DNA of 64,000 bases, taken from positions 588,745 to 652,744 of the forward strand of contig NZ_RXOZ01000011.1 of the NCBI RefSeq assembly GCF_003991205.1, read 5' to 3'. Made by a program: the position numbers and the translations under genes. Every line of letters starts with the position of its first letter. Within the stretch, counting starts at the first letter, position 1. Source of the stretch: Georgenia sp. SYP-B2076 (GTDB lineage Bacteria > Actinomycetota > Actinomycetes > Actinomycetales > Actinomycetaceae). The notes beneath the pieces were generated by a model. That model was not told where the DNA came from, ran no database searches, and was given only the letters and a program-made list of their open reading frames with translations. Below are positions 1 through 64,000 of this stretch, in pieces.

Positions 1-1
1 G

Positions 2-1405
2 CAGCACCTGCACGCTGTCAGCGCAAACTTCCACCTACAGCCGGCGCATCACCTCGCAAGACTGCTCCTGGTGGTGCTCGTGCTGCGCGCGTTCGCCTCC
101 GGGTGCACCGCCCTGACCGGCGTCGAGGCGGTCAGCAACGGCATCCCGGCCTTCCGGCCGCCAAAGTCGCGCAACGCGGCCACCACCCTCGCCGTGATGG
201 GCGTCCTCTCGGCCACCATGTTCGGCGGCATCACCCTGCTGGCCCTGCTCACCCATGTGCAGATGGCCGACGAACCGGGACGACTCCTGGGCGCACCCGC
301 CGGCTACGTGGAGCCGACCGCTCTCGCCCAGATCGCCGAGGCCGTGTTCGGCCCTGGGCCGATCTTCGCATTCATCCAAGCGGCCACGGCCGGCATCCTC
401 GTGCTCGCCGCCAACACCGCCTTCAACGGGTTCCCCGTCCTGACCTCTCTCCTCGCCCGCGACGGCTACCTGCCGCGCCAGCTGCACCATCGCGGGGACC
501 GGCTGGTCTTCAGCAACGGGATCATCGTGCTGGCGCTGGCCGCCGGCCTCCTGGTCGTCGTCTTCGACGCCAACGTCTCCCGGCTGATCCAGCTCTACAT
601 CCTCGGCGTCTTCGTGTCCTTCACCCTGGCCCAGGCCGGGATGGTCCGACGCTGGCAACGGGACCTGGCGCGCGCCACCGACCGGCAACGGCAGCGCATC
701 CGGCGGGGCCAGGTGATCAACGCCCTCGGCGCCGTCACCACGGCCCTCGTCCTGGTCATTGTCGTGGTGACCAAATTCAGCCACGGCGCCTGGATCGTGT
801 GCGTCGCCATGCCTGCACTGTTCCTGCTCATGCGCCACATCGGCCGGTACTACGAGAAGGTGCGCCAGGAGACCGCGCTGCACGACGAGCCCACGCGCCC
901 GGCGAGCAACCACGCCCTCGTGCTGGTGTCCGGGCTGAACCAGCCGACTGCGCAGGCGGTGGCCTACGCCAGGGCCATCTACCCCGCCAGCCTCGAGGCG
1001 GTCACCGTCCAGATCGAGCAGGACGAGACCGAGGAGCTCAAACGCGCCTGGGCGGACCACCACGTCGACGTCCCGCTGGTCGTCCTGTACTCCCCCTACC
1101 GCGAGATCACCCGACCGGTCGTCGATTACGTCAGGACCTACCCCCGCAGCAGCCCCCGCGACGTGATCACCGTGGTGATCCCGCAGCGCGTCGCCGGCCG
1201 GTGGTGGGAACAGCCCCTGCACAACCACAGCGCGCTGCGGATCAAGAGCCGCTTGCTGTTCCAACCCGCCGTCGTGGTCACCTCGGTGCCCTATCAGCTG
1301 CGCTCGGCTATCGCCCGCGTTCACCGCCCCGACACCGGGGACCGCGACACGCTGATCCTGCATGCGGCCCGCCACACGAGCCCGCAGCCGCCGTCCCGAT
1401 TGTAA
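2..1405 (+). CDS. KimA-like potassium transporter, APC superfamily (5' end outside window)
   Basis: The reading frame is open from the first bases, so the N-terminus lies outside the window; 467 residues are visible against roughly 600-680 for the family. About seven hydrophobic helices are followed by a cytoplasmic C-terminal domain of about 170 residues. That domain resembles the USP-like tail of Bacillus KimA (YdaO), a proton-coupled potassium importer: it has LVSGLN, VPLVVLYSPYR, ITVVIPQ and WWEQPLHNHSA. APC permeases for amino acids usually lack this tail, so potassium uptake is the better guess. KimA proteins elsewhere are controlled by c-di-AMP, but the upstream region is not visible. 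The gene sits on the same side of tRNA-Val(CAC) as the decaying integrase, so it may be element cargo or the host flank. Family confidence is good; substrate is inferred. Confidence 0.75.
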   Translation, partial: QHLHAVSANFHLQPAHHLARLLLVVLVLRAFASGCTALTGVEAVSNGIPAFRPPKSRNAATTLAVMGVLSATMFGGITLLALLTHVQMADEPGRLLGAPAGYVEPTALAQIAEAVFGPGPIFAFIQAATAGILVLAANTAFNGFPVLTSLLARDGYLPRQLHHRGDRLVFSNGIIVLALAAGLLVVVFDANVSRLIQLYILGVFVSFTLAQAGMVRRWQRDLARATDRQRQRIRRGQVINALGAVTTALVLVIVVVTKFSHGAWIVCVAMPALFLLMRHIGRYYEKVRQETALHDEPTRPASNHALVLVSGLNQPTAQAVAYARAIYPASLEAVTVQIEQDETEELKRAWADHHVDVPLVVLYSPYREITRPVVDYVRTYPRSSPRDVITVVIPQRVAGRWWEQPLHNHSALRIKSRLLFQPAVVVTSVPYQLRSAIARVHRPDTGDRDTLILHAARHTSPQPPSRL

Positions 1406-1502
1406 CCGGGGGCGCCGGGCGCCTGGCACAGCGATGGGCAACCTGACCGATCACCGGACGCAGCAGCGTCCGCACAAGGATCGTCATCCTCCGGAGATAG
1501 CG

Positions 1503-2557
1503 ATGAACCAGCACTACCTGACGGTCAACCGCCCCGACGCCCAGGACGGTGCCGCCGGCGGGGCCACCCCGCCAACCCGCTCCAGCTATGCCCGCTGCGG
1601 CCGAGTTGCTGCAGATGTACTGGCGCATCGGCCACACGATCCTGAACCGTCAGGAGGCTGAGGGATGGGATACCCGGGTCATCGGCCGGCTCGCGGTGGA
1701 CCTGAGGGCGGCCTTCTCGACCATGCGTGGCCTGTCCCGGAGCAACCTGAAGTACATGCGTCAGATGGCCGCCACGTGGCCGGAGGAGGCAGTTGGCCAA
1801 CAGGCTGTTGGCCAACTGCCCTGGGCCCATGTCACGGTCCTGCTCGACAAGCTCGAGGACCAGGGTGAGCGGGACTGGTACGCCGCCGCGGCCGTAGAGG
1901 ACGGCTGGTCGCGCAACGTCCTGCTCAACCAGATCATGAGGCGGCTTCACACCAGGGGCGGCGCCGCCCCGTCCAACTTCCCCGCCCACCTGCCCGCCGC
2001 CGACTCCGAGCTCGCCCAGCAGCTCACCCGCGACCCCTACGTCCTGGACTTCCTCGACCTAACCGGCCCCGTCGCTGAGCGCGACCTCGAAACCGCGCTC
2101 ATGAACCGGCTCCAAGACTTCCTCCTCGAGCTCGGCCACGGCTTCGCCTTCGTCGGCGCCCGTACCACTTCGAAGTCGACGGTGACGACTCCTAGATCGA
2201 CCGGCTCTTCTTCAACTGGGCCCAGTCCGCTTCGTCGTCGTCGAGCTCAAGATGGACCGCTTCACCCACGAGCACCTCGGCTTCTACGTCAGCTGGGTCG
2301 ACGCCAACCTCCGCAACCCCGACCGCCACTCCCCCACCATCGGGATCCTGCTGTGCGCAGGACGCAACGACAACGTCGTGCGCTACGCCCTCGCCGGCAC
2401 CAACCAACCCCTCGCGGTCGCCGACTACACCTACGCCCCCCTCCCCGCCGCGGCCCGGGAGGCCGTTCCCACTGACGTTGAACTTGCCGCTGCGGCTGGT
2501 GCTGCACTTACTTATCTCACCGACGAAGGCACCGCAGCCGAAGGTAAGGGCCCATGA
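1503..2557 (+). pseudogene. YhcG-type PDDEXK nuclease (DUF1016), degraded
   Basis: Pieces of one protein lie in successive frames. A DUF1016 N-terminal domain starts near AELLQMYWRIGHTI and runs to GHGFAFVGA at about 2160. The nuclease domain then continues in a second frame (YHFEVDGDD), meets a TAG at 2193-2195 where the family has an aromatic residue before ID, and resumes in a third frame near 2225 with VRFVVVELK and PTIGILLCAGRND. The ATG at 1503 is out of frame with the N-terminal domain, so a further shift near 1590 is likely. The acidic and ELK motifs of the PDDEXK core are recognisable but cannot be translated as one chain. Family members are linked to mobile elements and restriction-like defence. 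The last fragment overlaps the next gene by ATGA, so the two were once translationally coupled. Confidence 0.8.
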
Positions 2558-3108
2558 AGAATTGCCCTCGGCGGCAAATCGTAAGAGAAGATGACGCCGT
2601 GGACTGGCAAGCAATCGCAGCGGTAATCACTGGACTGGGCGTCATCGCGTCGTTCATAACCACGTGGTGGGCGCTACGGCATGACCGGCGGATCGCTGAG
2701 AAGCAGGCAGAGCGCTCAGAAGCCGCTGCCCGCCTCAGCGAGTCCTACACCCAACGGATGGTTGACGCTCTGGAAGCTATCGCCCGCGAAGGGGTCTCTT
2801 CGGCAGTGCCGGTCCAGATCGGAGTCCGATGGTCCCTCACCTTCCACAGGGGTGACACGTTTCTTCTAGAAAATGTGGGCGATGCAACGGCTTACAACGT
2901 GACGATAAGCGGACACAACTCGCTGGTTGGTCCTGACGTCACCTCAGGCGGCCCTCGTCTCCAACCCGGTGAGGCGCTGACCTTCCTGGCCGCGATTGTT
3001 CTAGCAACATCCGATACAACAATCACCATTGAGTGGAACGACACAGCCGAACGGGATGCAGATCGTCGGACGTGGCGGTACCCGTTGCCAGTCCCTGCAC
3101 GCCAGTAA
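2554..3108 (+). CDS. Hypothetical single-pass membrane protein
   Basis: The product has 184 residues and I do not recognise a named family. One hydrophobic helix lies at about residues 18-38 (AIAAVITGLGVIASFITTWW). A charged, probably coiled-coil stretch follows (HDRRIAEKQAERSEAAARL), then a beta-rich C-terminal domain containing FLLENVGDATAYNVTISG, which reads like an Ig-like fold. The ATG overlaps the stop of the broken yhcG gene (ATGA), implying a former joint role. Base composition is clearly less GC-rich than the flanking chromosome, a sign of transfer. Unlike its neighbours the frame is intact, so the protein may still be made. Function unknown. Confidence 0.65.
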   Translation: MKNCPRRQIVREDDAVDWQAIAAVITGLGVIASFITTWWALRHDRRIAEKQAERSEAAARLSESYTQRMVDALEAIAREGVSSAVPVQIGVRWSLTFHRGDTFLLENVGDATAYNVTISGHNSLVGPDVTSGGPRLQPGEALTFLAAIVLATSDTTITIEWNDTAERDADRRTWRYPLPVPARQ

Positions 3109-3516
3109 GTCGCCGCCGCTCGTCTCAGAAACGGTCGCAGAACCGGGGCACGACGCGAACCAGTTTTGCGACGGGTTGTGGACGCACGCCGAGCCGGGTT
3201 GTGTGACATCTACAACGTCATTGAGGGGCACTCGGACGAACCGCCGGGCGCGCTGTGGGTTGGTCAGGAGTCGTCGTGGGCGAGCGCCGTCCGTCGCCGA
3301 CCTCACCCGCCAGCGCGGCCGACCGACGACCTCGTCGATCCCGCGACCGCACCACCGCCGAACCCACGGGCAGACCGGTATCGAACGGTGCCCCTCGCCG
3401 ACACCCGAGAATGTCCCGCCGGTTCGGACGCCCCGCCTGCGCGCCACGGGCGACCTTCCTCGGGCCCAGCGGGCCGGGAAACCGGCCGTAACTGAGATTC
3501 CTGATAGAGACTGGAG
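3109..3516. other. Gene-free stretch inside the decaying element
   Basis: This is 408 bases between the membrane protein and the excisionase-like fragment. Several overlapping short frames exist, but none shows a domain, a good ribosome binding site or consistent third-position GC bias. It is probably eroded element DNA. Confidence 0.4.
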
Positions 3517-3749
3517 ATGAGCACAATGCGGTCCTCAAGGACGACGACGGTACGAAGCACTGCGCTTCCGGCCAACCTCGTCTCGCTGGCAGTCGCCGCC
3601 GAACACATCGGCGTCCACCCCAAGACGCTGCGCCGGCGGATCGCCGACGGCACCCTCACCGGCTATCGCATCGGCTGGTCCGGGTCGACCTCGACGAGGT
3701 CGCCCGACGCCCGATCACGACCATCACCACGACGCGCACCGTCGCCTGA
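3517..3749 (+). pseudogene. Excisionase/helix-turn-helix DNA-binding protein, frameshifted
   Basis: The N-terminal part reads LVSLAVAAEHIGVHPKTLRRRIADG, a MerR-like winged helix of the kind found in excisionases and small DNA-binding proteins of integrative elements, followed by TLTGYRIG. After about 3682 the conserved continuation LVRVDLDEVARRP is found only in another frame and ends at TGA 3747-3749. A small indel has therefore split the gene. The start could be ATG 3517 or ATG 3526; a GGAG at 3512-3515 favours 3526. In an active element it would direct excision with the integrase that lies downstream on the other strand. Confidence 0.65.
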
Positions 3750-3915
3750 GACAAGCTCTCCCGACGCTGGGCGACACTGGTCGTTGCGGGTGGCCCTGTG
3801 GGGCTACGGATTCACGCCGGCGGGCCCCACCCAACCATGGGGCCGACATCGGTGCAGGTCGCAACGCCATTTCACCAGCGGCCCCGGTGGGCCGAGGCGT
3901 CTGACGCCGTGGGCC

Positions 3916-5172
3916 TTACGCCCTCGAACCTGTGGGGCTTACGTGCTGTCCAGAGTTGCTCTCACGTGGACCGCTTGCCGTTGGTGGCTTTCGATATGGG
4001 GTTGTTGCTGGCATCGGGTCGGGCGGCTTCCTCTTCGGTGCCGTCAGGTCGACCGGCACTAAGCTGAAGTCGTCCGGCGCGTCGGCCATGTGAGCCTCCC
4101 GCGCCGCTACCGCTGCCTGGTACCTCATGGCCGCGTGCGGGGTGGTGTGCCCCAGGCGTGCCTGCGGCTCCGCGATCGTCGCCCCGGTCCGTGCGGCCTG
4201 GGTCGCCGCGGTCGCGCAGGCCGTGGATGCGCAGGTCCGGCCGGCCTATCGCCCGTCTCGCCTCGTCCCACACCTTGTAGAGCACCGACTGAGAGATCGG
4301 CGTGCCCACGCGGGAGGGAAAGACCAGCCCGTCGGCACCGGCCTGGGAGAACGCGCCCATGTGTGTCTGGAGGACCCTCGTCACCGAAGCGGGCAGGTGC
4401 ACGATTCGCGCACCGGCCTCGGTCTTGACCCCGCGCACGACCTTGCCCTGGCCGCGCAGGTTCTGGATCTGCGACTCGACGACGACCCTGCGGCCGACGA
4501 GGTCGATGTTGGGGCGACGCAGGTTGCGGAACTCCTCGGATCACAGCCCGGACCAGGCCGCCAGCAGAATCATGGCCCGGTACCGCTCGTCGAGGTGCAG
4601 CAGCGCCTCGGCGATCTGCTCCGGTGTGGCGATGGTCTTCTTCGACCTGCGCGGCGCCTCGGAGGCACCACGGATCGTGCACGGGTGGTGGTGGACGAGA
4701 CGGTCGCGCACCGCCGCGTTGAAGACGGAGGACACGAAGCCGTACACGCGCGCGGTCATCGTCTTGCCGGTCTGCTGCTGCAGCCTGGCGTACAAGGAGG
4801 TGACGTCGCGCGAGGAGATCGCCCGCAGCGACTTCCTGCCGAGCTCGTCGTGTGTGAGAAACCTCTTCACGTAGGTCTCGTACTCCTCGCGGGTGCGCGG
4901 GGCGAGCTTCCGGACTCCCATGTTGGCCGCAACGTACTCGTTGAGGGTCACCGTGATGCGCGCCACCCGTTGCTCGGGCGGGAGCCACTCCCCCCGCGCG
5001 ATCAGCGCCTCCTCGGAGTACAACCCCGCCTCGGCGTCGATCTTGGTCGTGAGGGTCCGGTGATACCGGCCCAGATCCGGCCGAGGTAGCGCGCACGCCA
5101 CCCGGCCGTCTTGCCGGTCCTCGCGTTCTTGCGGCGCTCGGTCTGCCCGAATCCTCGCCGGCTGCCTGCCAT
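3916..5172 (-). pseudogene. Tyrosine recombinase (phage-type integrase), degraded
   Basis: The order of parts is that of a site-specific tyrosine integrase. A start MAGSRRGFGQTERRKNARTG at 5172 is followed after a frameshift near 5080 by LGRYHRTLTTKIDAEA. The SAM-like core-binding domain contains TREEYETYVKRFLTHDELG. The catalytic domain begins at about 4640 and is broken by TGA at 4541-4543 (AWSGL, stop, SEEFRNLRR; probably CGA to TGA). It continues to LRIHGLR, where another shift near 4210 destroys the HxxR box. The C-terminal part (ARLGHTTPHAAMRYQ) is readable in a third frame. At least three lesions make it non-functional. The gene starts about 170 bases from the 3' end of tRNA-Val(CAC), the classic layout for an element integrated in a tRNA gene. 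Confidence 0.85.
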
Positions 5173-5185
5173 CTGGATCTCGCCT

Positions 5186-5251
5186 CCCACGGACTAGGCG
5201 TTCGTCGATCACCAGTCCGTGGGGCTGTGGTGGGGCTAGCAGAGCCCCACC
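5186..5251. promoter_or_regulatory. Two inverted repeats between integrase and tRNA-Val
   Basis: CCCACGGACT at 5186-5195 pairs with AGTCCGTGGG at 5214-5223. A second hairpin, GGTGGGGCT with AGCCCCACC around a five-base loop, occupies 5229-5251. They lie directly upstream of the integrase start, where integrase arm-type sites or an operator would be expected. The second could instead be a terminator stem, although it has no T-run. The symmetry is seen in the sequence; the role is a guess. Confidence 0.4.
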
Positions 5252-5291
5252 GAGGCCATTCGGGTCCTCTCGTGTCCACCTGGGGCGGGCA

Positions 5292-5333
5292 CAGAAAGGG
5301 CTTCTGACCTGAGCTTTCGCCGGTCAGAGGCCC
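5292..5333 (-). terminator. Terminator of tRNA-Val(CAC)
   Basis: Read on the minus strand, a stem of 12 bases with one mismatch (GGGCCTCTGACC against GGTCAGAAGCCC) is followed by TTTCT. It begins nine bases beyond the encoded CCA of the tRNA gene, as expected for intrinsic termination. Confidence 0.65.
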
Positions 5334-5341
5334 CATCGTGA

Positions 5342-5416
5342 TGGTGGGCGATACTGGGTTCGAACCAGTGACCTCCTCGGTGTGAACGAGGCGCTCTACC
5401 ACTGAGCCAATCGCCC
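5342..5416 (-). tRNA. tRNA-Val(CAC)
   Basis: The cloverleaf is complete. Acceptor arms are GGGCGAT and ATCGCCC, the anticodon loop TTCACAC carries CAC inside a CCTCG/CGAGG stem, the T-loop is GGTTCGAACC, and CCA is encoded. The anticodon reads GTG codons. The 3' end faces the degraded integrase, so this gene is the likely attachment site of the element to its left. Confidence 0.95.
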
Positions 5417-5579
5417 GCGTCCGGGGCGCTCACCGTGGTGCGCGCTTGCCGTTGCGAGATGTGATCGTAGCGAACGCAGCGCCCAATCGTGAAACCGAGA
5501 CCCCCATCCGGGAGTGAGAGGAAGGCCACACCCCGATTTCGGGGCCGCCGCCGGTGTTCTCGGGGTCCGACTTCCCGCG

Positions 5580-6425
5580 TCAGGGGTCGGGGGTGAGCAC
5601 GTGCCGGCGCGCGTACACCTCCGCGACCCGCTGGGTCAGCGGCCCGGGGGTGAGGTCGCGCCCGTCGACGGCGACCACGGGGACCATGCCCCGGGTCGAG
5701 GAGGTCAGCGCGGCATGCTCCGCCCCGGTCAGCTCGGCGATGTCCATGACCTCCTCGTGCACGTCGATGCCCTCCTCCCGCGCCCACTCGAGCACGACGG
5801 CGCGCGTGACCCCGGCGAGGCACCCGGAGCTGAGCGGCGGGGTCAGGAGCGCGCCGTCGCGCTCGACGAAGACGTTGGTGCCCGTGCCCTCGCACAGCTC
5901 GCCGCGGGTGTTGGCGAAGATCGCCTCGTCCGCCCCGCGCTCGTGCGCCCAGGCCAGCGCCCGCACGTTCTCCGCGTAGGAGATGGTCTTCAGGCCGGCG
6001 ATGGGCGAGCGCTCGTTGCGCACCCACGGCACCACCGCCACGCGCACCGCCCCCGGCGTCCCGGTCGGACCCGCGGCGACCACGAGCGTCCCGGGCCCCC
6101 ACGCCGCGTCCGAGCCGAGCGGCCCCGGCCCGGCGGTCCACAGGATGCGGATGCGGGCGAGCTCGGTCCCCCACGCGGCCGCGACCTCGGTCACCGCACC
6201 GCGGACCACGTCACGGTCCGGCACCGGCAGGCCCAGCCCCCGGGCGGAGCGCTCCAGGCGGTCGATGTGCCGGGTCAGCGCGAAGGGCACCCCGCGGAGC
6301 AGCTCGCACGCCTCGAACACGCCGTCACCGACGGTCAGGCCGTGGTCCGTTACGCGCACCAGCGGGGTCTCCGGATCACGCAGGGCGCCGTCGAACCACA
6401 CGATCACGCGGTTTTCCTGGGCCAT
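5580..6425 (-). CDS. Fold-type IV PLP enzyme, probable aminodeoxychorismate lyase
   Basis: A 281-residue class IV aminotransferase-fold protein. It contains WFDGAL near the N-terminus, HGLTVGDGVFEACEL, the PLP-lysine region AGLKTISYAEN, EAIFANTRGELCEGTGTNVF and SGCLAGVTR. The family includes 4-amino-4-deoxychorismate lyase (PabC, folate pathway, giving p-aminobenzoate and pyruvate), branched-chain and D-amino acid aminotransferases. The length and the LKTISYAEN motif resemble actinobacterial proteins usually annotated as PabC, but no pabA/pabB lies nearby, so the reaction is not certain. I chose ATG 6425 (MAQENRVIVWFDG) because upstream codons do not look coding. It is monocistronic between tRNA genes. 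Confidence 0.75.
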   Translation of the reverse strand: MAQENRVIVWFDGALRDPETPLVRVTDHGLTVGDGVFEACELLRGVPFALTRHIDRLERSARGLGLPVPDRDVVRGAVTEVAAAWGTELARIRILWTAGPGPLGSDAAWGPGTLVVAAGPTGTPGAVRVAVVPWVRNERSPIAGLKTISYAENVRALAWAHERGADEAIFANTRGELCEGTGTNVFVERDGALLTPPLSSGCLAGVTRAVVLEWAREEGIDVHEEVMDIAELTGAEHAALTSSTRGMVPVVAVDGRDLTPGPLTQRVAEVYARRHVLTPDP

Positions 6426-6543
6426 GGAGGGCACTGTGGCACGGGTCACGCCCCAAAACCACCCCCGCGGTTTGAACTTTCGTCGACGCACTGGTTATTG
6501 TTCTGGAGCACCACGGAGAGCGGGAACGCCCGCCGGGGAGCAT

Positions 6544-6616
6544 GCGGATGTGGCTCAGTTGGTAGAGCATCACCTTGCCAAGGTGAGGGTCGCGGGTTCG
6601 AGTCCCGTCATCCGCT
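6544..6616 (+). tRNA. tRNA-Gly(GCC)
   Basis: Acceptor GCGGATG pairs with CATCCGC, discriminator T. The loop TTGCCAA in a TCACC/GGTGA stem carries anticodon GCC, and the T-arm is GCGGGTTCGAGTCCCGT. No CCA is encoded. It is the first of a three-tRNA cluster. Confidence 0.95.
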
Positions 6617-6653
6617 CGGAGGGGACCACCACCCGGGTGGCAACCAGCCTCAG

Positions 6654-6724
6654 GGTGGCGTGGCCGAGAGGCGAGGCAGCGGCCTGCAAAGCCGTACACA
6701 CGGGTTCGAATCCCGTCGCCACCT
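6654..6724 (+). tRNA. tRNA-Cys(GCA)
   Basis: Acceptor GGTGGCG pairs with CGCCACC; the discriminator is T, as usual for tRNA-Cys. The loop CTGCAAA carries anticodon GCA. No CCA is encoded. It is second in the Gly-Cys-Val cluster. Confidence 0.93.
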
Positions 6725-6743
6725 CCGATTCATGCAAGGCAAT

Positions 6744-6818
6744 GGGCGATTGGCGCAGCGGTAGCGCGCTTCCCTGACACGGAAGAGGTCACTGGTTCGA
6801 TCCCAGTATCGCCCACCA
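6744..6818 (+). tRNA. tRNA-Val(GAC)
   Basis: Acceptor GGGCGAT pairs with ATCGCCC, the loop CTGACAC in a CTTCC/GGAAG stem carries GAC, and CCA is encoded. The 3' half from 6774 plus the following terminator is repeated imperfectly at 7989, about 1.2 kb downstream. Confidence 0.95.
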
Positions 6819-6823
6819 GCAAG

Positions 6824-6861
6824 ACAGAAGGCCGTCCGGAGAGACCCGGGCGGCCTTCTGC
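6824..6861 (+). terminator. Terminator of the tRNA cluster
   Basis: AGAAGGCCGTCCGG and CCCGGGCGGCCTTCT form a long, nearly perfect stem around a short AGAGA loop just after tRNA-Val(GAC). There is no long T-run, which is common in high-GC actinomycetes. Confidence 0.7.
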
Positions 6862-6978
6862 GTCGATGGTGACTGTGCCGGGGCGCACCCCGGCGCGTCC
6901 GTCGGACCGGTTGCCTTGGCAGAGCCCGTCAGGCAGGCTCGATCTCCCCGACCAGACAGAGAGCGAACCGTAGCCCCC

Positions 6979-7899
6979 TTGACCCAACAGTTCCCCTCCA
7001 CCGCCGCCGATGCCCAGGCCCCGCGCGGGTTCGCCACCCCTCACGGGATCCGCATGGTCGCGACCGACCTCGACGGCACCGTGGTCCCCCACGGCCGACC
7101 GATGTCCCCCCGCACCATCCACGCCCTCCGGTCGGCGGACGAGGCGGGCCTCCGCGTCGTCTTCGTGACCGGCCGGCCGCCACGGTGGCTCGAGCCCGTC
7201 GTGGAGGCCACGAGCCATGCCGGGTACGCCATCTGCGCCAACGGCGCGATCACGCTCGACCTCGCCACGGACTCCGTCGTCTCGGTCCGCTCCATCGCCG
7301 CGGAGACCATCCTCGAGGTTGCCGAGCGACTCAGGTCCGCCGTGCCCGACGTGATCTTCGCCGTCGAGACCCCGGAGAGCTTCCGCGTGGAGGACGGCTA
7401 CGAGGACATGCGCGGCGCGCGCCCGGCCGAGGGCAGCGAGCCGCAGGAGCTCATGCGCATGCCCCGTGCGAGCACCCGGCACCTCCCGGACCTGCTCGAC
7501 GACGAACCCGTCATCAAGCTCGTCGCCATCAGCCCCGGCTCCACGCCGGACGCGCTGCTCACGGCCGGCCGGCGGCACCTCGGCGACCTCGTCACCGCCA
7601 CGCACTCCAGCATCGGCACCGCGCTGCTCGAGATGAGCCCGCTCGGTACGACCAAGGCGACCGGGCTGACCGAGCTCGCCGCCTTCCTGGAGATCGATCC
7701 GAGGACCGTCATCGCCTTCGGCGACATGCCCAACGACATCGAGATGCTCCGCTGGGCCGGGACCGGTTACGCCATGTCGGGCGGCCATCCCGACGCCCTC
7801 GCGGCGGCCGACCAGATCGCTCCCCCGGCCGAGCTCGACGGCGTCGCGCAGGTCCTCGAGGCCGTTCTCGCACGCGACGCCGGCCGCCTGCGCCCGTAG
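6979..7899 (+). CDS. HAD-superfamily (Cof/IIB) phosphatase
   Basis: All four HAD motifs are present: VATDLDGT (motif I nucleophile), VFVTGRPP (motif II), a lysine in the TTKATGL region (motif III) and FGDMPNDIEML (motif IV). The large central cap is type C2B, as in Cof-like sugar phosphatases and phosphomannomutases. The usual role is dephosphorylation of sugar phosphates or similar small metabolites in the cytoplasm; the substrate cannot be told. The start is uncertain. TTG 6979 is used because codons after it look coding; ATG 7054 (MVATDLDGT), preceded by GGGA, is a real alternative. The gene lies alone between tRNA-Val(GAC) and an imperfect copy of that tRNA's 3' half, so it may have been moved or duplicated with it. 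Confidence 0.85.
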   Translation: MTQQFPSTAADAQAPRGFATPHGIRMVATDLDGTVVPHGRPMSPRTIHALRSADEAGLRVVFVTGRPPRWLEPVVEATSHAGYAICANGAITLDLATDSVVSVRSIAAETILEVAERLRSAVPDVIFAVETPESFRVEDGYEDMRGARPAEGSEPQELMRMPRASTRHLPDLLDDEPVIKLVAISPGSTPDALLTAGRRHLGDLVTATHSSIGTALLEMSPLGTTKATGLTELAAFLEIDPRTVIAFGDMPNDIEMLRWAGTGYAMSGGHPDALAAADQIAPPAELDGVAQVLEAVLARDAGRLRP

Positions 7900-8297
7900 A
7901 TGCACGGACGGGAGGCCATCCGATGAGCGGACCATGTTCACCTGCAGAGACCCACGTTGGAGGACCTCGACGAACGCGTCTCCGGAGACTGACACGGAAG
8001 AGGTCACTGGGTCGGTCCCAGTATCGCCCACCAGCAAGACGGAAGGGCCGTCCGGAAAGATCCGGACGGCCCGTCTTGCGCCCTGAGCAGGCCGTACCTC
8101 AAACGGGGCTGTGAAGGCAGAAGGCGGGGTCCCGGGTGCCAGAGTGCCCATGGTGTGACGGGAGCCACATGGCGTCGACCACGTCGGATCCGCACAGGCC
8201 GCCTTCACTGCCTGGGCACAACCCCCCACCCCGAACTGATTGGGCCGGCCGCACGCTCACGAATCTGGAACCGGCCTCGTGTCGTTAGGGTTCTGGC
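7900..8297. other. Intergenic stretch holding the tRNA-Val copy
   Basis: 398 bases without a credible gene. The only structure I see is the tRNA-Val fragment and its terminator, listed separately. The rest up to the VOC gene shows no clear promoter or riboswitch. Confidence 0.5.
7989..8080 (+). repeat. Imperfect copy of tRNA-Val(GAC) 3' half plus terminator
   Basis: The block matches 6774-6861. It begins within the anticodon arm (CTGACACGGAAGAGGTCACTGG), runs through the CCA and continues into the GGCCGTCCGG terminator stem. Two of the three differences in the first 55 bases hit the T-loop (GTTCGAT becomes GGTCGGT), so this copy cannot make a normal tRNA. The 5' half of the tRNA is absent. 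Such partial copies are the typical trace of integration at a tRNA 3' end, or of a deletion after tandem duplication. Confidence 0.8.
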
Positions 8298-9143
8298 ATG
8301 TCGATTCAGGGACGGCTCGTGCCCCGCACCTACCCGCCGGGAGTCACCTGCTGGGTCGACACCGAGCAGCCGGATGTCGAGGCGGCCTGCCGGTTCTACG
8401 GTGGCCTCTTCGGCTGGACGTTCGAGAACGCCGCCGCGCCCGGCGCCCCCGTGCGCTACGTCATCGCCAGGCTCGGCGGGCGGGACGTCGGCGCGGTCGC
8501 GGGGCCCCGCGACGGCACGGCGACGTGGAACACCTACGTCGCCGTCGACGACGCGGACGACTGGGCGCGGCGGCTGGTCGCGCTCGGCGCCACCGTCCGG
8601 TCGGCGCCGGCTGACGCCGGTGAGGGCGGCCGGGGCGCGGTCCTGGCCGACCCTGAGGGGGTCGAGCTGCGCCTCTGGCAGCCGCGCAGGCGGCTCGGCG
8701 CCCAGGCCGTCAACGAGCCGGGCGCGTGGAACTTCAGCGATCTCCACACGGGCGACCCCGAGGCCGCGACGGCGTTCTACGCGGAGGCGTTCGGCTGGAG
8801 CATCGAGGACGTCGGCTTCGGCAGGATGATCCGGCGACCGGGCTACGGGGACCACCTCGAGGCGACCTCCGACCCGGACATCAGGGCCCGGCAGTCCGCC
8901 GTGAGCACTCCCCCCGGCTTCGAGGACGCCATCGGCTGGCTCGCCCCCATCGCTCCCGGCGAGACGCCACACTGGCACGTCTCCTTCGCGGTGGCCGACA
9001 GGGACCGGACGGCCGCCGACGCGGAACGCCTCGGCGGGCACGTCCTCGACGCGGCGGAGACCGAGTGGACGCGCACCGCGCTGCTCCGCGACCCGCAGGG
9101 CGCGGAGTTCACCGCCAGCCAGTTCACCCCGCCGTCGCGCTGA
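8298..9143 (+). CDS. Two-domain VOC (glyoxalase/bleomycin-resistance fold) protein
   Basis: The 281-residue protein contains two tandem vicinal-oxygen-chelate modules. The first starts at VTCWVDTEQPDVEAACRFYGGLFGW and the second at FSDLHTGDPEAATAFYAEAFGW. Each has the DxxxAxxFYxxxFGW signature and ends in a DPxG(V/A)E(L/F) strand. Proteins of this layout are common in actinomycetes and are usually annotated as glyoxalase-like or CFP-30-like; substrates are mostly unknown. ATG 8298 follows an AGGG at good distance. No operon partner is evident. Confidence 0.8.
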   Translation: MSIQGRLVPRTYPPGVTCWVDTEQPDVEAACRFYGGLFGWTFENAAAPGAPVRYVIARLGGRDVGAVAGPRDGTATWNTYVAVDDADDWARRLVALGATVRSAPADAGEGGRGAVLADPEGVELRLWQPRRRLGAQAVNEPGAWNFSDLHTGDPEAATAFYAEAFGWSIEDVGFGRMIRRPGYGDHLEATSDPDIRARQSAVSTPPGFEDAIGWLAPIAPGETPHWHVSFAVADRDRTAADAERLGGHVLDAAETEWTRTALLRDPQGAEFTASQFTPPSR

Positions 9144-9198
9144 GCCGCGTCGCCGCCTCCCTACCGGCGCCCGCGTACCGGAGAGCGCCGGCGGCGGA

Positions 9199-10297
9199 TC
9201 AGCCGCCGAAGGGGGGCAGGACGTTCTGGTCGACCAGCCGGTCGAAGAGCTGCAGCAGGCGCGTCTCGGTGTCGAGCGCGTCGGCGAAGCCCGCCTGCCG
9301 GATCTTCACGGTCGAGGTGATGTTGTCGGCCTCGTGGTGGAACAGGAAGTCGCCGACGCCCCACCCGACGAGCTCGTCGAAGGGGGTGCGGGCCAGGTCG
9401 TGCCGCTCCACCAGGCGCTGCCAGATGCCGGCCCGGGCGGGCATGGCCTCGGCCAAGGACATCTGCTGCGGCGGCGCGTACGCCATGCCGAAGTGCTCGG
9501 CGAACCGCGGGAACAGCTGCGACCAGCGGAACTGGTCGCCGTTGGTGACGTTGAAGACCTGGTTCGACGCGGCGGCGGCGGAGCCCGCCCAGACGGTCGC
9601 GCGCGCCAGGAGCTCGGCGTCGGTCGTCTGGTACAGGACGTCGTAGGCGGCGCGGGTGCCCGGGAAGCGCAGCGGCAGGCCCAGCTCCTTGCTGATCGCG
9701 GCGTAGACGCCGATGACCAGGAGCAGGTTCATGGGGTTACCGGTCGCGTAGCCGGTGACGCCCTCGGGCCGCAGCGCCGTGAACGCGAAGCCGCGCTCCT
9801 CCGCGGCGCGGCGGAGCAGGTCCTCCTGGGTGTAGTAGAAGTGCGGGGCGATCAGGCGCGGGTCGGACTCCTTCGCCGGCGTGTTGAAGAAGCCGAGGTG
9901 GTGGCCGTAGGCCTTGCCGCCCTGGTACAGGGTGACGTGCTCGAGGGGGGCGCCGGCGGCACGGAGGGCGTCGAGCGTGTTCCGCAGCAGGGCGTCGTTC
10001 ACCTCGATGAGCGCGGCGTCGGTGGGCCTCTCGATGTACGCGGCGAAGACGAGGCGGGTGACGGCGCCGAGGTCACTCAGCCCCCGCGTCGCGGCGGCCG
10101 CGTCGAGCAGGTCGATGCCGTGGTGCTTGCCACGGGGCCTCGGGCAGGTCGCGACGGCTGACGCCGTGGACCGTCCAGCCGAGCTCGGCGTACTGCCGGG
10201 CGGCGTAGCTGCCGATGAGGCCGGCGTCGCCGGCGACGAGGACGGTGCCGCCGTTCCGGGGCATGGGCGTGAGGTCCAGTCCGGGGACTGCGGCCAT
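9199..10297 (-). pseudogene. Atypical SDR / NAD-dependent epimerase, PRISE-like, with frameshift
   Basis: The Rossmann start (VLVAGDAGLIGSYAARQY, GxxGxxG type) is in the frame beginning at ATG 10297 and runs to EAPWQ. The rest (HHGIDLLDAAAATRGLSDLGAVTRLVFAAY to the C-terminus) is in a frame shifted by one base near 10130. The body has HVTLYQGGKAYGHHLG and NITSTVKIRQAGFADALDT, as in the PRISE family (progesterone 5-beta-reductase/iridoid synthase-like) and related actinobacterial oxidoreductases of about 355 residues. Apart from the one indel the gene looks intact, so a recent mutation or a sequencing error is equally possible. Substrate unknown. Confidence 0.75.
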
Positions 10298-10377
10298 GGG
10301 TGAGCTCCGTTCACTCGGGTGTGCGCGACGAGGCGCCGCCGGACCGGCGGCCGCCTCGTCCGTCCGACGGGCGTGGC

Positions 10378-11319
10378 TCAGGCGAAGGGCTGCGACGCGT
10401 CGTCGAGCGCCGCGACCTCGTCCGCGGTGAGCTCGAGCGGCGGCGCGGCCATCAGGGCCGGCAGCTGCTCGGCCGAGCTGACGGAGGCGATCGGGGCGGT
10501 GACGCCCTTAGCCAGCAGCCACGCCAGGGCCACGGTGGTCGGCTCGACGGCGCGGGCCTCGGCGATCGCGACCAGGGCGTCGACCACCTGCAGGGCGTCG
10601 TCAGTCAGCAGGTCGGCGGCGAAGAGGGCGCGGGCCTTGCCCTCGAAGTCGGCCCGGGTGCGGTACTTGCCGGTCAGGACGCCGGAGGCGAGCGCGAAGT
10701 AGGGGAAGACCGCGACGTCGAACTCCTCCGCGATCGGCTTGTAGCCCTGCTCGTAGTCCTTGCGATGGATGAGGTTGTACTGCGGCTGGATGGCGACGGG
10801 GAGGGTCAGGCGCTCGCGGGTCGCGACCTCGAACCACTCGCGCATGCGCTCCGGGGTGAAGTTGGACAGGGCGATGTGGCGGACGCGGCCGGAGGTCACG
10901 AGGCCGTCGGCGACGCGGACCTGCTCCTCGATGGAGACGTTCTCGTCGTCGTAGTGCGCGTAGTAGAGGTCGACGTGGTCGGTCTGCAGACGCTTGAGCG
11001 ACTCGTCCAGCGCGGCGTCGGCGTTCTCGGCCGCCAGGCCCTGGCGCGACGGCTTGCCGCCCACCTTGGTGGCGAGGACGATCTGGTCGCGGTTCCCGCG
11101 CTCGGCAATCCACTCGCCCAGGATCGTCTCGGAGTCGCCGCCCTCGCTGCCCTCCGCCCACATGGCGTACGAGTCGGCGGTGTCGATGAAGTCGCCGCCG
11201 GCCTCGACGAAGGCGTCGAGCACGGCGAAGGACTGCTCACGGTCCGAGGTCCAGCCGAAGGTGTTGCCGCCCAGGTTCAGGGCGAAGATGTCGATCTCGG
11301 TGCGGGGGATGCGGGTCAC
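10378..11319 (-). CDS. Aldo/keto reductase
   Basis: The 313-residue TIM-barrel NADPH oxidoreductase carries the AKR tetrad pattern: DTADSY (Asp and Tyr), LATKVGG (Lys) and LYYAHYDD (His), then IALSNF and PIASVSSAEQLP in the NADP-binding region. It probably reduces small aldehydes or ketones in the cytoplasm. GTG 11319 is chosen because AAGGAGCTCCT lies just upstream. It is divergent from a MarR regulator across an intergenic region with clear symmetry, so that regulator probably controls it. The broken SDR gene follows in the same direction 80 bases later and may be co-transcribed. Confidence 0.88.
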   Translation of the reverse strand: MTRIPRTEIDIFALNLGGNTFGWTSDREQSFAVLDAFVEAGGDFIDTADSYAMWAEGSEGGDSETILGEWIAERGNRDQIVLATKVGGKPSRQGLAAENADAALDESLKRLQTDHVDLYYAHYDDENVSIEEQVRVADGLVTSGRVRHIALSNFTPERMREWFEVATRERLTLPVAIQPQYNLIHRKDYEQGYKPIAEEFDVAVFPYFALASGVLTGKYRTRADFEGKARALFAADLLTDDALQVVDALVAIAEARAVEPTTVALAWLLAKGVTAPIASVSSAEQLPALMAAPPLELTADEVAALDDASQPFA

Positions 11320-11360
11320 AGGAGCTCCTTCAGGCGTGGATGCGCGGCGAGCCCTCGGTC

Positions 11361-11405
11361 GATGACTTGCCGCGGAAAGTAATCTACCGATGATCACTTG
11401 CCGCG
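11361..11405. promoter_or_regulatory. Probable MarR operator between akr and marR
   Basis: AAGTAATC at 11377-11384 and GATCACTT at 11392-11399 form a 7-of-8 inverted repeat. In addition GATsACTTGCCGCG occurs twice as a direct repeat at 11361-11374 and 11392-11405. Both lie in the 111-base divergent region, where a MarR dimer would bind to control itself and the reductase. Confidence 0.55.
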
Positions 11406-11430
11406 TCAAACGATGGCCTAGGATGAGCCC

Positions 11431-11913
11431 ATGGCGACGACGCGCGAGGCCCGCTGGCTCGATCCGGACGAGGACCGGACCTGGCGCTCCGTCTGGACCC
11501 TGATGACCTGGCTGCCGGTACGGCTGGACGTCCAGCTCCGCGCGGACGCGGGGATGAGCCTGGCCGAGTACAACGCGCTCTCGCAGATGTCGGAGGCGCC
11601 CGACCGCACGTTGCGGCTCAGCGACCTGGCCGCCGCCACCAACATGACGCTGTCCCACCTCTCGCGCGTGATCAGCCGGATGGAGACGTCGGGCTGGGTG
11701 ACCCGCTCCCCCGATCCCGCCGACGGCCGCTACACGCTCGGCCACTTGACCGACACCGGCTGGGAGAAGGTGGTCGCCGTCGCGCCGGGGCACGTCGAGG
11801 CCGTGCGGCGCTACGTGTTCGACACGCTCGGTGCCGAGCAGGCCGCGGCACTCGGCGACGCCGCCGCGCACATCGCCGCGGCGGTGGCGCCGCCCCGCCC
11901 GCAGCGGGGGTGA
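11431..11913 (+). CDS. MarR-family transcriptional regulator
   Basis: A 160-residue winged-helix protein. The N-terminal helices form the dimer interface, the recognition region is LRLSDLAAATNMTLSHLSRVISRMETSGWVTR, and the wing has DPADGRYTLGHLTDTG. The family acts as dimeric repressors, often released by phenolic or oxidised ligands. ATG 11431 follows AGGA. The divergent aldo/keto reductase and the inverted repeat between them suggest local control of a carbonyl-stress response, which is an inference. Confidence 0.85.
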   Translation: MATTREARWLDPDEDRTWRSVWTLMTWLPVRLDVQLRADAGMSLAEYNALSQMSEAPDRTLRLSDLAAATNMTLSHLSRVISRMETSGWVTRSPDPADGRYTLGHLTDTGWEKVVAVAPGHVEAVRRYVFDTLGAEQAAALGDAAAHIAAAVAPPRPQRG

Positions 11914-12016
11914 GCCTCGGGCGTCGGTCCACACGCCCGCCGCCTTCCGGCCGGCGGGTGGCGGGACTAAAATCCGCCGTGCCGGTGACGCCCGTCCGCG
12001 AAAGGGGTGCCCACGC

Positions 12017-12439
12017 ATGCGCGATCCTCAGGGCCGACCGCCCCCGCGCCGGATCCCTTCCCGGGCCGCCACGCTGCTCGCCCTGGTGCTCGCATCGGTG
12101 GTGACGGCCTACGGCGCCCCGCCGTCGGCGTCCGTCCCCGCCGCCGCGGCGTCCCCCGTGGTGGCGGTCCCGGCTGCCGGTGAGCGGATGGCCGCCGCGG
12201 CGGTGCAGATCAAGGACTTCGCGTTCGCGCCCAGCCCGCTGACGGTGGCCGCGGGCACCACCGTGACCTGGACCAACCAGGACCGGACCGCGCACACGGT
12301 CACCGCGGACGACGGGTCCTTCGACAGCGGCCGGATCGCGCCCGGCGCCACGTTCCAGCACACGTTCGCCGCATCCGGCACCGTCGCCTACCACTGCACC
12401 ATCCACCCGGGCATGCGGGCGACCGTCGTCGTGAGGTAG
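12017..12439 (+). CDS. Secreted cupredoxin (plastocyanin-like)
   Basis: 140 residues. After RIPSRAATLLALVLASVVTAYGA, a Sec-type signal segment, follows a low-complexity Ala/Val/Pro linker and a cupredoxin domain. Type I copper ligands are visible: His in TAHTVT and Cys-His-Met in YHCTIHPGM. The domain begins VQIKDFAFAPSPLTVAAGTTVTWTN, typical of amicyanin-like proteins. It is probably an extracytoplasmic electron carrier or copper-binding protein. ATG 12017 is preceded by GAAAGGGG. No partner oxidase lies beside it. Confidence 0.85.
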   Translation: MRDPQGRPPPRRIPSRAATLLALVLASVVTAYGAPPSASVPAAAASPVVAVPAAGERMAAAAVQIKDFAFAPSPLTVAAGTTVTWTNQDRTAHTVTADDGSFDSGRIAPGATFQHTFAASGTVAYHCTIHPGMRATVVVR

Positions 12440-12468
12440 CGCCACCGCGGACCGGTCCGGCGCACCGG

Positions 12469-13224
12469 TCACGCAGACGCGGCCCCGCGCGTGGGCGCAG
12501 GCGCCGACGGCGGGCGCAGGCGCAGCAGCCCGCCGCTCACGACGGCACCCCAGCAGCGCCCGGCGGGGAACCAACCGGTCAGCCCGTCCCCGGTCACGGC
12601 GACGTCGACCCGCGCGGCGGCGACGCGGCCGCGCCCGAGCACGAACGCCCCGAGCAGGCGCGCGTCTGGACCCTGCTGGAGCAGGCGGAGGGCGCCCGCC
12701 CCGGGGGCGGCCACCCGGGAGGTGTGGGGGACGGCTGTCACGCCCCACCCCCGGCCGGCGGCCCTGACCGCCCCGCCCCGGGCGTCGCCGTCGAACACGC
12801 CCAGCACCTTCGGCAGCGCCCAGCTGCGCCGGCCCGCGACCAGGCTCGCCGCGGAGTCCACCGCGATGAACGGCACGTGCAGGGCGGGGCCGGCGCGGCC
12901 GAGCAGGCCGACGGCGCCGAGCACCTCCGAGTACGGGCCGACCGGGCTGTGGTGGTACCGGACCAGCGCGCCGACCCGGACCAGCGGCGCCGCGCTCGCC
13001 CGCACCGCCGGGGGAAGTGCCGCGCGCGCCGCGGCACGTACCGGACGTCCCGCGACGCGCCACCACAGGAGCGCGTCGACGCGGCACGTCCACGGGGCGC
13101 CCGGGACGTCCGTCGCCAGGCCCGCGAGCTCGTCCGCGCGGAGGCGTGTCTCCGCGGTGCCCGGCACGCCCGCCAGGTCACGGACGACCGGCGCGGGCGC
13201 TCCGCCGTCGGCGCGCCGCCGCAC
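12469..13224 (-). CDS. Acetoacetate decarboxylase-like protein
   Basis: 251 residues. The stretch YHHSPVGPYSEVLGAVGLL and VPFIAVDSAASLVAGRRSWALPKVLG resembles the acetoacetate decarboxylase fold, in which the lysine of the PK motif can form a Schiff base. Many actinobacterial members of this superfamily are uncharacterised, so the reaction is not assigned. GTG 13224 starts one base after the TGA of the upstream membrane protein, so the two genes form a coupled unit. Composition is very rich in Ala, Arg and Val. Confidence 0.6.
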   Translation of the reverse strand: MRRRADGGAPAPVVRDLAGVPGTAETRLRADELAGLATDVPGAPWTCRVDALLWWRVAGRPVRAAARAALPPAVRASAAPLVRVGALVRYHHSPVGPYSEVLGAVGLLGRAGPALHVPFIAVDSAASLVAGRRSWALPKVLGVFDGDARGGAVRAAGRGWGVTAVPHTSRVAAPGAGALRLLQQGPDARLLGAFVLGRGRVAAARVDVAVTGDGLTGWFPAGRCWGAVVSGGLLRLRPPSAPAPTRGAASA

Positions 13225-13225
13225 G

Positions 13226-13843
13226 TCAGGCCCGCGCCAGGTCGAGCTCGAACCGGTCCCCCGCGGGCGCGAACCCGATCTTGGCGTAGTAGGGCTCGCG
13301 CATCCCCGGTGTCGTGAGCACCTTGCGGTAGCCGCGCTCGCGCAGCGCGTCCGAGGCGTGGAAGACGAACTCCCCGGGCGTGAAGTCGCGGTACTTCTCG
13401 GTGACGTAGTCGAGGTCGACCTGCGCCACGCCGTCCCCGGCGTCGTGGAGGAGCACGTAACCGACCGTCTCCTCGCCGCGAACGATCAGGTACGCCTCTC
13501 CCCCGGGGGGAGGGCCGGCGAAGGTGGGCGTGAACCGCAGGACGTCCGCGCGGTGCAGGCTCAGCAGGTGACGCAGGTACTCACCGTCCGGGTCCACGCG
13601 AAGCACCTCGTACGCCCGGTCGGAGTGCCGCGTCCCCAGCAGCCGGTAGAGGTTGACGACCTGGATGACGGCGAGCACCAGGTTGAGCGCCGCCACGGGC
13701 CAGACCTCCAGGAGCCCGTTGTAGACGATCTGGATGACGCAGCCGACCAGGTTGATGAGCCTCAGGCGAAGGATGCGCTGCTGCATCATCGACCACACGA
13801 CGATCGCGGAGCCGACCCATCCGACGATCTCCAGCCAAGGCAT
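13226..13843 (-). CDS. YgjV-like membrane protein fused to a GNAT-like domain
   Basis: 205 residues. The first 70 contain three hydrophobic helices starting WLEIVGWVGSAIVVWSMMQQ, as in the YgjV inner-membrane family. The C-terminal 120 residues look like an acetyltransferase fold: AYLIVRGEETVGYVLLHD, then SDALRERGYRKVLTTPGM and PYYAKIGFAPAGDRFELDL. A membrane-anchored N-acyltransferase is possible but unproven; a clear acetyl-CoA pyrophosphate loop is not obvious. It is directly followed by the acetoacetate-decarboxylase-like gene. Confidence 0.6.
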   Translation of the reverse strand: MPWLEIVGWVGSAIVVWSMMQQRILRLRLINLVGCVIQIVYNGLLEVWPVAALNLVLAVIQVVNLYRLLGTRHSDRAYEVLRVDPDGEYLRHLLSLHRADVLRFTPTFAGPPPGGEAYLIVRGEETVGYVLLHDAGDGVAQVDLDYVTEKYRDFTPGEFVFHASDALRERGYRKVLTTPGMREPYYAKIGFAPAGDRFELDLARA

Positions 13844-13987
13844 CGCGCCGCGCTCCTTCGTCAGGCGTCACGCCACACGTGACGGTCCGCCCGGATCATC
13901 CCATCCGCAGCGCGCCCGACGGCGCCACGTGACCGACCTCACACCGCCCGCGCTGCCGGGATCCTGGGCGCATGCCAATGTAGGCGA

Positions 13988-16108
13988 ATGCAGATCTGGC
14001 CCGGCCGCCCCTATCCCCTCGGTGCCACCTTCGACGGCACCGGCATCAACTTCGCCCTCTACTCCAGCGTGGCCGAACGCGTCGAGCTGTGCCTGCTAGA
14101 CGACGACGGCACCGAGACCCGTGTCGAGGTCACCGAGGTCGACGCGCACGTGTGGCACGCCTACCTCCCCGGCGGTCAGCCCGGGCAGCGGTACGGCTAC
14201 CGGGTCCACGGCCCCTACGACCCGGCCGCCGGTCACCGGTGCGACCCATCCAAGTTCCTGCTCGATCCCTACGCCAAGGCCATCGACGGGCAGATCGACG
14301 GCGACCCGTCGCTCTACTCCTACGACTTCGAGGACGCCGGAGCGCGCAACACCACCGACTCGCTGGGCCACACGATGTCCTCGGTCGTCATCAACCCTTT
14401 CTTCGACTGGGGCTACGACCGGCCGCCCAACCACGAGTACCACGAGTCCGTCATCTACGAGGCCCACGTCAAGGGCCTGACCAAGCTGCACCCGGGCATC
14501 CCGGAGGAGTTCCGCGGCACCTACGCCGGCCTGGCGCACCCGGTGGTCATCGAGCACCTCACCACCCTCGGGATCACGGCCATCGAGCTCATGCCCGTGC
14601 ACCAGTTCGTCAACGACCCGCACCTACAGGAGAAGGGCCTGACCAACTACTGGGGCTACAACACGATCGGCTTCTTCGCCCCGCACAACGGCTACGCCTC
14701 GTACGGCACCCGCGGTGAGCAGGTCCAGGAGTTCAAGTCCGTCGTCAAGGCGATGCACGAGGCGAACATCGAGGTCATCCTGGACGTGGTGTACAACCAC
14801 ACCGCTGAGGGCAACCACATGGGTCCCACGCTGTCCTTCCGCGGCATCGACAACGCCTCGTACTACCGGCTCGTCGACGACGACAAGGCGCACTACTTCG
14901 ACACGACGGGCACGGGCAACTCGCTGCTCATGCGCTCCCCGCACACCCTGCAGATGATCATGGACTCGCTGCGGTACTGGGTCGAGGAGATGCACGTCGA
15001 CGGCTTCCGTTTCGACCTCGCCTCCACCCTCGCCCGCGAGCTGCACGAGGTGGACCGGCTCTCCGCGTTCTTCGACATCATCCAGCAGGACCCGGTCATC
15101 TCCCAGGTCAAGCTCATCGCGGAGCCGTGGGACGTCGGCGAGGGCGGGTACCAGGTGGGCGGGTTCCCGCCCCTGTGGACGGAGTGGAACGGCAAGTACC
15201 GCGACACCGTCCGGGACTTCTGGCGGGGCGAGCCCTCCACCCTCGGCGAGTTCGCCAGCCGCATCACCGGCTCCTCGGACCTGTACGAGCACACCGGGCG
15301 CCGCCCCGTCGCTTCGATCAACTTCGTCACCGCGCACGACGGCTTCACCCTGCGCGACCTCGTCTCCTATAACGAGAAGCACAACGAGGCCAACGGCGAG
15401 GGCGGCGCGGATGGGGAGTCCCACAACCGGTCCTGGAACTGCGGCGTCGAGGGCCCCACGGACGATCCGAAGATCACCCGGCTCCGGCTGCGCCAGAAGC
15501 GCAACTTCCTCACCACGCTCCTCATGAGCCAGGGCGTGCCGATGATCGCCCACGGTGACGAGCTCGGCCGCACCCAGGAGGGCAACAACAACGTCTACTG
15601 CCAGGACAACGAGCTCTCGTGGGTGGACTGGGACCTCGACGAGGAGCGCACCGCCCTCCTCGAGTACACGCGCAAGATCGTCCAGCTCCGCAAGGACCAC
15701 CCGGTGCTCCGCCGGCGCCGCTTCTTCGCCGGCTCGGCGGAGCACGGCGGCGAGTCCGAGATCGGCGACATCGAGTGGTTCACCCCCGCCGGCGAGCACA
15801 TGGCCGACGAGGACTGGGGCGTGTCCTACGCCCGCTCGGTGATGGTCTTCCTCAACGGCCAGGCCATCCCGGAGCCCGACGCGCGCGGCGAGCGGATCAT
15901 CGACGACAGCGTCCTGGGACTGCTCAACGCCGACGGGAAGGCCATCGAGTTCACGCTGCCGGACGCGAGCTTCGGCTCGTCCTGGGTCACGGTGCTGGAC
16001 ACGGCCACGCCCAAGCCGGTCGCGAAGAAGCGCGCCCCGGGCTCCACCATCCGCGTGGAGGGCCGCAGCACCATCATCCTCATGCAGCCCGCCGAGGAGG
16101 CGCAGTGA
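13988..16108 (+). CDS. glgX: Glycogen debranching enzyme GlgX/TreX
   Basis: 706 residues, usual for GlgX. A carbohydrate-binding N-terminal domain (PLGATFDGTGINFALYS) precedes a GH13 barrel. Conserved region I is DVVYNH (266-271), the nucleophile is Asp343 in DGFRFDLAS, the acid is Glu379 in AEPWD, and region IV is FVTAHD (447-451). It removes alpha-1,6-linked side chains from glycogen. Next to treY and treZ it plays the TreX role, giving linear maltodextrins for trehalose synthesis. Its stop overlaps the GTG of treY. Confidence 0.95.
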   Translation: MQIWPGRPYPLGATFDGTGINFALYSSVAERVELCLLDDDGTETRVEVTEVDAHVWHAYLPGGQPGQRYGYRVHGPYDPAAGHRCDPSKFLLDPYAKAIDGQIDGDPSLYSYDFEDAGARNTTDSLGHTMSSVVINPFFDWGYDRPPNHEYHESVIYEAHVKGLTKLHPGIPEEFRGTYAGLAHPVVIEHLTTLGITAIELMPVHQFVNDPHLQEKGLTNYWGYNTIGFFAPHNGYASYGTRGEQVQEFKSVVKAMHEANIEVILDVVYNHTAEGNHMGPTLSFRGIDNASYYRLVDDDKAHYFDTTGTGNSLLMRSPHTLQMIMDSLRYWVEEMHVDGFRFDLASTLARELHEVDRLSAFFDIIQQDPVISQVKLIAEPWDVGEGGYQVGGFPPLWTEWNGKYRDTVRDFWRGEPSTLGEFASRITGSSDLYEHTGRRPVASINFVTAHDGFTLRDLVSYNEKHNEANGEGGADGESHNRSWNCGVEGPTDDPKITRLRLRQKRNFLTTLLMSQGVPMIAHGDELGRTQEGNNNVYCQDNELSWVDWDLDEERTALLEYTRKIVQLRKDHPVLRRRRFFAGSAEHGGESEIGDIEWFTPAGEHMADEDWGVSYARSVMVFLNGQAIPEPDARGERIIDDSVLGLLNADGKAIEFTLPDASFGSSWVTVLDTATPKPVAKKRAPGSTIRVEGRSTIILMQPAEEAQ

Positions 16109-18651
16109 CCCCGAGGCGCGACGCCCTTCCCGGCACCCCGGACAGGGGCGCCACGGCCGGGACCGCGCAGGGCCACCTGCCCGCGCCCGGCAAGCGGCTG
16201 CCCGTGAGCACGTACCGGCTCCAGCTGGGCCCCGACCTGTCCTTCGCGCAGGCCGAGGCCGCCGTGCCCTACCTGGCTGCGCTCGGCGTCACGGACCTGT
16301 ACCTCTCCCCCGTCCTGCAGGCCGCCCCGGGCTCGACCCACGGCTACGACGTCGTCGACCACACCCGCATCAGCGACGTGATGGGCGGACGGGCCGGGCT
16401 GGAGTCCCTCGCCGCGGCCGCGCACGCCCGTGGGATGGGCGTCGTGGTCGACGTCGTGCCCAACCACATGGCGGTGCCGACGCCGGCCTGGCACAACCGG
16501 GCGCTGTGGTCCGTGCTCTCCGGCGGGGCCGACTCCCCCTACGCCCGCTGGTTCGACATCGACCTGGAGGCGGGCGACGGCATCCTCATGCCCGTCCTCG
16601 GTGCCCGCATCGGTGACGTGCTCGCCTCCGGCGACCTGGCCGTCGACCACGTGGTGATCCCCACCGAGCCCGACGCGGGCGAGCAGGCGGTGCTGCGCTA
16701 CTACGACCACGTCTTCCCCATCCGCCCGGAGACGGAGCACCTGCCCCTGACGGAGCTGGTGGAGCGCCAGCACTACCGCCTGGCCTACTGGCGCGTCGCG
16801 GACGAGGAGCTGAACTACCGCCGCTTCTTCGACGTCGGCACCCTCGCCGCGGTGCGGGTGGAGGACCCGGAGGTCTTCGACGCCACCCACGCCCTGCTCC
16901 TGGAGCTGCACGCGCAGGGCGTCATCGACGGCTTCCGCATCGACCACCCCGACGGCCTCGCGGACCCGCGGGGGTACCTGCGCCGCCTGCACGAGGCCAC
17001 CGGCGGCGCCTGGGTCGTCGCCGAGAAGATCCTCGAGGCCGACGAGGAGCTCCCCGCCGACTGGCCCGTGGCCGGGACCACCGGCTACGACGCCGCCTGG
17101 CGGCTGCACGCCCTGCAGGTGGACCCGGCCGGCGCGGTGCCCCTGGCGGCGCTCATGCAGGAGATCACGGGCGAGAGCGCGAGCCTGCCCGCCGTCGTGG
17201 AGGAGGCCAAGCGCCAGATCGTGCGCACCTCGCTGTACGCGGAGGTGCACCGGGTCGCGACGCTGCTGGCCGAGATCTGCCACGCCGACGTGCGCCTGCG
17301 GGACCACACCTTCCTCTCCCTCCAGGACTGCGTCGTCGAGCTGGTGGTGGCCTTCGACCGCTACCGCGCCTACGTCGTGCCGGGCGAGCCCGCCCCGCCG
17401 ACCAGCGAGCGCGTGCTGCGCGAGGCCGCGGAGGCCGCCCGCCCCCACCTGGCGCCCGACCGGCACGACACGCTCGACGTCGTCGTCGAGCTCCTGCTCG
17501 GCGGGGAGGCGGGCAGCGCCGGGCGCACCCACGAGGCCCGGCGGGCAGAGCTCATGGTCCGCTTCCCGCAGGTGTGCGGGGCCGTGATGGCCAAGGGGGT
17601 CGAGGACACCGCCTTCTACCGCTGGACGCACCTGCAGAGCCTGTGCGAGGTCGGCGGCGACCCGGCCCGCTTCGGCATCGACCCGGACGAGCTGCACGGG
17701 TGGGCCGCGCGCACCGGCGCGGCGTGGCCCGCGACCATGACCGCCGGCACGACCCACGACACGAAGCGCGGCGAGGACGTCCGCGCCCGCATCGGCGTCC
17801 TGTCCGAGCACGCGGCGGCGTGGGCGGCGATGGTCACGGCGCTGCGTGAGGAGACCGCGGACCTGCGCCCCTCGGACCTGGACGGGCGTGCCGAGAACCT
17901 CCTGTGGCAGACGCTGGTGGGCACCTGGACCGCCGCGGGGCCCATCAGCGACGAGCGGCTCCAGGCCTACCTCGTCAAGGCCGCCCGCGAGCAGAAGTCC
18001 TGGACCAGCTGGACGGCCCCGGACCTGGCCCGGGAGGAGGCGTTCGGGGCGTACGCCACCGCGCTGCTCTCGCACCCGGCCGTCGTCGCCGCCTTCGCCA
18101 GCTGGGTGCAGCGGGCCGAGCCCGCCGTGCGCGGCGCGGTGCTGAGCACCAAGCTCCTGCAGCTGACTGTGCTCGGCGTCGCGGACGTCTACCAGGGCAC
18201 GGAGATCACCCAGACCTGGCTCGTGGACCCCGACAACCGCCGCCCGGTGGACTTCGGCGCCCTCGCGGCGCGGCTCGCGGCGCTGGACGCCGGCGCGCAG
18301 CCGGGCTCGGTCGACGACGAGAAGCTCCGCCTCACCGCGGCCGCGCTGCGGCTCCGGCGGGCGCACCCCGCGGCGTTCGTCGGCCCGGAGGCGGGCTACC
18401 AGCCGCTGCCGACGACGACCGGGCACGCTGTCGCCCTGGCCCGGACCGACTCCGGCGGCGCGCGGGTCGTCGCCGTGGTCACGCGCCTGGCGGCCACGAC
18501 CAGCTCCGTCCACGGACTGCCGGATGCCACCGTGGTGCTCCCCGAGGGGAGCTGGCGTGACGTCCTCACCGGCGCGTCGGTGCCGGGCGGGGTGTGCCGC
18601 CTGGACGACCTGCTCGCCACCTCCCCGGTGGCGCTGCTCGAGAGGATCTGA
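16105..18651 (+). CDS. treY: Maltooligosyltrehalose synthase
   Basis: 848 residues from GTG 16105, which overlaps the glgX stop by four bases (GTGA). TreY converts the reducing end of a maltodextrin to an alpha-1,1 linkage. Visible signatures are VSTYRLQLGPDLSFAQA, YLSPVLQAAPGSTHGYDVV, DVVPNHM (116-122), the nucleophile region GFRIDHPDGLADP (from about 276), the Glu in VVAEKIL (about 306), MAKGVEDTAFYR and VADVYQGTEI. The longer frame upstream of 16105 is an overlap with glgX and is not coding. The product acts with TreZ in the cytoplasm to make trehalose from glycogen. Confidence 0.95.
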   Translation: MTPRRDALPGTPDRGATAGTAQGHLPAPGKRLPVSTYRLQLGPDLSFAQAEAAVPYLAALGVTDLYLSPVLQAAPGSTHGYDVVDHTRISDVMGGRAGLESLAAAAHARGMGVVVDVVPNHMAVPTPAWHNRALWSVLSGGADSPYARWFDIDLEAGDGILMPVLGARIGDVLASGDLAVDHVVIPTEPDAGEQAVLRYYDHVFPIRPETEHLPLTELVERQHYRLAYWRVADEELNYRRFFDVGTLAAVRVEDPEVFDATHALLLELHAQGVIDGFRIDHPDGLADPRGYLRRLHEATGGAWVVAEKILEADEELPADWPVAGTTGYDAAWRLHALQVDPAGAVPLAALMQEITGESASLPAVVEEAKRQIVRTSLYAEVHRVATLLAEICHADVRLRDHTFLSLQDCVVELVVAFDRYRAYVVPGEPAPPTSERVLREAAEAARPHLAPDRHDTLDVVVELLLGGEAGSAGRTHEARRAELMVRFPQVCGAVMAKGVEDTAFYRWTHLQSLCEVGGDPARFGIDPDELHGWAARTGAAWPATMTAGTTHDTKRGEDVRARIGVLSEHAAAWAAMVTALREETADLRPSDLDGRAENLLWQTLVGTWTAAGPISDERLQAYLVKAAREQKSWTSWTAPDLAREEAFGAYATALLSHPAVVAAFASWVQRAEPAVRGAVLSTKLLQLTVLGVADVYQGTEITQTWLVDPDNRRPVDFGALAARLAALDAGAQPGSVDDEKLRLTAAALRLRRAHPAAFVGPEAGYQPLPTTTGHAVALARTDSGGARVVAVVTRLAATTSSVHGLPDATVVLPEGSWRDVLTGASVPGGVCRLDDLLATSPVALLERI

Positions 18652-20483
18652 TGGACGCCGAGGACCTTCCGCAGGCCGCGCCGCGCGCCGACCTGGCCGC
18701 CCGGGGCGGCGTGGGCGACGGCGGCGCCCCGGTGCGGGTGTGGGCGCCGACCGCTCGCTCGGTCGAGCTCGTCGCCGTCGGCGCGCGGGAGCCGATGCGC
18801 GCCCGGCCCGGCGGGTGGTGGGACTCGGCCGCGGCCCTGGCGCCGGGCACCGACTACGCGTTCTCGCTCGACGGGGGGCCGGACCTGCCGGACCCCCGCA
18901 GCCCCTGGCAGCCCCACGGCGTGCACGGGCCCTCGCGGACCTTCGACACCGGGGCGCACGCGTGGGCCGACGACGGCTGGGCCGGGCGCTCCAGCCTGGG
19001 CGCCGTCATCTACGAGCTCCACGTGGGCACGTTCACGCCCGCGGGCACGCTCGACGCCGCCGCGGAACGGCTCGACCACCTCGCCCAGCTGGGCGTGGAC
19101 ATGGTCGAGCTCATGCCCGTCGCCGCGTTCCCGGGGTCCGCGGGATGGGGCTACGACGGCGTCGCGCTCTACGCCGTCCACGAGGCGTACGGAGGCCCGG
19201 CGGCCCTGCAGCGCTTCGTCGACGCCGCGCACGCCCGGCGCATCGCCGTCTGCCTCGACGTCGTGTACAACCATCTCGGCCCGTCCGGCAACTACCTCGG
19301 CGCCTACGGCCCCTACTTCACCGACCGCCACCACACGCCCTGGGGCGCCGCCGTCAACCTCGACGGGGATGACGCGGGCGAGGTCCGGGCCTTCGTGGTC
19401 GAGAACGCGCTGCGGTGGCTGCGCGACTTCCACACCGACGCGCTGCGCCTCGACGCGGCCCACGCCCTCAAGGACGACTCCGTGCGTCACCTGCTCGCCG
19501 AGCTCGCGGACGCCGTCGCCGCCCTGGAGGCCCAGGTGGGCCGGCCCCTGTCCCTCATCGCCGAGTCCGACCTCAACGACGCCCGGATGGTGACGCCCAC
19601 CACCGCCGGCGGCCTGGGCATGACGGCGCAGTGGGACGACGACGTCCACCACGCGCTGCACGCCCTGCTGACCGGGGAGCGTCACGGCTACTACGTCGAC
19701 TTCGGCGCCCCGGCCACCCTCGCCAAGGCGCTCACGGGCGTCTTCGTCCACGACGGCACGTTCTCGACCTTCCGCGGGAAGGACTGGGGCGCCCCGGTGC
19801 CCGCGGAGGTCGACGCCCGCCGCTTCGTCGTCTTCTCCCAGGACCACGACCAGGTGGGCAACCGCGCGCTGGGCGACCGGCCCAGCAGGGTGCTCGGGCC
19901 CGGCCGGCTCGCCGTCAGCGCCGCGATCGTCCTGCTCGGCCCGTACACCCCGATGCTGTTCATGGGCGAGGAGTGGGGCGCGACCACCCCGTTCCAGTAC
20001 TTCACCGACCACGGCGAGCCCGAGCTCGCCGAGGCGGTGCGCAAGGGCCGCGCCGAGGAGTTCGGCACGCACGGGTGGGCGGACCTCTACGGCGGCGAGA
20101 TCGAGGTGCCGGACCCGCAGTCGCCGCAGACGGTGGCCGCCTCGCGGCTCGACTGGGACGAGCGGGACCGGCCGGAGCACGCGCGCCTGTTGCGCTTCTA
20201 CCGCGACCTCATCGCGCTCCGCCGCGCCGAGCCCGACCTCTCCTCGGGCGAGCGCGCCGCGACGACCGTGACGGTGGCGGGTGACGGCGGCTGGCTCGTC
20301 ATGCACCGCGGCGTCATGGACGTCGTCGTCGCCCTCGCCGACGGGGCCACCACCGTGCCGCTGCCCACCGGGGACGCCGGCGCGCCGGAGGTGGTCCTGG
20401 CCTGGGGCGAGACCCGGCTGGCGGACGACGGCACGGCGCTCACCGCGCAGGGCCCGGGCGTGGCGGTGCTGCGCAACGCCTGA
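18651..20483 (+). CDS. treZ: Maltooligosyltrehalose trehalohydrolase
   Basis: 610 residues from ATG 18651, joined to the treY stop as TGATG. TreZ cuts free trehalose from maltooligosyltrehalose. It has an N-terminal beta domain (VRVWAPTARSVELVAVG), YELHVGTFTPAGT, DVVYNHLGPSGNYL (about 202-215), the nucleophile in ALRLDAAHAL (about 266), the acid in IAESDLND (about 303) and FSQDHDQVGNR. It ends the glgX-treY-treZ operon, and its stop is only 18 bases from the convergent jetC stop. Confidence 0.95.
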   Translation: MDAEDLPQAAPRADLAARGGVGDGGAPVRVWAPTARSVELVAVGAREPMRARPGGWWDSAAALAPGTDYAFSLDGGPDLPDPRSPWQPHGVHGPSRTFDTGAHAWADDGWAGRSSLGAVIYELHVGTFTPAGTLDAAAERLDHLAQLGVDMVELMPVAAFPGSAGWGYDGVALYAVHEAYGGPAALQRFVDAAHARRIAVCLDVVYNHLGPSGNYLGAYGPYFTDRHHTPWGAAVNLDGDDAGEVRAFVVENALRWLRDFHTDALRLDAAHALKDDSVRHLLAELADAVAALEAQVGRPLSLIAESDLNDARMVTPTTAGGLGMTAQWDDDVHHALHALLTGERHGYYVDFGAPATLAKALTGVFVHDGTFSTFRGKDWGAPVPAEVDARRFVVFSQDHDQVGNRALGDRPSRVLGPGRLAVSAAIVLLGPYTPMLFMGEEWGATTPFQYFTDHGEPELAEAVRKGRAEEFGTHGWADLYGGEIEVPDPQSPQTVAASRLDWDERDRPEHARLLRFYRDLIALRRAEPDLSSGERAATTVTVAGDGGWLVMHRGVMDVVVALADGATTVPLPTGDAGAPEVVLAWGETRLADDGTALTAQGPGVAVLRNA

Positions 20484-20501
20484 CGCGTGCGGGCGGCACG
20501 G

Positions 20502-23500
20502 TCAGATCGCGAGGTGCCGGGTGCGGCCGTCCCAGTGCGTGTGGACGGCTACGGCGGGAGTGCCCTCGGCGCGCAGGATCTCGTACTCGTCCGCGCACGG
20601 CACCTGCGGGTAGGTCACCCAGAGGTTGTGCGCGGTCATGCAGAAGTCGAGGTCGAGGCGCACGAGCAGGCCCATGAGCTCGCCGATGGTGGGGTCGTCG
20701 ACCTTGGCGAAGGCGTCGTCGAGGAGGACCAGGCGCAGCGCCGTGTCGCCCAGGCCCGACAGGTAGGCGTCCGCCGCGGCAAAGAGGGTGACGTAGGAGA
20801 CGAACCGCGTCTCGCCCTGGGACAGCTTGGCCCGCCCGCGCAGCTCTCGCCGGTCGTGCGGTCCGGGGCCGAGGATGGTCACCCGCATGTGGTGCCACGC
20901 GCGGTAGTCCAGGGCGTTCTTGAGGTGCTGGGCGTACCCGGCGGTCTCGTCCAGCGCGAACTGCTCCTCGACCTGCTCGCGCAGCAGCGTGATGAGCTCG
21001 TCGGTGCGCTCCCCCGGCCGCACGGCCGACGCCGCCTGCACGAGCTCCTTGATGCGGTGGACCCGGCTGCCCTCGGGCGCGTCGAGCACCCAGGCGAGGC
21101 GCACCCCGATGCCGTGGGACGTGCTGATGCTGCGCAGGCTGTCGTTCATGGCGGCCACGAGGTGATCGGACTGCGCCAGGCGCCGGCGCAGCTCCTCGCC
21201 CACGCCGCCGACGACGAAGTTGGTGAACACCTCGTGCTCGCGGCTCGTCAGGGCCTCGCGGGCCCGCTCGACGCGCGCGCGCAGGTCCGCGGCGGCCTCG
21301 GCCACGGGGCTGCGGCCGGTGGTGTCGACGAGCTCGACGAGGTGGAGGTCCTCGGCGACGGTGTGCACGACGTCGAAGCCGCCCTGCAGCTCCGCCTCGA
21401 GCTTCTGCTGGGCGCGCATGAGCACGTTGAGGTCGGCGCTCCCCGCCCCGGCGACGGCGCCGCGCACCGCACCGGCCGCGGCGCGGACGAGCTCGGGCGT
21501 GACCGCCTGGCCGGTGGTGCCGGCCGGCAGCAGGTCGAGGTCGGCGCGGCCGGTGGCGGCGGCGACCACCCCGGGCAGGGCGAGCTGCCGGCGCAGCCGC
21601 CCGAGCACACCGGTGAGATGCTCCCCCGCGGCGGCGGCGGCGGCCTCGGCGGTCTCGGCGTCGCGGCGGGCCACGGCCTCCTTCTCGCCGAGCTGCTGGG
21701 CGCCGCGCCGGGCATCCGCCAGCTCGCGCGCCACGCGCCGGTGCTCCTCCTCCGTCTCCGCGAGCCGGCGGTGGACCTCCCGCGCCTCCTGCCCGAGGCT
21801 CTCGGTCAGCGCCTCGACCTCGGCGGCCTCGCGGTGCCACTGCGCCCACGCCGCGTCGGCGCCCAGCTCGGCCTCGGCGCGCCGCACCCGGTGCCCGTCG
21901 AGCCTGGCGACCTCCTCGGCGTGCCGCGAACGGGCGCGGGCGAGCGTGGTGAGGGCGGACGCGGCGCCGCGGCACGCCCGCTGCGCGGCCTGGGCGGTGT
22001 CGCGCACCTCCTGCAGGCCGTCGGCGTCGAGGGGCAGCTCGTGCCGGTCGCACAGGGTGCGGTGGGTGGCTTCCTGCGCCTTCCAGGCGGCGCGCAGCTC
22101 GGCGGACCGCTCCGCGAGCCGGGCCGCCTCGGCACGGGTGCGGGCCGCCTGCCGGGCGGCCGCGACGGCAAGGGTGCGCGCCTGCGCGAGCGCCGCGGTC
22201 GTCGGCGCCGTCCGGACATGGCCGGTGAGGTCCGCGCGCGCGGCCACGAGCCGGTCGCGGGCCCCGGCCCGGTCGGCGGCGCGCTCGTCGAGGGCGGCCA
22301 GCTCGTCCTCGATGCGGGCGAGGCGGGCGGTGCGGGCCGCCGCCCGGGCCGCGGCGCCGATGTGCCGGGCCGTGTCCGCGGCGCGCCGGCCGCGGAGCGG
22401 CCCGTTGCCCCAGGAGCCGTCCACGTCCACCCACGTGGTGTGGCTGCCGGCGCCGAGGCCGATGCGGGCCAGGACGGCGCTGACGATGGCCGCCGGGACC
22501 GTGGCCGCGGGGTCGGGCACGAGCGCCGCCCGCAGCGGCTGCGGGGCGGGCGAGGACGCGGCGGTGAGCAGGGTCTGCCCGTCCTCGGCGACGAGCGCGC
22601 CGTCGACGCTCAGACCCGCGCCGAGGAGGCCGGCGGACAGCAGCGCCGCCTCGAGCCCGGCCCGGTCGGCCGCGCTGAGGCCGTCGGCGAAGTCCACGGC
22701 CCGCCACAGCGGCTGCGCGCCGCCGGTCAGCGCCCGGGCCCACGGCGCGGCGGGCGGCTCCGGGTCCTTCGCGGCGCGGAGCTCGCGCTGCTCGTCCGTC
22801 AGCGCGCGCCGGCGGGCGCCGTCGGCGTCCGCCTCGGCGTCCAGCGCGGCGCCCGTGCGGGCGAGCCGGTCGCGGGCCGCATCGGCGGCCTCGGCGGCGA
22901 CCCGGTCCAGCTCGTCGAGACGCGGGGCGCCGTCGCGGGCCCCGCTGATGTCGCCACCCAGCACGTCCACGTCGAAGAGGAGCGGGCCGACGGCGGTGGC
23001 CGCCCAGCCCACGTCGCCGAGGAGCTCGGCCGTGCGGGGCTGCGCGGTCCACGCGCGCCAGGCGGCGGCGAGCTCGCGGGCGGCGGCGTCGCGGTCCTGA
23101 CCGCGTTCGCCCGCGACCGTCTCGTCCGCGTCCCGGCGCTCCGCGGCCTCGCCGGCGGCGTCCTCGACGTGGTCGGCGGCCGTGCGGGCGCGGGCCAGCT
23201 CGACCGCGCCCTGGTGGCGGTTCCCGGCCTCGCCGGCCCGGGCCTGCGCGGCGGCGGCGACCTCGCCCGCCCGGGCGGCGGCCTCCTCGAGGTCCGTGGG
23301 CGTGACCATGAGCTGCTGGGCTGAGGGCCGCTCGTGCGCCGTCGGCTCATCCTCGAGGGAGACGCGCACGGGCTCGGCCGGCGCGGGCACCGGGACGAGG
23401 CGGGCCTCCACGGAGGCGGGCAGCGTCGTCGTCGCCAGGTGCGCCCCGCGTAGGCCGGCGCGGGCGTCGTCGAGCACGTGGGCCGCCTCGCGGGCGGCCT

Positions 23501-24710
23501 CGATGGCTTCCGTGCCGAGCTGGTCCGCCGCCGCGACCGCGTCGGCCTCGACCTGACGGGCGGCGCGCGCGGAGTCCAGCTCGCGCCGGGCGAGCTGGGC
23601 GAGCGTGCTGACGTGCCGGTTGCGTCCCGCCAGGTCCTGGCCGGCGCGGTAGGCGTCGGAGTCCTTGAGGCCGGCCGCGGTGGCGGCGAGCTCACCCTCC
23701 CGGGTCTCGAGCCCCTCCACCGTCGCCCGGGCCCCGGCGCTGCGGGCGGCGAGGTCGTCCCGGTCGGCGGCGGCGGCCTGGGCGGCCTCGGTGGCCTCCC
23801 GCCCGGCGTCGGCGGCGCGACCCGCGCGGTCGGCGGTGGCGCCCAGCTCGGTGGCCGCGTACCGGCTGTAGGTGCCGAGGAAGGCGGTGACGTGCTCGAG
23901 GGCCGCGGCGAGGCGGCGCTGGGACTCGCGGGACTCCGACAGGTCGTCGAGCCGGCCGCCCGCGTCGTTGAGGGTCTCCTCGGACAGCGGCGGCAGCGCG
24001 TCGGAGAGGATCCGCGGCAGGTTGCCCTCCTCGATCCGGTTGCCGACGTCGGGCGAGCGCAGCGTGCGGATGAGCTGCAGGAGCCCGTCGTAGCGCTCCC
24101 GCGCCCCGGGACCGGTCAGACCGAAGACGACGGAGCGGACCCGCTCGCGGTGCGTCTCCGGGTTCTCGGTGATGCGGTCGGCGCCGACCAGCTCCGTCAG
24201 CCGCTCGCGGGACATCGGCTGGCGGGCGACGTCGAGCAGCTCGAGCTCGTGGCCCACGCGCAGCGGGGTGGTGAAGTACCAGACCTTCGCCTCGCCCGAG
24301 CTCGCCGACCAGCGCACGAGCGCGCCGAGCGTGAGGTGCTCGCGGCCGGTCTCGCCGTCGCGGACGAGCTCCGCCCACAGGTACCCGAGCCGGTTGCCCT
24401 GCCCCTCCGCGCCGACCTTCATGAGCTCGTCGAGGCGGACCTTGCCGGAGCCGGTGGAGTCCATGCGGCGCCGGTCGGCGTCGAGGACGAACGGCAGGAG
24501 CATCTCGAGGGCGCGGCTCTTGCCCGAGCCGTTGGTGCCGCGCAGCACCATCCGGCCGCCGGAGAACTGGAAGGTCTCGGCCCAGTAGTGCCAGACGTTG
24601 ACGATGCCGGCCCGGTGCAGGCGCCACCGGTGCGGATGGTGCTTGACCTGGTCCTCGGCCGCGCCCGGAGCGCCCTCGGGCGTGGCGGTCGGCGTCGTGG
24701 TGGCACTCAT
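20502..24710 (-). CDS. jetC: Wadjet JetC: SMC-like ATPase, TIGR02680 family
   Basis: 1402 residues. The N-terminal ATPase half has Walker A GTNGSGKS (58-65). Long Ala/Glu/Arg-rich coiled coils with central hinge-like segments follow. The C-terminal half has the signature KLSQGE (about 1295) and Walker B LVLLDDAFAKVDD (about 1328), then a D-loop/H-switch region ending TAHNLW. All ATPase motifs look intact. TIGR02680 proteins belong to a four-gene neighbourhood described in actinobacteria, firmicutes and betaproteobacteria that was later named Wadjet, an SMC complex that recognises and cuts small circular DNA. ATG 24710 overlaps the jetB stop (ATGA). No JetD nuclease gene follows: treZ ends 18 bases away on the other strand. 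Confidence 0.88.
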   Translation of the reverse strand: MSATTTPTATPEGAPGAAEDQVKHHPHRWRLHRAGIVNVWHYWAETFQFSGGRMVLRGTNGSGKSRALEMLLPFVLDADRRRMDSTGSGKVRLDELMKVGAEGQGNRLGYLWAELVRDGETGREHLTLGALVRWSASSGEAKVWYFTTPLRVGHELELLDVARQPMSRERLTELVGADRITENPETHRERVRSVVFGLTGPGARERYDGLLQLIRTLRSPDVGNRIEEGNLPRILSDALPPLSEETLNDAGGRLDDLSESRESQRRLAAALEHVTAFLGTYSRYAATELGATADRAGRAADAGREATEAAQAAAADRDDLAARSAGARATVEGLETREGELAATAAGLKDSDAYRAGQDLAGRNRHVSTLAQLARRELDSARAARQVEADAVAAADQLGTEAIEAAREAAHVLDDARAGLRGAHLATTTLPASVEARLVPVPAPAEPVRVSLEDEPTAHERPSAQQLMVTPTDLEEAAARAGEVAAAAQARAGEAGNRHQGAVELARARTAADHVEDAAGEAAERRDADETVAGERGQDRDAAARELAAAWRAWTAQPRTAELLGDVGWAATAVGPLLFDVDVLGGDISGARDGAPRLDELDRVAAEAADAARDRLARTGAALDAEADADGARRRALTDEQRELRAAKDPEPPAAPWARALTGGAQPLWRAVDFADGLSAADRAGLEAALLSAGLLGAGLSVDGALVAEDGQTLLTAASSPAPQPLRAALVPDPAATVPAAIVSAVLARIGLGAGSHTTWVDVDGSWGNGPLRGRRAADTARHIGAAARAAARTARLARIEDELAALDERAADRAGARDRLVAARADLTGHVRTAPTTAALAQARTLAVAAARQAARTRAEAARLAERSAELRAAWKAQEATHRTLCDRHELPLDADGLQEVRDTAQAAQRACRGAASALTTLARARSRHAEEVARLDGHRVRRAEAELGADAAWAQWHREAAEVEALTESLGQEAREVHRRLAETEEEHRRVARELADARRGAQQLGEKEAVARRDAETAEAAAAAAGEHLTGVLGRLRRQLALPGVVAAATGRADLDLLPAGTTGQAVTPELVRAAAGAVRGAVAGAGSADLNVLMRAQQKLEAELQGGFDVVHTVAEDLHLVELVDTTGRSPVAEAAADLRARVERAREALTSREHEVFTNFVVGGVGEELRRRLAQSDHLVAAMNDSLRSISTSHGIGVRLAWVLDAPEGSRVHRIKELVQAASAVRPGERTDELITLLREQVEEQFALDETAGYAQHLKNALDYRAWHHMRVTILGPGPHDRRELRGRAKLSQGETRFVSYVTLFAAADAYLSGLGDTALRLVLLDDAFAKVDDPTIGELMGLLVRLDLDFCMTAHNLWVTYPQVPCADEYEILRAEGTPAVAVHTHWDGRTRHLAI

Positions 24711-25966
24711 GCGTCCTCCTGGAACGGGAACAGGCTCTGCTGCCCCGGGAGCACGGGCACGTCGGTCTCGCCCGCCACGGGTGGGGCGGGCGAGCGGCGG
24801 GCCACGCGCTGGGGCTCGGGCTGGTAGCGGGCGCAGGCGGGGTGGAGCACCAGGCCGGCGGGTGTGCGGCGCGCCAGGCTGAGGTCCTCCAGCCGGGCGA
24901 CGACCTCGGCCTGGAGGTACTCGGGATCGCTGGCGAACGCCTCGGCGAAGGTCGCGCCGTACTGCTCGACCAGCAGCTGCACGGCGTCGGAGACCGCCGC
25001 CCAGGGGGCGAGCAGGCCCGGCACGACCGTCCCGTCGACCTCGGCGGCGGCCCCGGGGCCGCCGTCGAGATCGTCGACGAGGGCGTTGACCAGGAGCAGG
25101 GCGACATGCGCGACGGTCCCCTGGCCGGGGAACGCGACGTCGGTGAGCTCGCCGTCGACGTCGTAGGCCAGGGCGCCCTCCTGGCGGACCTCCAGGGTCA
25201 GGCCGAAGCTCTCGGCCAGGGTGCGGCTGAGCTCCGCCCGCTCGCGGGACAGGACGTGCTGCTCGGCGTCCGTGAGGTCCTCGCGGCGCACGAGCGGGTT
25301 CTCCACGAGCTTGCGGCGCAGCGTGCGGCGGGGCTGCTCGGCGGGCGTGTCGCCGGTGCCGCGCACCAGGAGCTCCTCCGCGGTGGCGACCTCGCGCAGC
25401 GGCCGGGCGAGCACGTGGGTGAGCAGGGTCCGGTTGACGTCCAGCAGGGCCTCCTCCTGGCGGTCGCCCCAGGCGGTGACGGAACCGTCCGTCTCGGTGA
25501 GCACGCCCCAGTCGAGGAGCAGCGCGATGGCCTGCACGAGGTGACGCCGGTCGGAGAGCGAGTCGTCCATAGTGATGCCGGCGCCCGCGGCGTCGGCGCG
25601 GACCTGTCCGACCAGCGAGCCCAGGAGCACCTGGTCACCGCTGGTGGTCTCCAGCAGGCCCGCGCACACCAGCGCGAGGTAGGCGTAGGTGCGCGGCGCG
25701 AACGGCTGCCCCCCGCGGCGCTGGGCCGGCCGCGGCGGGGCGTCGGCGCTCGGGGCGTCCTTGACGAGCCGGGCGAAGGAGGCCTCGACCACCAGCGGGT
25801 AGCCGAGCACGGCGGGGAACATCTTCTTCAGCGCGGCGGCGTGCCGGCGGACGAGCGCGAGCTCCTCGCCGCGCCGGGCGCGGGTGAGGACCGGGTGGGA
25901 CAGCAGCGCCCGGGCGGCCTCCCGCCGCTCGGCCGCGTCGTGCTCGGCGGTGCCGTGGGGGGTCAC
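24707..25966 (-). CDS. jetB: Wadjet JetB: DUF2398 (TIGR02678) kite-like subunit
   Basis: 419 residues. The family pattern is seen in RREAARALLSHPVLT near the N-terminus, ALKKMFPAVLGYPLVVE, PRTYAYLALVCAGLLET and DRRHLVQAIALLLDWGVL, all helical or winged-helix elements of the kite-type subunit that joins kleisin and SMC. A C-terminal tail ends LPGQQSLFPFQED. GTG 25966 overlaps the jetA stop (GTGA) and its own stop overlaps jetC, so the three subunits are made in coupled fashion. Confidence 0.82.
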   Translation of the reverse strand: MTPHGTAEHDAAERREAARALLSHPVLTRARRGEELALVRRHAAALKKMFPAVLGYPLVVEASFARLVKDAPSADAPPRPAQRRGGQPFAPRTYAYLALVCAGLLETTSGDQVLLGSLVGQVRADAAGAGITMDDSLSDRRHLVQAIALLLDWGVLTETDGSVTAWGDRQEEALLDVNRTLLTHVLARPLREVATAEELLVRGTGDTPAEQPRRTLRRKLVENPLVRREDLTDAEQHVLSRERAELSRTLAESFGLTLEVRQEGALAYDVDGELTDVAFPGQGTVAHVALLLVNALVDDLDGGPGAAAEVDGTVVPGLLAPWAAVSDAVQLLVEQYGATFAEAFASDPEYLQAEVVARLEDLSLARRTPAGLVLHPACARYQPEPQRVARRSPAPPVAGETDVPVLPGQQSLFPFQEDA

Positions 25967-27621
25967 GCGCGCACCTCCTCGAGCTCGGGGTCGAGCAGGT
26001 GCTCGGGCTCGAGCAGGTGCTCGGGCTCGAGCAGGCGCTCGCGCTCGACCTCGGGTCCGAGCTCGGCCGCGGACCGCGGCCCGGTCCCGGGCGCGCGCCC
26101 AGGCGCCTCGGCACCGGCCGCGGTCACCTCGAGGACGAGCCCGTGGACCGTGAGGTCGCCGTCGGGGGTGCGCAGCACGGTGGTCGCGGCCTGGTCCGGC
26201 GTGGCGGTGAGGGTGAGCCCCAGGTCGGTGTCCGTGGCGCGCGCCGCCGCCTCCAGCTGGGGGTGCACCGCGAGCAGCCGGGTGAGCTGCCCGAGCAGCA
26301 GGGTCAGCGCGGCCGGGCTCACCGCGGCGCCGTCGAGCCGGCCCGCGGCGACGAGCTCAGCCACCGCGGCCGCGCGGGCGTCGGCCTCGTCCTGGGCCTC
26401 GGCCAGCAGCCGCACCCGGTCCAGGCCGGGGTCGGGCACCGAGGCGGTGCGCCCCCGGGCGCCGCGGTCGCCGCGTTCGCGCAGGCTCAGCGGCACCTCC
26501 ACGGGCGTCGCCGCCCACCAGGAGGTCGTGGCGCCGTCGCGGGGGTCGGGCTCCTCGGGGCCGCCGAGGAGGTGGCGGGCGGGGTAGGCGCCGAACGCGG
26601 CGGCATACAGCCGGTGCGCCTCGTCGGCGCCCGCGGTGTCAAACCAGCCGGCGAGCCTGAGCAGGTCCGCGCGCCGGCTCACCCCGGTGCCCGCGGACGC
26701 GAGCATCCGCTTGGTGTTGGCCAGGAGCTGACCGAGGGCCTGGTCCGCGGCCATCCGCAGCGTCTCCGGGCCGGAGCGGGCATCAGCGCCGGTGTACCAG
26801 CCGCGCACCTGCTCCCAGTCCTCACGGGTGCGCCCGGGCAGCCGCTCGGTGCGCGCGTCGGCCGAGGCGAGCGTGGGCAGCGCAGAGAGCGCCGCGAGCA
26901 GGTCGTCGAGCACCGGCTCGAGCGCCGCGAAGCGGCGGGCGACGACGGGGGCGTGGCGGGCGACGTCGGCGGTGAGCAGGTCGATGTAGTCCAGCAGCAG
27001 CCGCTTGAACTGCTGGTACTCCTCGCCGGCGAGGTCGTAGCGGGTGAGCACGGTGTTCACGTACGCGTAGAAGTCGCGGACGCTGTCGGAGAACAGCCGC
27101 TGGTTGTTGAACACCGTCGTCACGTCGCCCGAGAGCGCGTCGGCGTCCACGGGCCGGGAGCCGGTGGCCGCCTGCATGCGGGCGACGATGCGGTCGAGGG
27201 TCTCGGCGGTGGCGCCGAGCAGCTCGCGCGCGACCTCCCGGGCGCCCTCCCCGGCGGCGAGGACCGCCTCGGCCTCCCGGTGCACCCGGACGCCGAGCTT
27301 GGATGCCTGGTAGCGGGCGCGGGAGCGGACGTAGTCCTGGACGGTGGCCACCCGGGCGTCGCGGATGCCGCGCACGAGGTTGCCCCACCTCTCGAGCTGC
27401 TCGCACCGGGTGGTGACCTCGTCGACGGAGAGGGCGACGCCGCGCTCGGCCAGCCCGTCGCTCACCTCGGAGGCGGACAGGTCGGCCAGCAGCGTCGAGG
27501 TGAACAGCGTCATGATGGCGCGGTAGTCCCCCGCCAGGTCTGCCGTGAGGTAGCGGAACAGGTCCAGCCGTGCGGGCGCCTGCCGGGCAGGGTCGTCGTG
27601 AGGACCCTCGACATCGTTCAC
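25963..27621 (-). CDS. jetA: Wadjet JetA: DUF2397 (TIGR02677) kleisin-like subunit
   Basis: 552 residues from GTG 27621. The family start LDLFRYLTADLAGDYRAIMTLF is clear, followed by winged-helix-like segments, a long helical middle (EYQQFKRLLLDYIDLL) and a C-terminal region with RLAGWFDTAGADEAHRLYAAAFG. It is thought to act as the kleisin closing the JetC ring. It is first in the jetABC unit and divergent from an M15 peptidase. The last 25 residues contain an 18-base tandem repeat (LLEPEH units), probably a disordered tail. Confidence 0.82.
   Translation of the reverse strand: MNDVEGPHDDPARQAPARLDLFRYLTADLAGDYRAIMTLFTSTLLADLSASEVSDGLAERGVALSVDEVTTRCEQLERWGNLVRGIRDARVATVQDYVRSRARYQASKLGVRVHREAEAVLAAGEGAREVARELLGATAETLDRIVARMQAATGSRPVDADALSGDVTTVFNNQRLFSDSVRDFYAYVNTVLTRYDLAGEEYQQFKRLLLDYIDLLTADVARHAPVVARRFAALEPVLDDLLAALSALPTLASADARTERLPGRTREDWEQVRGWYTGADARSGPETLRMAADQALGQLLANTKRMLASAGTGVSRRADLLRLAGWFDTAGADEAHRLYAAAFGAYPARHLLGGPEEPDPRDGATTSWWAATPVEVPLSLRERGDRGARGRTASVPDPGLDRVRLLAEAQDEADARAAAVAELVAAGRLDGAAVSPAALTLLLGQLTRLLAVHPQLEAAARATDTDLGLTLTATPDQAATTVLRTPDGDLTVHGLVLEVTAAGAEAPGRAPGTGPRSAAELGPEVERERLLEPEHLLEPEHLLDPELEEVRA
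25991..26044 (-). repeat. 18-base tandem repeat in the jetA 3' end
   Basis: Three head-to-tail 18-base units encode LLEPEH-type repeats in the JetA tail. The first two are identical and the third differs at two positions. Copy number could vary by slippage without shifting the frame. Confidence 0.8.
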
Positions 27622-27886
27622 CTGACCATGCTCCTGTCCGTCCGTATGCCCCGTTGCCGCGCCTTCCGGGCATCCGGGGCACGCAGGCCGCGCCCGTGCG
27701 GGCCCGGCGACGTCCGCCGCGGCCGGTGAGCCCCCGTGGTCCGCGCGGCGCGGCGACCCTCCACCTTAAACGTCGGCTCATGCCGGTATTGCCCTGCCGC
27801 GCGCGCCGGCAGCGTGACGTAGGACGCGTCCGGTGCGCGGCGGCCGCCCACGGGCGCCGACCCGCGCCGGGTGCGACACTGCCCAG

Positions 27887-28672
27887 GTGAGGGCGCGAGG
27901 CCCGCTGAGCGCGGCGATCATCGGCCTGGGGCTCGCGGTCCTGTGCGGCTGCGAGGGAGCCGGTGCGCCACCAACCACCACCGGACTGTCGGGCGCTCGG
28001 TCCGGGGCGCCGTCGGACGGCCCGACCGCCGTGCCACCGGCGTCCGCCACCTCGCCGCCACCGCCGCCCGCCACCTCGGCGTCACCCACCGCCTCCGCGC
28101 CACTGCCGCCGCCGTTCCGCTCGGCCATCAAGGCCGTCACGGCGGAGGGGCTCTCGGCGTCGTGGCGGCCCGGCTGCCCCGTGCCGGTCGAGGGCCTGCG
28201 CGCGGTGGAGGTCACCTTCTGGGGCTTCGACGGGACGGCCCACACCGGCGTGCTGGTGGTGGAGGCCGCCGTCGCCCAGGATGTGACGGCGATCATGTCG
28301 GACCTCTACGGTGCCCGGTTCCCGATCGAGCGGATGGAGCCGGTGGACCTCTACGGCGGGGACGACGACGCGAGCATGGCGGCCAACAACACGAGCGCGT
28401 TCAACTGCCGCGCCGTCACCGGAGGCTCGTCCTGGTCAGAGCACTCCTACGGGCGCGCTATCGACGTCAACCCGCTGGTGAACCCCTACGTGGCGGGCGC
28501 CGTCGTCCTGCCGACCGCAGGCACGGCGTACGCCGACCGCGCCCAGGATGCGCCGGGGATGATCCACGCCGGTGACGACGTCGTCCGCGCCTTCGCCGCC
28601 CGCGGCTGGAGCTGGGGCGGCACGTGGGCCTCACCGAGGGACTACCAGCACTTCTCGCTGTCCGGCAGGTGA
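27887..28672 (+). CDS. Lipoprotein-like M15 family peptidase
   Basis: 261 residues from GTG 27887. An N-terminal hydrophobic segment ends AVLCGCEG, which could be a lipobox, followed by a Pro/Ser/Thr-rich linker. The C-terminal domain has SSWSEHSYGRAIDVNP (His and Asp zinc ligands spaced HxxxxxxD), NPYV, and a final DYQHF with the third ligand, as in D-Ala-D-Ala/L-Ala-D-Glu carboxypeptidases of family M15. It probably trims cell wall peptides outside the membrane. The start and the lipobox are uncertain; there is no strong ribosome binding site. Confidence 0.72.
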   Translation: MRARGPLSAAIIGLGLAVLCGCEGAGAPPTTTGLSGARSGAPSDGPTAVPPASATSPPPPPATSASPTASAPLPPPFRSAIKAVTAEGLSASWRPGCPVPVEGLRAVEVTFWGFDGTAHTGVLVVEAAVAQDVTAIMSDLYGARFPIERMEPVDLYGGDDDASMAANNTSAFNCRAVTGGSSWSEHSYGRAIDVNPLVNPYVAGAVVLPTAGTAYADRAQDAPGMIHAGDDVVRAFAARGWSWGGTWASPRDYQHFSLSGR

Positions 28673-28712
28673 GCCGTCACGTGCGGGTGGCGGCTGCGCC
28701 GGTGACGCGGCG

Positions 28713-29471
28713 TCAGTGGTAGTAGACGCCGATGCGGTGGCCGTCGACGGTGGCGACGGGGACGTCCATGTCGTAGATCTCGCGGAGCCGCTCGGTGTCG
28801 ATGATCTGCTCCGGGGTGCCCTGGCACAGGACCTTGCCGTCCTTCATGGCCACGATGTGGTCGGAGTAGCAGGACGCGAAGTTGATGTCGTGGACGACGA
28901 CGACGACGGTCTTGCCGAGCTCGTCGGCGGTGCGGCGCAGCAGTTTCATCATGGTCACGGCGTGCTTCATGTCGAGGTTGTTCAGCGGCTCGTCGAGCAG
29001 GACGTAGTCGGTGTCCTGGCACAGGACCATGGCCACGAACGCGCGCTGGCGCTGCCCGCCGGAGAGCTCGTCGAGGTACCGGCCGGCGAGGGGGCCGAGG
29101 TCGAGGTAGTCCAGCGCGGCGGTGATCTGGCGGCGGTCCTCGACCGTCAGGCGCCCGCGCGAGTGGGGGTAGCGCCCGAAGGCGACAAGGTCCCGCACGC
29201 TCAGGCGCACGGCGAGGTGGTTGTCCTGCCGCAGGATGGACAGTCGCTTGGCCAGGTCCCCGGACGGGGTGGCGGCCACGTCGAGGCCGTCGACCAGGAC
29301 GCTGCCGGCGTCCATGCCCAGCAGCCGCGCGACGATGGAGAGCAGGGTGGACTTCCCGGCGCCGTTGGCGCCGATGATCGAGGTCACCCCACCCGCGGGC
29401 AGGGTCAGGGAGACGTCGTCGACGACCACGCTGCGGCCGTACGTCTTCGTCAGGGACCGGACCTCGATCAT
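28713..29471 (-). CDS. Iron-siderophore ABC transporter, ATP-binding protein
   Basis: 252 residues. Walker A GANGAGKS, Q-loop LRQDNHLAVRLSVRD, signature LSGGQRQRAF, Walker B YVLLDEPLNNLD and switch His VVVHDINFA are all present. It resembles the FepC/YclP type, which couples ATP use to ferric siderophore import. I chose ATG 29471 (MIEVRSLTK) because GTGGAGG lies just upstream; an in-frame ATG at 29540 would overlap the permease gene. It is the last gene of the operon. Confidence 0.92.
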   Translation of the reverse strand: MIEVRSLTKTYGRSVVVDDVSLTLPAGGVTSIIGANGAGKSTLLSIVARLLGMDAGSVLVDGLDVAATPSGDLAKRLSILRQDNHLAVRLSVRDLVAFGRYPHSRGRLTVEDRRQITAALDYLDLGPLAGRYLDELSGGQRQRAFVAMVLCQDTDYVLLDEPLNNLDMKHAVTMMKLLRRTADELGKTVVVVVHDINFASCYSDHIVAMKDGKVLCQGTPEQIIDTERLREIYDMDVPVATVDGHRIGVYYH

Positions 29472-29523
29472 CGGGAACCTCCACAGGTCGGGCGCGAGCG
29501 GGTGAGCGGCAGGCATGTTCGGG

Positions 29524-30546
29524 TCATCGTCTGCCTCCACGGATGAGCAGCAGGATGAAGACGATCCCGCCGACGAACTCGATGATCACGGAGAGCACCG
29601 TGTCCATCCCGAAGACGTGCTCGAGGACGGTCTGCCCACCCACCAGGGTGAGGATCCCGAGCAGGGACGCGGCGGGCAGGACGTAGGCGTGGCGGTGGGT
29701 CCCCGCGACGGCGTAGGCGAGGTTGGCCACGAGCAGCCCGAAGAAGGTGATGGGCCCGACCAGGGCGGTGGACACGGACACGAGCAGCGCGCAGGCGCTC
29801 AGCGCCCGCAGCACCAGGCGGCGGTGGTCGACGCCCAGCGCGAGGGCGTGGTCCTGGCCGAGCGCGAGGACGTCGAGGTCGCGGCGCACCCACCACATCC
29901 ACGCGCACACCAGCGCGACGATGACCGCGCAGACGGCGAGCAGGCCCGGGTCCACGGCGCTGAAGGACGCGAACAGGCGGTCGGTGACGATGAGGTACTC
30001 GTTGGGGTCGATCACCCGCTGCAGGAACGTGGCCAGCGACCGGAACAGCGTCCCCAGGACGATGCCGACCAGGACCATCAGGTACAGCGACCGGCGCGGC
30101 CCGCCGAACAGCCAGCGGAACAGCGCCGCCGAGAACGCGAGCATGACGCCGACCTCGAGGCCGAACCGGGTCGTGGCCGCCGTCGCGATCACGGCCGTGG
30201 AGCCGAGGAAGAACACGCCCGCCGTCTGGATCAGGGCGTACATCGCGTCGAAGCCCATGATCGACGGCGTGAGGATCCGGTTCTCCGTCACCGTCTGGAA
30301 CACGACCGTCGAGACCGCGATCGCCACCCCGACCAGGATCATCGGGGCCAGCCGGGCCGCGCGCAGCGGCGCGACGAGCGCCCACGCGTCCAGGGCGCCC
30401 ACGAGCACGAACGCCACCGCGGCCACGGCGGTCGCTGCGCCGAGGAGGGCCAGGCGTATCCCGGGGGTCAGGCGTCGGTGGCCACGCGGCCGGTCGGCCG
30501 TCAGGGTCGCCGTCGCAGTCGGCGAGCTCGTCTTGTCAGCGCGCAC
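29524..30546 (-). CDS. Iron-siderophore ABC transporter permease (FecCD family), second subunit
   Basis: 340 residues with about eight to nine membrane helices. Family motifs include TVVFQTVTENRILTPSIMGFDA near the N-terminal third and STALVGPITFFGLLVANLAY in the coupling region. It pairs with the upstream permease to form the membrane channel. GTG 30546 lies 11 bases inside the preceding gene. Confidence 0.92.
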   Translation of the reverse strand: MRADKTSSPTATATLTADRPRGHRRLTPGIRLALLGAATAVAAVAFVLVGALDAWALVAPLRAARLAPMILVGVAIAVSTVVFQTVTENRILTPSIMGFDAMYALIQTAGVFFLGSTAVIATAATTRFGLEVGVMLAFSAALFRWLFGGPRRSLYLMVLVGIVLGTLFRSLATFLQRVIDPNEYLIVTDRLFASFSAVDPGLLAVCAVIVALVCAWMWWVRRDLDVLALGQDHALALGVDHRRLVLRALSACALLVSVSTALVGPITFFGLLVANLAYAVAGTHRHAYVLPAASLLGILTLVGGQTVLEHVFGMDTVLSVIIEFVGGIVFILLLIRGGRR

Positions 30547-31618
30547 CGGAGGGCCTCCGCAGCAGCAGGTAGAGGAACACGGCGGCGCCCACGACCCCGA
30601 CGACGACGCCGATCGGGATCTCCGCGGGATGGATCACGAGGCGCCCGACGATGTCGCACACCAGGACGAAGCCGGCGCCCAGGATCGCCACCCACGGCAG
30701 CGACCGGCGCAGGTAGTCGCCCATCGCGAGGCTGACGATGTTGGGCACCACCAGGCCGAGGAACGGCAGGCCCCCCACGACCACGACGACGACCGCGCTG
30801 GTGACCGCGACGACGGACAGCCCCAGGGCCAGGACCCGCCGGTAGTTCAGCCCGAGGTTGGTGGTGAACTCCTCGCCCAGGCCCGCGACGGTGAACCGGT
30901 TCGCAGCGACGTACGCGATCACCGCGCACACCCCCACGACCCAGAGCATCTCGTAGCGGCCCCGCACCACCCCGGAGAAGTCGCCCGTCATCCAGGACGA
31001 GAGGGTGTGGAGCAGGTCGTTGCGGTAGGCCAGGAACGTGCTCACCGCGGCCACGACGCCGGAGAGCATCATCCCCACCAGCGGCACCACGACCACCGAC
31101 CGCAGCGGGATCGACCGCAGGATCCGCAGGAAGAGCGCGGTGCCGGCGAGGGCGAACACGGCCGCCACGGCCATCTTCCCCGCCAGGGGCATCGCCGGGG
31201 CCGCCAGGGTGACCACCAGCAGGCCCAGGCCCGCGGACTCCGTGGTGCCGGCGGTGGAGGGCTCGACGAACTTGTTGCGCACCAGCAGCTGCATCACCAG
31301 CCCGGCGATGGCCATCGCGGAGCCGGACAGCAGGATCGCCAGCGTCCGCGGCACCCGGGACGCCAGCAGGGTCTGCTCCTGGGTGGAGGTGAGGTTCCCG
31401 GAGAGCACGTCACCGACAGAGAGGTCGGAGACCCCGACGAACAGGCTCACGCCCGCCGCCGCGAGCACGCCGAGCACGCCGGCGAGCAGCACGAGGTGCC
31501 GCCGGCGGGTGCCGGCGGCCACGGCCTCGCGCCCGTCGGGCGCGGGCGTGCCGGGCGTGGGCGCACCGGCGGCGGGCGCGGCCTGGCCGCGCCCGCCGCC
31601 GTGGTGCGTGACCGTCAT
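30536..31618 (-). CDS. Iron-siderophore ABC transporter permease (FecCD family), first subunit
   Basis: 360 residues from ATG 31618, which overlaps the binding-protein stop (ATGA). After a Pro/Ala-rich cytoplasmic tail come about nine helices, SRVPRTLAILLSGSAMAIAGLVMQ and GGLPFLGLVVPNIV, both standard for FecCD permeases. The much longer frame reaching back to 32521 runs over the binding-protein gene and is a shadow. Confidence 0.92.
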   Translation of the reverse strand: MTVTHHGGGRGQAAPAAGAPTPGTPAPDGREAVAAGTRRRHLVLLAGVLGVLAAAGVSLFVGVSDLSVGDVLSGNLTSTQEQTLLASRVPRTLAILLSGSAMAIAGLVMQLLVRNKFVEPSTAGTTESAGLGLLVVTLAAPAMPLAGKMAVAAVFALAGTALFLRILRSIPLRSVVVVPLVGMMLSGVVAAVSTFLAYRNDLLHTLSSWMTGDFSGVVRGRYEMLWVVGVCAVIAYVAANRFTVAGLGEEFTTNLGLNYRRVLALGLSVVAVTSAVVVVVVGGLPFLGLVVPNIVSLAMGDYLRRSLPWVAILGAGFVLVCDIVGRLVIHPAEIPIGVVVGVVGAAVFLYLLLRRPSGAR

Positions 31619-32592
31619 GCGCCGAGAGCCTGGCCGACCTCGTCGAACATGGCGGCGACGTTGCTGAGCCCGTGCTGGGCGATGTACCAGCGCTGGGGGT
31701 CGAGATAGACCACCTGCTCGGACTGCCACGCCGTCGTGGACGCGACGAGCTCGTTGTCGAGGACCTGCTGCGCGGCCTGCCCGGCGCCCTCGCCCTGCCC
31801 GACCGCGGCGTCCCGGTCGTTGACGAAGAGCCAGTCGGGGTTGGTGTCCCGGATCATCTCGAAGGAGACGACCTCGCCGTGCGGGGTGTTCTCCACGCCG
31901 CTGACCGCGTCCGCCACGCCGAGCTCGGTGAAGATCGGCCCGAAGCGCGAGTCCTCCCCGTACATGGTGACCTCGCCGCCCGAGGTGGACAGGACCATGC
32001 CGGCGCCGGCCGCCTCGCCGAGCGGGCGGATCTGCTCGGCCTCGGCCGCGATGTCGGCCAGACCCTTCTCGACCTCGTCCTCCTTGCCGAAGATCTCGCC
32101 CAGGATCCGGGCGGAGTCGCCGAACTCGTCGAGGAAGTTCGCGTACCCGAACGTGACGTCCACGGTCGGGTACGTCTTGGCGAGCTCCGGGTAGGCCGCC
32201 GCCGACCGGAAGCCCACGACGACGAGGTCGGGGTCCAGGCGCGCGATGGCCTCGTAGTCCGGCTCCTGCAGCGTGCCCACGTCGGTGTACTTCTCGCCCT
32301 CGTACGCGCTGAGGAAGTCCGGGACGGGCGAGGACAGCGGCAGACCCACCACGTCGCCGCCCAGCCCGAGGGCGTCGATGGTGTCCAGGGCGCCGAAGTC
32401 GAGGACCACCACGCGCTGCGGGTCTGCGGGCACCTCGGTGCTGCCCTGGGCGTGCTCCACCGTGACGGTCTCCGCGTCCGCGGAGCCGGCTGCGGACTCC
32501 TCCCCGGTGCTCGACGAGCACGCGGCGAGGAGGAGGGCGATCGATGCAGCTGAGGCTGCGGCAGCGGTGCCGCGACGCGTGATGAGGCTCAC
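31615..32592 (-). CDS. Siderophore-binding lipoprotein of ABC transporter
   Basis: 325 residues. The signal peptide ends in lipobox LLAACSSS, so the protein is anchored to the outer face of the membrane. The body has the two-lobe PBP class III pattern: PQRVVVLDFGALDTIDALGLG, EPDYEAIARLDPDLVVVG and FSEL-like HGEVVSFEMIRDTNPDWLFV. It resembles the FatB/CeuA/YclQ group, which binds ferric catecholates such as petrobactin. First gene of the operon; a DtxR-like box lies upstream, so iron repression is likely. Confidence 0.9.
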   Translation of the reverse strand: MSLITRRGTAAAASAASIALLLAACSSSTGEESAAGSADAETVTVEHAQGSTEVPADPQRVVVLDFGALDTIDALGLGGDVVGLPLSSPVPDFLSAYEGEKYTDVGTLQEPDYEAIARLDPDLVVVGFRSAAAYPELAKTYPTVDVTFGYANFLDEFGDSARILGEIFGKEDEVEKGLADIAAEAEQIRPLGEAAGAGMVLSTSGGEVTMYGEDSRFGPIFTELGVADAVSGVENTPHGEVVSFEMIRDTNPDWLFVNDRDAAVGQGEGAGQAAQQVLDNELVASTTAWQSEQVVYLDPQRWYIAQHGLSNVAAMFDEVGQALGA

Positions 32593-32628
32593 GAGGTCTC
32601 CAGAGATTGGGAGGAAGGAGTTCCTAAC

Positions 32629-32647
32629 GAAGGGGAGCCTAACCTAG
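32629..32647 (-). promoter_or_regulatory. DtxR/IdeR-type iron box
   Basis: Read on the minus strand the 19 bases CTAGGTTAGGCTCCCCTTC match the DtxR consensus TWAGGTTAGSCTAACCTWA at about 15 of 19 positions, with a perfect left half. It sits 37 bases upstream of the binding-protein start, where it would cover the promoter. Loss of iron would relieve repression of the transporter. Confidence 0.7.
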
Positions 32648-32740
32648 ATATTCGCAAGCGTCATGTGCCGTAAATAAAATGTGGTCGGAATCCCGCCCGA
32701 CGGCGCGCCCGTCCCGCACCGGGACCCCGCCCCAGGTGCA

Positions 32741-32760
32741 TGACCAGGGACGTTGGTCCC
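32741..32760 (-). terminator. Possible terminator after femAB
   Basis: CTGGGAC and GTCCCTGG form a short stem with a four-base loop between the femAB stop and the siderophore promoter. It has no T-run, so the call is weak. Confidence 0.3.
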
Positions 32761-32781
32761 AGAAGCGGGACGGACGGATGC

Positions 32782-33942
32782 TCAGTCGTTCGGGACGGCA
32801 GTCTCGGGCGCCGTGCCGCCGGCCGCCGTCGTCGTCGCCGTCGCCGTCTCCTCGGCCGGAGCACCGGACGGTGCCCGCCGTCGACGGAGGGCGCCGCGGA
32901 CCGCGCCGGGCAGCGCGCGCGCCGCGCCGGGCAGCGCGCGCACCGCCCCTACCGCCGCCCGCTTGCCCCGCAGAGCCAGGACCAGCGCCCGGTAGAGCGC
33001 CGGGCGGACGGGCACGTCCCACGCGCCGTCAACGTCGGTGACCTCCTCGGAGAACTTCGTCTTGAAGTCCCGGACCCCGCTGAGCTGCGGCGCGCGCTCG
33101 GAGTCGATGCCCATGAGGTCGAAGCGGCGCACCCCCGAGGCGCGCAGCGCGCACGCCATGTGCCACACGAGCAGGTCGGCGGCGCCGGACCGGCGGCCCT
33201 CCGTGTTCGAGGCGGCGTAGTAGTACGTGGCGTGGTCGCCGCCCACGGCCACGATGCCCCAGGCGAGGGGGCGCCCGTCGCGGCGGGTGACGAAGATCCG
33301 GGCGTGCTCCCCACCGAGCGCGGACAGCATGGTCCAGTACACGTCCTCGGAGGAGATGCCGAAGCCGTCGCGGCCGCCGGTCTCGACGAGGAGCTGGTAG
33401 AGCTCGGAGAACCGCTCGCGGGAGAGCCCCGTCTCCTCGGCGGCCGTCATGGACGTCTCGCGCAGGGCCTTGCGCACGTCGCGGCGCCCCCGCTTCTTCA
33501 TCGACGCGAGGATCTCCTCCTCGGGCCGGTCCAGGTCGAGGATGACGGTGCGGTCGTAGGTGACCGTCTGCAGGAGCTCGTGCAGGTCGTCCGACCGGTG
33601 CCGCGCGTGGAGGCGGGCGAAGACCAGCCCGCGGTCGGCGCGGCGCACCGCGGCCACGAGCGCCTCGCGCAGCGCCCGCTCCCGCTCCGGCGTCGGCTCG
33701 GCGACCCAGACCGGGCCGTGCTTGGCCCACAGGTAGCGGAAGCCCCGCCCGTCGAGCTCGGTGAGGGAGATCAGCGCGAGGAGCTCCTCCCCGTCCCAGA
33801 CGCCGAGGCGGCGCCACGGCCGACGGCCCGGGACCGCGTCGTCGAACGCGTCCCAGGCGGGCATCTGCTCGAGCGGGATGGTGACCCCGGCGCCGAGGCG
33901 CAGGTAGGTCTCGTTGTCGAGCGGTCGCACCGCGACAGTCAT
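32782..33942 (-). CDS. FemAB-type aminoacyltransferase (peptidoglycan interpeptide bridge)
   Basis: 386 residues from ATG 33942. Two GNAT-like domains are seen. The first contains GVWDGEELLALISLTELDGRGFRYLWAKHGPVW; the second has the family segments SMKKRGRRDVRKAL, LYQLLVETGGRDGF, AWGIVAVGGDHATYYYAASN and LLVWHMACALRASGVRRFDLMGI. FemAB enzymes move an amino acid from aminoacyl-tRNA to the peptide stem of lipid II. The Arg/Ala-rich C-terminal tail looks disordered. It is 20 bases downstream of an ATP-grasp ligase, so the two probably add successive residues of the bridge. Which residue FemAB adds cannot be read. Confidence 0.82.
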   Translation of the reverse strand: MTVAVRPLDNETYLRLGAGVTIPLEQMPAWDAFDDAVPGRRPWRRLGVWDGEELLALISLTELDGRGFRYLWAKHGPVWVAEPTPERERALREALVAAVRRADRGLVFARLHARHRSDDLHELLQTVTYDRTVILDLDRPEEEILASMKKRGRRDVRKALRETSMTAAEETGLSRERFSELYQLLVETGGRDGFGISSEDVYWTMLSALGGEHARIFVTRRDGRPLAWGIVAVGGDHATYYYAASNTEGRRSGAADLLVWHMACALRASGVRRFDLMGIDSERAPQLSGVRDFKTKFSEEVTDVDGAWDVPVRPALYRALVLALRGKRAAVGAVRALPGAARALPGAVRGALRRRRAPSGAPAEETATATTTAAGGTAPETAVPND

Positions 33943-33962
33943 GGAGCTCCTCAGTGGCCGGG

Positions 33963-35198
33963 TCAGAAGCCCGTGCCGGTCGGTCGGGGGTAGTGCGTCC
34001 GCAGGGCGCGGACCTGGTTGACGCCCGCGAGCAGCCGGTAGGCGGTGCGCCGCAGGTTCGTGTCGGCCGGGTAGTCGAGGGGGTGCACGGCCCGGCGGCG
34101 GCGCAGCACGCCGCGCACCTTGGCGCGCAGCGACCGGTCGCACAGGTAGCGCGGCAGCACGGCGGTCGGGACGTACGCGAAGACCCCGAGGTCGGTGGCC
34201 AGCTCCGGGGCGTGCGCGCGGTGGTGCACGCGGTCCTCGACCATCGCCCGCACGGGGTTCGCGCCGCCGACGTTGATGTAGTAGTTGGACCGGCCGATCC
34301 GGGGGTTGATGTCGAGCAGGCGCGGGACGCCGTCGCGCGGGTCGATCTTGAGGTCCACGCTCGCGTAGCCGCGGTAGTCGACGGCCGTGAGCACGCGCCG
34401 GACCGTGGCGACGAGGTCGGTGTCGTACTCGACGAGCGCGATCGCGGCGTTGCCGAGGAAGGCCGGCTGGTGCAGGCCGAGGAGCACCTGGCCGGACGCG
34501 GCCATGGTCATCTCGCCGCGGCTGTCGACGTAGACGTTGACCAGCCGGTTGAACGTGTCGTCCCCGGGCACCAGCTCCTGGACGAGCATCTCGCCGCCGA
34601 ACCCGGCGTCCTTGACCGCCTGGAGGATGTCGACGACGTCGTCCACCCGGTCCGCCGCGAAGATCTTCTTGCGGCCGGGGAACTGCAGGGTCTCGTACTC
34701 CCCCGACGTGGCGGGCTTGACGACGACGGGGAAGGTGAGGTCGGCCAGGGCGCGGGGCCAGGCGAGGCGGTCCGTGCCCGGGATGTCGACGGCGACGCCG
34801 GCCGGGCCGGCCACGCCCTCGGCCCGCAGCACGCCGCCGAGCACGCCCTTGTCCCCGACCCGGTCGATCACCGCGTCGGTGGGCGTGGGGACGACGAAGC
34901 GCTCCTCCAGCCAGGCGCGCTCCCGGCGCACGAGGTCGATGTGGTGCTCGACGTTGACCATGAGGACCCGGTCGCCCGGGCGCTCGGCGGCGATGCGGTC
35001 GAGGGTGGCGAGCAGGCGCTCGTCGTCCGCGCCGGCACCCATGTAGACGTTCTCGATGATGCTGGAGTGGTCGATCGGGCCCCGCGGGCCCTCGCTGACG
35101 ACGATCGAGCGCACGCCGTAGGCCTCGTGGAAGGACCGGGCCATGGAGTAGACGCCGATGTCCGTGCCGAGGAGGACCGGTGTCAGGGGGGATGTCAT
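33963..35198 (-). CDS. ATP-grasp ligase, D-aspartate-ligase-like
   Basis: 411 residues. The start PVLLGTDIGVYSMARSFHE resembles the Enterococcus D-aspartate ligase family. ATP-grasp elements follow: FPVVVKPATSGEYE, EMLVQELVPGDDT, and the metal-binding LLDINPRIGRSNYYINVGG with Asp and Asn in usual places. D-aspartate ligase activates a D-amino acid with ATP and links it to the side chain of residue 3 in the peptidoglycan precursor. Many Micrococcales have A4-alpha walls with a dicarboxylic acid in the bridge, which needs such an enzyme. It is first in a two-gene unit with femAB. The substrate is inferred. Confidence 0.75.
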   Translation of the reverse strand: MTSPLTPVLLGTDIGVYSMARSFHEAYGVRSIVVSEGPRGPIDHSSIIENVYMGAGADDERLLATLDRIAAERPGDRVLMVNVEHHIDLVRRERAWLEERFVVPTPTDAVIDRVGDKGVLGGVLRAEGVAGPAGVAVDIPGTDRLAWPRALADLTFPVVVKPATSGEYETLQFPGRKKIFAADRVDDVVDILQAVKDAGFGGEMLVQELVPGDDTFNRLVNVYVDSRGEMTMAASGQVLLGLHQPAFLGNAAIALVEYDTDLVATVRRVLTAVDYRGYASVDLKIDPRDGVPRLLDINPRIGRSNYYINVGGANPVRAMVEDRVHHRAHAPELATDLGVFAYVPTAVLPRYLCDRSLRAKVRGVLRRRRAVHPLDYPADTNLRRTAYRLLAGVNQVRALRTHYPRPTGTGF

Positions 35199-35322
35199 TC
35201 GGTGCGGTCCTCAGCAAGCTCGTCCGGGGGCCGTGCCCTCGTGTCCGTGGTCCGGGTCAGTGTAGTCACGCGGCTGCGGCGCGCCTCTCCCCCGCCGCGC
35301 TGGTGCCACCTAGCCTGGGGCT

Positions 35323-35907
35323 GTGAAGGAAGACGTGCCGGTGGCACCACCGGACTTCCAGGAGGCGCTGCTCAGCCTGCGCGGTCACCGTCTGCGCCCC
35401 GAGCTGCACCTGGAAGAGGTGCCCGCGCCGTCCCGCATCGCGCCCTACGCCCTCGCGCTCACCGGCGAGGTCAACGCGTCCCCGCGCACCATGGACCCCG
35501 ACGGCTTCCTCGGGCACGGCCGGTTCGTCGTCCTGCACGACCCGGCCGGGCAGGAGGCCTGGCGGGGCACCTTCCGGATCATCGTGCTGGCGAAGGCGCA
35601 GCTCGAGGACGAGGTCGGGTCCGACCCGCTCCTCGGCGAGGTGGGGTGGTCGTGGCTCACCGACGCCCTGACCGAGTCGGGCGCCGGGTACCACGACCTG
35701 TCCGGCACGGTCACCCGCGTGCTCTCGGAGACCTTCGGCGGCCTGGAGCTGCGCGAGGGACAGGTCGAGCTCGAGGTCAGGGCGTCGTGGACGCCCACGA
35801 CGACGGACCTCGGCCCGCACCTGCGGGCGTGGGCGGCGCTGACGTGCACGGCGGCCGGTCTGGAGCCGCTCCCCGAGAATGTCACCGCACTCACACGGCG
35901 GCACTGA
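35323..35907 (+). CDS. DUF3000 family protein
   Basis: 194 residues. It matches the actinobacterial DUF3000 family as I recall it: PPDFQEALLSLRGHRLRPELHLEEVPAPSRIAPYA, GRFVVLHDP, EVGWSWLTDAL and LRAWAALTCTAAGLEPLPENV. No activity is known. It normally precedes ribonuclease D, as here, which suggests a role linked to RNA processing. ATG 35357 could be argued, but GTG 35323 (VKEDVPVAPPDF) keeps the conserved start. Confidence 0.75.
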   Translation: MKEDVPVAPPDFQEALLSLRGHRLRPELHLEEVPAPSRIAPYALALTGEVNASPRTMDPDGFLGHGRFVVLHDPAGQEAWRGTFRIIVLAKAQLEDEVGSDPLLGEVGWSWLTDALTESGAGYHDLSGTVTRVLSETFGGLELREGQVELEVRASWTPTTTDLGPHLRAWAALTCTAAGLEPLPENVTALTRRH

Positions 35908-35953
35908 GCGCGCCCGGGGCGCGGGCGGCGCCGCCGGACGTACGGTGGTGGCC

Positions 35954-37291
35954 GTGCCAGCCGCCACCGACGCCAGTACCCCGCCGACGCAGCCCGGGGG
36001 CCAGGCGTCCGCCGCGGCCCCGGCCGGGACCGCGGACCCAGGCCCGACGGCGATCCCCGTCGCGCCCCCCACCCACGTCGGCACGGGCGGCCTGCCGCCG
36101 GTCCCCCTGAACGCGCCCGCCGACGGCGTCCCGCCGGTCACCGACACCCCGGCCGCGCTGGACGCGGCCGTGGCCGCCCTCGCGGCCGGCGCCGGCCCGG
36201 TGGCCGTGGACGCCGAGCGCGCCTCCGGATACCGCTACGGCCAGAGCGCCTACCTGGTCCAGCTGCGCCGGTCGGGCGCCGGGACGGTCCTGGTCGACCC
36301 CGCGGCGCTGAGCGACCTGAGCGGGCTCGGCGCCGTGCTCAACCCCACCGAGTGGGTGCTGCACGCCGCCGACCAGGACCTGCCCTGCCTGCGGGAGGTC
36401 GGGCTCGCCCCCGCCGCCCTCTTCGACACCGAGCTGGCCTCGCGCCTGCTGGGCCGCGAACGGGTCGGCCTGGCCGCGGTCGTCGCGGAGAACCTGGGGT
36501 TCGCGCTCGCGAAGGAGCACTCCGCGGCCGACTGGTCGACCCGGCCGCTGCCGGAGGCCTGGCTGCGCTACGCCGCGCTCGACGTCGAGCTCCTGCTCGA
36601 GCTGCGCGAGCTGCTCAGCGCGCAGCTGGACGCGGCGGGCAAGCTCGAGTGGGCGCTGCAGGAGTTCGAGCACGTCCGCCTGGCGCCGCCCGCGCCTCCG
36701 CGCACGGACCCGTGGCGGCGCACGTCCGGGCTCCAGGTGGTGCGCAGCCCCCGCGGGCTCGCCGTCGCCCGCGAGCTGTGGAACGCCCGCGAGGACCTCG
36801 GCAGGCGGCGCGACCGCTCCCCCGGCCGCATCCTGCCCGCCGCGGCCATCGTGGCCGCGGCCGTGGCCATGCCGCGCACCGAGCGCGACCTGGTCGCCCT
36901 CAAGGAGTTCGCCGGCAAGGGCACGCGGCGCCAGGCCGCGTACTGGCAGGCCGCGATCAGCCGGGCGCTCCAGCTGCCCGAGGCCGAGCTCCCGCCGCGC
37001 CGGGCCGCACGGGAGCCGGGCCAGCTCCCCTCGCCCCGCGGGTGGACCGAGAAGAACCCGGACGCCGCCGACCGGCTCGAGGCGGTGCGCACCTGCGTGC
37101 GCGCCCTGGCCGCCGAGCTGGGCCTGCCCCAGGAGAACCTGCTCGCCCCGGCCACCCAGCGGCAGTTCGCGTGGGAGACGCAGCCCGCCCCCACCCCCGC
37201 CCAGGTCGGGGACCGCCTCGCCGCGCTCGGAGCCCGGCCGTGGCAGGTCTCCCTCGTCAGCGGGCCGCTCGCGGAGGTCCTCGGCGCCTGA
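35954..37291 (+). CDS. rnd: Ribonuclease D (3'-5' exonuclease with HRDC domain)
   Basis: About 445 residues. The DEDDy exonuclease domain has GPVAVDAERASGYRYGQSAYLVQL (motif I, Asp and Glu), WVLHAADQDLPCL (motif II) and RYAALDVELLLEL (motif III, Tyr and Asp). A helicase-and-RNase-D C-terminal (HRDC) domain follows at LAVARELWNARED. The enzyme trims 3' ends of tRNA and other structured RNAs. The N-terminus is Pro/Ala-rich and the start is uncertain: GTG 35954 is used after GGTGG, with GTG 35945 or ATG 35879 possible. Confidence 0.87.
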   Translation: MPAATDASTPPTQPGGQASAAAPAGTADPGPTAIPVAPPTHVGTGGLPPVPLNAPADGVPPVTDTPAALDAAVAALAAGAGPVAVDAERASGYRYGQSAYLVQLRRSGAGTVLVDPAALSDLSGLGAVLNPTEWVLHAADQDLPCLREVGLAPAALFDTELASRLLGRERVGLAAVVAENLGFALAKEHSAADWSTRPLPEAWLRYAALDVELLLELRELLSAQLDAAGKLEWALQEFEHVRLAPPAPPRTDPWRRTSGLQVVRSPRGLAVARELWNAREDLGRRRDRSPGRILPAAAIVAAAVAMPRTERDLVALKEFAGKGTRRQAAYWQAAISRALQLPEAELPPRRAAREPGQLPSPRGWTEKNPDAADRLEAVRTCVRALAAELGLPQENLLAPATQRQFAWETQPAPTPAQVGDRLAALGARPWQVSLVSGPLAEVLGA

Positions 37292-37414
37292 CGCGCGACG
37301 CCGGACGCGCGGCACGGTCGCCCGCCGCGCCGTCCGCGCATCCGTGTCACCGGGACCCGGTAGGCTCCCCCACAGATACCTGAGACCGACAGTGACGTCT
37401 ATCTGGGAGATCCT

Positions 37415-39550
37415 GTGCCGACCACCGCCGCACCCGAGCGCGCCACCCTGGCCCGCGGAACCGACGTCGAGGTGCCGGGCCTCGGCACGGTCCTCGTGCT
37501 CACGCTCTCGCAGGAGGACGGCAGCGACCGGCCCTGCGCGCTCGGCCCCCGCGGCGTCGCGCATCTCGAGGGAGCCGTGGCCGCCGCCGGAGACCGGGCC
37601 CGGGCCGGTGACATCGGCGCCGTCGTGCTCACCGGGACCGGGCGCACGTTCCTCGCGGGGGCGGACCTGTCCGTGATCCGCGCCGCGGACGAGCCCGCGC
37701 AGGTCCGGGAGCTCGCCGAGGCCGGGCACCGCGTCGTCGCCGCTCTCGCGGACCTCCCGGTCCCGACGCTCGCGCACCTCAACGGCGCCGCGCTCGGCGG
37801 TGGCCTCGAGGTCGCACTGGCGTGCGCCTACCGGACGGCCGCCCCCGGCGTGCAGGCCATCGGGCTGCCGGAGACCTACCTCGGCCTGCTTCCCGGCTGG
37901 GGCGGGTGCACCCTCCTGCCCCGCCTGATCGGCCCGGAGGCCGCGCTCACCGTCATCCTCGACAACCCGGCGCGGGGCAACCGGGTGCTGGACGCCCGCG
38001 CCGCCCTCGCGATCGGCCTGGTCGACGCCGTGGTCCCCGCCGCGCTCGCCCCCGCCCTCGACTGGCTGCGGCGGGTGGTCGCCGGCGAGGTCGACGTGCC
38101 CCGCCGGGTCCCGGCGCCGACCTCGCCCGGGCGGCTCGACCCCGCGGACGACGCCGAGTGGCTGGCCGCCGTCGACGCGCGCCACGAGGCGGCCCGGGCC
38201 CGGGCCGCCGGCGGCGCCCCCGCGCCGCTGCGCGCCCTCAGGACGGTGGCCGCGTCCCGGACCCGCACCAGGGCGGAGTCGTTCGCGGTGGAGGACGAGG
38301 CGCTGGTCGACCTGGTCATGACCGACGAGCTGCGGGCGGGGCTGTACGCCTTCGACCTGCTCGCCCGCCGGGGCAGGCATCCCGCCGGGCGCCCCGAGGG
38401 CGCCCCGCCGGCCGAGATCCGGTCCGTGGGCGTCGTCGGCGCGGGCCTCATGGCCGGCCAGCTCGCGCTGCTGCTGGCCCGCTCCCTGCACGTCCCCGTG
38501 ACGATGCGCGACCTGGACGACGAGCGGGCCCGGCGGGGCCTGGCGGCCGTGCACGACCAGGTCGACCGGCTGGTGGCGGGCGGCCGCCTCGGGCCGGACG
38601 AGGCGGCACAGCTCCTGCCGCTGCTGCGCGCGACGACGGACCTGGCCGACCTGGCGGGCGCCGACCTCGTCGTCGAGGCGGTCTTCGAGGACCTCGACGT
38701 CAAGCGGCGGGTCTTCGCCGAGCTCGAGACGGTGGTCGGGCCGCGGGCCGTGCTGGCCACGAACACCTCAGCCCTGTCCGTCACCGCCATGGCCGACGGG
38801 CTGGCCCACCCGGAGCGGGTGGTCGGCCTGCACTTCTTCAACCCCGTCGCCCAGATGCCGCTGGTCGAGGTGGTGCGCGCCGCGCGCACGGACGAGCCGA
38901 CCTCCGCGGCCGCGTTCGCCGTCGCCGCCGCGTGCCGCAAGAGCGCCGTCGCCGTCGCGGACGCCCCCGGGTTCGTCGTCAACCGCCTCCTCGTGCGCCT
39001 GCTCGGCGAGGTCCTCGGCGCCCTGGAGGAGGGCACGACGGTCGCCGACGCCGACCGCGCCCTCGTCCCGATGGGCCTGCCCATGGGCCCGTTCCAGCTC
39101 CTCGCGCTGGTGGGGCCCGCGGTGGCCGAGCACGTCCTGGTCACCTTGCGCCGGGCGCTCGGCGACCGGTACCCGGACTCCCCCGGGCTCGCCCGCGTGG
39201 TGAGGGAGGGCCGGAGCATCGTCGCCGCGGCGGGCCGGCCCGGCGCGTCCTCCCCGGTCGACCCGACGATCGGCGAGCTCTTCGGCTCCCGCCGCGTGCG
39301 CGAGCCGCTGGACGCCGCGGGCCTCCTCGGGCGCGTGCGGCACGCCCTGGCGGAGGAGACGGCGCTGCTGCTCGAGGAGGAGGTGGTCGGCGACGCGGGC
39401 GACGTCGACCTCGCCATGGTCCTCGGCGCGGGGTGGCCCCTGCACAACGGCGGGCTCACGCCCTACCTGGACCGCACCGGGGCCGCGGAGGAGGTCACCG
39501 GCCGGCGGTTCCACCCGCCGGGCGAGGCGAGCGTGCCCCGGCGGGACTGA
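37415..39550 (+). CDS. FadB-like enoyl-CoA hydratase/3-hydroxyacyl-CoA dehydrogenase
   Basis: 711 residues with two enzymes in one chain. The crotonase half has TGTGRTFLAGADLSVIRA, the oxyanion segment HLNGAALGGGLEVALAC and the catalytic Glu in LPETYLGLLPGWGG. The dehydrogenase half begins with the NAD site VGVVGAGLMAGQLALLLA and carries NTSALSVTAMA and GLHFFNPVAQMPLVEVV. Together they carry out the two middle steps of fatty acid beta-oxidation. Related genomes usually have a thiolase gene between rnd and this one; here the gap is only 123 bases, so the thiolase must be elsewhere. GTG 37415 is the start. Confidence 0.9.
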   Translation: MPTTAAPERATLARGTDVEVPGLGTVLVLTLSQEDGSDRPCALGPRGVAHLEGAVAAAGDRARAGDIGAVVLTGTGRTFLAGADLSVIRAADEPAQVRELAEAGHRVVAALADLPVPTLAHLNGAALGGGLEVALACAYRTAAPGVQAIGLPETYLGLLPGWGGCTLLPRLIGPEAALTVILDNPARGNRVLDARAALAIGLVDAVVPAALAPALDWLRRVVAGEVDVPRRVPAPTSPGRLDPADDAEWLAAVDARHEAARARAAGGAPAPLRALRTVAASRTRTRAESFAVEDEALVDLVMTDELRAGLYAFDLLARRGRHPAGRPEGAPPAEIRSVGVVGAGLMAGQLALLLARSLHVPVTMRDLDDERARRGLAAVHDQVDRLVAGGRLGPDEAAQLLPLLRATTDLADLAGADLVVEAVFEDLDVKRRVFAELETVVGPRAVLATNTSALSVTAMADGLAHPERVVGLHFFNPVAQMPLVEVVRAARTDEPTSAAAFAVAAACRKSAVAVADAPGFVVNRLLVRLLGEVLGALEEGTTVADADRALVPMGLPMGPFQLLALVGPAVAEHVLVTLRRALGDRYPDSPGLARVVREGRSIVAAAGRPGASSPVDPTIGELFGSRRVREPLDAAGLLGRVRHALAEETALLLEEEVVGDAGDVDLAMVLGAGWPLHNGGLTPYLDRTGAAEEVTGRRFHPPGEASVPRRD

Positions 39551-39576
39551 GGCTCCGGGCGCGGCGTGGTCGCCCG

Positions 39577-39600
39577 CGGGCGGCCACGCCTGGCCGCCCG
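39577..39600. terminator. Bidirectional terminator between fadB-like gene and pflA
   Basis: CGGGCGGCCA and TGGCCGCCCG form a perfect ten-base stem around CGCC in the 73 bases separating two convergent genes. Confidence 0.65.
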
Positions 39601-39623
39601 CCGGCCGTCCGCGTGGTCGCCCG

Positions 39624-40529
39624 TCAGTAGACGGTCAGCCCCCGGGCCCGGAACTGGTCCCGGACGCGGTCGACCGTCGCGGCGTCCGGCGCCGGCGTGT
39701 CGGTGAGCTCGTACGCCATGCCGAGCCGCTCCCACTTGTCACGGCCCATGTTGTGGAAGGGCAGGACCTCGACGCGGGCGACGTTGCTGAGGCTGGCGAC
39801 CTGGTCCGCCACGGCCTCCACGTTCTCCGGGGCGTCGGTCAGTCCCGGGACGAGCACGAACCGGATCCACATCGGTGTGCCGCGCGCGTCGAGGCGCCGG
39901 CTGAAGTCGAGCGTGGGGCCCAGGTCCCGGCCGGTGGTACGCCGGTAGGTCTCCGCGAGCCCCGACTTGATGTCGAGCAGGACGAGGTCGACGTCATCGA
40001 GGAGGGCGTCGGAGGCGTGCGCACCGAGGAACCCGGAGGTGTCGATCGTGGTGTGGACCCCCATCTCCTTGGCGCCGCGCAGCAGGCGGGCGAGGAACGC
40101 CGGCTGCATGAGCGGCTCCCCGCCGGAGACGGTCAGCCCGCCGCCGGTGGCGCGGAACACGGGCAGGTAGCGCCGCACGCGGGCGAGCAGGGTGTCGACG
40201 GCGATCGGCTCGCCGTCCTTCATCTTCAGGGTGTCGGGGTTGTGGCAGTACAGGCACCGCAGCGGGCAGCCGGCCAGGAAGACGGTCAGCCGCGTGCCGG
40301 GCCCGTCGACGGCGGTGACGAGCTCCCAGGAGTGCATGGAGCCGATGGCCCCCGCGCGGACGGCGGCGACGTGCTCGGTGTGCGTCATCTCCTCGGCGAG
40401 CTCGAGGCCGGCCGTGCCGGCGGAGCGGCGCATCCGGGGCACGGCGTCCTCGGGGATCGGCTCGTACTCGCCGTTGATGCCGTCGGGGGCGACGACACCG
40501 GCCAGGACGGGTCCGTCGGTCGTGCTCAT
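39624..40529 (-). CDS. pflA: Pyruvate formate-lyase-activating enzyme
   Basis: 301 residues from ATG 40529 with AGGAGCGAGC just upstream. The radical SAM cluster motif is CPLRCLYC (Cys88, Cys92, Cys95), followed by TVSGGEPLMQ for SAM binding. It makes the glycyl radical on PflB under anaerobic conditions. An N-terminal extension of about 50 residues precedes the usual core, longer than in E. coli PflA. It lies 85 bases downstream of pflB with a strong hairpin between them. Confidence 0.93.
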   Translation of the reverse strand: MSTTDGPVLAGVVAPDGINGEYEPIPEDAVPRMRRSAGTAGLELAEEMTHTEHVAAVRAGAIGSMHSWELVTAVDGPGTRLTVFLAGCPLRCLYCHNPDTLKMKDGEPIAVDTLLARVRRYLPVFRATGGGLTVSGGEPLMQPAFLARLLRGAKEMGVHTTIDTSGFLGAHASDALLDDVDLVLLDIKSGLAETYRRTTGRDLGPTLDFSRRLDARGTPMWIRFVLVPGLTDAPENVEAVADQVASLSNVARVEVLPFHNMGRDKWERLGMAYELTDTPAPDAATVDRVRDQFRARGLTVY

Positions 40530-40576
40530 GCTCGCTCCTGCTCCTCCGTGGTGGGTGCCCAGCGCGGCGGCCGGGT

Positions 40577-40609
40577 GGTGGGTGCCCGGCGTCGCGCCGG
40601 GCACCCACC
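40577..40609 (-). promoter_or_regulatory. Perfect intercistronic hairpin between pflB and pflA
   Basis: GGTGGGTGCCCGGC at 40577 pairs perfectly with GCCGGGCACCCACC ending 40609, and the inner GTCGC extends the stem to 15 pairs with a three-base loop. It starts six bases after the pflB stop. It could end most transcripts or protect the pflB mRNA end, giving much more PflB than activase. Confidence 0.75.
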
Positions 40610-40614
40610 CGGGG

Positions 40615-42876
40615 CTACAGGGCGCCGTGGAACGTCCGCGAGATGACGTCGAGCTGCTGCTCGCGGGTCAGCCGGACGAAGTTCACGGCGTAGCCGGACA
40701 CCCGGATCGTCAGCTGCGGGTACTTCTCCGGGTTCTCCATCGCATCGTAGAGGGTGTCCCGGTTCAGCACGTTGACGTTCATGTGGTAGCCGCGGGAGCC
40801 CATGTACGCGTCCAGGAGGCCGACCAGGTTGATGGCCTGCTCGTCCGCGGTGCGGCCCAGGCCCGACGGGACCACGGTGTTGGTCAGCGAGATGCCGTCC
40901 TGCGCCTGCGAGTACGGCAGCTTCGCCACCGACAGGGCGGAGGCGAGCATGCCGTGGGTGTCGCGGCCGTTCATCGGGTTCGCGCCCGGGGCGAACGGCG
41001 CGCCGCCGGGGCGCCCGTCCGGCGTGCTCCCGGTCTTCTTGCCGTAGACCACGTTCGAGGTGATCGTCAGCACCGACTGCGTGTGCAGCGAGTTCCGGTA
41101 GGTGGGCAGCCGACGGATCTTGGCCATGAACTTCTCGACCAGGGTCACGGCGATGGAGTCCACCCGGTCGTCGTCGTTGCCGAAGGCGGGGAACTCGCCC
41201 TCGACCTCGTAGTCCACGACCAGCCCGCTCTCGTCGCGCACGGGGCGCACGGTGGCGTACTTGATCGCCGAGAGGGAGTCGGCCGCCACCGACAGGCCCG
41301 CGATGCCGCACGCCATGGTGCGCAGCACGTCCTTGTCGTGCAGCGCCATCTCCAGACGCTCGTACGCGTACTTGTCGTGCATGTAGTGGATGCAGTTCAG
41401 GGCGTCCACGTAGGTGGCGGCGAGCCAGTCGAGCATCACGTCGTACCTGGCCACGACGTCGTCGTAGTCGAGGACGTCGCCGGTCACGGGAGCGGTGACG
41501 GGGGCGATCTGCTTGCCCGAGACCTCGTCACGGCCGCCGTTGATGGCGTACAGCATCGCCTTGGCCACGTTGACGCGCGCCCCGAAGAACTGCATCTGCT
41601 TGCCGACCCGCATGGGCGAGACGCAGCACGCGATGGCGGCGTCGTCGCCCCAGTCCTGACGGATCAGCTGGTCCGACTCGTACTGGATGGCGGAGGTGTC
41701 GATGGAGACCTGGGCGCAGAAGCGCTTGAAGCCCTCGGGGAGCTCCTCGCTCCACAGCACCGTCAGGTTCGGCTCGGGCGCCGGCCCGAGGTTGTACAGG
41801 GTCTGCAGCATCCGGAAGGAGCTCTTCGTCACCAGCGGGCGGCCGTCCTCGCCGATGCCACCGATGGACTCCGTCACCCACGTCGGGTCGCCCGAGAAGA
41901 GCTCGTCGTACTCGGGGGTCCGCAGGAAGCGCACGATGCGGAGCTTGATGACGAAGTCGTCGATCATCTCCTGCGCCTGCTCCTCGGTGAGGACGCCGTC
42001 GGCCAGGTCGCGCTGGACGAACACGTCCAGGAACGTCGAGGTGCGGCCCAGCGACATGGCGGCACCGTTCTGCTCCTTCACCGCGCCCAGGTAGGCGAAG
42101 TAGAGCCACTGGATCGCCTCGCGGGCGCTGCCGGCGGGGCCGGAGATGTCGTACCCGTACCCGGCGGCCATCTCCTTAAGCTCGGTCAGGGCCCGGATCT
42201 GCTCGCTGTTCTCCTCGCGGTCGCGGATGACGTCCTCGACGGAGCGCTCGGCGTCGAGCTCGGCCCGCTCCGCCAGCTTGCCGGCGATGAGGGCGTCGAC
42301 GCCGTACAGGGCGACGCGGCGGTAGTCGCCGATGATGCGGCCGCGGCCGTAGGCGTCCGGCAGCCCGGTGAGGATGTGCGAGCTGCGCGCCTTGCGCACG
42401 TCCGGCGGGTAGACGTCGAAGACGCCCTGGTTGTGGGTCTTGCGGTACTTGGTGAAGATGTCGCGGACGACCGGGTCGACCTCGTACCCGTAGGTCTGCA
42501 GCGAGGTCTCCACCATGCGCCACCCGCCGTACGGCATGATCGCGCGCTTCAGCGGGGCGTCGGTCTGCAGCCCGACGATGACCTCGTGGTCCTTGTCGAT
42601 GTACCCGGGCGCGTGCGCGGTGATGCCCGCCGGGGTGGTGGCGTCGACGTCGTAGACGCCCTTCTCGCGCTCCGCCGGGAACATGCCCATGAGGATGTTC
42701 CAGATGCCGGTGGTGCGTTCGGTCGGGCCGGCAAGGAAGCTCGCGTCGCCCTCGTAGGGCGTGTAGTTGGTCTGGATGAAGTCGCGCACGTCGATCGCGC
42801 TCTGCCAGGGCCCGGCGCTGAACCCGCGCCAGGGGCCGCTGGTGGCGGGGACCTCGTGGACCGTCGTGGTGGCCAT
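40615..42876 (-). CDS. pflB: Formate C-acetyltransferase (pyruvate formate-lyase)
   Basis: 753 residues, close to the E. coli enzyme. The adjacent catalytic cysteines are Cys417-Cys418 in AIACCVSPM. The glycyl radical site is Gly728 in RVSGYAVNF near the C-terminus. It splits pyruvate with CoA into acetyl-CoA and formate during fermentation. Presence with pflA says the organism can grow or survive without oxygen. A TTGAT half-site at about 42930 could belong to an FNR-type regulator, but the second half is poor. Confidence 0.96.
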
Positions 42877-42997
42877 CTGGCTGCCTCCTCGTCATGGCGA
42901 CAACCCTTGCCGCCCGATGGGATCAACTCTAAGAAACGGACATGCCGGACCCCCGGGACCTAGGGCGCAACCACGCCGTGGGGGCCGTCACACCTGC

Positions 42998-44956
42998 TCA
43001 GCGGGTGGGCGGCAGTGCCCGCCCGTCCCCCGCGGGCGGCAGCGCGCGCGCGTCGTTCACGGGCGCGACGCTCCCGGCCACCGGGCCCAGGGCCGCGACC
43101 GCGGCCGCGGTCTCCCGGGCGATGTCCTGGCCGCGGAGGTGGAAGTCCTCGACGAGCTGGAGGCGCGTGGCGTGCTCGAGGAAGCGGTGCGGGAGGCCAT
43201 GGCTGCGCACGGGCACGTCGGTCCCGGCGCCCGCCAGCGCGTCGCGCAGGGCCGAGCCGACGCCGCCGCTCGCCAGGCCGTCCTCGATCGTGACGACGAG
43301 GTCGTGCTGGCGCGCCAGGGTGAGCAGGTCGTCCGGCACCGGCAGCACCCAGCGGGGGTCGGCGACCGTCGAGCCGATGCCCTGGGCGTCGAGCGCGTCC
43401 GCGACCTCCGTCGCGGTGTGGGCCAGCGGCCCGACGCCGACCACGAGGACCCGCGGGATGCCACCGTGGCGGGCGAGGACGTCCACGGCGCCCTGACGCC
43501 CGATCGCGGGCAGCGCCGGGGGCAGCGCGCCCTTGGGGTAGCGCACCACCGTGGGGCCGTCCTCCACGGCGACGGCCTCGCGCAGCGCCGAGCGCAGGGT
43601 GCCCTCGTCGCGCGGGGCGGCCAGGCGCAGCCCCGGCACGGTCCGCAGCAGCGCCATGTCCCACATGCCGTTGTGGGAGGCGCCGTCGTCGCCGGTCATG
43701 CCGGCGCGGTCGAGGATGAAGGTGACCCCGGCCTTGTGCAGGGCCACGTCCATCAGCGTCTGGTCGTACGCGCGGTTGAGGAAGGTGGCGTACAGGGCCA
43801 CCACCGGGTGCAGGCCGGAGAAGGCCATCCCGGCGGCGGAGGTGACGGCGTGCTGCTCCGCGATCCCGACGTCGAAGACCCGCTCCGGGAACTCCTCGGC
43901 GAAGGGGGCCAGGCCCACCGGGGCGAGCATGGCGGCGGTCAGTGCGACGACGTCGCTGCGGCGCCGCGCGATCTCGACGATCTCCTCGGCGAACACGGAG
44001 GTCCAGCCGAAGCGCGAGGGCGCCACCGGGAGTCCGGTCTCCGGGTGGATCACGCCGACGGCGTGGAACCGGTCCACGACGTCGGTCTCCGCCGGGGTGT
44101 AGCCGCGGCCCTTCTGGGTGATGGCGTGCACGATGACGGGGCCGCCGAACGCCTTGGCGCGCGCGAGGGCGAACTCCATGGCGCCGATGTCGTGGCCGTC
44201 GACCGGGCCGACGTACTTGATGCCCAGCCCCTCGAACAGCCCCTGGGGCGCGATGACGTCCTTGAGGCCCTTCTTCATGCCGTGCAGCGCGTCGTAGGTG
44301 ACGCGCCCGGGCGGCCCCGAGCGCTGCAGCGTCCGCTTGCCCCAGCCGAGGACCTTCTCGTAGCTCGGGGTGGTGCGCAGCGCGTCGAGATGGTGCGCGA
44401 GGCCGCCGATCGTCGGGGCGTAGGAGCGGCCGTTGTCGTTGACGATGATGACGAGCGAGCGGTCCTGCCCGTCGGCGATGTTGTTCAGCGCCTCCCAGGC
44501 CATGCCGCCGGTCAGCGCGCCGTCCCCGATGACGGCGACGACGGTGCGGTCGTTCATGCCCCGCAGCTGGTTGCCCTTGGCGATGCCGTCGGCCCAGCTG
44601 AGCGCGGTGGACGCGTGGGAGTTCTCCACGATGTCGTGGTCGGACTCCCCGCGGCTGGGGTAGCCGGACAGGCCGCCGCGACGGCGCAGCTCCGTGAAGT
44701 CCTGCCGACCGGTGAGGAGCTTGTGCACGTACGCCTGGTGACCGGTGTCGAAGACGACGCGGTCCCGCGGCGAGTCGAACACCCGGTGCAGCGCGATCGT
44801 CAGCTCGACCACGCCCAGGTTCGGGCCCATGTGGCCGCCCGTCCGGGCCACGGAGCTGACGAGGAAGTCACGGATCTCCTTGGCGAGCACCTCCAGCTCG
44901 GGCGCGGTGAGCCCGCGCAGGTCGGCGGGGCGACGGATGCGCTCCAGCTGGCTCAT
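42998..44956 (-). CDS. dxs: 1-deoxy-D-xylulose-5-phosphate synthase
   Basis: 652 residues from ATG 44956 ([16 protein letters not shown]). It joins pyruvate and glyceraldehyde 3-phosphate, the first step of the non-mevalonate isoprenoid pathway. Thiamine diphosphate motifs [17 protein letters not shown] and [10 protein letters not shown] are present, with the transketolase signature [18 protein letters not shown] and [15 protein letters not shown]. The C-terminal 30 residues contain a short repeat ([15 protein letters not shown]) outside the usual fold. The longer frame to 45172 has no coding support and would run into the divergent promoter. Confidence 0.96.
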
Positions 44957-45170
44957 AGTGTTCCTTCCCGGCGGCGCCGCGAACGGGAGGGGCGCACCAG
45001 CCCACCACTGTAAGACCGTCGGCGCCGCGGGGCGAGGCCGGCCGCCGGGCGGCACGCGCCGGGGCGCCGCCCGGGCACGCGCCGGGCGCCGCCCCGGCAC
45101 GCGGGAGCCGCCGCGCGGTTCGCCCGCCAAGGCCCGTGTCGGTGTCACCGGGCCGCCGTACGCTCGGGCC

Positions 45171-47261
45171 ATGAGCAGTCGCGACGACGCACCGGCCGAC
45201 CCTCCCGCCTCGCTGCCCTACGGCACCTGGCCTTCCCCGATCTCGCCCGAGACGCTGACCGCGCGCACCGTCCAGCTCTCCCTCCCGCAGGTGGACGGCC
45301 CGGACACGTACTGGCTCGAGGGGCGTCCCGAGGAGGCCGGCCGCACCGTGCTCGTGCGCCGCACCGCGGACGGGCGGGTCCAGGAGGCGGTCGGGCCCAT
45401 GCCGGACGGCACGCCGGCCGACGTGCGCTCGCGGGTGCACGAGTACGGCGGGCCGGCCTACGCGGTCCGCGACGGCGTCCTCGTGCTCTCGCACGTCACG
45501 GACGGCCGCCTCTACCTGCTCCGCACGGGGGCCGACGCCGGGCCCCGGCCGCTCACCCCGGAGGGCCCGTTGCGGTTCATGGACCCGGTGCTCGACCTCG
45601 ACCGGGGGCTGGTCTACGCCGTCCGCGAGGACCACGGCGTCGCGGCGCGGGAGCACGGCGAGGCCGTCAACGAGCTGGTGGCCGTCCCGCTCGACGGCTC
45701 GGCCGCCGAGGCCGGCGCGGGCGTCGCCGTCCTGGTAGCGGGCCGCGACTTCGTCTCCTCCGCGGCGCTCAGCCCGGACGGCAGGCTGCTCGCGTGGATC
45801 GCGTGGGACCACCCCGAGATGCCGTGGACGAGCTCCGAGCTGCACGTCGGCGAGATCGCCGACCACGCCGGCTCATCGGGCGCCACGCCCGGCACCGTGC
45901 GGCTCGCGGGCGACACGGTCCTGGCCGGCGGCGCGGGCGTCAGTGTCGCCCAGCCGGTGTGGACGGCCACCGGGGACCTCGTCCACGTCGACGACTCCTC
46001 CGGGTGGTGGAACCTCTACCGCACCGAGGGCCTGGGCCGTCCCCGGGCCGGCACCGCGGGAGCCGGGACCGGGCGGCGCGGACCCCGGACGCGTGCGCTG
46101 CACCCCGGCGAGATGGAGTTCACCCGGCCGCAGTGGACCGCCGGCCCGAGATCGGTCGCCGTGCTCGACGAGGAGCACCTGGTCTGCTCGTGGACCCGGG
46201 ACGGGCGGTGGCACCTCGGCGCGATGCGGGCGGCCAACGGCGAGCTCGACGAGTGGCCCCTCGAGTGGGAGCCGGTCGGCGACGTCTGCGCGGGCGACGG
46301 GCGCGTCGTCCTGGTGGCGGCCTCCCCCACGCGGGCGCCCGCGCTCCTCGAGGTAGACCTCGAGCGCCGCGCGGTGTCGGTGCTGCGCCGGTCGACCGAG
46401 GTCGAGCTCTCCCCCGCCGACCTCTCGGTGGCGCGGCCGGTCTCCTGGCCCACCGCCGACGGGGCCCGGGCGCACGGCTTCTTCTACGCGCCGGCGTCCG
46501 CCACGGCGCGCGGACCGGCCGACGAGCGGCCGCCGCTGATCGTCATGGCCCACGGCGGCCCCACGTCCGCCGTGGACGACACCCTGAGGCTCGGCACGCA
46601 GTTCTGGACGTCCCGGGGCTTCGCCGTGCTCGACGTCAACTACGGCGGCTCGACCGGGTACGGGCGCGCCTACCGGGACCGGCTCGACGGCCGGTGGGGC
46701 GAGGTGGACGTCGCGGACTGCGCCGCCGGCGCGACACACCTGGCCGGGCGCGGGCTGGTCGACGGCGCCCGGATGGCGATCCGGGGCGGCAGCGCCGGCG
46801 GGTTCACCACGCTCGCGGCCCTGACGTCCACCGAGGTCTTCAGCGCCGGCGCCAGCCTGTACGGGATCGGCGACCTCGAGACCTTCGTCGGCGAGACGCA
46901 CAAGTTCGAGTCGCGGTACCTGTTCCGCCTCGTCGGCCCCTACCCCCAGGAGCGCCGGCGCTACCTCGACCGGTCGGCCGCGCACCATACCGACCAGCTC
47001 ACGGCGCCGGTGCTCCTCCTCCAGGGCACCGACGACAAGGTCGTGCCGCCAGGTCAGGCCCGGCAGATGGCCGACGCCGCCACCGCCCGGGGGCTCCCGG
47101 TCGCGCTCGTGATGCTCGATGGCGAGGCGCACGGGTTCCGGCGTGCGGAGAGCATCCAGGCGGCGGTCCTCGCGGAGCTGAGCTTCTACGGCCAGGTGTG
47201 GGGGTTCGAGCCCGCCGGCGAGGTCCCGCCGGTCCGGGTGGACAATCTCACGTCGAGGTAG
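45171..47261 (+). CDS. S9 family prolyl oligopeptidase-like peptidase
   Basis: 696 residues. The first two thirds form a beta-propeller ([23 protein letters not shown] is a typical blade). The alpha/beta hydrolase domain starts at [12 protein letters not shown]; the nucleophile Ser is in [12 protein letters not shown], the Asp in [13 protein letters not shown] and the His in DGEAHGFR. It belongs to the acylaminoacyl peptidase/dipeptidyl peptidase group and cuts small peptides; no signal peptide is seen, so it is cytoplasmic. ATG 45171 is chosen as the conserved start ([22 protein letters not shown]). Confidence 0.9.
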
Positions 47262-47285
47262 CCCGCGCCGCCCGGGCGCCCAGGC

Positions 47286-47888
47286 TCAGCTGACGTTGCG
47301 CGCCGCGCGGCGGCGGGCGAGCTCGTCCTCGACGCGCGGGGCCTCCTCGTCGTGCGCCCGCTCGGTCGGCAGCTCGGCCAGCGAGCCCTCGACCTCGCGC
47401 CACACCTTCCCGACGGCGATGCCGAAGACGCCCTGCCCGCCCTGGACGAGGTCGATGACCTCGTCGGCCGAGGTGCACTCGTAGACCGACGCGCCGTCGC
47501 TCATGAGGGTGATCTGGGCGAGGTCCTCGACGCCGCGCTCGTGGAGGTGCTCGATCGCGGCGCGGATCTGCTGGAGGGACACCCCGGTGTCGAGGAGCCG
47601 CTTGACGACCTTGAGGACGAGGATGTCGCGGAAGCTGTACAGCCGCTGGCTGCCCGAACCCTTGGCGCCGCGGATGCTGGGCTCCACGAGTCCCGTGCGC
47701 GCCCAGTAGTCGAGCTGGCGGTACGTGATGCCCGCCGCCCGGCAGGCGGTCGGGCCCCGGTAGCCGGTGTCCTGGTCCAGGTCGGGCAGCGTGTCACCGA
47801 AGAGCATGCCCTGGGCTCGCTGAGGAACGCCGGGGACGGCGTCCGCCGTAGCATCCGTGCCGCTCACAGGGTTTCTCCATTCGTCCAC
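47286..47888 (-). CDS. MerR-family regulator, Rv1830-like
   Basis: 200 residues. The winged helix is GYRGPTACRAAGITYRQLDYWARTGLVEPSIRGAKGSGSQRLYSFRDILVLKVVKRLLDTGVSLQQIRAAIEHL, with the usual dimerisation helix replaced by a longer mixed domain. It is the last gene of the block that in mycobacteria runs garA, Rv1828, Rv1829, Rv1830. The mycobacterial protein controls growth and division genes. It is 185 bases from the DUF151 gene, so it may have its own promoter. Confidence 0.85.
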   Translation of the reverse strand: MDEWRNPVSGTDATADAVPGVPQRAQGMLFGDTLPDLDQDTGYRGPTACRAAGITYRQLDYWARTGLVEPSIRGAKGSGSQRLYSFRDILVLKVVKRLLDTGVSLQQIRAAIEHLHERGVEDLAQITLMSDGASVYECTSADEVIDLVQGGQGVFGIAVGKVWREVEGSLAELPTERAHDEEAPRVEDELARRRAARNVS

Positions 47889-48073
47889 GTCCCCGGCCCG
47901 GGCGCATGTGCGCCCTCCTCAGGGGTGTTGCTGCCTTGCCGGTCCTGAGGACACGCTATGACCCTCCAAGGGGCAGGTCAACGACGGTGCCCGTGGACGA
48001 GTCCGGCGTGTCGCGCCAGGCGTGTCTGAGGCTCGACCCGCGGGTGAGAGATGCGCAACATCTGACGAGCCGG

Positions 48074-48733
48074 CTACTCCGGAACGGCCCCGCCGCCGGC
48101 GTCCTCACCGGTGGGTCCCTCGCCGGGGGTGCCGCCGCGGTCGCTCCTGCCCGGCCCGCGCTCCGGCCCGGGCTCCCCCTCGTGCTTCGGCGGCGGGCCG
48201 GGTTCCCCGAAGTCCTCGGGCTCGACGCCGGCGAGGAACGCCCGGAACTCCTCGAGGACTTCCGGTGACTCCGCGCCCCGCCCGCCCGCGGTCCCCCCGC
48301 CGCCGGCGGCCTCGGCGATCTCCGTGGCGTCCAGTCCCGCGTCCTCGACGGGGACGCCGGCGAGGGCGAGGAGGCTCTCGTCACAGAGCACCGCGCAGTG
48401 GGCGCGCAGCGCGATCGCGATGGCGTCGGACGGGCGGGCGTCGACGACCGCCCCGCCGCTGAGCACCACCTCGGCGTGAAAGATGCCGTGGAGCACCCGG
48501 GTCACGCGCACCTCGAGCACGCGGACCCCGAGGCGGTCGAGGATCGAGACGAGCAGGTCGTGCGTCAGCGGCCGCGGCGGGACCAGCCCCGCCTGCGCCG
48601 ACGCGATGGCGGCCCCCTCGCGGGGGCCGATGACGATGGGCAGCACCAGGTCGCCGCCTGGTTCGCCCAGGACGACGACGACCTCGTTGCCAGGCACGCT
48701 GACCCGCACGCCGAGCACCACCATCTCGCGCAT
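48074..48733 (-). CDS. DUF151 bifunctional-nuclease-family protein
   Basis: 219 residues from ATG 48733 (MREMVVLGVRVSVPGNEVVVVL). The conserved core has LPIVIGPREGAAIASAQ, RPLTHDLL, VHGIFHAEV-type LHGIFHAEVVLSGGAVVDARPSDAIAIALR, typical of DUF151. Plant and bacterial members have been reported to have DNase/RNase activity, but the cellular role is unclear. The C-terminal 60 residues are a Gly/Glu/Pro-rich tail. It stands between two MerR genes, as in mycobacteria. Confidence 0.85.
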   Translation of the reverse strand: MREMVVLGVRVSVPGNEVVVVLGEPGGDLVLPIVIGPREGAAIASAQAGLVPPRPLTHDLLVSILDRLGVRVLEVRVTRVLHGIFHAEVVLSGGAVVDARPSDAIAIALRAHCAVLCDESLLALAGVPVEDAGLDATEIAEAAGGGGTAGGRGAESPEVLEEFRAFLAGVEPEDFGEPGPPPKHEGEPGPERGPGRSDRGGTPGEGPTGEDAGGGAVPE

Positions 48734-48783
48734 GTCGCTACGGTACGTCGCCGTCGGTGGCGACGCGCCCGGAAATTTCCGGA

Positions 48784-49581
48784 TCAGCCGAGCTGGTCGA
48801 CCGCGGTGCGCAGGAGCTCGGCGTGGAGGGTGGCGTACAGCTCCGCCAGCTCGGCCGCGCGGGCGGCGCTGCGCTCGCGCGCCGCACCGGAGTGCTGGGC
48901 CCGTTGCGGCGCGACCACCTGGTCGATCACGTCGGCCTGCCGCTCGGCGTTGGTGCGGACGGTGCGCAGGTGGCGCGGGCTGATCCCGTGGCGGGCGAGG
49001 GCGAGGGCGGCCTGCACGACCTGGACCGCGCGACCGGGAAAACGTCCGCGGGTGTCCGCCAGGATGAGGCCGGCCTGGGCCATCTCGTCCAGCTCGGCCT
49101 CGCTGGCGCCCGTCAGCTCGCAGACCTCGGGCACGCTCACGCGCGCCCCCGGGGCGGGGAGCACCAGCTCGCCGTCGCGGCTGACCATGCGCGCATGGGA
49201 CGGCTGCAGGGCGGCGCGCCCGGCGTCGAGGTCCGCGAGCTGGTCGCGGATGACCCGCAGCGGCAGGAAGCTGTCCCGCTGGGCGATGAGCGCGTACCGG
49301 ATGCGCTCGGCGTCCGCGCGGGAGTACATCCGGTAGCCGGAGCCGGTGCGACGCGGGCTCACCAGGCCCTGCTCCTCGAGGAAGCGCAGCTTGGAGATGG
49401 TCACGGCCGGGAACTCCGGCTTGAGCACCGAGAGCACGGTGCCGATGCTCATCGTGGGCTCGTGCGACACCCCGGGGGGCCACGACGACCCGGGCTCGCC
49501 GGCGCGCTCCCGCCCGTCGGCGGCTGCCCGGGCCGGACCGCCGCGCTCGTCGGTGGGACGTCGGTCAGCGGCGGGTGTCAC
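48784..49581 (-). CDS. ftsR: MerR-family regulator FtsR (Rv1828-like)
   Basis: 265 residues from GTG 49581, which overlaps the FHA-protein stop (GTGA). The winged helix is TISKLRFLEEQGLVSPRRTGSGYRMYSRADAERIRYAL. A second, C-terminal winged-helix-like region is VSVPEVCELTGASEAELDEMAQAGLI. Corynebacterial FtsR activates ftsZ; the gene position next to a GarA-type protein supports the same identity. The 40-residue N-terminal extension before MSIGTVLSVL is unusual; ATG 49455 would give the more typical length. Confidence 0.83.
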   Translation of the reverse strand: MTPAADRRPTDERGGPARAAADGRERAGEPGSSWPPGVSHEPTMSIGTVLSVLKPEFPAVTISKLRFLEEQGLVSPRRTGSGYRMYSRADAERIRYALIAQRDSFLPLRVIRDQLADLDAGRAALQPSHARMVSRDGELVLPAPGARVSVPEVCELTGASEAELDEMAQAGLILADTRGRFPGRAVQVVQAALALARHGISPRHLRTVRTNAERQADVIDQVVAPQRAQHSGAARERSAARAAELAELYATLHAELLRTAVDQLG

Positions 49582-50057
49582 CGGGCGTCTGCACCCGCCG
49601 GCCCCTGATGGGCGGCGCGCTGACGGCTCGGGTGGTAGGTCAACCGGTACTTGCCGATCTGCACTTCGTCGCCGCTGCGCAGCGTGACGGAGTCGATGCG
49701 CTCCCGGTTGACGTAGGTGCCGTTCAGGCTGCCGACGTCGCGCACGGCGAAGCCGCCCTCGACGGCCAGGAACTCGGCGTGCTTGCGCGAGACCGTCACG
49801 TCGTCGAGGAAGATGTCCGAGCTCGGGTGACGACCGGCGGTGGTGCGGTCGGCGTCGAGCAGGAACCGGGCGCCGGCGTTGGGACCGCGCTGGACGATGA
49901 GCAGCGCCGACGCGGGCGGCAGCGCCTCGACGGCGGCCGCGTCGTCGACGCTCATGCGCTGGGCGGCGAACTCGGCCTCGGCCTCGGACCCGATCGCGCC
50001 GAAACGCGCGGTGTTCGTGACGTCAGGACGTTCGGGCTGCTCCGGGGTGCTGGTCAT
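49578..50057 (-). CDS. garA: FHA-domain protein, GarA/OdhI homologue
   Basis: 159 residues from ATG 50057. The FHA fold has AGRHPSSDIFLDDVTVSRKHAEF (Gly-Arg 75-76, Ser90, His93) and SLNGTYVN (Asn112). The N-terminal tail DVTNTARFG contains threonines where GarA and OdhI are phosphorylated by PknB/PknG. Unphosphorylated GarA binds and slows 2-oxoglutarate dehydrogenase and adjusts glutamate dehydrogenase, so the protein ties kinase signalling to the TCA cycle. The gene is coupled to ftsR. Confidence 0.85.
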   Translation of the reverse strand: MTSTPEQPERPDVTNTARFGAIGSEAEAEFAAQRMSVDDAAAVEALPPASALLIVQRGPNAGARFLLDADRTTAGRHPSSDIFLDDVTVSRKHAEFLAVEGGFAVRDVGSLNGTYVNRERIDSVTLRSGDEVQIGKYRLTYHPSRQRAAHQGPAGADAR

Positions 50058-50158
50058 GTGCCTGCCTCCTGGGGGTTGCTCGGTCGTCGGGCGCTCGCGC
50101 GTACCCGCTGTGCTCGTCTCCACTGTAGAGGTCCGGGCGACTCCTGGGTCACCACGGC

Positions 50159-50989
50159 CTAGCGCTCGGCGCCCTCGGCCGGGACGGGCGTGGCGTGCTC
50201 CGGCGGCTCGAGGGTGCGCACCGAGGTGATCTCCACCACGTCCCGCTGCTGGAGCTCGACGACGCCCTGCGCGTTGCGCACGGAGGCCAGCGCCCCACCC
50301 GGGATGCCGAGGGCGACGGACACGGTCTCGGGGTCACCCACGGCCACCCACCTGTAGGGCGGGGAGATCGCCGTCCCGTCGACGACGACCCCGTGGGCGT
50401 CGTCGTCCAAGATCCAGCTGCTCGCCGTGATCCGCTGGCCGGACAGCTCGATGGCCTCGGCGCCGGCGTTGCGCAGCTCCTCGAGGATCGTGACGAGGGT
50501 CTGCGCCCGGACGTGGTTCTGCGGGTCGCGGATGGTCAGGACCACGCCGGGACCGCTCACCGGCAGCGTGCCGGCCAGCACGCCCTGGACCCGGGCCTGC
50601 TCCCGGGCGGCCGCCTCGGCCGCCTGCCGGGTGTCCGAGCTCGAGCGCAGCTCCGAGAGGTCGGCGCGCAGCTCGTCGCGCTCGTCGCCGAGCTCGGCGT
50701 TGCGCTGCGTGAGCTCGTCGAGCAGCCGCACGAGGTCGTCCTGCCTCATGCCCGCCAGGGCGTCGCCCTGCGTCTGGCGCACCTGGGCGACGACCCCGAA
50801 CCCGAGCGAGGCGCACAGGACCGCGGCGACGACGTAGGTGGCGTTGACCCGCGGCACGAGCAGCGCCCGCCAGGCGCTGCGCCTGCCGCCCGCGGCGGCG
50901 CCCCTGCCGGACTCGTCGGGCCCCGGGGTGGGCTCGTCCGGCCCCGTTGCGGGCTGGTCGCCGGGCTTCTCGGTGGGCTGCTCCGACAC
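50159..50989 (-). CDS. DUF881 family membrane-anchored protein (second copy)
   Basis: 276 residues. A Pro/Gly-rich cytoplasmic tail is followed by one membrane helix (TYVVAAVLCASLGFGVVAQ), a coiled coil (RQDDLVRLLDELTQRNAELGDERDELRADLSELRS) and the DUF881 domain with GPGVVLTIRDPQN and LRNAGAEAIELSGQRITASSWI. The layout recalls divisome and cell-wall proteins, but the role is unknown. It begins three bases after the sbp stop. Confidence 0.83.
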   Translation of the reverse strand: MSEQPTEKPGDQPATGPDEPTPGPDESGRGAAAGGRRSAWRALLVPRVNATYVVAAVLCASLGFGVVAQVRQTQGDALAGMRQDDLVRLLDELTQRNAELGDERDELRADLSELRSSSDTRQAAEAAAREQARVQGVLAGTLPVSGPGVVLTIRDPQNHVRAQTLVTILEELRNAGAEAIELSGQRITASSWILDDDAHGVVVDGTAISPPYRWVAVGDPETVSVALGIPGGALASVRNAQGVVELQQRDVVEITSVRTLEPPEHATPVPAEGAER

Positions 50990-50992
50990 GGG

Positions 50993-51325
50993 TCAGGCCC
51001 TGAAGACATGGCGCCGGATGGCCGCCGCGTTGGAGAAGATCCGGATGCCGAGGACGACGACGACGGCGGTGCTCAGCTGCGCACCGACACCGAGCTGGTC
51101 GCCGAGGAAGACGATGAAGGCGGCGATGAGGACGTTGAACACGAAGGAGACGACGAAGACCCGGTCGTTGAACACGCCGTCCAGGCCGGCGCGGGCCGCG
51201 CCGAAGAGCGCGTCCAGGGCGGCGATGAGCGCGATGGGCAGGTACGGCTGGAGCCCGAGGGGCACGGTGGGCTGGAGCACGATGCCCGCGACCACACCGA
51301 CGACCAGACCGATGATGGCAAGCAT
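50993..51325 (-). CDS. sbp: Small basic membrane protein Sbp (DUF1290)
   Basis: 110 residues from ATG 51325. Three or four hydrophobic helices: LAIIGLVVGVVAGIVL, PYLPIALIAALDALFGAARAGL and VFVVSFVFNVLIAAFIVFLGDQLGVG. The family is found next to cell division genes in firmicutes and actinomycetes. It starts four bases after the first DUF881 gene. Confidence 0.87.
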   Translation of the reverse strand: MLAIIGLVVGVVAGIVLQPTVPLGLQPYLPIALIAALDALFGAARAGLDGVFNDRVFVVSFVFNVLIAAFIVFLGDQLGVGAQLSTAVVVVLGIRIFSNAAAIRRHVFRA

Positions 51326-51329
51326 CAGC

Positions 51330-52316
51330 TCAATTCCCCGTCCCGTTCCGGCTCGGGCCGGCACTCATGTTCGCTCCCGACCCTTCCATACCGGACGGCT
51401 TCGGCGCCACACCGCCGCCGCCGTCGCCCACGGGAGTGGCGAAGCGCAGCCCGGCGGCCGGGTCCGCGGGCAGCTCGAGGTCCCTGGCGCTGCGGACCTC
51501 GACCGTGATGTCGAAGTTGCTGCGCAGCACGCCCAGGTGCGTGGCCGCCGGGGTGCCGGCGAGCCGCGACTGCAGCTGGGTGGGGTCGCCGATCACCTCG
51601 ACCTCGTAGGGGGAGGAGACGGGCTCGAGGTTGACGAGGACCGCCTGCCCGGCGGACCGGATCGCAGTGGTCGCCCCCAGCCGCTGACCGTCGATGGCGA
51701 TCGCCTCGGCCCCCGCCGCCCACAGCCCGTTGACGAGGACCTGCAGGTCGAGGTCCTGGACCCGCTCATCCTCGGAGCCCGGCGCGCCGTCCTGCGCGGC
51801 GCGGGAGTCCGTCAGCTCGACGACGATGCCGGGCCCGCGCACGCGGACGTGCCCGGAGGCCACCCCGAGGTCACGCATGCGGGCGAGGGCCTCCTCGTCG
51901 GTCCCCGCCAGCGCGCTCGCCTGGAGACTCGCGATCTCCTGGGCCCAGGCGTCGTTGGTCGCGCGGAGCTCGTCGCCCTGGGCGCGGCGCTCGTCGATCT
52001 GGTTCACCAGCAGTGTCCGCGCGGCGGTGACCTTGCCCTGCGGGACGCGGAGCTCGCGGGCCGCCCAGACGCCGCCCGCGCCCATGGCGACGCAGACGAG
52101 CAGGACGACCGCCCGGCGCCACCCTGCACCCTCGCGCGGCGGCCGGCCGCCTGACGCGACGGCGGTGTAGCCGGCGTCGAGGGGGTTCTCGAGCATCTCC
52201 CGCAGCAGGGACATGGACTCGTCGGGCCGCCGTCCGGGCGGGCGGGAGGGTGCGGGCGGGCGGGAGGGTGCGGGCGGGCCGGGGGGCCCGGACGGGCGCG
52301 GCGTCGCGGGCGTCAT
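51330..52316 (-). CDS. DUF881 family membrane-anchored protein (first copy)
   Basis: 328 residues from ATG 52316, which overlaps the pgsA-like stop (ATGA). A Pro-rich tail with a repeated APSRPP unit precedes MSLLREMLENPLDAGYT, a membrane helix (AVVLLVCVAMGAGGVWAAR), a coiled coil and the DUF881 domain (GPGIVVELTDSRA, LWAAGAEAIAIDGQRLGATTAI). ATG 52214 is an alternative start without the tail. With the second copy it flanks sbp, the same order as in mycobacteria. Confidence 0.82.
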   Translation of the reverse strand: MTPATPRPSGPPGPPAPSRPPAPSRPPGRRPDESMSLLREMLENPLDAGYTAVASGGRPPREGAGWRRAVVLLVCVAMGAGGVWAARELRVPQGKVTAARTLLVNQIDERRAQGDELRATNDAWAQEIASLQASALAGTDEEALARMRDLGVASGHVRVRGPGIVVELTDSRAAQDGAPGSEDERVQDLDLQVLVNGLWAAGAEAIAIDGQRLGATTAIRSAGQAVLVNLEPVSSPYEVEVIGDPTQLQSRLAGTPAATHLGVLRSNFDITVEVRSARDLELPADPAAGLRFATPVGDGGGGVAPKPSGMEGSGANMSAGPSRNGTGN

Positions 52317-52933
52317 CGCGCGCTCACGCCAGGGCGGTCCTGGCGGGAGATGCGCAGGACCTGCTCGAGATAGACCAGAGCGGCGAACCAGTACAGGCCG
52401 ACCCCCCACAGCGCGCTCGCCCAGCCGAAGGTCCAGGCGACGTCGCCCACGACGCTCGGCACGTTGCCCAGGAGGAGCAGCGGGAACGCGTACATGAGCG
52501 CGAACGTGCCCGCCTTGCCGGCGAGGTGCACGGGCAACGGCCCGTAGCCGTGCCGGGTCAGGACGGGCATGGTGCAGGCGAGGACCACATCGCGCCCGGC
52601 GATGACGATCACGAGCCACCAGGGCACGACGTCGCGCCAAGCGAGCCCGACGAGGCTGACGAAGATGTAGAGCCGGTCGGCGGCCGGGTCGAGGAGCTGC
52701 CCGAGGCGGGAGACCTGGTTGAACCGGCGCGCGATGACGCCGTCGAACCAGTCGGTGGCGCCCGCCACCACCAGGACGACCAGCGCGGCGACGTCCCGCT
52801 CGGTGAAGATCAGGACCCCGAAGACCGGCACGAGCAGCAGCCGGCCGCCGGAGATCACGTTGGGCAGGGTCCACACGCGGGAGGAGATCGCCGACGACGT
52901 GCTCTCCCGGGGGGCCTGCGTGCTCACCTGCAC
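52313..52933 (-). CDS. CDP-alcohol phosphatidyltransferase (PgsA-like)
   Basis: 206 residues with about five membrane helices. The family motif DWFDGVIARRFNQVSRLGQLLDPAADR holds the metal-binding aspartates. Enzymes of this type join CDP-diacylglycerol to glycerol phosphate or another alcohol. The mycobacterial gene in this position is pgsA2, whose exact product is debated. GTG 52933 is used; GTG 52927 is an alternative. First gene of the conserved block. Confidence 0.87.
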   Translation of the reverse strand: MQVSTQAPRESTSSAISSRVWTLPNVISGGRLLLVPVFGVLIFTERDVAALVVLVVAGATDWFDGVIARRFNQVSRLGQLLDPAADRLYIFVSLVGLAWRDVVPWWLVIVIAGRDVVLACTMPVLTRHGYGPLPVHLAGKAGTFALMYAFPLLLLGNVPSVVGDVAWTFGWASALWGVGLYWFAALVYLEQVLRISRQDRPGVSAR

Positions 52934-53002
52934 ACCCTACGGGGGCGCGGGCACGCCCGGGTGCGGGCGACGCGCCCGGCCGGGGCGTGGGACCCTGGCA
53001 CC

Positions 53003-53671
53003 GTGCTCGAGCTGCTCACCGGGTCCGGGATGGCCATGGCCGCGGGCCTCAACGCCTACATCCCGCTGATATGCCTGGGGCTGCTGTCCCGGTTCTCCGA
53101 CCTGCTCACGCTTCCCGCCGGGTGGCAGTGGCTCGAGAGCACGCCCGCCCTGGCGATCCTGGCCGTGCTGCTGCTCGTGGAGGTGGTGGCCGACAAGGTG
53201 CCCGTGGTCGACACCGTCAACGACGTTCTTCAGACGGTCGTGCGCCCGACGGCGGGCGGCATGGTCTTCGCCGCCGGGTCGGCCTCCCGGACCACCGCGG
53301 TGACCGACCCGTCCACCCTGCTGGAGAACTGGCAGTGGGTGCCCGTGGTCCTCGGTGTGGTGCTCGCGCTGACGACGCACACGGTCAAGGCCGCGGCGCG
53401 CCCGGTGGTCAACGCCACGACCGCGGGCACGGGCGCGCCAGTGGCCTCCACGCTCGAGGACGTCTCCTCGGTGGCGCTCGTGGTGGTCTCGGTGCTGCTG
53501 CCGGTCCTCGTCGCCGCCGTCGTGGTCGTCGTCCTGGTGCTCGTCATCCTCGCGGTGCGTCGATGGGCCGGCGCCCGCGCGAGACGCCGCGCCGCCGCGC
53601 GCACCGGGCCCGGGCATGCGGGGCACGCCGGGCACGCCGGGCGCGCCGGGCGCGCCGGAAACCTTCCGTGA
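53003..53671 (+). CDS. DUF4126 membrane protein
   Basis: 222 residues from GTG 53003. Four or five helices: GSGMAMAAGLNAYIPLICLGLL, ALAILAVLLLVEVVADKVP, VVLGVVLALTTHTVKAAARP and a long C-terminal one (VVVSVLLPVLVAAVVVVVLVLVI). The AAGLNAYIPL start and HTVKAAARP are typical of DUF4126. Function unknown. The tail GHAGHAGHAGRAGRAG comes from a nine-base tandem repeat. Confidence 0.8.
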   Translation: MLELLTGSGMAMAAGLNAYIPLICLGLLSRFSDLLTLPAGWQWLESTPALAILAVLLLVEVVADKVPVVDTVNDVLQTVVRPTAGGMVFAAGSASRTTAVTDPSTLLENWQWVPVVLGVVLALTTHTVKAAARPVVNATTAGTGAPVASTLEDVSSVALVVVSVLLPVLVAAVVVVVLVLVILAVRRWAGARARRRAAARTGPGHAGHAGHAGRAGRAGNLP

Positions 53672-53706
53672 CGGACGGGGTCGGCGAAGTTCCCTAGGCT
53701 GCCGTC

Positions 53707-54708
53707 ATGACTCCTCGCATGCGGTTCGGCCTCTTCCTGCCCCAGGGCTGGCGGTTCGACCTGGTCGGTATCGACGACTCCCAGCACTGGCCCACCATCA
53801 GGTCCCTGGCACGGCGCGCCGACGCGGGCGACCTCTGGGAGTCGCTGTGGGTCTACGACCACTTCCACACCACGCCCGTCGCGAGCGAGGAGGCCACGCA
53901 CGAGGCGTGGTCGCTCATGGCGGCTCTGGCCGCGAGCACCGACCGGATCCGCCTGGGGCAGATGTGCACCTGCATGGCCTACCGGAACCCCATGTACCTG
54001 GCCAAGGTCGCCGCGACGGTCGACCACGTCAGCGGCGGCCGCCTCGAGATGGGCATCGGCGCCGGCTGGTACGAGCACGAGTGGCGGGCGTACGGCTACG
54101 GGTTTCCCCGCGCCGGCGCGCGCCTGAAGATGCTCGAGGAGGGTATCCAGATTCTCGAGCAGGCGTGGCGCGAGGGCGAGGCGACGTTCCACGGCGAGCA
54201 CTACGACGTCGACGGCGCGATCTGCCGGCCCCTCCCCCTCCAACCAGGCGGCGTCCCGCTGTGGGTGGCCGGCGGCGGCGAGAAGGTCACGCTGCGCATC
54301 GCCGCCCAGCACGCCCGGTACACGAACTTCGTCGGCACCCTCGGGGGCTTCACGCACAAGAGCGCGGTCCTGCGCGAGCACTGCGACGCCGTCGGCACCG
54401 ACTTCGACCAGATCACCCGGTCGGCCAACTACAACGTGACCATCGGACGCACCGAGGCTGAGGTCGCCGGGCGGCTCGAGGCGCTCGTGGCGCGGCTGAG
54501 CCCCCACATGAGCGCCGACGACGTCGAGCGCCAGGTTCACGGATTCAAGGACCTGCCGGCCTATGGCACTCCGGAGCAGATCGTCGAGAAGCTCACCGCC
54601 CTGCGCGAGGCGGGCCTGAGCTACGGCATCTTCTACTTCCCGGAGGCGGCGTACGACACGGAGGGCATCGAGCTCTTCGAGCGCGAGGTCATGCCCGCAC
54701 TCGCCTGA
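53707..54708 (+). CDS. LLM-class, probably F420-dependent oxidoreductase
   Basis: 333 residues in the luciferase-like TIM-barrel family: MRFGLFLPQGW, ESLWVYDHFHTTP, LGQMCTCMAYRNPMYLAKVAATVDHVSGGRLEMGIGAGWYEHEW and VPLWVAGGGEKVTLRIAAQHARYTNFVG. In actinomycetes many such enzymes use coenzyme F420 instead of flavin, but the cofactor cannot be told here. The substrate is unknown and there is no operon partner. ATG 53707 is the start. Confidence 0.87.
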   Translation: MTPRMRFGLFLPQGWRFDLVGIDDSQHWPTIRSLARRADAGDLWESLWVYDHFHTTPVASEEATHEAWSLMAALAASTDRIRLGQMCTCMAYRNPMYLAKVAATVDHVSGGRLEMGIGAGWYEHEWRAYGYGFPRAGARLKMLEEGIQILEQAWREGEATFHGEHYDVDGAICRPLPLQPGGVPLWVAGGGEKVTLRIAAQHARYTNFVGTLGGFTHKSAVLREHCDAVGTDFDQITRSANYNVTIGRTEAEVAGRLEALVARLSPHMSADDVERQVHGFKDLPAYGTPEQIVEKLTALREAGLSYGIFYFPEAAYDTEGIELFEREVMPALA

Positions 54709-54787
54709 GCAGGTCGGGGGCCGGGGCGGCTCAGGACCACGCAGGCCTGAGCCGGGGCACGGCGCGCCGCCGGCGGTGGCGCGCCGC

Positions 54788-54862
54788 TGTCAGCGGGCCG
54801 GGGGGCGCGGTGCGCCGTCAGCGGGCCGGGGGCGCGCTGACGGCGTCAGCGGGGGTCAGCGC
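54788..54862. repeat. Short GTCAGCGGG repeats at the rnhA 3' end
   Basis: TGTCAGCGGGCCGGGGG and CGTCAGCGGGCCGGGGG recur 28 to 29 bases apart, followed by two shorter GTCAGCG copies that enter the last codons of the RNase H gene. It looks like slippage or short tandem duplication; no role is apparent. Confidence 0.5.
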
Positions 54863-55623
54863 GCGACGCGCCTCGCGGCCTGCGCCTCCTTGGCGGCCCC
54901 CACCGCGAGGGAGTCCGCGAGCTCGTTGTGCTCGTCCCCGGCGTGCCCGCGCACCCACTCGAAGTCGGTCCGCCCGGTCCGGGCGCCGAGCTCGGCGTCG
55001 ATGGCCTGCACGAGCGCGAGGTTCTCGGGCACCTTCCCGTCACCCTTGAGCCAGCCGCGGCGCTTCCAGCCCTTGGCCCACTTCGTCGCGATGTTGATGA
55101 CGTACTGGGAGTCGGCCCGCACCAGCAGGTCGACCTCGGGGCCGGCGTGCCGCAGCGCCTCGAGCAGCGCGAGCAGCTCGCCGATGTTGTTGGTGCCGTG
55201 CTCGAGGCCACCGGCGCCGGTCTCGCCGGTGGTCTGGTCCACCCAGGCCCACCCGGTCGGCCCGGGGTTGCCCAGCGCGGAGCCGTCGGTGGCGACGACC
55301 TTGCCGTAGCCGGCGACCGAGCGCGCCGGTGCGGGCTCGGCGGCCGCGCGGCCCCGCCCCCTGGCGGCCGCGGCCGGAGCCTGGGTGGAGCGGGTCAGCC
55401 CTCGGCCGTCGAGGAGGGCGCCCACCCGCTCGGTGTGCCAGACGTAGAACACCGTGCCGTCGCGAAGCTTGGCGTCCTTGGCCAGCCCGTCCGAGACGGC
55501 GCGCTCGGCGGCGCTGGCACCTTCCTTGAGCCCGAGCTCGGTCAGGTGCTGCCCGACCTCGCGGGCCGTCAGCGCGAACATCTTGCCCAGCTCGGTCTGT
55601 GTGGACCAGCTCTTCGAACCCAA
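54856..55623 (-). CDS. rnhA: Ribonuclease HI with extra N-terminal domain
   Basis: 255 residues. The C-terminal domain is a full RNase HI with Asp113 (TDGSALGNPG), Glu149 (NNIGELLAL), Asp171 (ADSQYVIN), His227 and Asp237 (RGHAGDEHNELAD). It cuts the RNA strand of RNA-DNA hybrids. The first 75 residues (TELGKMFALTAREVGQHLTELGLKE, VFYVWHTERVGALL) look like a small winged-helix or helix-turn-helix domain, then an Ala/Arg linker. This is not the hybrid-binding domain of eukaryotic RNase H1. ATG 55623 has no better competitor. Confidence 0.88.
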   Translation of the reverse strand: MGSKSWSTQTELGKMFALTAREVGQHLTELGLKEGASAAERAVSDGLAKDAKLRDGTVFYVWHTERVGALLDGRGLTRSTQAPAAAARGRGRAAAEPAPARSVAGYGKVVATDGSALGNPGPTGWAWVDQTTGETGAGGLEHGTNNIGELLALLEALRHAGPEVDLLVRADSQYVINIATKWAKGWKRRGWLKGDGKVPENLALVQAIDAELGARTGRTDFEWVRGHAGDEHNELADSLAVGAAKEAQAARRVAR

Positions 55624-55734
55624 CGTCTTCTCCTCATGCGGCGGTGGTGCCCGGCCACCCTCCTACGCGCGGGGGGCGCGCGCCACCATGAACACGCCTC
55701 CGCCGGCGTGCGGTGCCGCACACCGCCCGCGCGC

Positions 55735-56250
55735 TCACGCCGCCCGCAGCTGCGCGTCGATCGCCACGGCCCACGCCGTCACCCGGTCGAAGTCGCGCCA
55801 GTCCCCGCGGGTCTTCCACCGCTCCAGGAAGCCCGTGGCCTCCTCCCCCACCTTGCCGGCGAACATCACGTACCCCCGCACGCCCGCGCGCTGCGCCAGG
55901 GCGGCCAGGTCGCCGGGCACCCGCGCCGCCTCGGGGGCCGACAGCGCCGCCGCGACGGCCCCGTCGTGCGGGTGCTCCCCGGTGGGGCCGGTGCTGAACA
56001 GCCAGGTCGGGCCCCCGGGGCGCTGGCGCTCCATCCGCCGCAGGAAGCTGCGACCCTCCGCCATCCACTGACCGTGGTAGATGGCGCTGCCGAGGATCAC
56101 GGCGTCGTAGGCGCGCAGGTCGATGACGTCCGCGACGGGCAGGACGTCCACGTCCCGTCCGGAGGTGCGCAGCACCGCACCGACCGCCTCGGCGATCTCG
56201 GCCGTCGACCCGTGCCTGCTCGCGTACGCCACCAAGACTCTTGTCCCCAT
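55735..56250 (-). CDS. Flavodoxin-domain protein
   Basis: 171 residues from ATG 56250. The FMN phosphate loop is YASRHGSTAEIAEAVG, and the rest follows the flavodoxin fold: AYDAVILGSAIYHGQWM and WLFSTGPTGEHPH. It resembles the HemG-like menaquinone-dependent protoporphyrinogen oxidase group, though actinobacterial members are often only called flavodoxin. The electron partner is unknown. It lies between rnhA and EF-G2 without close neighbours. Confidence 0.82.
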   Translation of the reverse strand: MGTRVLVAYASRHGSTAEIAEAVGAVLRTSGRDVDVLPVADVIDLRAYDAVILGSAIYHGQWMAEGRSFLRRMERQRPGGPTWLFSTGPTGEHPHDGAVAAALSAPEAARVPGDLAALAQRAGVRGYVMFAGKVGEEATGFLERWKTRGDWRDFDRVTAWAVAIDAQLRAA

Positions 56251-56503
56251 GGCCCGCCTCCCGGGGAAGCCGCGACGCCGTCGTCGGCTCGTGGTCCACC
56301 CTGCCCCAGCGACGCCGCCGGCGGAAGTGACCATGGTCCCGGGTCGCCCGGCACGACCCGCGGCCCCGTTCGCAGATGCGGGAGGTTTCCCGCCCGGAGC
56401 CCTACATCCCGGCGCCGGATGCCAACTAGGATCCTGGACATATCCCGGCCCCGCGGCAGCAGGCCGCAGCAAGCGGGGCAGCTGCTCGACGAGGAGTGTG
56501 CCC

Positions 56504-58588
56504 ATGGACGACGTCGCCACCACCTCGATCCGCAACGTGGTGCTGGTCGGTCATGCCGGCAGCGGGAAGACCTCGCTGGGCGAGGCGCTGCTCCACCGCG
56601 CCGGCGCCACGAGCCGGCTGGGCCGCGTCGACGACGGGACGTCGGTCCTCGACGCCGAGCCGGAGTCGGTCCGGCGCCGGTCGACCCTCACCCTCGCCAT
56701 CGCCTCGATGACGTGGACGGTGACGGACGGGCAGACGTGCAAGATCAACCTCATCGACACCCCCGGGCACGAGGACTTCGCCCAGGTCGTGGACGCGGGC
56801 CTGTCCGTCGCGGATCTCGCCGTCGTCGTCGTCAGCGCCGTCGACGGCCCCCAGCCCGGCACGGAACGCGTCTGGGCGCGCTGCGCCGAGCTCGGCCTGC
56901 CGCGCCTCGTCTTCGTCACCAAGGAGGACAAGCCGTCCGCCGACTACGACCGGATCATCACGCAGGCGCGGGACACGTACGGCGCCGGCGTCGTGGCGCT
57001 GGAGCTGCCGGTGGGCTCGCAGCAGTCCTTCCACGGCGTGGTCGACCTCCTCTTCGACCGCTCCCGCGAGTACGACGCCGACGGGCTGGGACGCACGGTG
57101 CCCGTCGCCGACGACCAGGTCGAGGAGCAGCGCAGGCGCCGCGACGAGCTCGTCGAGGAGGTCGTCAGCGGCGACGACGACCAGCTCGAGCGGTACCTCG
57201 CCGGGGAGACGCTGTCCGCGCAGGACGTCCAGCGCACCCTGGCGCGGGAGGTGGCCGACGGCCTCGTGTTCCCCGTCCTCGTCGGCTCGGCCGCCACGGG
57301 CGTGGGCGTCGACCGCCTCGCCGACTTCATCTGCGAGCTGGGCCCCTCCCCCGCGCAGCGGCCCACCACCGTGCTCGTCGGCGGCAGGGCCACCCCCGTG
57401 CCGGCTGACCCGGCCGGTGAGCCGCTCGTCCACGTCTTCCGGACCATGGCCGACCAGTTCGTGGGCCAGGTCTCGCTGCTGAAGGTCCTCTCGGGCACGC
57501 TGCGCGGGGACGACAAGCTCGTCAACACCACCACGCAGTCCGAGGAGCGCCTCCACGGCCTCTTCTTCCTCCGCGGCAAGGAGCACGTGCCGACCACGAA
57601 GGTGGTGGCGGGCGACCTCGGCGGGGTCGCCAAGCTCGCCGCCTCACCCACCCGGTCCCTGCTGGCCCTGCCCGGGCGGCCGGTCAGCCTGGCCCCGCTC
57701 CCCGCGCCGGCGGCGGGCTACACCCTCGCGGTGCGGCCGCTGACCCAGAGCGACGACGACAAGCTTCCCGAGGCGCTGCGGCGGCTGTGCGCCGAGGACC
57801 CCGGCCTGGTCGTCAACCAGGACGACGAGGCCGGCCAGACCCTCGTCACCGCGGTCGGTGACACCCATCTCGCCGTCGCCCTCGAGCGCCTCGAGCGCAA
57901 GTTCGGCGTCAAGGTGGAGACCGAGGCGGTGCGCGTGCCGTACCGCGAGACGATCTCGGCGCCGGTCGAGGTGGAGGGCAAGGTCAAGAAGCAGTCCGGG
58001 GGGCACGGCCAGTTCGCCGTCACGCAGCTGCGGGTGAGCCCCGCGGCGCGGGGCGCGGGGCTGGAGTTCGTGGACTCGGTGGTCGGCGGCGCCATCCCGC
58101 GGCACTACATGCCCGCCGTCCAACGCGGGGTCGAGGACGCGATGGTCTCCGGCGGCCCGCGGGGCCACCGCCTGACGGACCTGCGGGTCGAGTGCGTGGA
58201 CGGCAAGTACCACTCGGTCGACTCCTCGGACATGGCCTTCCGCACCGCCGCCGCGCTCGGCGTCGCCCAGGCCCTCCGCCAGGGCGGCTCGATCGTGCTC
58301 GAGCCGGTGTCGGCGGCGACCATCACGGTGCCCACCGCCAGCCAGGGGGACGTGCTCGCCGACCTCGCCACGCGCCGGGGCCGCGTCGTCGACACCGGCG
58401 GGGGCGGCGGCGGCGAGGAGGTCATCGAGGCCGTGGTGCCGACGGCGGAGCTGCGGCGCTACGCCGTCGACCTGCGGGCGCTGACCGCCGGGCGGGGCCA
58501 CTACCGCGCCGTGCACGACCATTACGAGCCGGTGCCCGAGAACCTTCTGGCCCAGATCGGGGACCCGGCCGGCGTCGGCCGCGCCTGA
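56504..58588 (+). CDS. EF-G-like GTPase (EF-G2/FusA2 type)
   Basis: 694 residues with all EF-G domains. G1 is GHAGSGKT (16-23) and G3 DTPGH (85-89). The G4 motif NKxD is replaced by TKED (139-142), and the switch I RGIT motif is replaced by RRRSTLTLAI. Domain IV is present (VEGKVKKQSGGHGQFAV and the GGAIPRHYMPAV loop). Mycobacterial EF-G2 has been reported to bind nucleotide but lack ribosome-dependent GTPase activity, so a role other than normal translocation is likely. ATG 56504 follows GAGGAGTGTGCCC. The stop is seven bases before a hexamer repeat. Confidence 0.88.
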   Translation: MDDVATTSIRNVVLVGHAGSGKTSLGEALLHRAGATSRLGRVDDGTSVLDAEPESVRRRSTLTLAIASMTWTVTDGQTCKINLIDTPGHEDFAQVVDAGLSVADLAVVVVSAVDGPQPGTERVWARCAELGLPRLVFVTKEDKPSADYDRIITQARDTYGAGVVALELPVGSQQSFHGVVDLLFDRSREYDADGLGRTVPVADDQVEEQRRRRDELVEEVVSGDDDQLERYLAGETLSAQDVQRTLAREVADGLVFPVLVGSAATGVGVDRLADFICELGPSPAQRPTTVLVGGRATPVPADPAGEPLVHVFRTMADQFVGQVSLLKVLSGTLRGDDKLVNTTTQSEERLHGLFFLRGKEHVPTTKVVAGDLGGVAKLAASPTRSLLALPGRPVSLAPLPAPAAGYTLAVRPLTQSDDDKLPEALRRLCAEDPGLVVNQDDEAGQTLVTAVGDTHLAVALERLERKFGVKVETEAVRVPYRETISAPVEVEGKVKKQSGGHGQFAVTQLRVSPAARGAGLEFVDSVVGGAIPRHYMPAVQRGVEDAMVSGGPRGHRLTDLRVECVDGKYHSVDSSDMAFRTAAALGVAQALRQGGSIVLEPVSAATITVPTASQGDVLADLATRRGRVVDTGGGGGGEEVIEAVVPTAELRRYAVDLRALTAGRGHYRAVHDHYEPVPENLLAQIGDPAGVGRA

Positions 58589-58594
58589 CCCCCC

Positions 58595-58626
58595 TGCAGG
58601 TGCAGGTGCAGGTGCAGGTGCAGGTG
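58595..58626. repeat. Hexamer tandem repeat (TGCAGG)5
   Basis: Five perfect TGCAGG units plus TG lie just after the EF-G2 stop. Copy number could change by slippage. No function is evident. Confidence 0.9.
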
Positions 58627-58652
58627 CTGACAGGTCAAGTCCTCGCAGTCGC

Positions 58653-59075
58653 CTACCCGTCCTCGTGGCGCCCGCCGGCGGGCACCGGCACGTCGGCGGA
58701 GGCCACGAGGACGACTTCGGCGCCGTGGGACCTGATGAGCCCGGCCTGGCGCCAGAGGGCGTCCGTGGTGCCCTCGTGGCAGCCCTCCTTCTCGTCCCCC
58801 AGGTGCGGGCCGACGAGCATCGGGCCACCCCGGGACCGGTCGAGGTCCCAGGGCCGGCCGCCGGCCAGGTGGCGGTTGATCGACGTCGGGTGCTGCTGCT
58901 CGACGACCCACACGTCGTCGAGGCCGCTGTTACGGGCGTTCGAGAAAGGGGTGTCGATGAGGCGGTGGGATCCGGCGAAACGCAGCGCCGGCTTGGCGCG
59001 GTGCACGGTGAGCAGGTCGAGACGGCTGCCCGCGCCGCCCGCCAGCACGATGAGCAGGGTGCGGGTGGGGGCCAT
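58653..59075 (-). pseudogene. Truncated nucleotidyltransferase, GlgC-like N-terminal fragment
   Basis: 140 residues. The nucleotide-binding start LIVLAGGAGSRLDLLTVHRAKPALRF and HRLIDTPFSNARNSG match ADP-glucose pyrophosphorylase, with later NRHLAGGRPWDLDR and EGTTDALWRQAGLIRSHGAEVVLVASAD. Full GlgC has about 400 residues including a beta-helix; here the chain stops soon after the SADH region. The pyrophosphorylase lysine and Arg motifs are partly kept. It is probably a remnant, although a short expressed protein cannot be excluded. ATG 59075 follows no strong ribosome binding site. Confidence 0.65.
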
Positions 59076-59238
59076 GTGCCAGCTCCGGAAGCGTTCTGGC
59101 GCGTCGGGTCAGTCCGGGCGATCGTGCGTGCCCCGCGCCGCTGCAGCAACCCGAGCGGCGGCCGCGTCACCGCGGGGCGCGGTCCGTACGTGCCGGGTCA
59201 CCGCCCCCCGCAGATGCTCCTATGAATGTCAGTACTTG

Positions 59239-59293
59239 ACCGCTCGGCGCCCATGGCGGGGGCACCTCACCGCTCGGCGCCCAGGGCGGGGGC
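59239..59293. repeat. 25-base direct repeat at the pepN 3' end
   Basis: ACCGCTCGGCGCCCA followed by one variable base and GGCGGGGGC occurs at 59239-59263 and again at 59269-59293, one mismatch, 30-base period. The second copy is the last codons of pepN, so the gene end was duplicated just beyond its stop. Confidence 0.8.
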
Positions 59294-61909
59294 GAGCTGG
59301 GCGCGGAGCGCGCGCAGGAGGTGGTCGTGGGCCTCGACGACGAGCCGGCGCAGCGCGGCCGGGGCGTCGGCGTTCTGCTGCAGCCAGGCGGCGGCCAGGC
59401 GCGCGACCGGGTGCTCCTCCGGCTCCTGCCCCGGCGTGGCGTCCTGGTGCCCGGGGAAGAGGCCCCTGACCAGCCGGCCCGCGATCTCGATCGAGTGCTC
59501 GGCCCACACCTGCCGCAGCGCGTCGAAGTAGCGCGGGGCATACGGGGCGGTGAGCTCGGCGTGCAACGGCTGGGTGAAGCCCGCGATCGTGGCGTCCACG
59601 TGGTCGTTGGTCAGGCCGCCGGGGCGCATGAGGGTGGCCCACGCGCTCGCCCGGACCGCCGGGTCGGGCAGGGCGGTGAGCGCGGCGAGGTGCTGCGTGG
59701 CGCCGTCCGCGGTGGGGTCGCGCACGAGCTCGGCGTTCAGCTCCTCGGTGGTGGCGGCGCCGACGGACGCGAGCGACTGCCACAGCGACCAGCGCAGCTC
59801 GGGGTCCAGGGGCAGTCCGGGCACGACGAGCGTGCCGTCGAGCAGCCCCCGCACCCGGGGCGCGGCGGCGGGGACGGTCGCCGCGGCGCGCGCGAACGAG
59901 CGCGCCCACACGAGCTGGGCGTCGGAGCCGGGGGCGGCCGCCCGCAGCTGCGCCCAGGACCCGTCCGCGAGCTCGGCGCGGCGGGCGGCGCGCCGGCCGG
60001 CGGGCGCGTAGCGCTCCACGGCGACGACGGCGTTCAGGGTCAGGCCCGCCAGCACCGCACTGTCGGTCTCCGCGCCCCCGTGGCGCAGGACGAGCGCGAG
60101 GTAGTCCGCCGCCGGGAGCAGCGCGTCGCGCGTGGCGTTCCACAGCGCCGACCAGACGAGCGAGCGAGGCAGCGTCTGGGTCAGCGCGCCGAGGTGGTCC
60201 GTCGCGGTGGCCAGGCTCGTGGGGTCGAGCCGGACCTTGGCGTAGGTGAGGTCGTCGTCGTTGACCAGGACGAGCGCGGGCAGCGGCAGCCCGGCCGCCT
60301 CGGCCACCTCGGTGGCGGCGCCGGTGACGTCCAGCTCGAGGCGGCGGGTGCGCACGAGCCTCGTGCCGCCGTCATCCTCCTGCAGGGCGTACAGGCCCAC
60401 GGCGAGGCGGTGCGGGCGCGGCACGCTCGCCCCGGTCACGGGGTCCGCCGCGTCCTGGTGCAGGAACAGGCGGCCGATGCGGTCGCCGTCGGGGACGACG
60501 TCGGCGCGCAGCGTGGACGTGCCGGCGGTCTGCAGCCAGAGGCGCGCCCACTCGGTCAGGTCGCGCCCCGAGGTCCTCTCGAGCGCGCGCAGCAGGTCCT
60601 CCAACGTCGTCGAGGAGAAGGCGTGCTCGGCGAAGTACTCGCGGGCGCCTGCGAAGAACTCCTCGGTGCCCACGTAGGCCACGAGCTGCTTGAGGACGGA
60701 GGCGCCCTTGGCATAGGTGATGCCGTCGAAGTTCTGCTTGGCCGCCTCGAGGTCGGCGATGTCCGCGACGACGGGATGGGTGGTGGGCAGCTGGTCCTGC
60801 GTGTACGCCCAGGCCTTCCGGCGGTTCGCGAAGGACACCCACGCGTCGGAGAACTCCGTGGCGGCCACGGACGCGTGGGCGCCCATGTAGTCGGCGAAGG
60901 ACTCCTTGAGCCACAGGTCGTCCCACCACCGCGGGGTGACGAGGTCACCGAACCACATGTGGGCCATCTCGTGCAGGATCGTGTTCGCCCGCGCCTGGTA
61001 CTGCGCCCGCGTGGCCGCCGAGCGGAAGACGTAGGACTCCGTGAACGTGACGCAGCCCGGGTTCTCCATGGCGCCCAGGTTGTACTCGGGCACGAAGACC
61101 TGATCGTACTTGCCCCACGGGTAGGGGTAGGCGAACTCGCGGTGATAGAGGTCCAGGCCCTGACGGGTGACCTCGAGGATGCGGTCGGCGTCGAGGTGCT
61201 CGGCGAGCGAGGCGCGGCACAGCACGCCGAGCGGGACGTCGAGCTCGCCGCCGTCCGGCAGCGGGCCGCGCCAGCCGCCCGTGACCCGGTGGTAGGGCCC
61301 GGCGACGACGGCGGTCAGATAGGTGGACATCGGCGGCGTCGGCGCGAAGGTCCACCGGCTCACGGCGTCACCGGTTCCCGCGGCGTCCCCGAGGTGGTCG
61401 ACCACGGCGACGGGCTGGTTGGACAGCACGTGCCAGCCCGCGGGCGCCGTGACCTCGAACGTGAAGCTGGCCTTGAGGTCGGGCTGCTCGAGGTCGGCGA
61501 AGACGCGGCGGGCGTCCGCCGGCTCGTACTGGGTGTAGAGGTACGTCTGCCCGTCCACGGGGTCCACGAACCGGTGCAGGCCCTCGCCCGAGCGTGAGTA
61601 GAGCGCGTCGGCCTCGACCGTGACGACGTTGTCCCCCGCCAGGCCGTCGAGCAGCACCCGGGCGCCGTCATAGACCTCCGCCGGGTCGAGGGACCGGCCG
61701 TTGACGACGACGGACCGGACCTCGCCCAGGAAGTCGAGGAACGTCGTGGGCGCCGAGGACGTGAAGCGCACGGTCGTGACCGAGGGGAAGGTGGCGCGCG
61801 CCGGGTCGGGCGCGCCGCTCAGGTCCAGGCGCACGTGGTAGTCGCTCACCCGCAGGTGGGCGGAGCGGTCGCGGGCCTCGGCCCGGGTCAGGTTCGCCGT
61901 CGTTGTCAC
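59267..61909 (-). CDS. pepN: Aminopeptidase N (M1 family)
   Basis: 880 residues from GTG 61909. The substrate-binding GAMEN motif is at 279-283 and the zinc site is HEMAHMWFGD (His313, His317), with the third ligand Glu in WLKESFADYMG. The C-terminal half is the helical domain typical of the long actinobacterial form (ERAP1-like). It removes N-terminal amino acids from peptides in the cytoplasm. VTTTANLTRAEARDRSA matches the usual start of the family; ATG 61927 is an alternative. It is divergent from the NlpC/P60 gene. Confidence 0.94.
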   Translation of the reverse strand: MTTTANLTRAEARDRSAHLRVSDYHVRLDLSGAPDPARATFPSVTTVRFTSSAPTTFLDFLGEVRSVVVNGRSLDPAEVYDGARVLLDGLAGDNVVTVEADALYSRSGEGLHRFVDPVDGQTYLYTQYEPADARRVFADLEQPDLKASFTFEVTAPAGWHVLSNQPVAVVDHLGDAAGTGDAVSRWTFAPTPPMSTYLTAVVAGPYHRVTGGWRGPLPDGGELDVPLGVLCRASLAEHLDADRILEVTRQGLDLYHREFAYPYPWGKYDQVFVPEYNLGAMENPGCVTFTESYVFRSAATRAQYQARANTILHEMAHMWFGDLVTPRWWDDLWLKESFADYMGAHASVAATEFSDAWVSFANRRKAWAYTQDQLPTTHPVVADIADLEAAKQNFDGITYAKGASVLKQLVAYVGTEEFFAGAREYFAEHAFSSTTLEDLLRALERTSGRDLTEWARLWLQTAGTSTLRADVVPDGDRIGRLFLHQDAADPVTGASVPRPHRLAVGLYALQEDDGGTRLVRTRRLELDVTGAATEVAEAAGLPLPALVLVNDDDLTYAKVRLDPTSLATATDHLGALTQTLPRSLVWSALWNATRDALLPAADYLALVLRHGGAETDSAVLAGLTLNAVVAVERYAPAGRRAARRAELADGSWAQLRAAAPGSDAQLVWARSFARAAATVPAAAPRVRGLLDGTLVVPGLPLDPELRWSLWQSLASVGAATTEELNAELVRDPTADGATQHLAALTALPDPAVRASAWATLMRPGGLTNDHVDATIAGFTQPLHAELTAPYAPRYFDALRQVWAEHSIEIAGRLVRGLFPGHQDATPGQEPEEHPVARLAAAWLQQNADAPAALRRLVVEAHDHLLRALRAQLAPALGAER

Positions 61910-61953
61910 CCCGGCAGACAACCACATCGCCGCGACGGCGATCCAACCGCGAG

Positions 61954-61999
61954 CCGGTTCCCGTCCAGCACCGGCCGGTTCACTGCCCCGAACCGGTTC
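61954..61999. promoter_or_regulatory. Three CCGGTTC repeats in the pepN/NlpC divergent region
   Basis: CCGGTTC occurs at 61954-61960, 61975-61981 and 61993-61999, spaced 21 and 18 bases, about two helix turns. The last is part of the palindrome GAACCGGTTC (61990-61999). Such phasing suggests a protein-binding array for one or both promoters; the regulator is unknown. Confidence 0.5.
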
Positions 62000-62064
62000 A
62001 CCTTCGACGCCGCCTGCCGATGTGGTGGATGACTCCTGTCCGTCCAGCAGAATGGCACGCCCCC

Positions 62065-63513
62065 GTGAGAGCTCGTCCCGTCATCGCGGCGCTCGCCGCA
62101 GTCGTCGTCGCCGTCACCGCCATGGCCGTCCCGGCCGTAGGGGCCGGTGCCACCGCGGCGGGTACGGCCGAGATCTCCCGGCTGGAGGGGACGGACCGGT
62201 ATGTCACGGCGGCGACGATTTCCGAGGCGACTTTCGCCCCCGGGGTGAAGGTCGCCTACGTGGCCAGCGGCACCGACTTCCCCGATGCCCTGGCCGGGGC
62301 GCCCGTGGCCGGCATGGGTGGCGCGCCGGTGCTCCTCGTCCCGCCGAGCGGCATCCCCGCCTCGGTCCGGACCGAGCTGGTCCGCCTCAAGCCGGGGCGC
62401 GTCGTCGTCCTCGGCGGCACCGGCGCCGTCAGCGCCGCGATCGAGACCCAGCTGGGGACGTACACCCGCGGCGGCGTCACCCGCCTGGACGGGGCGGACC
62501 GCTACGCCACGGCGGCGACGATCTCCGAGGCGAGCTTCGCCCCCGGGGTGAAGGTCGCCTACGTGGCCAGCGGCACCGACTTCCCCGATGCCCTGGCCGG
62601 GGCGCCCGTGGCCGGCATGGGTGGCGCGCCGGTGCTCCTCGTCCCGCCGAGCGGCATCCCCGCCGCGGTCCGGACCGAGCTGGTCCGCCTCAAGCCGGGG
62701 CGCGTCGTCGTCCTCGGCGGCACCGGCGCCGTCAGCGCCGCGGTCAAGACCCAGCTGGGGACGTACACCCGCGGCGGCGTCACCCGCCTGGACGGGGCGG
62801 ACCGCTACGCCACCTCGGCGACGATCTCCAAGGCGAGCTTCACCACGGGAGCCGACGTCGTCTACCTCGCCAGCGGCACGGGGTTCCCGGACGCCCTGGC
62901 CGGCGCCCCGGCGGCCGCGACGGCGGGCGCGCCCGTCCTGCTCGTCGCCCCCACCGGCCTCCCGGCCGCCGTGCGCACAGAGCTCGTCCGCCTCCGTCCC
63001 GCGAGCATCGTCGTCGTCGGCGGGCCCGGCGCGGTCAGCGGCGCCGTGGCCGCGCAGGCGGCCACCGCGGTGGCGGGGAGCGAGATCGCCAGGATCGCGG
63101 CGGCGTACTCGGCCCCGCCGGCCGGCCGCGGCGCGGGGGTCCGCGCGCTGGCCTGGGCCCAGACCCAGCTGGGTGTCCCGTACCGGTACGGCGGCGCCGA
63201 CCCGACCGGGTACGACTGCTCGGGGCTGGTCATGCGCGCCTACGAGAACGCCGGTGTCCAGCTGACCCGCACCACCAGGCAGCAGTGGGCCTCCACGACC
63301 CGGGTGGCGCTGGCAGACCTGCAGCCCGGCGACATCGTGTTCTGGTCCAGCGACGGCGAGCCGTCGGGGATCTACCACAACGCCCTGTACGCCGGCGTGG
63401 ACCCCGTCACCGGGAAGCACATGCGACTCCAGTCACCCTCGCCCGGCAAGGTCGTCGAGCTGGTCCCGATGTACGAGACGAACCTGCTGCCCTTCGGCGG
63501 CCGCATCGGCTGA
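62065..63513 (+). CDS. Secreted NlpC/P60 peptidoglycan hydrolase with cell wall-binding repeats
   Basis: 482 residues from GTG 62065 (ATG 62020 or 62029 also possible). A signal peptide (PVIAALAAVVVAVTAMAVPAVGA) is followed by three cell-wall-binding type 2 repeats of about 100 residues, each starting RL(D/E)G(A/T)DRY and holding ASGTDFPDALAGAP and VVVLGGTGAVS. The C-terminal NlpC/P60 domain has Cys385 in GYDCSGLV and His438 in YHNALY. It probably cuts stem peptides while bound to wall polymers. The first two repeats are nearly identical in DNA, so they arose by recent duplication. Confidence 0.9.
   Translation: MRARPVIAALAAVVVAVTAMAVPAVGAGATAAGTAEISRLEGTDRYVTAATISEATFAPGVKVAYVASGTDFPDALAGAPVAGMGGAPVLLVPPSGIPASVRTELVRLKPGRVVVLGGTGAVSAAIETQLGTYTRGGVTRLDGADRYATAATISEASFAPGVKVAYVASGTDFPDALAGAPVAGMGGAPVLLVPPSGIPAAVRTELVRLKPGRVVVLGGTGAVSAAVKTQLGTYTRGGVTRLDGADRYATSATISKASFTTGADVVYLASGTGFPDALAGAPAAATAGAPVLLVAPTGLPAAVRTELVRLRPASIVVVGGPGAVSGAVAAQAATAVAGSEIARIAAAYSAPPAGRGAGVRALAWAQTQLGVPYRYGGADPTGYDCSGLVMRAYENAGVQLTRTTRQQWASTTRVALADLQPGDIVFWSSDGEPSGIYHNALYAGVDPVTGKHMRLQSPSPGKVVELVPMYETNLLPFGGRIG
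62177..63070 (+). repeat. 303-base tandem repeats encoding wall-binding modules
   Basis: Units 62177-62479 and 62480-62782 have the same length and are almost identical in their last 275 bases. A third, clearly diverged unit occupies about 62783-63070. The near identity including silent sites means the first two separated recently or are kept alike by gene conversion. Confidence 0.9.
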
Positions 63514-63600
63514 GCCGCCGGCCCTGCACCGCCACCGCCCGGCCGCCGGCCCTGCACCGCCACCGCCCGGCCGCCGGCCCTGCACCGCCACCGGGCGGCC
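63514..63600 (+). repeat. 28-base tandem repeat forming a terminator after the NlpC gene
   Basis: GCCGCCGGCCCTGCACCGCC plus ACCGCCCG is repeated at 63514-63541 and 63542-63569 and partly at 63570-63593, starting directly after the TGA. The last CCGCCGGCC can pair with GGCCGGCGG at about 63596-63604, giving a terminator-like hairpin, so the repeat offers several alternative stems. Confidence 0.75.
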
Positions 63601-63734
63601 GGCGGGGGGCCGCCGTCGGGTCGCCGGTGTCTGGTCAGCGCCCCGCCCGCGTGCCAACCTTGCCTCACGGCGGTCACCCGCTCGCAGCAGGCATCTCGAC
63701 GACGGGCACGGGCGCCCAGGAGAGAGGTTGTGCC

Positions 63735-64000
63735 ATGACATCCCCGACATTCCCCGACGGCGCGGTGGTCGTCGGCGTGGACGGCACGGGCAAGGCGGAA
63801 CGGGCCCTCGTCTGGGCCGGGAACGAGGCCGCTCGTCGCAAGGCCGCGGTGCACATCGTCTACGCCTTCCCCTGGCTCACGTCCGTGCGCAGCGACGTGG
63901 TCATGCCGGCGGCGGACGTGGTCGAGGCGGGCGAGCGCATCACCACGGCGGCGATGAACCAGGTCCGCGCCGCGCACCCGGAGGTCACGGTCACCACCGA
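63735..64000 (+). CDS. Universal stress protein (3' end outside window)
   Basis: The first 88 residues are visible. GAVVVGVDGTGKAERALVWAGNEAARRKAAVHIVYAF is the typical start of a UspA domain, the first strand and helix of the nucleotide-binding fold. ATG 63735 follows GAGAGAGG. Whether it has one or two Usp domains, and the GxxG ATP site, cannot be seen. In actinomycetes such genes often answer to hypoxia or DosR-like control, which is not shown here. Confidence 0.85.
   Translation, partial: MTSPTFPDGAVVVGVDGTGKAERALVWAGNEAARRKAAVHIVYAFPWLTSVRSDVVMPAADVVEAGERITTAAMNQVRAAHPEVTVTT

What the first reader, a model, noticed from the sequence alone, without database searches (positions are those of the whole stretch)
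20502..27621. Wadjet-type jetABC operon without the JetD nuclease
DUF2397, DUF2398 and a TIGR02680 SMC-like ATPase are coupled by ATGA/GTGA overlaps and have intact Walker A, signature and Walker B motifs. The fourth partner, DUF2399 (JetD, the toprim-like nuclease that cuts plasmid DNA), is missing: the downstream side has 18 bases and then treZ on the other strand, and the upstream side has an M15 peptidase. A clean loss with the other three genes kept suggests either JetD supplied from elsewhere, a different nuclease, or an MksBEF-like complex that has turned to chromosome organisation.
Basis: partly seen in the sequence, partly recalled or inferred. Interest (0 to 1): 0.72.

Follow-up and report, generated by a model that had tools for sequence, protein, structure and literature searches.

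The report
Plasmid-defence motor that lost its scissors
A soil bacterium keeps three working parts of a plasmid-cutting defence machine but lacks the cutting part, and the same gap turns up repeatedly in related bacteria, which suggests the remaining DNA-pulling motor has a job of its own.

Summary
Observation confirmed. Window 20502-27621 (-) encodes JetA, JetB and JetC of a type II Wadjet in a Georgenia genome, with no JetD. No DUF2399, DUF3323 or type I JetD_C match passed threshold in this assembly. Four of nine Georgenia genomes carry the same jetABC cassette beside treZ, none with jetD there, so it is not an assembly error. Its dN/dS is mostly below that of its neighbours, so it is not decaying.

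It is not unique. Of 100 DUF2397 loci taken from 394 genomes of the class, 69 have JetD within 16 kb, 24 (this one included) have complete JetABC without JetD nearby, 7 are incomplete. JetD state changes at least six times on the JetABC tree; one JetD-less clade is rejected.

Most likely: a functional nuclease-free type II SMC motor, by analogy with MksBEF, thought to be a Wadjet that lost JetD. Lead: the JetB tail has QQSLF, a sliding-clamp-binding consensus that recurs in JetB and JetC tails. Its role (chromosome or replication, or restraining plasmids without cutting) is not shown.

The parts
25963..27621 (-). jetA (DUF2397, kleisin-like), 552 aa
   Evidence: Pfam PF09660 E 8e-113, TIGR02677, PADLOC JetA2; profile of 37 JetA matches PDB 9qe0 JetA E 5e-61; model has 9qe0_E as top hit but a poor global fit (TM 0.26)
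24707..25966 (-). jetB (DUF2398, KITE-like), 419 aa
   Evidence: Pfam PF09661 E 5e-89, TIGR02678, PADLOC JetB2; model matches 9qe0_D, N. vireti Wadjet-II JetB, E 4.5e-16, TM 0.69/0.75
20502..24710 (-). jetC (TIGR02680 SMC ATPase), 1402 aa
   Evidence: TIGR02680 E 3e-210, PADLOC JetC2 1082 bits; PDB 9qe0 JetC E 4e-53
24516..24539 (-). Walker A of JetC, GTNGSGKS
   Evidence: read from sequence; its Gly and Lys positions conserved in 26 of 26 JetD-less rows
20811..20825 (-). ABC signature of JetC, LSQGE
20709..20732 (-). Walker B of JetC, LVLLDDAF (Asp at the usual Glu)
24728..24742 (-). candidate sliding-clamp-binding motif QQSLF in the JetB C-terminal tail (residues 409-413)
   Evidence: motif enrichment; tail has low confidence in the model; consensus QL[S/D]LF or QxxLF from PMC12309361 passages
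20484..20501 (.). jetC-treZ junction, 18 bp, where jetD would lie
   Evidence: 40, 39 and 48 bp in G004, G003 and G002 by the ORF offsets

Best explanation
This is a functional type II Wadjet core, the JetABC SMC motor, kept by selection without the JetD nuclease. Shown: three intact co-linear genes, conserved ATPase motifs, purifying selection, the same position beside treZ in four Georgenia genomes, and no JetD in three of these genomes. Inferred: JetA, JetB and JetC assemble into a dimeric ATP-driven loop extruder like the solved Wadjet-II JetABC, but cannot cut; and JetD was lost, not never present. Committed guess on role: like MksBEF it acts on DNA without cutting, as an accessory organiser next to SMC-ScpAB, possibly recruited to replicating DNA through the QQSLF tail of JetB.
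For: Families and folds. Same cassette beside treZ in G000, G002, G003 and G004 without jetD. dN/dS of jetA, jetB and jetC 0.15-0.26, against 0.24-0.38 for five neighbour genes (one treZ value, 0.24, overlaps). No DUF2399 or DUF3323 in G000, G002, G003. Complete JetABC without JetD nearby recurs: 24 of 100 loci in the class sample; the JetD label needs at least six changes on the tree and a single JetD-less clade is rejected (AU p 2e-85). ATPase positions conserved in 26 of 26 JetD-less rows. Precedent in print: P. [quoted passage not shown] ScpA present in 9 of 9 Georgenia, so JetABC would be an extra complex. Clamp-type motif enriched in JetB tails.
Against: No functional data. The cassette is absent from 5 of 9 Georgenia, so it is dispensable in the genus, which fits a defence or accessory role as well as an organiser. 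Across clades, median dN/dS of JetA and JetC is a little higher in JetD-less than in JetD-bearing pairs (0.18 against 0.135, and 0.35 against 0.305; JetB 0.20 against 0.21), so mild relaxation is not excluded. The closest JetD-bearing relatives L128 and L129 lack the clamp-type motif, as do many others, and so do three of four named plasmid copies looked at. An unlinked nuclease outside the searched families cannot be excluded.
Confidence: 0.6

Rival explanations
1. It is still plasmid immunity but without cutting: JetABC fully extrudes small circles and holds or silences them, as Smc5/6 restricts extrachromosomal DNA (recalled), so the nuclease is dispensable.
For: The relatives are anti-plasmid systems and JetABC does the circle sensing (PMC10586767 passages). 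Patchy presence in 4 of 9 Georgenia. In the f36 group the JetD-less cassette lies beside a DruE-like defence gene.
Against: In the published test all four subunits were needed to suppress transformation in B. subtilis (PMC10586767 passage). In Georgenia the neighbours that I annotated are trehalose or glycogen-type enzymes, an M15 peptidase and a FecCD-type transporter, with no defence gene among them.
Confidence: 0.22
2. JetABC recruits an unlinked, unrelated host nuclease in place of JetD.
For: JetABC alone has no known nuclease; 8 of the 24 class-sample JetD-less loci sit in genomes with a JetD elsewhere.
Against: 16 of the 24, this one included, have no DUF2399 match in the genome at E 0.001. 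No shared nuclease-like gene beside jetC or jetA.
Confidence: 0.12
3. Recently broken Wadjet on its way out.
For: JetD is required for plasmid restriction; G076 in the same order shows an incomplete copy, with jetC not whole and no jetD in the genome. Slightly higher median dN/dS in JetD-less pairs of other clades.
Against: jetA, jetB and jetC are open in this genome, G003 and G004, and in two contig pieces of G002; dN/dS in Georgenia is mostly below the neighbours, and JetD-less and JetD-bearing ranges overlap widely (0.08-0.55 and 0.09-0.41).
Confidence: 0.05
4. Assembly or annotation error hiding jetD.
For: Draft genome of 37 contigs.
Against: Junction inside a 680 kb contig; same layout in three other assemblies; no jetD on any contig.
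Confidence: 0.01

Closest known systems
Wadjet type II (JetABCD), Neobacillus vireti nvJET, PDB 9qe0/9qe1
   Same: JetA, JetB and JetC families, JetB fold
   Different: nvJET has JetD and cuts circular DNA (PMC12647877 passages); here there is no JetD in the genome
MksBEF of Pseudomonas aeruginosa
   Same: Wadjet-like SMC complex without its nuclease; [quoted passage not shown]
   Different: Not the same protein families as this type II core (recalled; not compared here); its chromosome role has been tested, here it has not
EptABCD of M. smegmatis / MksBEFG of C. glutamicum
   Same: Actinobacterial Wadjet systems
   Different: Four genes including the nuclease (PMC10586767 and PMC10123090 passages)
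JetA-JetB-JetC 'Wadjet' listed for Paenarthrobacter lasiusi (PMC11719660, Table 6)
   Same: A three-gene Wadjet call in an actinobacterium
   Different: No comment on the missing JetD in the passages seen; sequence not examined here

Membership tests
Wadjet type II | JetA DUF2397, JetB DUF2398, JetC TIGR02680 in one operon | tested here: met
Wadjet type II | JetD (DUF3323-DUF2399, toprim nuclease) in the operon | tested here: not met
Wadjet type II | SMC ATPase with Walker A, signature, Walker B | tested here: met
   Walker B Asp-Asp instead of Asp-Glu, shared with some JetD-bearing relatives
Wadjet type II | Subunits like solved Wadjet-II JetABC | tested here: met
   JetB by fold; JetA and JetC by sequence; JetA model has a poor global fit; JetC was not modelled
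Wadjet type II | Cuts small circular DNA | not testable with these tools
   -
MksBEF-type nuclease-free condensin | SMC, kleisin and KITE without nuclease, retained under selection | tested here: met
MksBEF-type nuclease-free condensin | Same protein families as MksB, MksE, MksF | not tested
MksBEF-type nuclease-free condensin | Contributes to chromosome organisation | not testable with these tools
Sliding-clamp client | QL[S/D]LF or QxxLF motif in a flexible tail | tested here: met
   JetB 409-413 QQSLF, tail blocks pLDDT 40-65
Sliding-clamp client | Binds DnaN | not testable with these tools
   -

The most novel reading that the evidence does not exclude
Type II Wadjet complexes of actinobacteria are replication-clamp-coupled SMC motors, and several lineages, Georgenia among them, have dropped the nuclease and turned the clamp-tethered motor into a nuclease-free complex acting on newly replicated DNA.
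Probability: 0.2. Interest if true: 0.85.

Novelty: new variant of a known kind. Interest (0 to 1): 0.6.

Why it matters
It has been proposed that defence SMCs and chromosome-organising SMCs turned into one another, with MksBEF arising by loss of JetD (PMC10586767 passages). Repeated, selectively maintained JetD-less forms of a second Wadjet type give natural replicates of that step, with JetD-bearing sisters for comparison. Defence-system callers that accept three-gene Wadjets may also be scoring plasmid immunity where no cutting is possible. The clamp-type tail motif would, if it binds DnaN, suggest how these motors find DNA.

Tried and rejected
JetD in trans: searched with PF09664, PF11796 and PF09983; no match above threshold in this genome. 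A fourth partner in place of JetD: ORFs within 4 kb downstream of jetC (27 loci) and 3.6 kb upstream of jetA (29 loci) were clustered. Clusters are mostly clade-specific. The cross-clade links that I saw are one downstream pair (L118/L122, which reads like a short-chain dehydrogenase) and an upstream group that joins the Georgenia transporter region with an f35 protein that reads like an ABC-F ATPase, in opposite orientations; neither is nuclease-like (my reading, not scanned, except the Georgenia transporter). L121 has only 376 bp of contig after jetC.

The reading that JetD absence is a Georgenia oddity was dropped after the class survey. The order survey alone would have supported rarity: 26 of 31 genomes with DUF2397 above cut-off also have DUF2399, the other five being this one, one with incomplete jetC (G076), two cut by contig ends (G170, G212) and one with fragments (G313).

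JetD-interface erosion: columns conserved in JetD-bearing rows but changed in at least two JetD-less clades are 6 of 33 (JetA), 13 of 38 (JetB) and 17 of 89 (JetC). Most deviate in the related f22/f35/f36 clades and some are alignment gaps, so this is not evidence of a lost interface. A JetB N-terminal motif lost with JetD was looked for by eye and none was seen (output partly cut).

Direction of change: L119 (no JetD) and L134 (JetD) are collinear on both sides of the jetD place, but they sit in a mostly JetD-less clade, so a regain in L134 is as possible as a loss in L119.

Limits: the 100 class loci are those that I took from the list (split matches merged); 35 rows of weak or partial matches, by my count, were left out, the best of them 163.5 bits over part of the profile. 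61 of 85 loci entered the tree (JetA, B and C each over 80% of the profile in one frame); 19 incomplete and 5 without jet genes were left out. The 30 other class loci without JetD nearby were all fetched, but only 10 of the 69 with JetD (three more were held from the order survey, and L146-L148 came later and are not in the tree), so proportions in the tree are no census. The tree is a quick LG+G4 search, with warnings of long branches meeting; the one-clade test dropped four long rows. treY and treZ ORFs were taken mechanically and may run past the true start, which would inflate their dN/dS.
Full report
What is there. Pfam, NCBIfam and PADLOC agree on a type II Wadjet core. The genes overlap by GTGA and ATGA, and jetC ends 18 bp from the stop of treZ. 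Upstream and divergent is an M15 peptidase, then an ABC transporter of the FecCD/periplasmic-binding type. Sequence search against solved structures gives as the only strong match Neobacillus vireti Wadjet-II JetABC, 9qe0/9qe1 (title). An AlphaFold model of JetB (mean pLDDT 85) matches 9qe0 JetB at E 4.5e-16; the JetA model also has 9qe0 as top hit but superposes poorly overall. JetC was not modelled.

No JetD. DUF2399 (PF09664) has no match above cut-off in the whole own assembly, nor DUF3323 or the type I JetD C-terminal domain. In the genus, four of nine genomes carry DUF2399 and DUF3323; each of these copies is in a separate complete Wadjet.

The cassette in relatives. jetABC beside treZ is found in G000, G002, G003 and G004 (4 of 9), at 90-93% identity for JetA, 82-86% for JetB and 78-80% for JetC over the matched parts. 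In G002 jetC is cut by a contig end, but the other half lies on another contig directly beside treZ, again without jetD (L140). In the other five genomes the treZ region holds no jet gene; in G005 the transporter ATPase gene lies about 10 bp from the treZ match. The cassette therefore comes and goes as three genes.

Not decaying. Nei-Gojobori dN/dS between the window and its orthologues is 0.15-0.25 for jetA, 0.22-0.24 for jetB and 0.21-0.26 for jetC, against 0.24-0.32 for treZ, 0.33-0.38 for treY and 0.27-0.38 for three other neighbours. Walker A, signature, Walker B Asp and D-loop positions are conserved in 26 of 26 JetD-less rows. In other clades, dN/dS of JetD-less pairs (11 pairs, Georgenia included) ranges 0.08-0.55 and of JetD-bearing pairs (6 pairs) 0.09-0.41; medians are slightly higher without JetD for JetA (0.18 against 0.135) and JetC (0.35 against 0.305), not for JetB (0.20 against 0.21).

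How common. In an even draw of 396 genomes of the order, 31 have DUF2397 above cut-off and 26 of these also have DUF2399. The other five are this genome, one with incomplete jetC (G076), two cut by contig ends and one with fragments only. From 394 genomes of the class I took 100 DUF2397 loci: 69 have DUF2399 within 16 kb, 12 have it only elsewhere in the genome, and 19 have none. Reading the 31 loci without it nearby: 24 have JetA, JetB and JetC each over 80% complete, this one included; 16 of these are in genomes with no DUF2399 match and 8 in genomes with it elsewhere; the other 7 are contig-end or partial loci, one of them with the start of a JetD. No nuclease-like gene near these loci is shared across the clades (details under what was tried).

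Tree. On 61 complete loci (26 JetD-less, 35 with JetD) the JetD label needs at least six changes. If JetD was ancestral, the cheapest account is four separate losses (Georgenia, two other isolated groups, and one large mostly JetD-less clade) with two regains; without regains there are more losses. After dropping four long rows the label needs seven changes, and one single JetD-less clade is rejected, AU p 2e-85. The three complete Georgenia copies join the JetD-bearing L128 and L129 with full SH-aLRT support. Counts of changes cannot by themselves tell loss from gain; loss is the natural reading because the Wadjets tested in print carry JetD.

Mechanism. In published work JetABC is the sensor and motor and JetD the nuclease; all four were needed for plasmid suppression in B. 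subtilis (PMC10586767 passages). So this operon should extrude DNA but not cut it. The same review says that P. [quoted passage not shown] ScpA is present in 9 of 9 Georgenia, so JetABC would be an additional complex. This makes a nuclease-free accessory SMC the best reading; the exact role is inference.

Clamp-type motif. The JetB tail of the window ends ...GQQSLFPFQEDA. QxxLF is the general sliding-clamp-binding consensus (PMC12309361 passages; PMC9690074 passages). In tails past the profile end, QxxLF or QxxMF occurs in 12 of 61 JetB (mean 0.12, maximum 2 in 1000 shuffles) and 3 of 61 JetC (mean 0.11, maximum 2), but in 0 of 61 JetA and 0 of 33 JetD tails; LF or MF occurs in 23 of 61 JetB tails (mean 2.8, maximum 8) and in 10 of 61 JetC tails (mean 4.8, maximum 11, so not unusual). 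Counting JetB tails and the last 12 residues of JetC, LF or MF is present in 21 of 35 JetD-bearing and 11 of 26 JetD-less loci. Rows are related, so these are not independent. Against it: L128, L129 and many others lack it, and of four named plasmid copies, all with JetD annotated, three lack it and one has LF without the Gln. In three JetD-less f35 loci (L112, L113, L118) JetB has QLPLGL, which I recall as fitting a hexapeptide form of the motif. Binding is untested.

Literature. Searches for Wadjet with wording on a missing JetD, for the DUF/TIGR names, and for Wadjet with sliding clamp or DnaN found no paper on either point; one search listed one paper, on an archaeal virus-host system, that by its title and abstract is not about this. 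The library is open-access only. One table lists a JetA-JetB-JetC Wadjet in Paenarthrobacter lasiusi, without comment on the missing JetD in the passages seen (PMC11719660). I saw passages only of PMC10586767, PMC10123090, PMC11719660, PMC12287153, PMC12647877, PMC9690074 and PMC12309361.

Verdict. It is a recurrent variant of a known system, with a testable recruitment lead.

Noticed in passing
L146, L147, L148 (G648, G569, G632): Some class-sample operons have the order jetC-jetA-jetB-jetD instead of jetA-jetB-jetC-jetD.
   Followed up: partly
L100:14062-17403 and the matching stretches of L102, L120, L121: A DruE-like helicase (MZB and Helicase_C domains, PADLOC DruE3 E 1e-90; only the L100 copy was scanned, the others match it) lies directly upstream of JetD-less jetABC in all four f36 loci read.
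   Followed up: partly
window 20709-20732 (-): JetC Walker B has Asp at the usual catalytic Glu (LDDAF), shared by 11 of 59 JetC rows with a letter there, both with and without JetD.
   Followed up: partly
L057 (G076:C21:1-19900): A type II Wadjet that looks degraded: JetA and JetB complete, jetC incomplete in one frame, no JetD match in the genome.
   Followed up: no
G004 (G. ruanii) C31 and C35: One genome carries both a complete JetABCD (L013) and the JetD-less cassette (L016), from distant branches of the JetABC tree.
   Followed up: no
several f35 genomes, e.g. G593:C33:131899-132426: Extra short DUF2397 matches covering only about profile 300-482, apparently a separate protein family with the JetA C-terminal part.
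   Followed up: no
L134:10965-12191 against L119:11510-12348: Closely related jetABC loci with collinear flanks differ by jetD against a 0.84 kb stretch without JetD similarity, a natural pair for loss or gain of the nuclease.
   Followed up: partly
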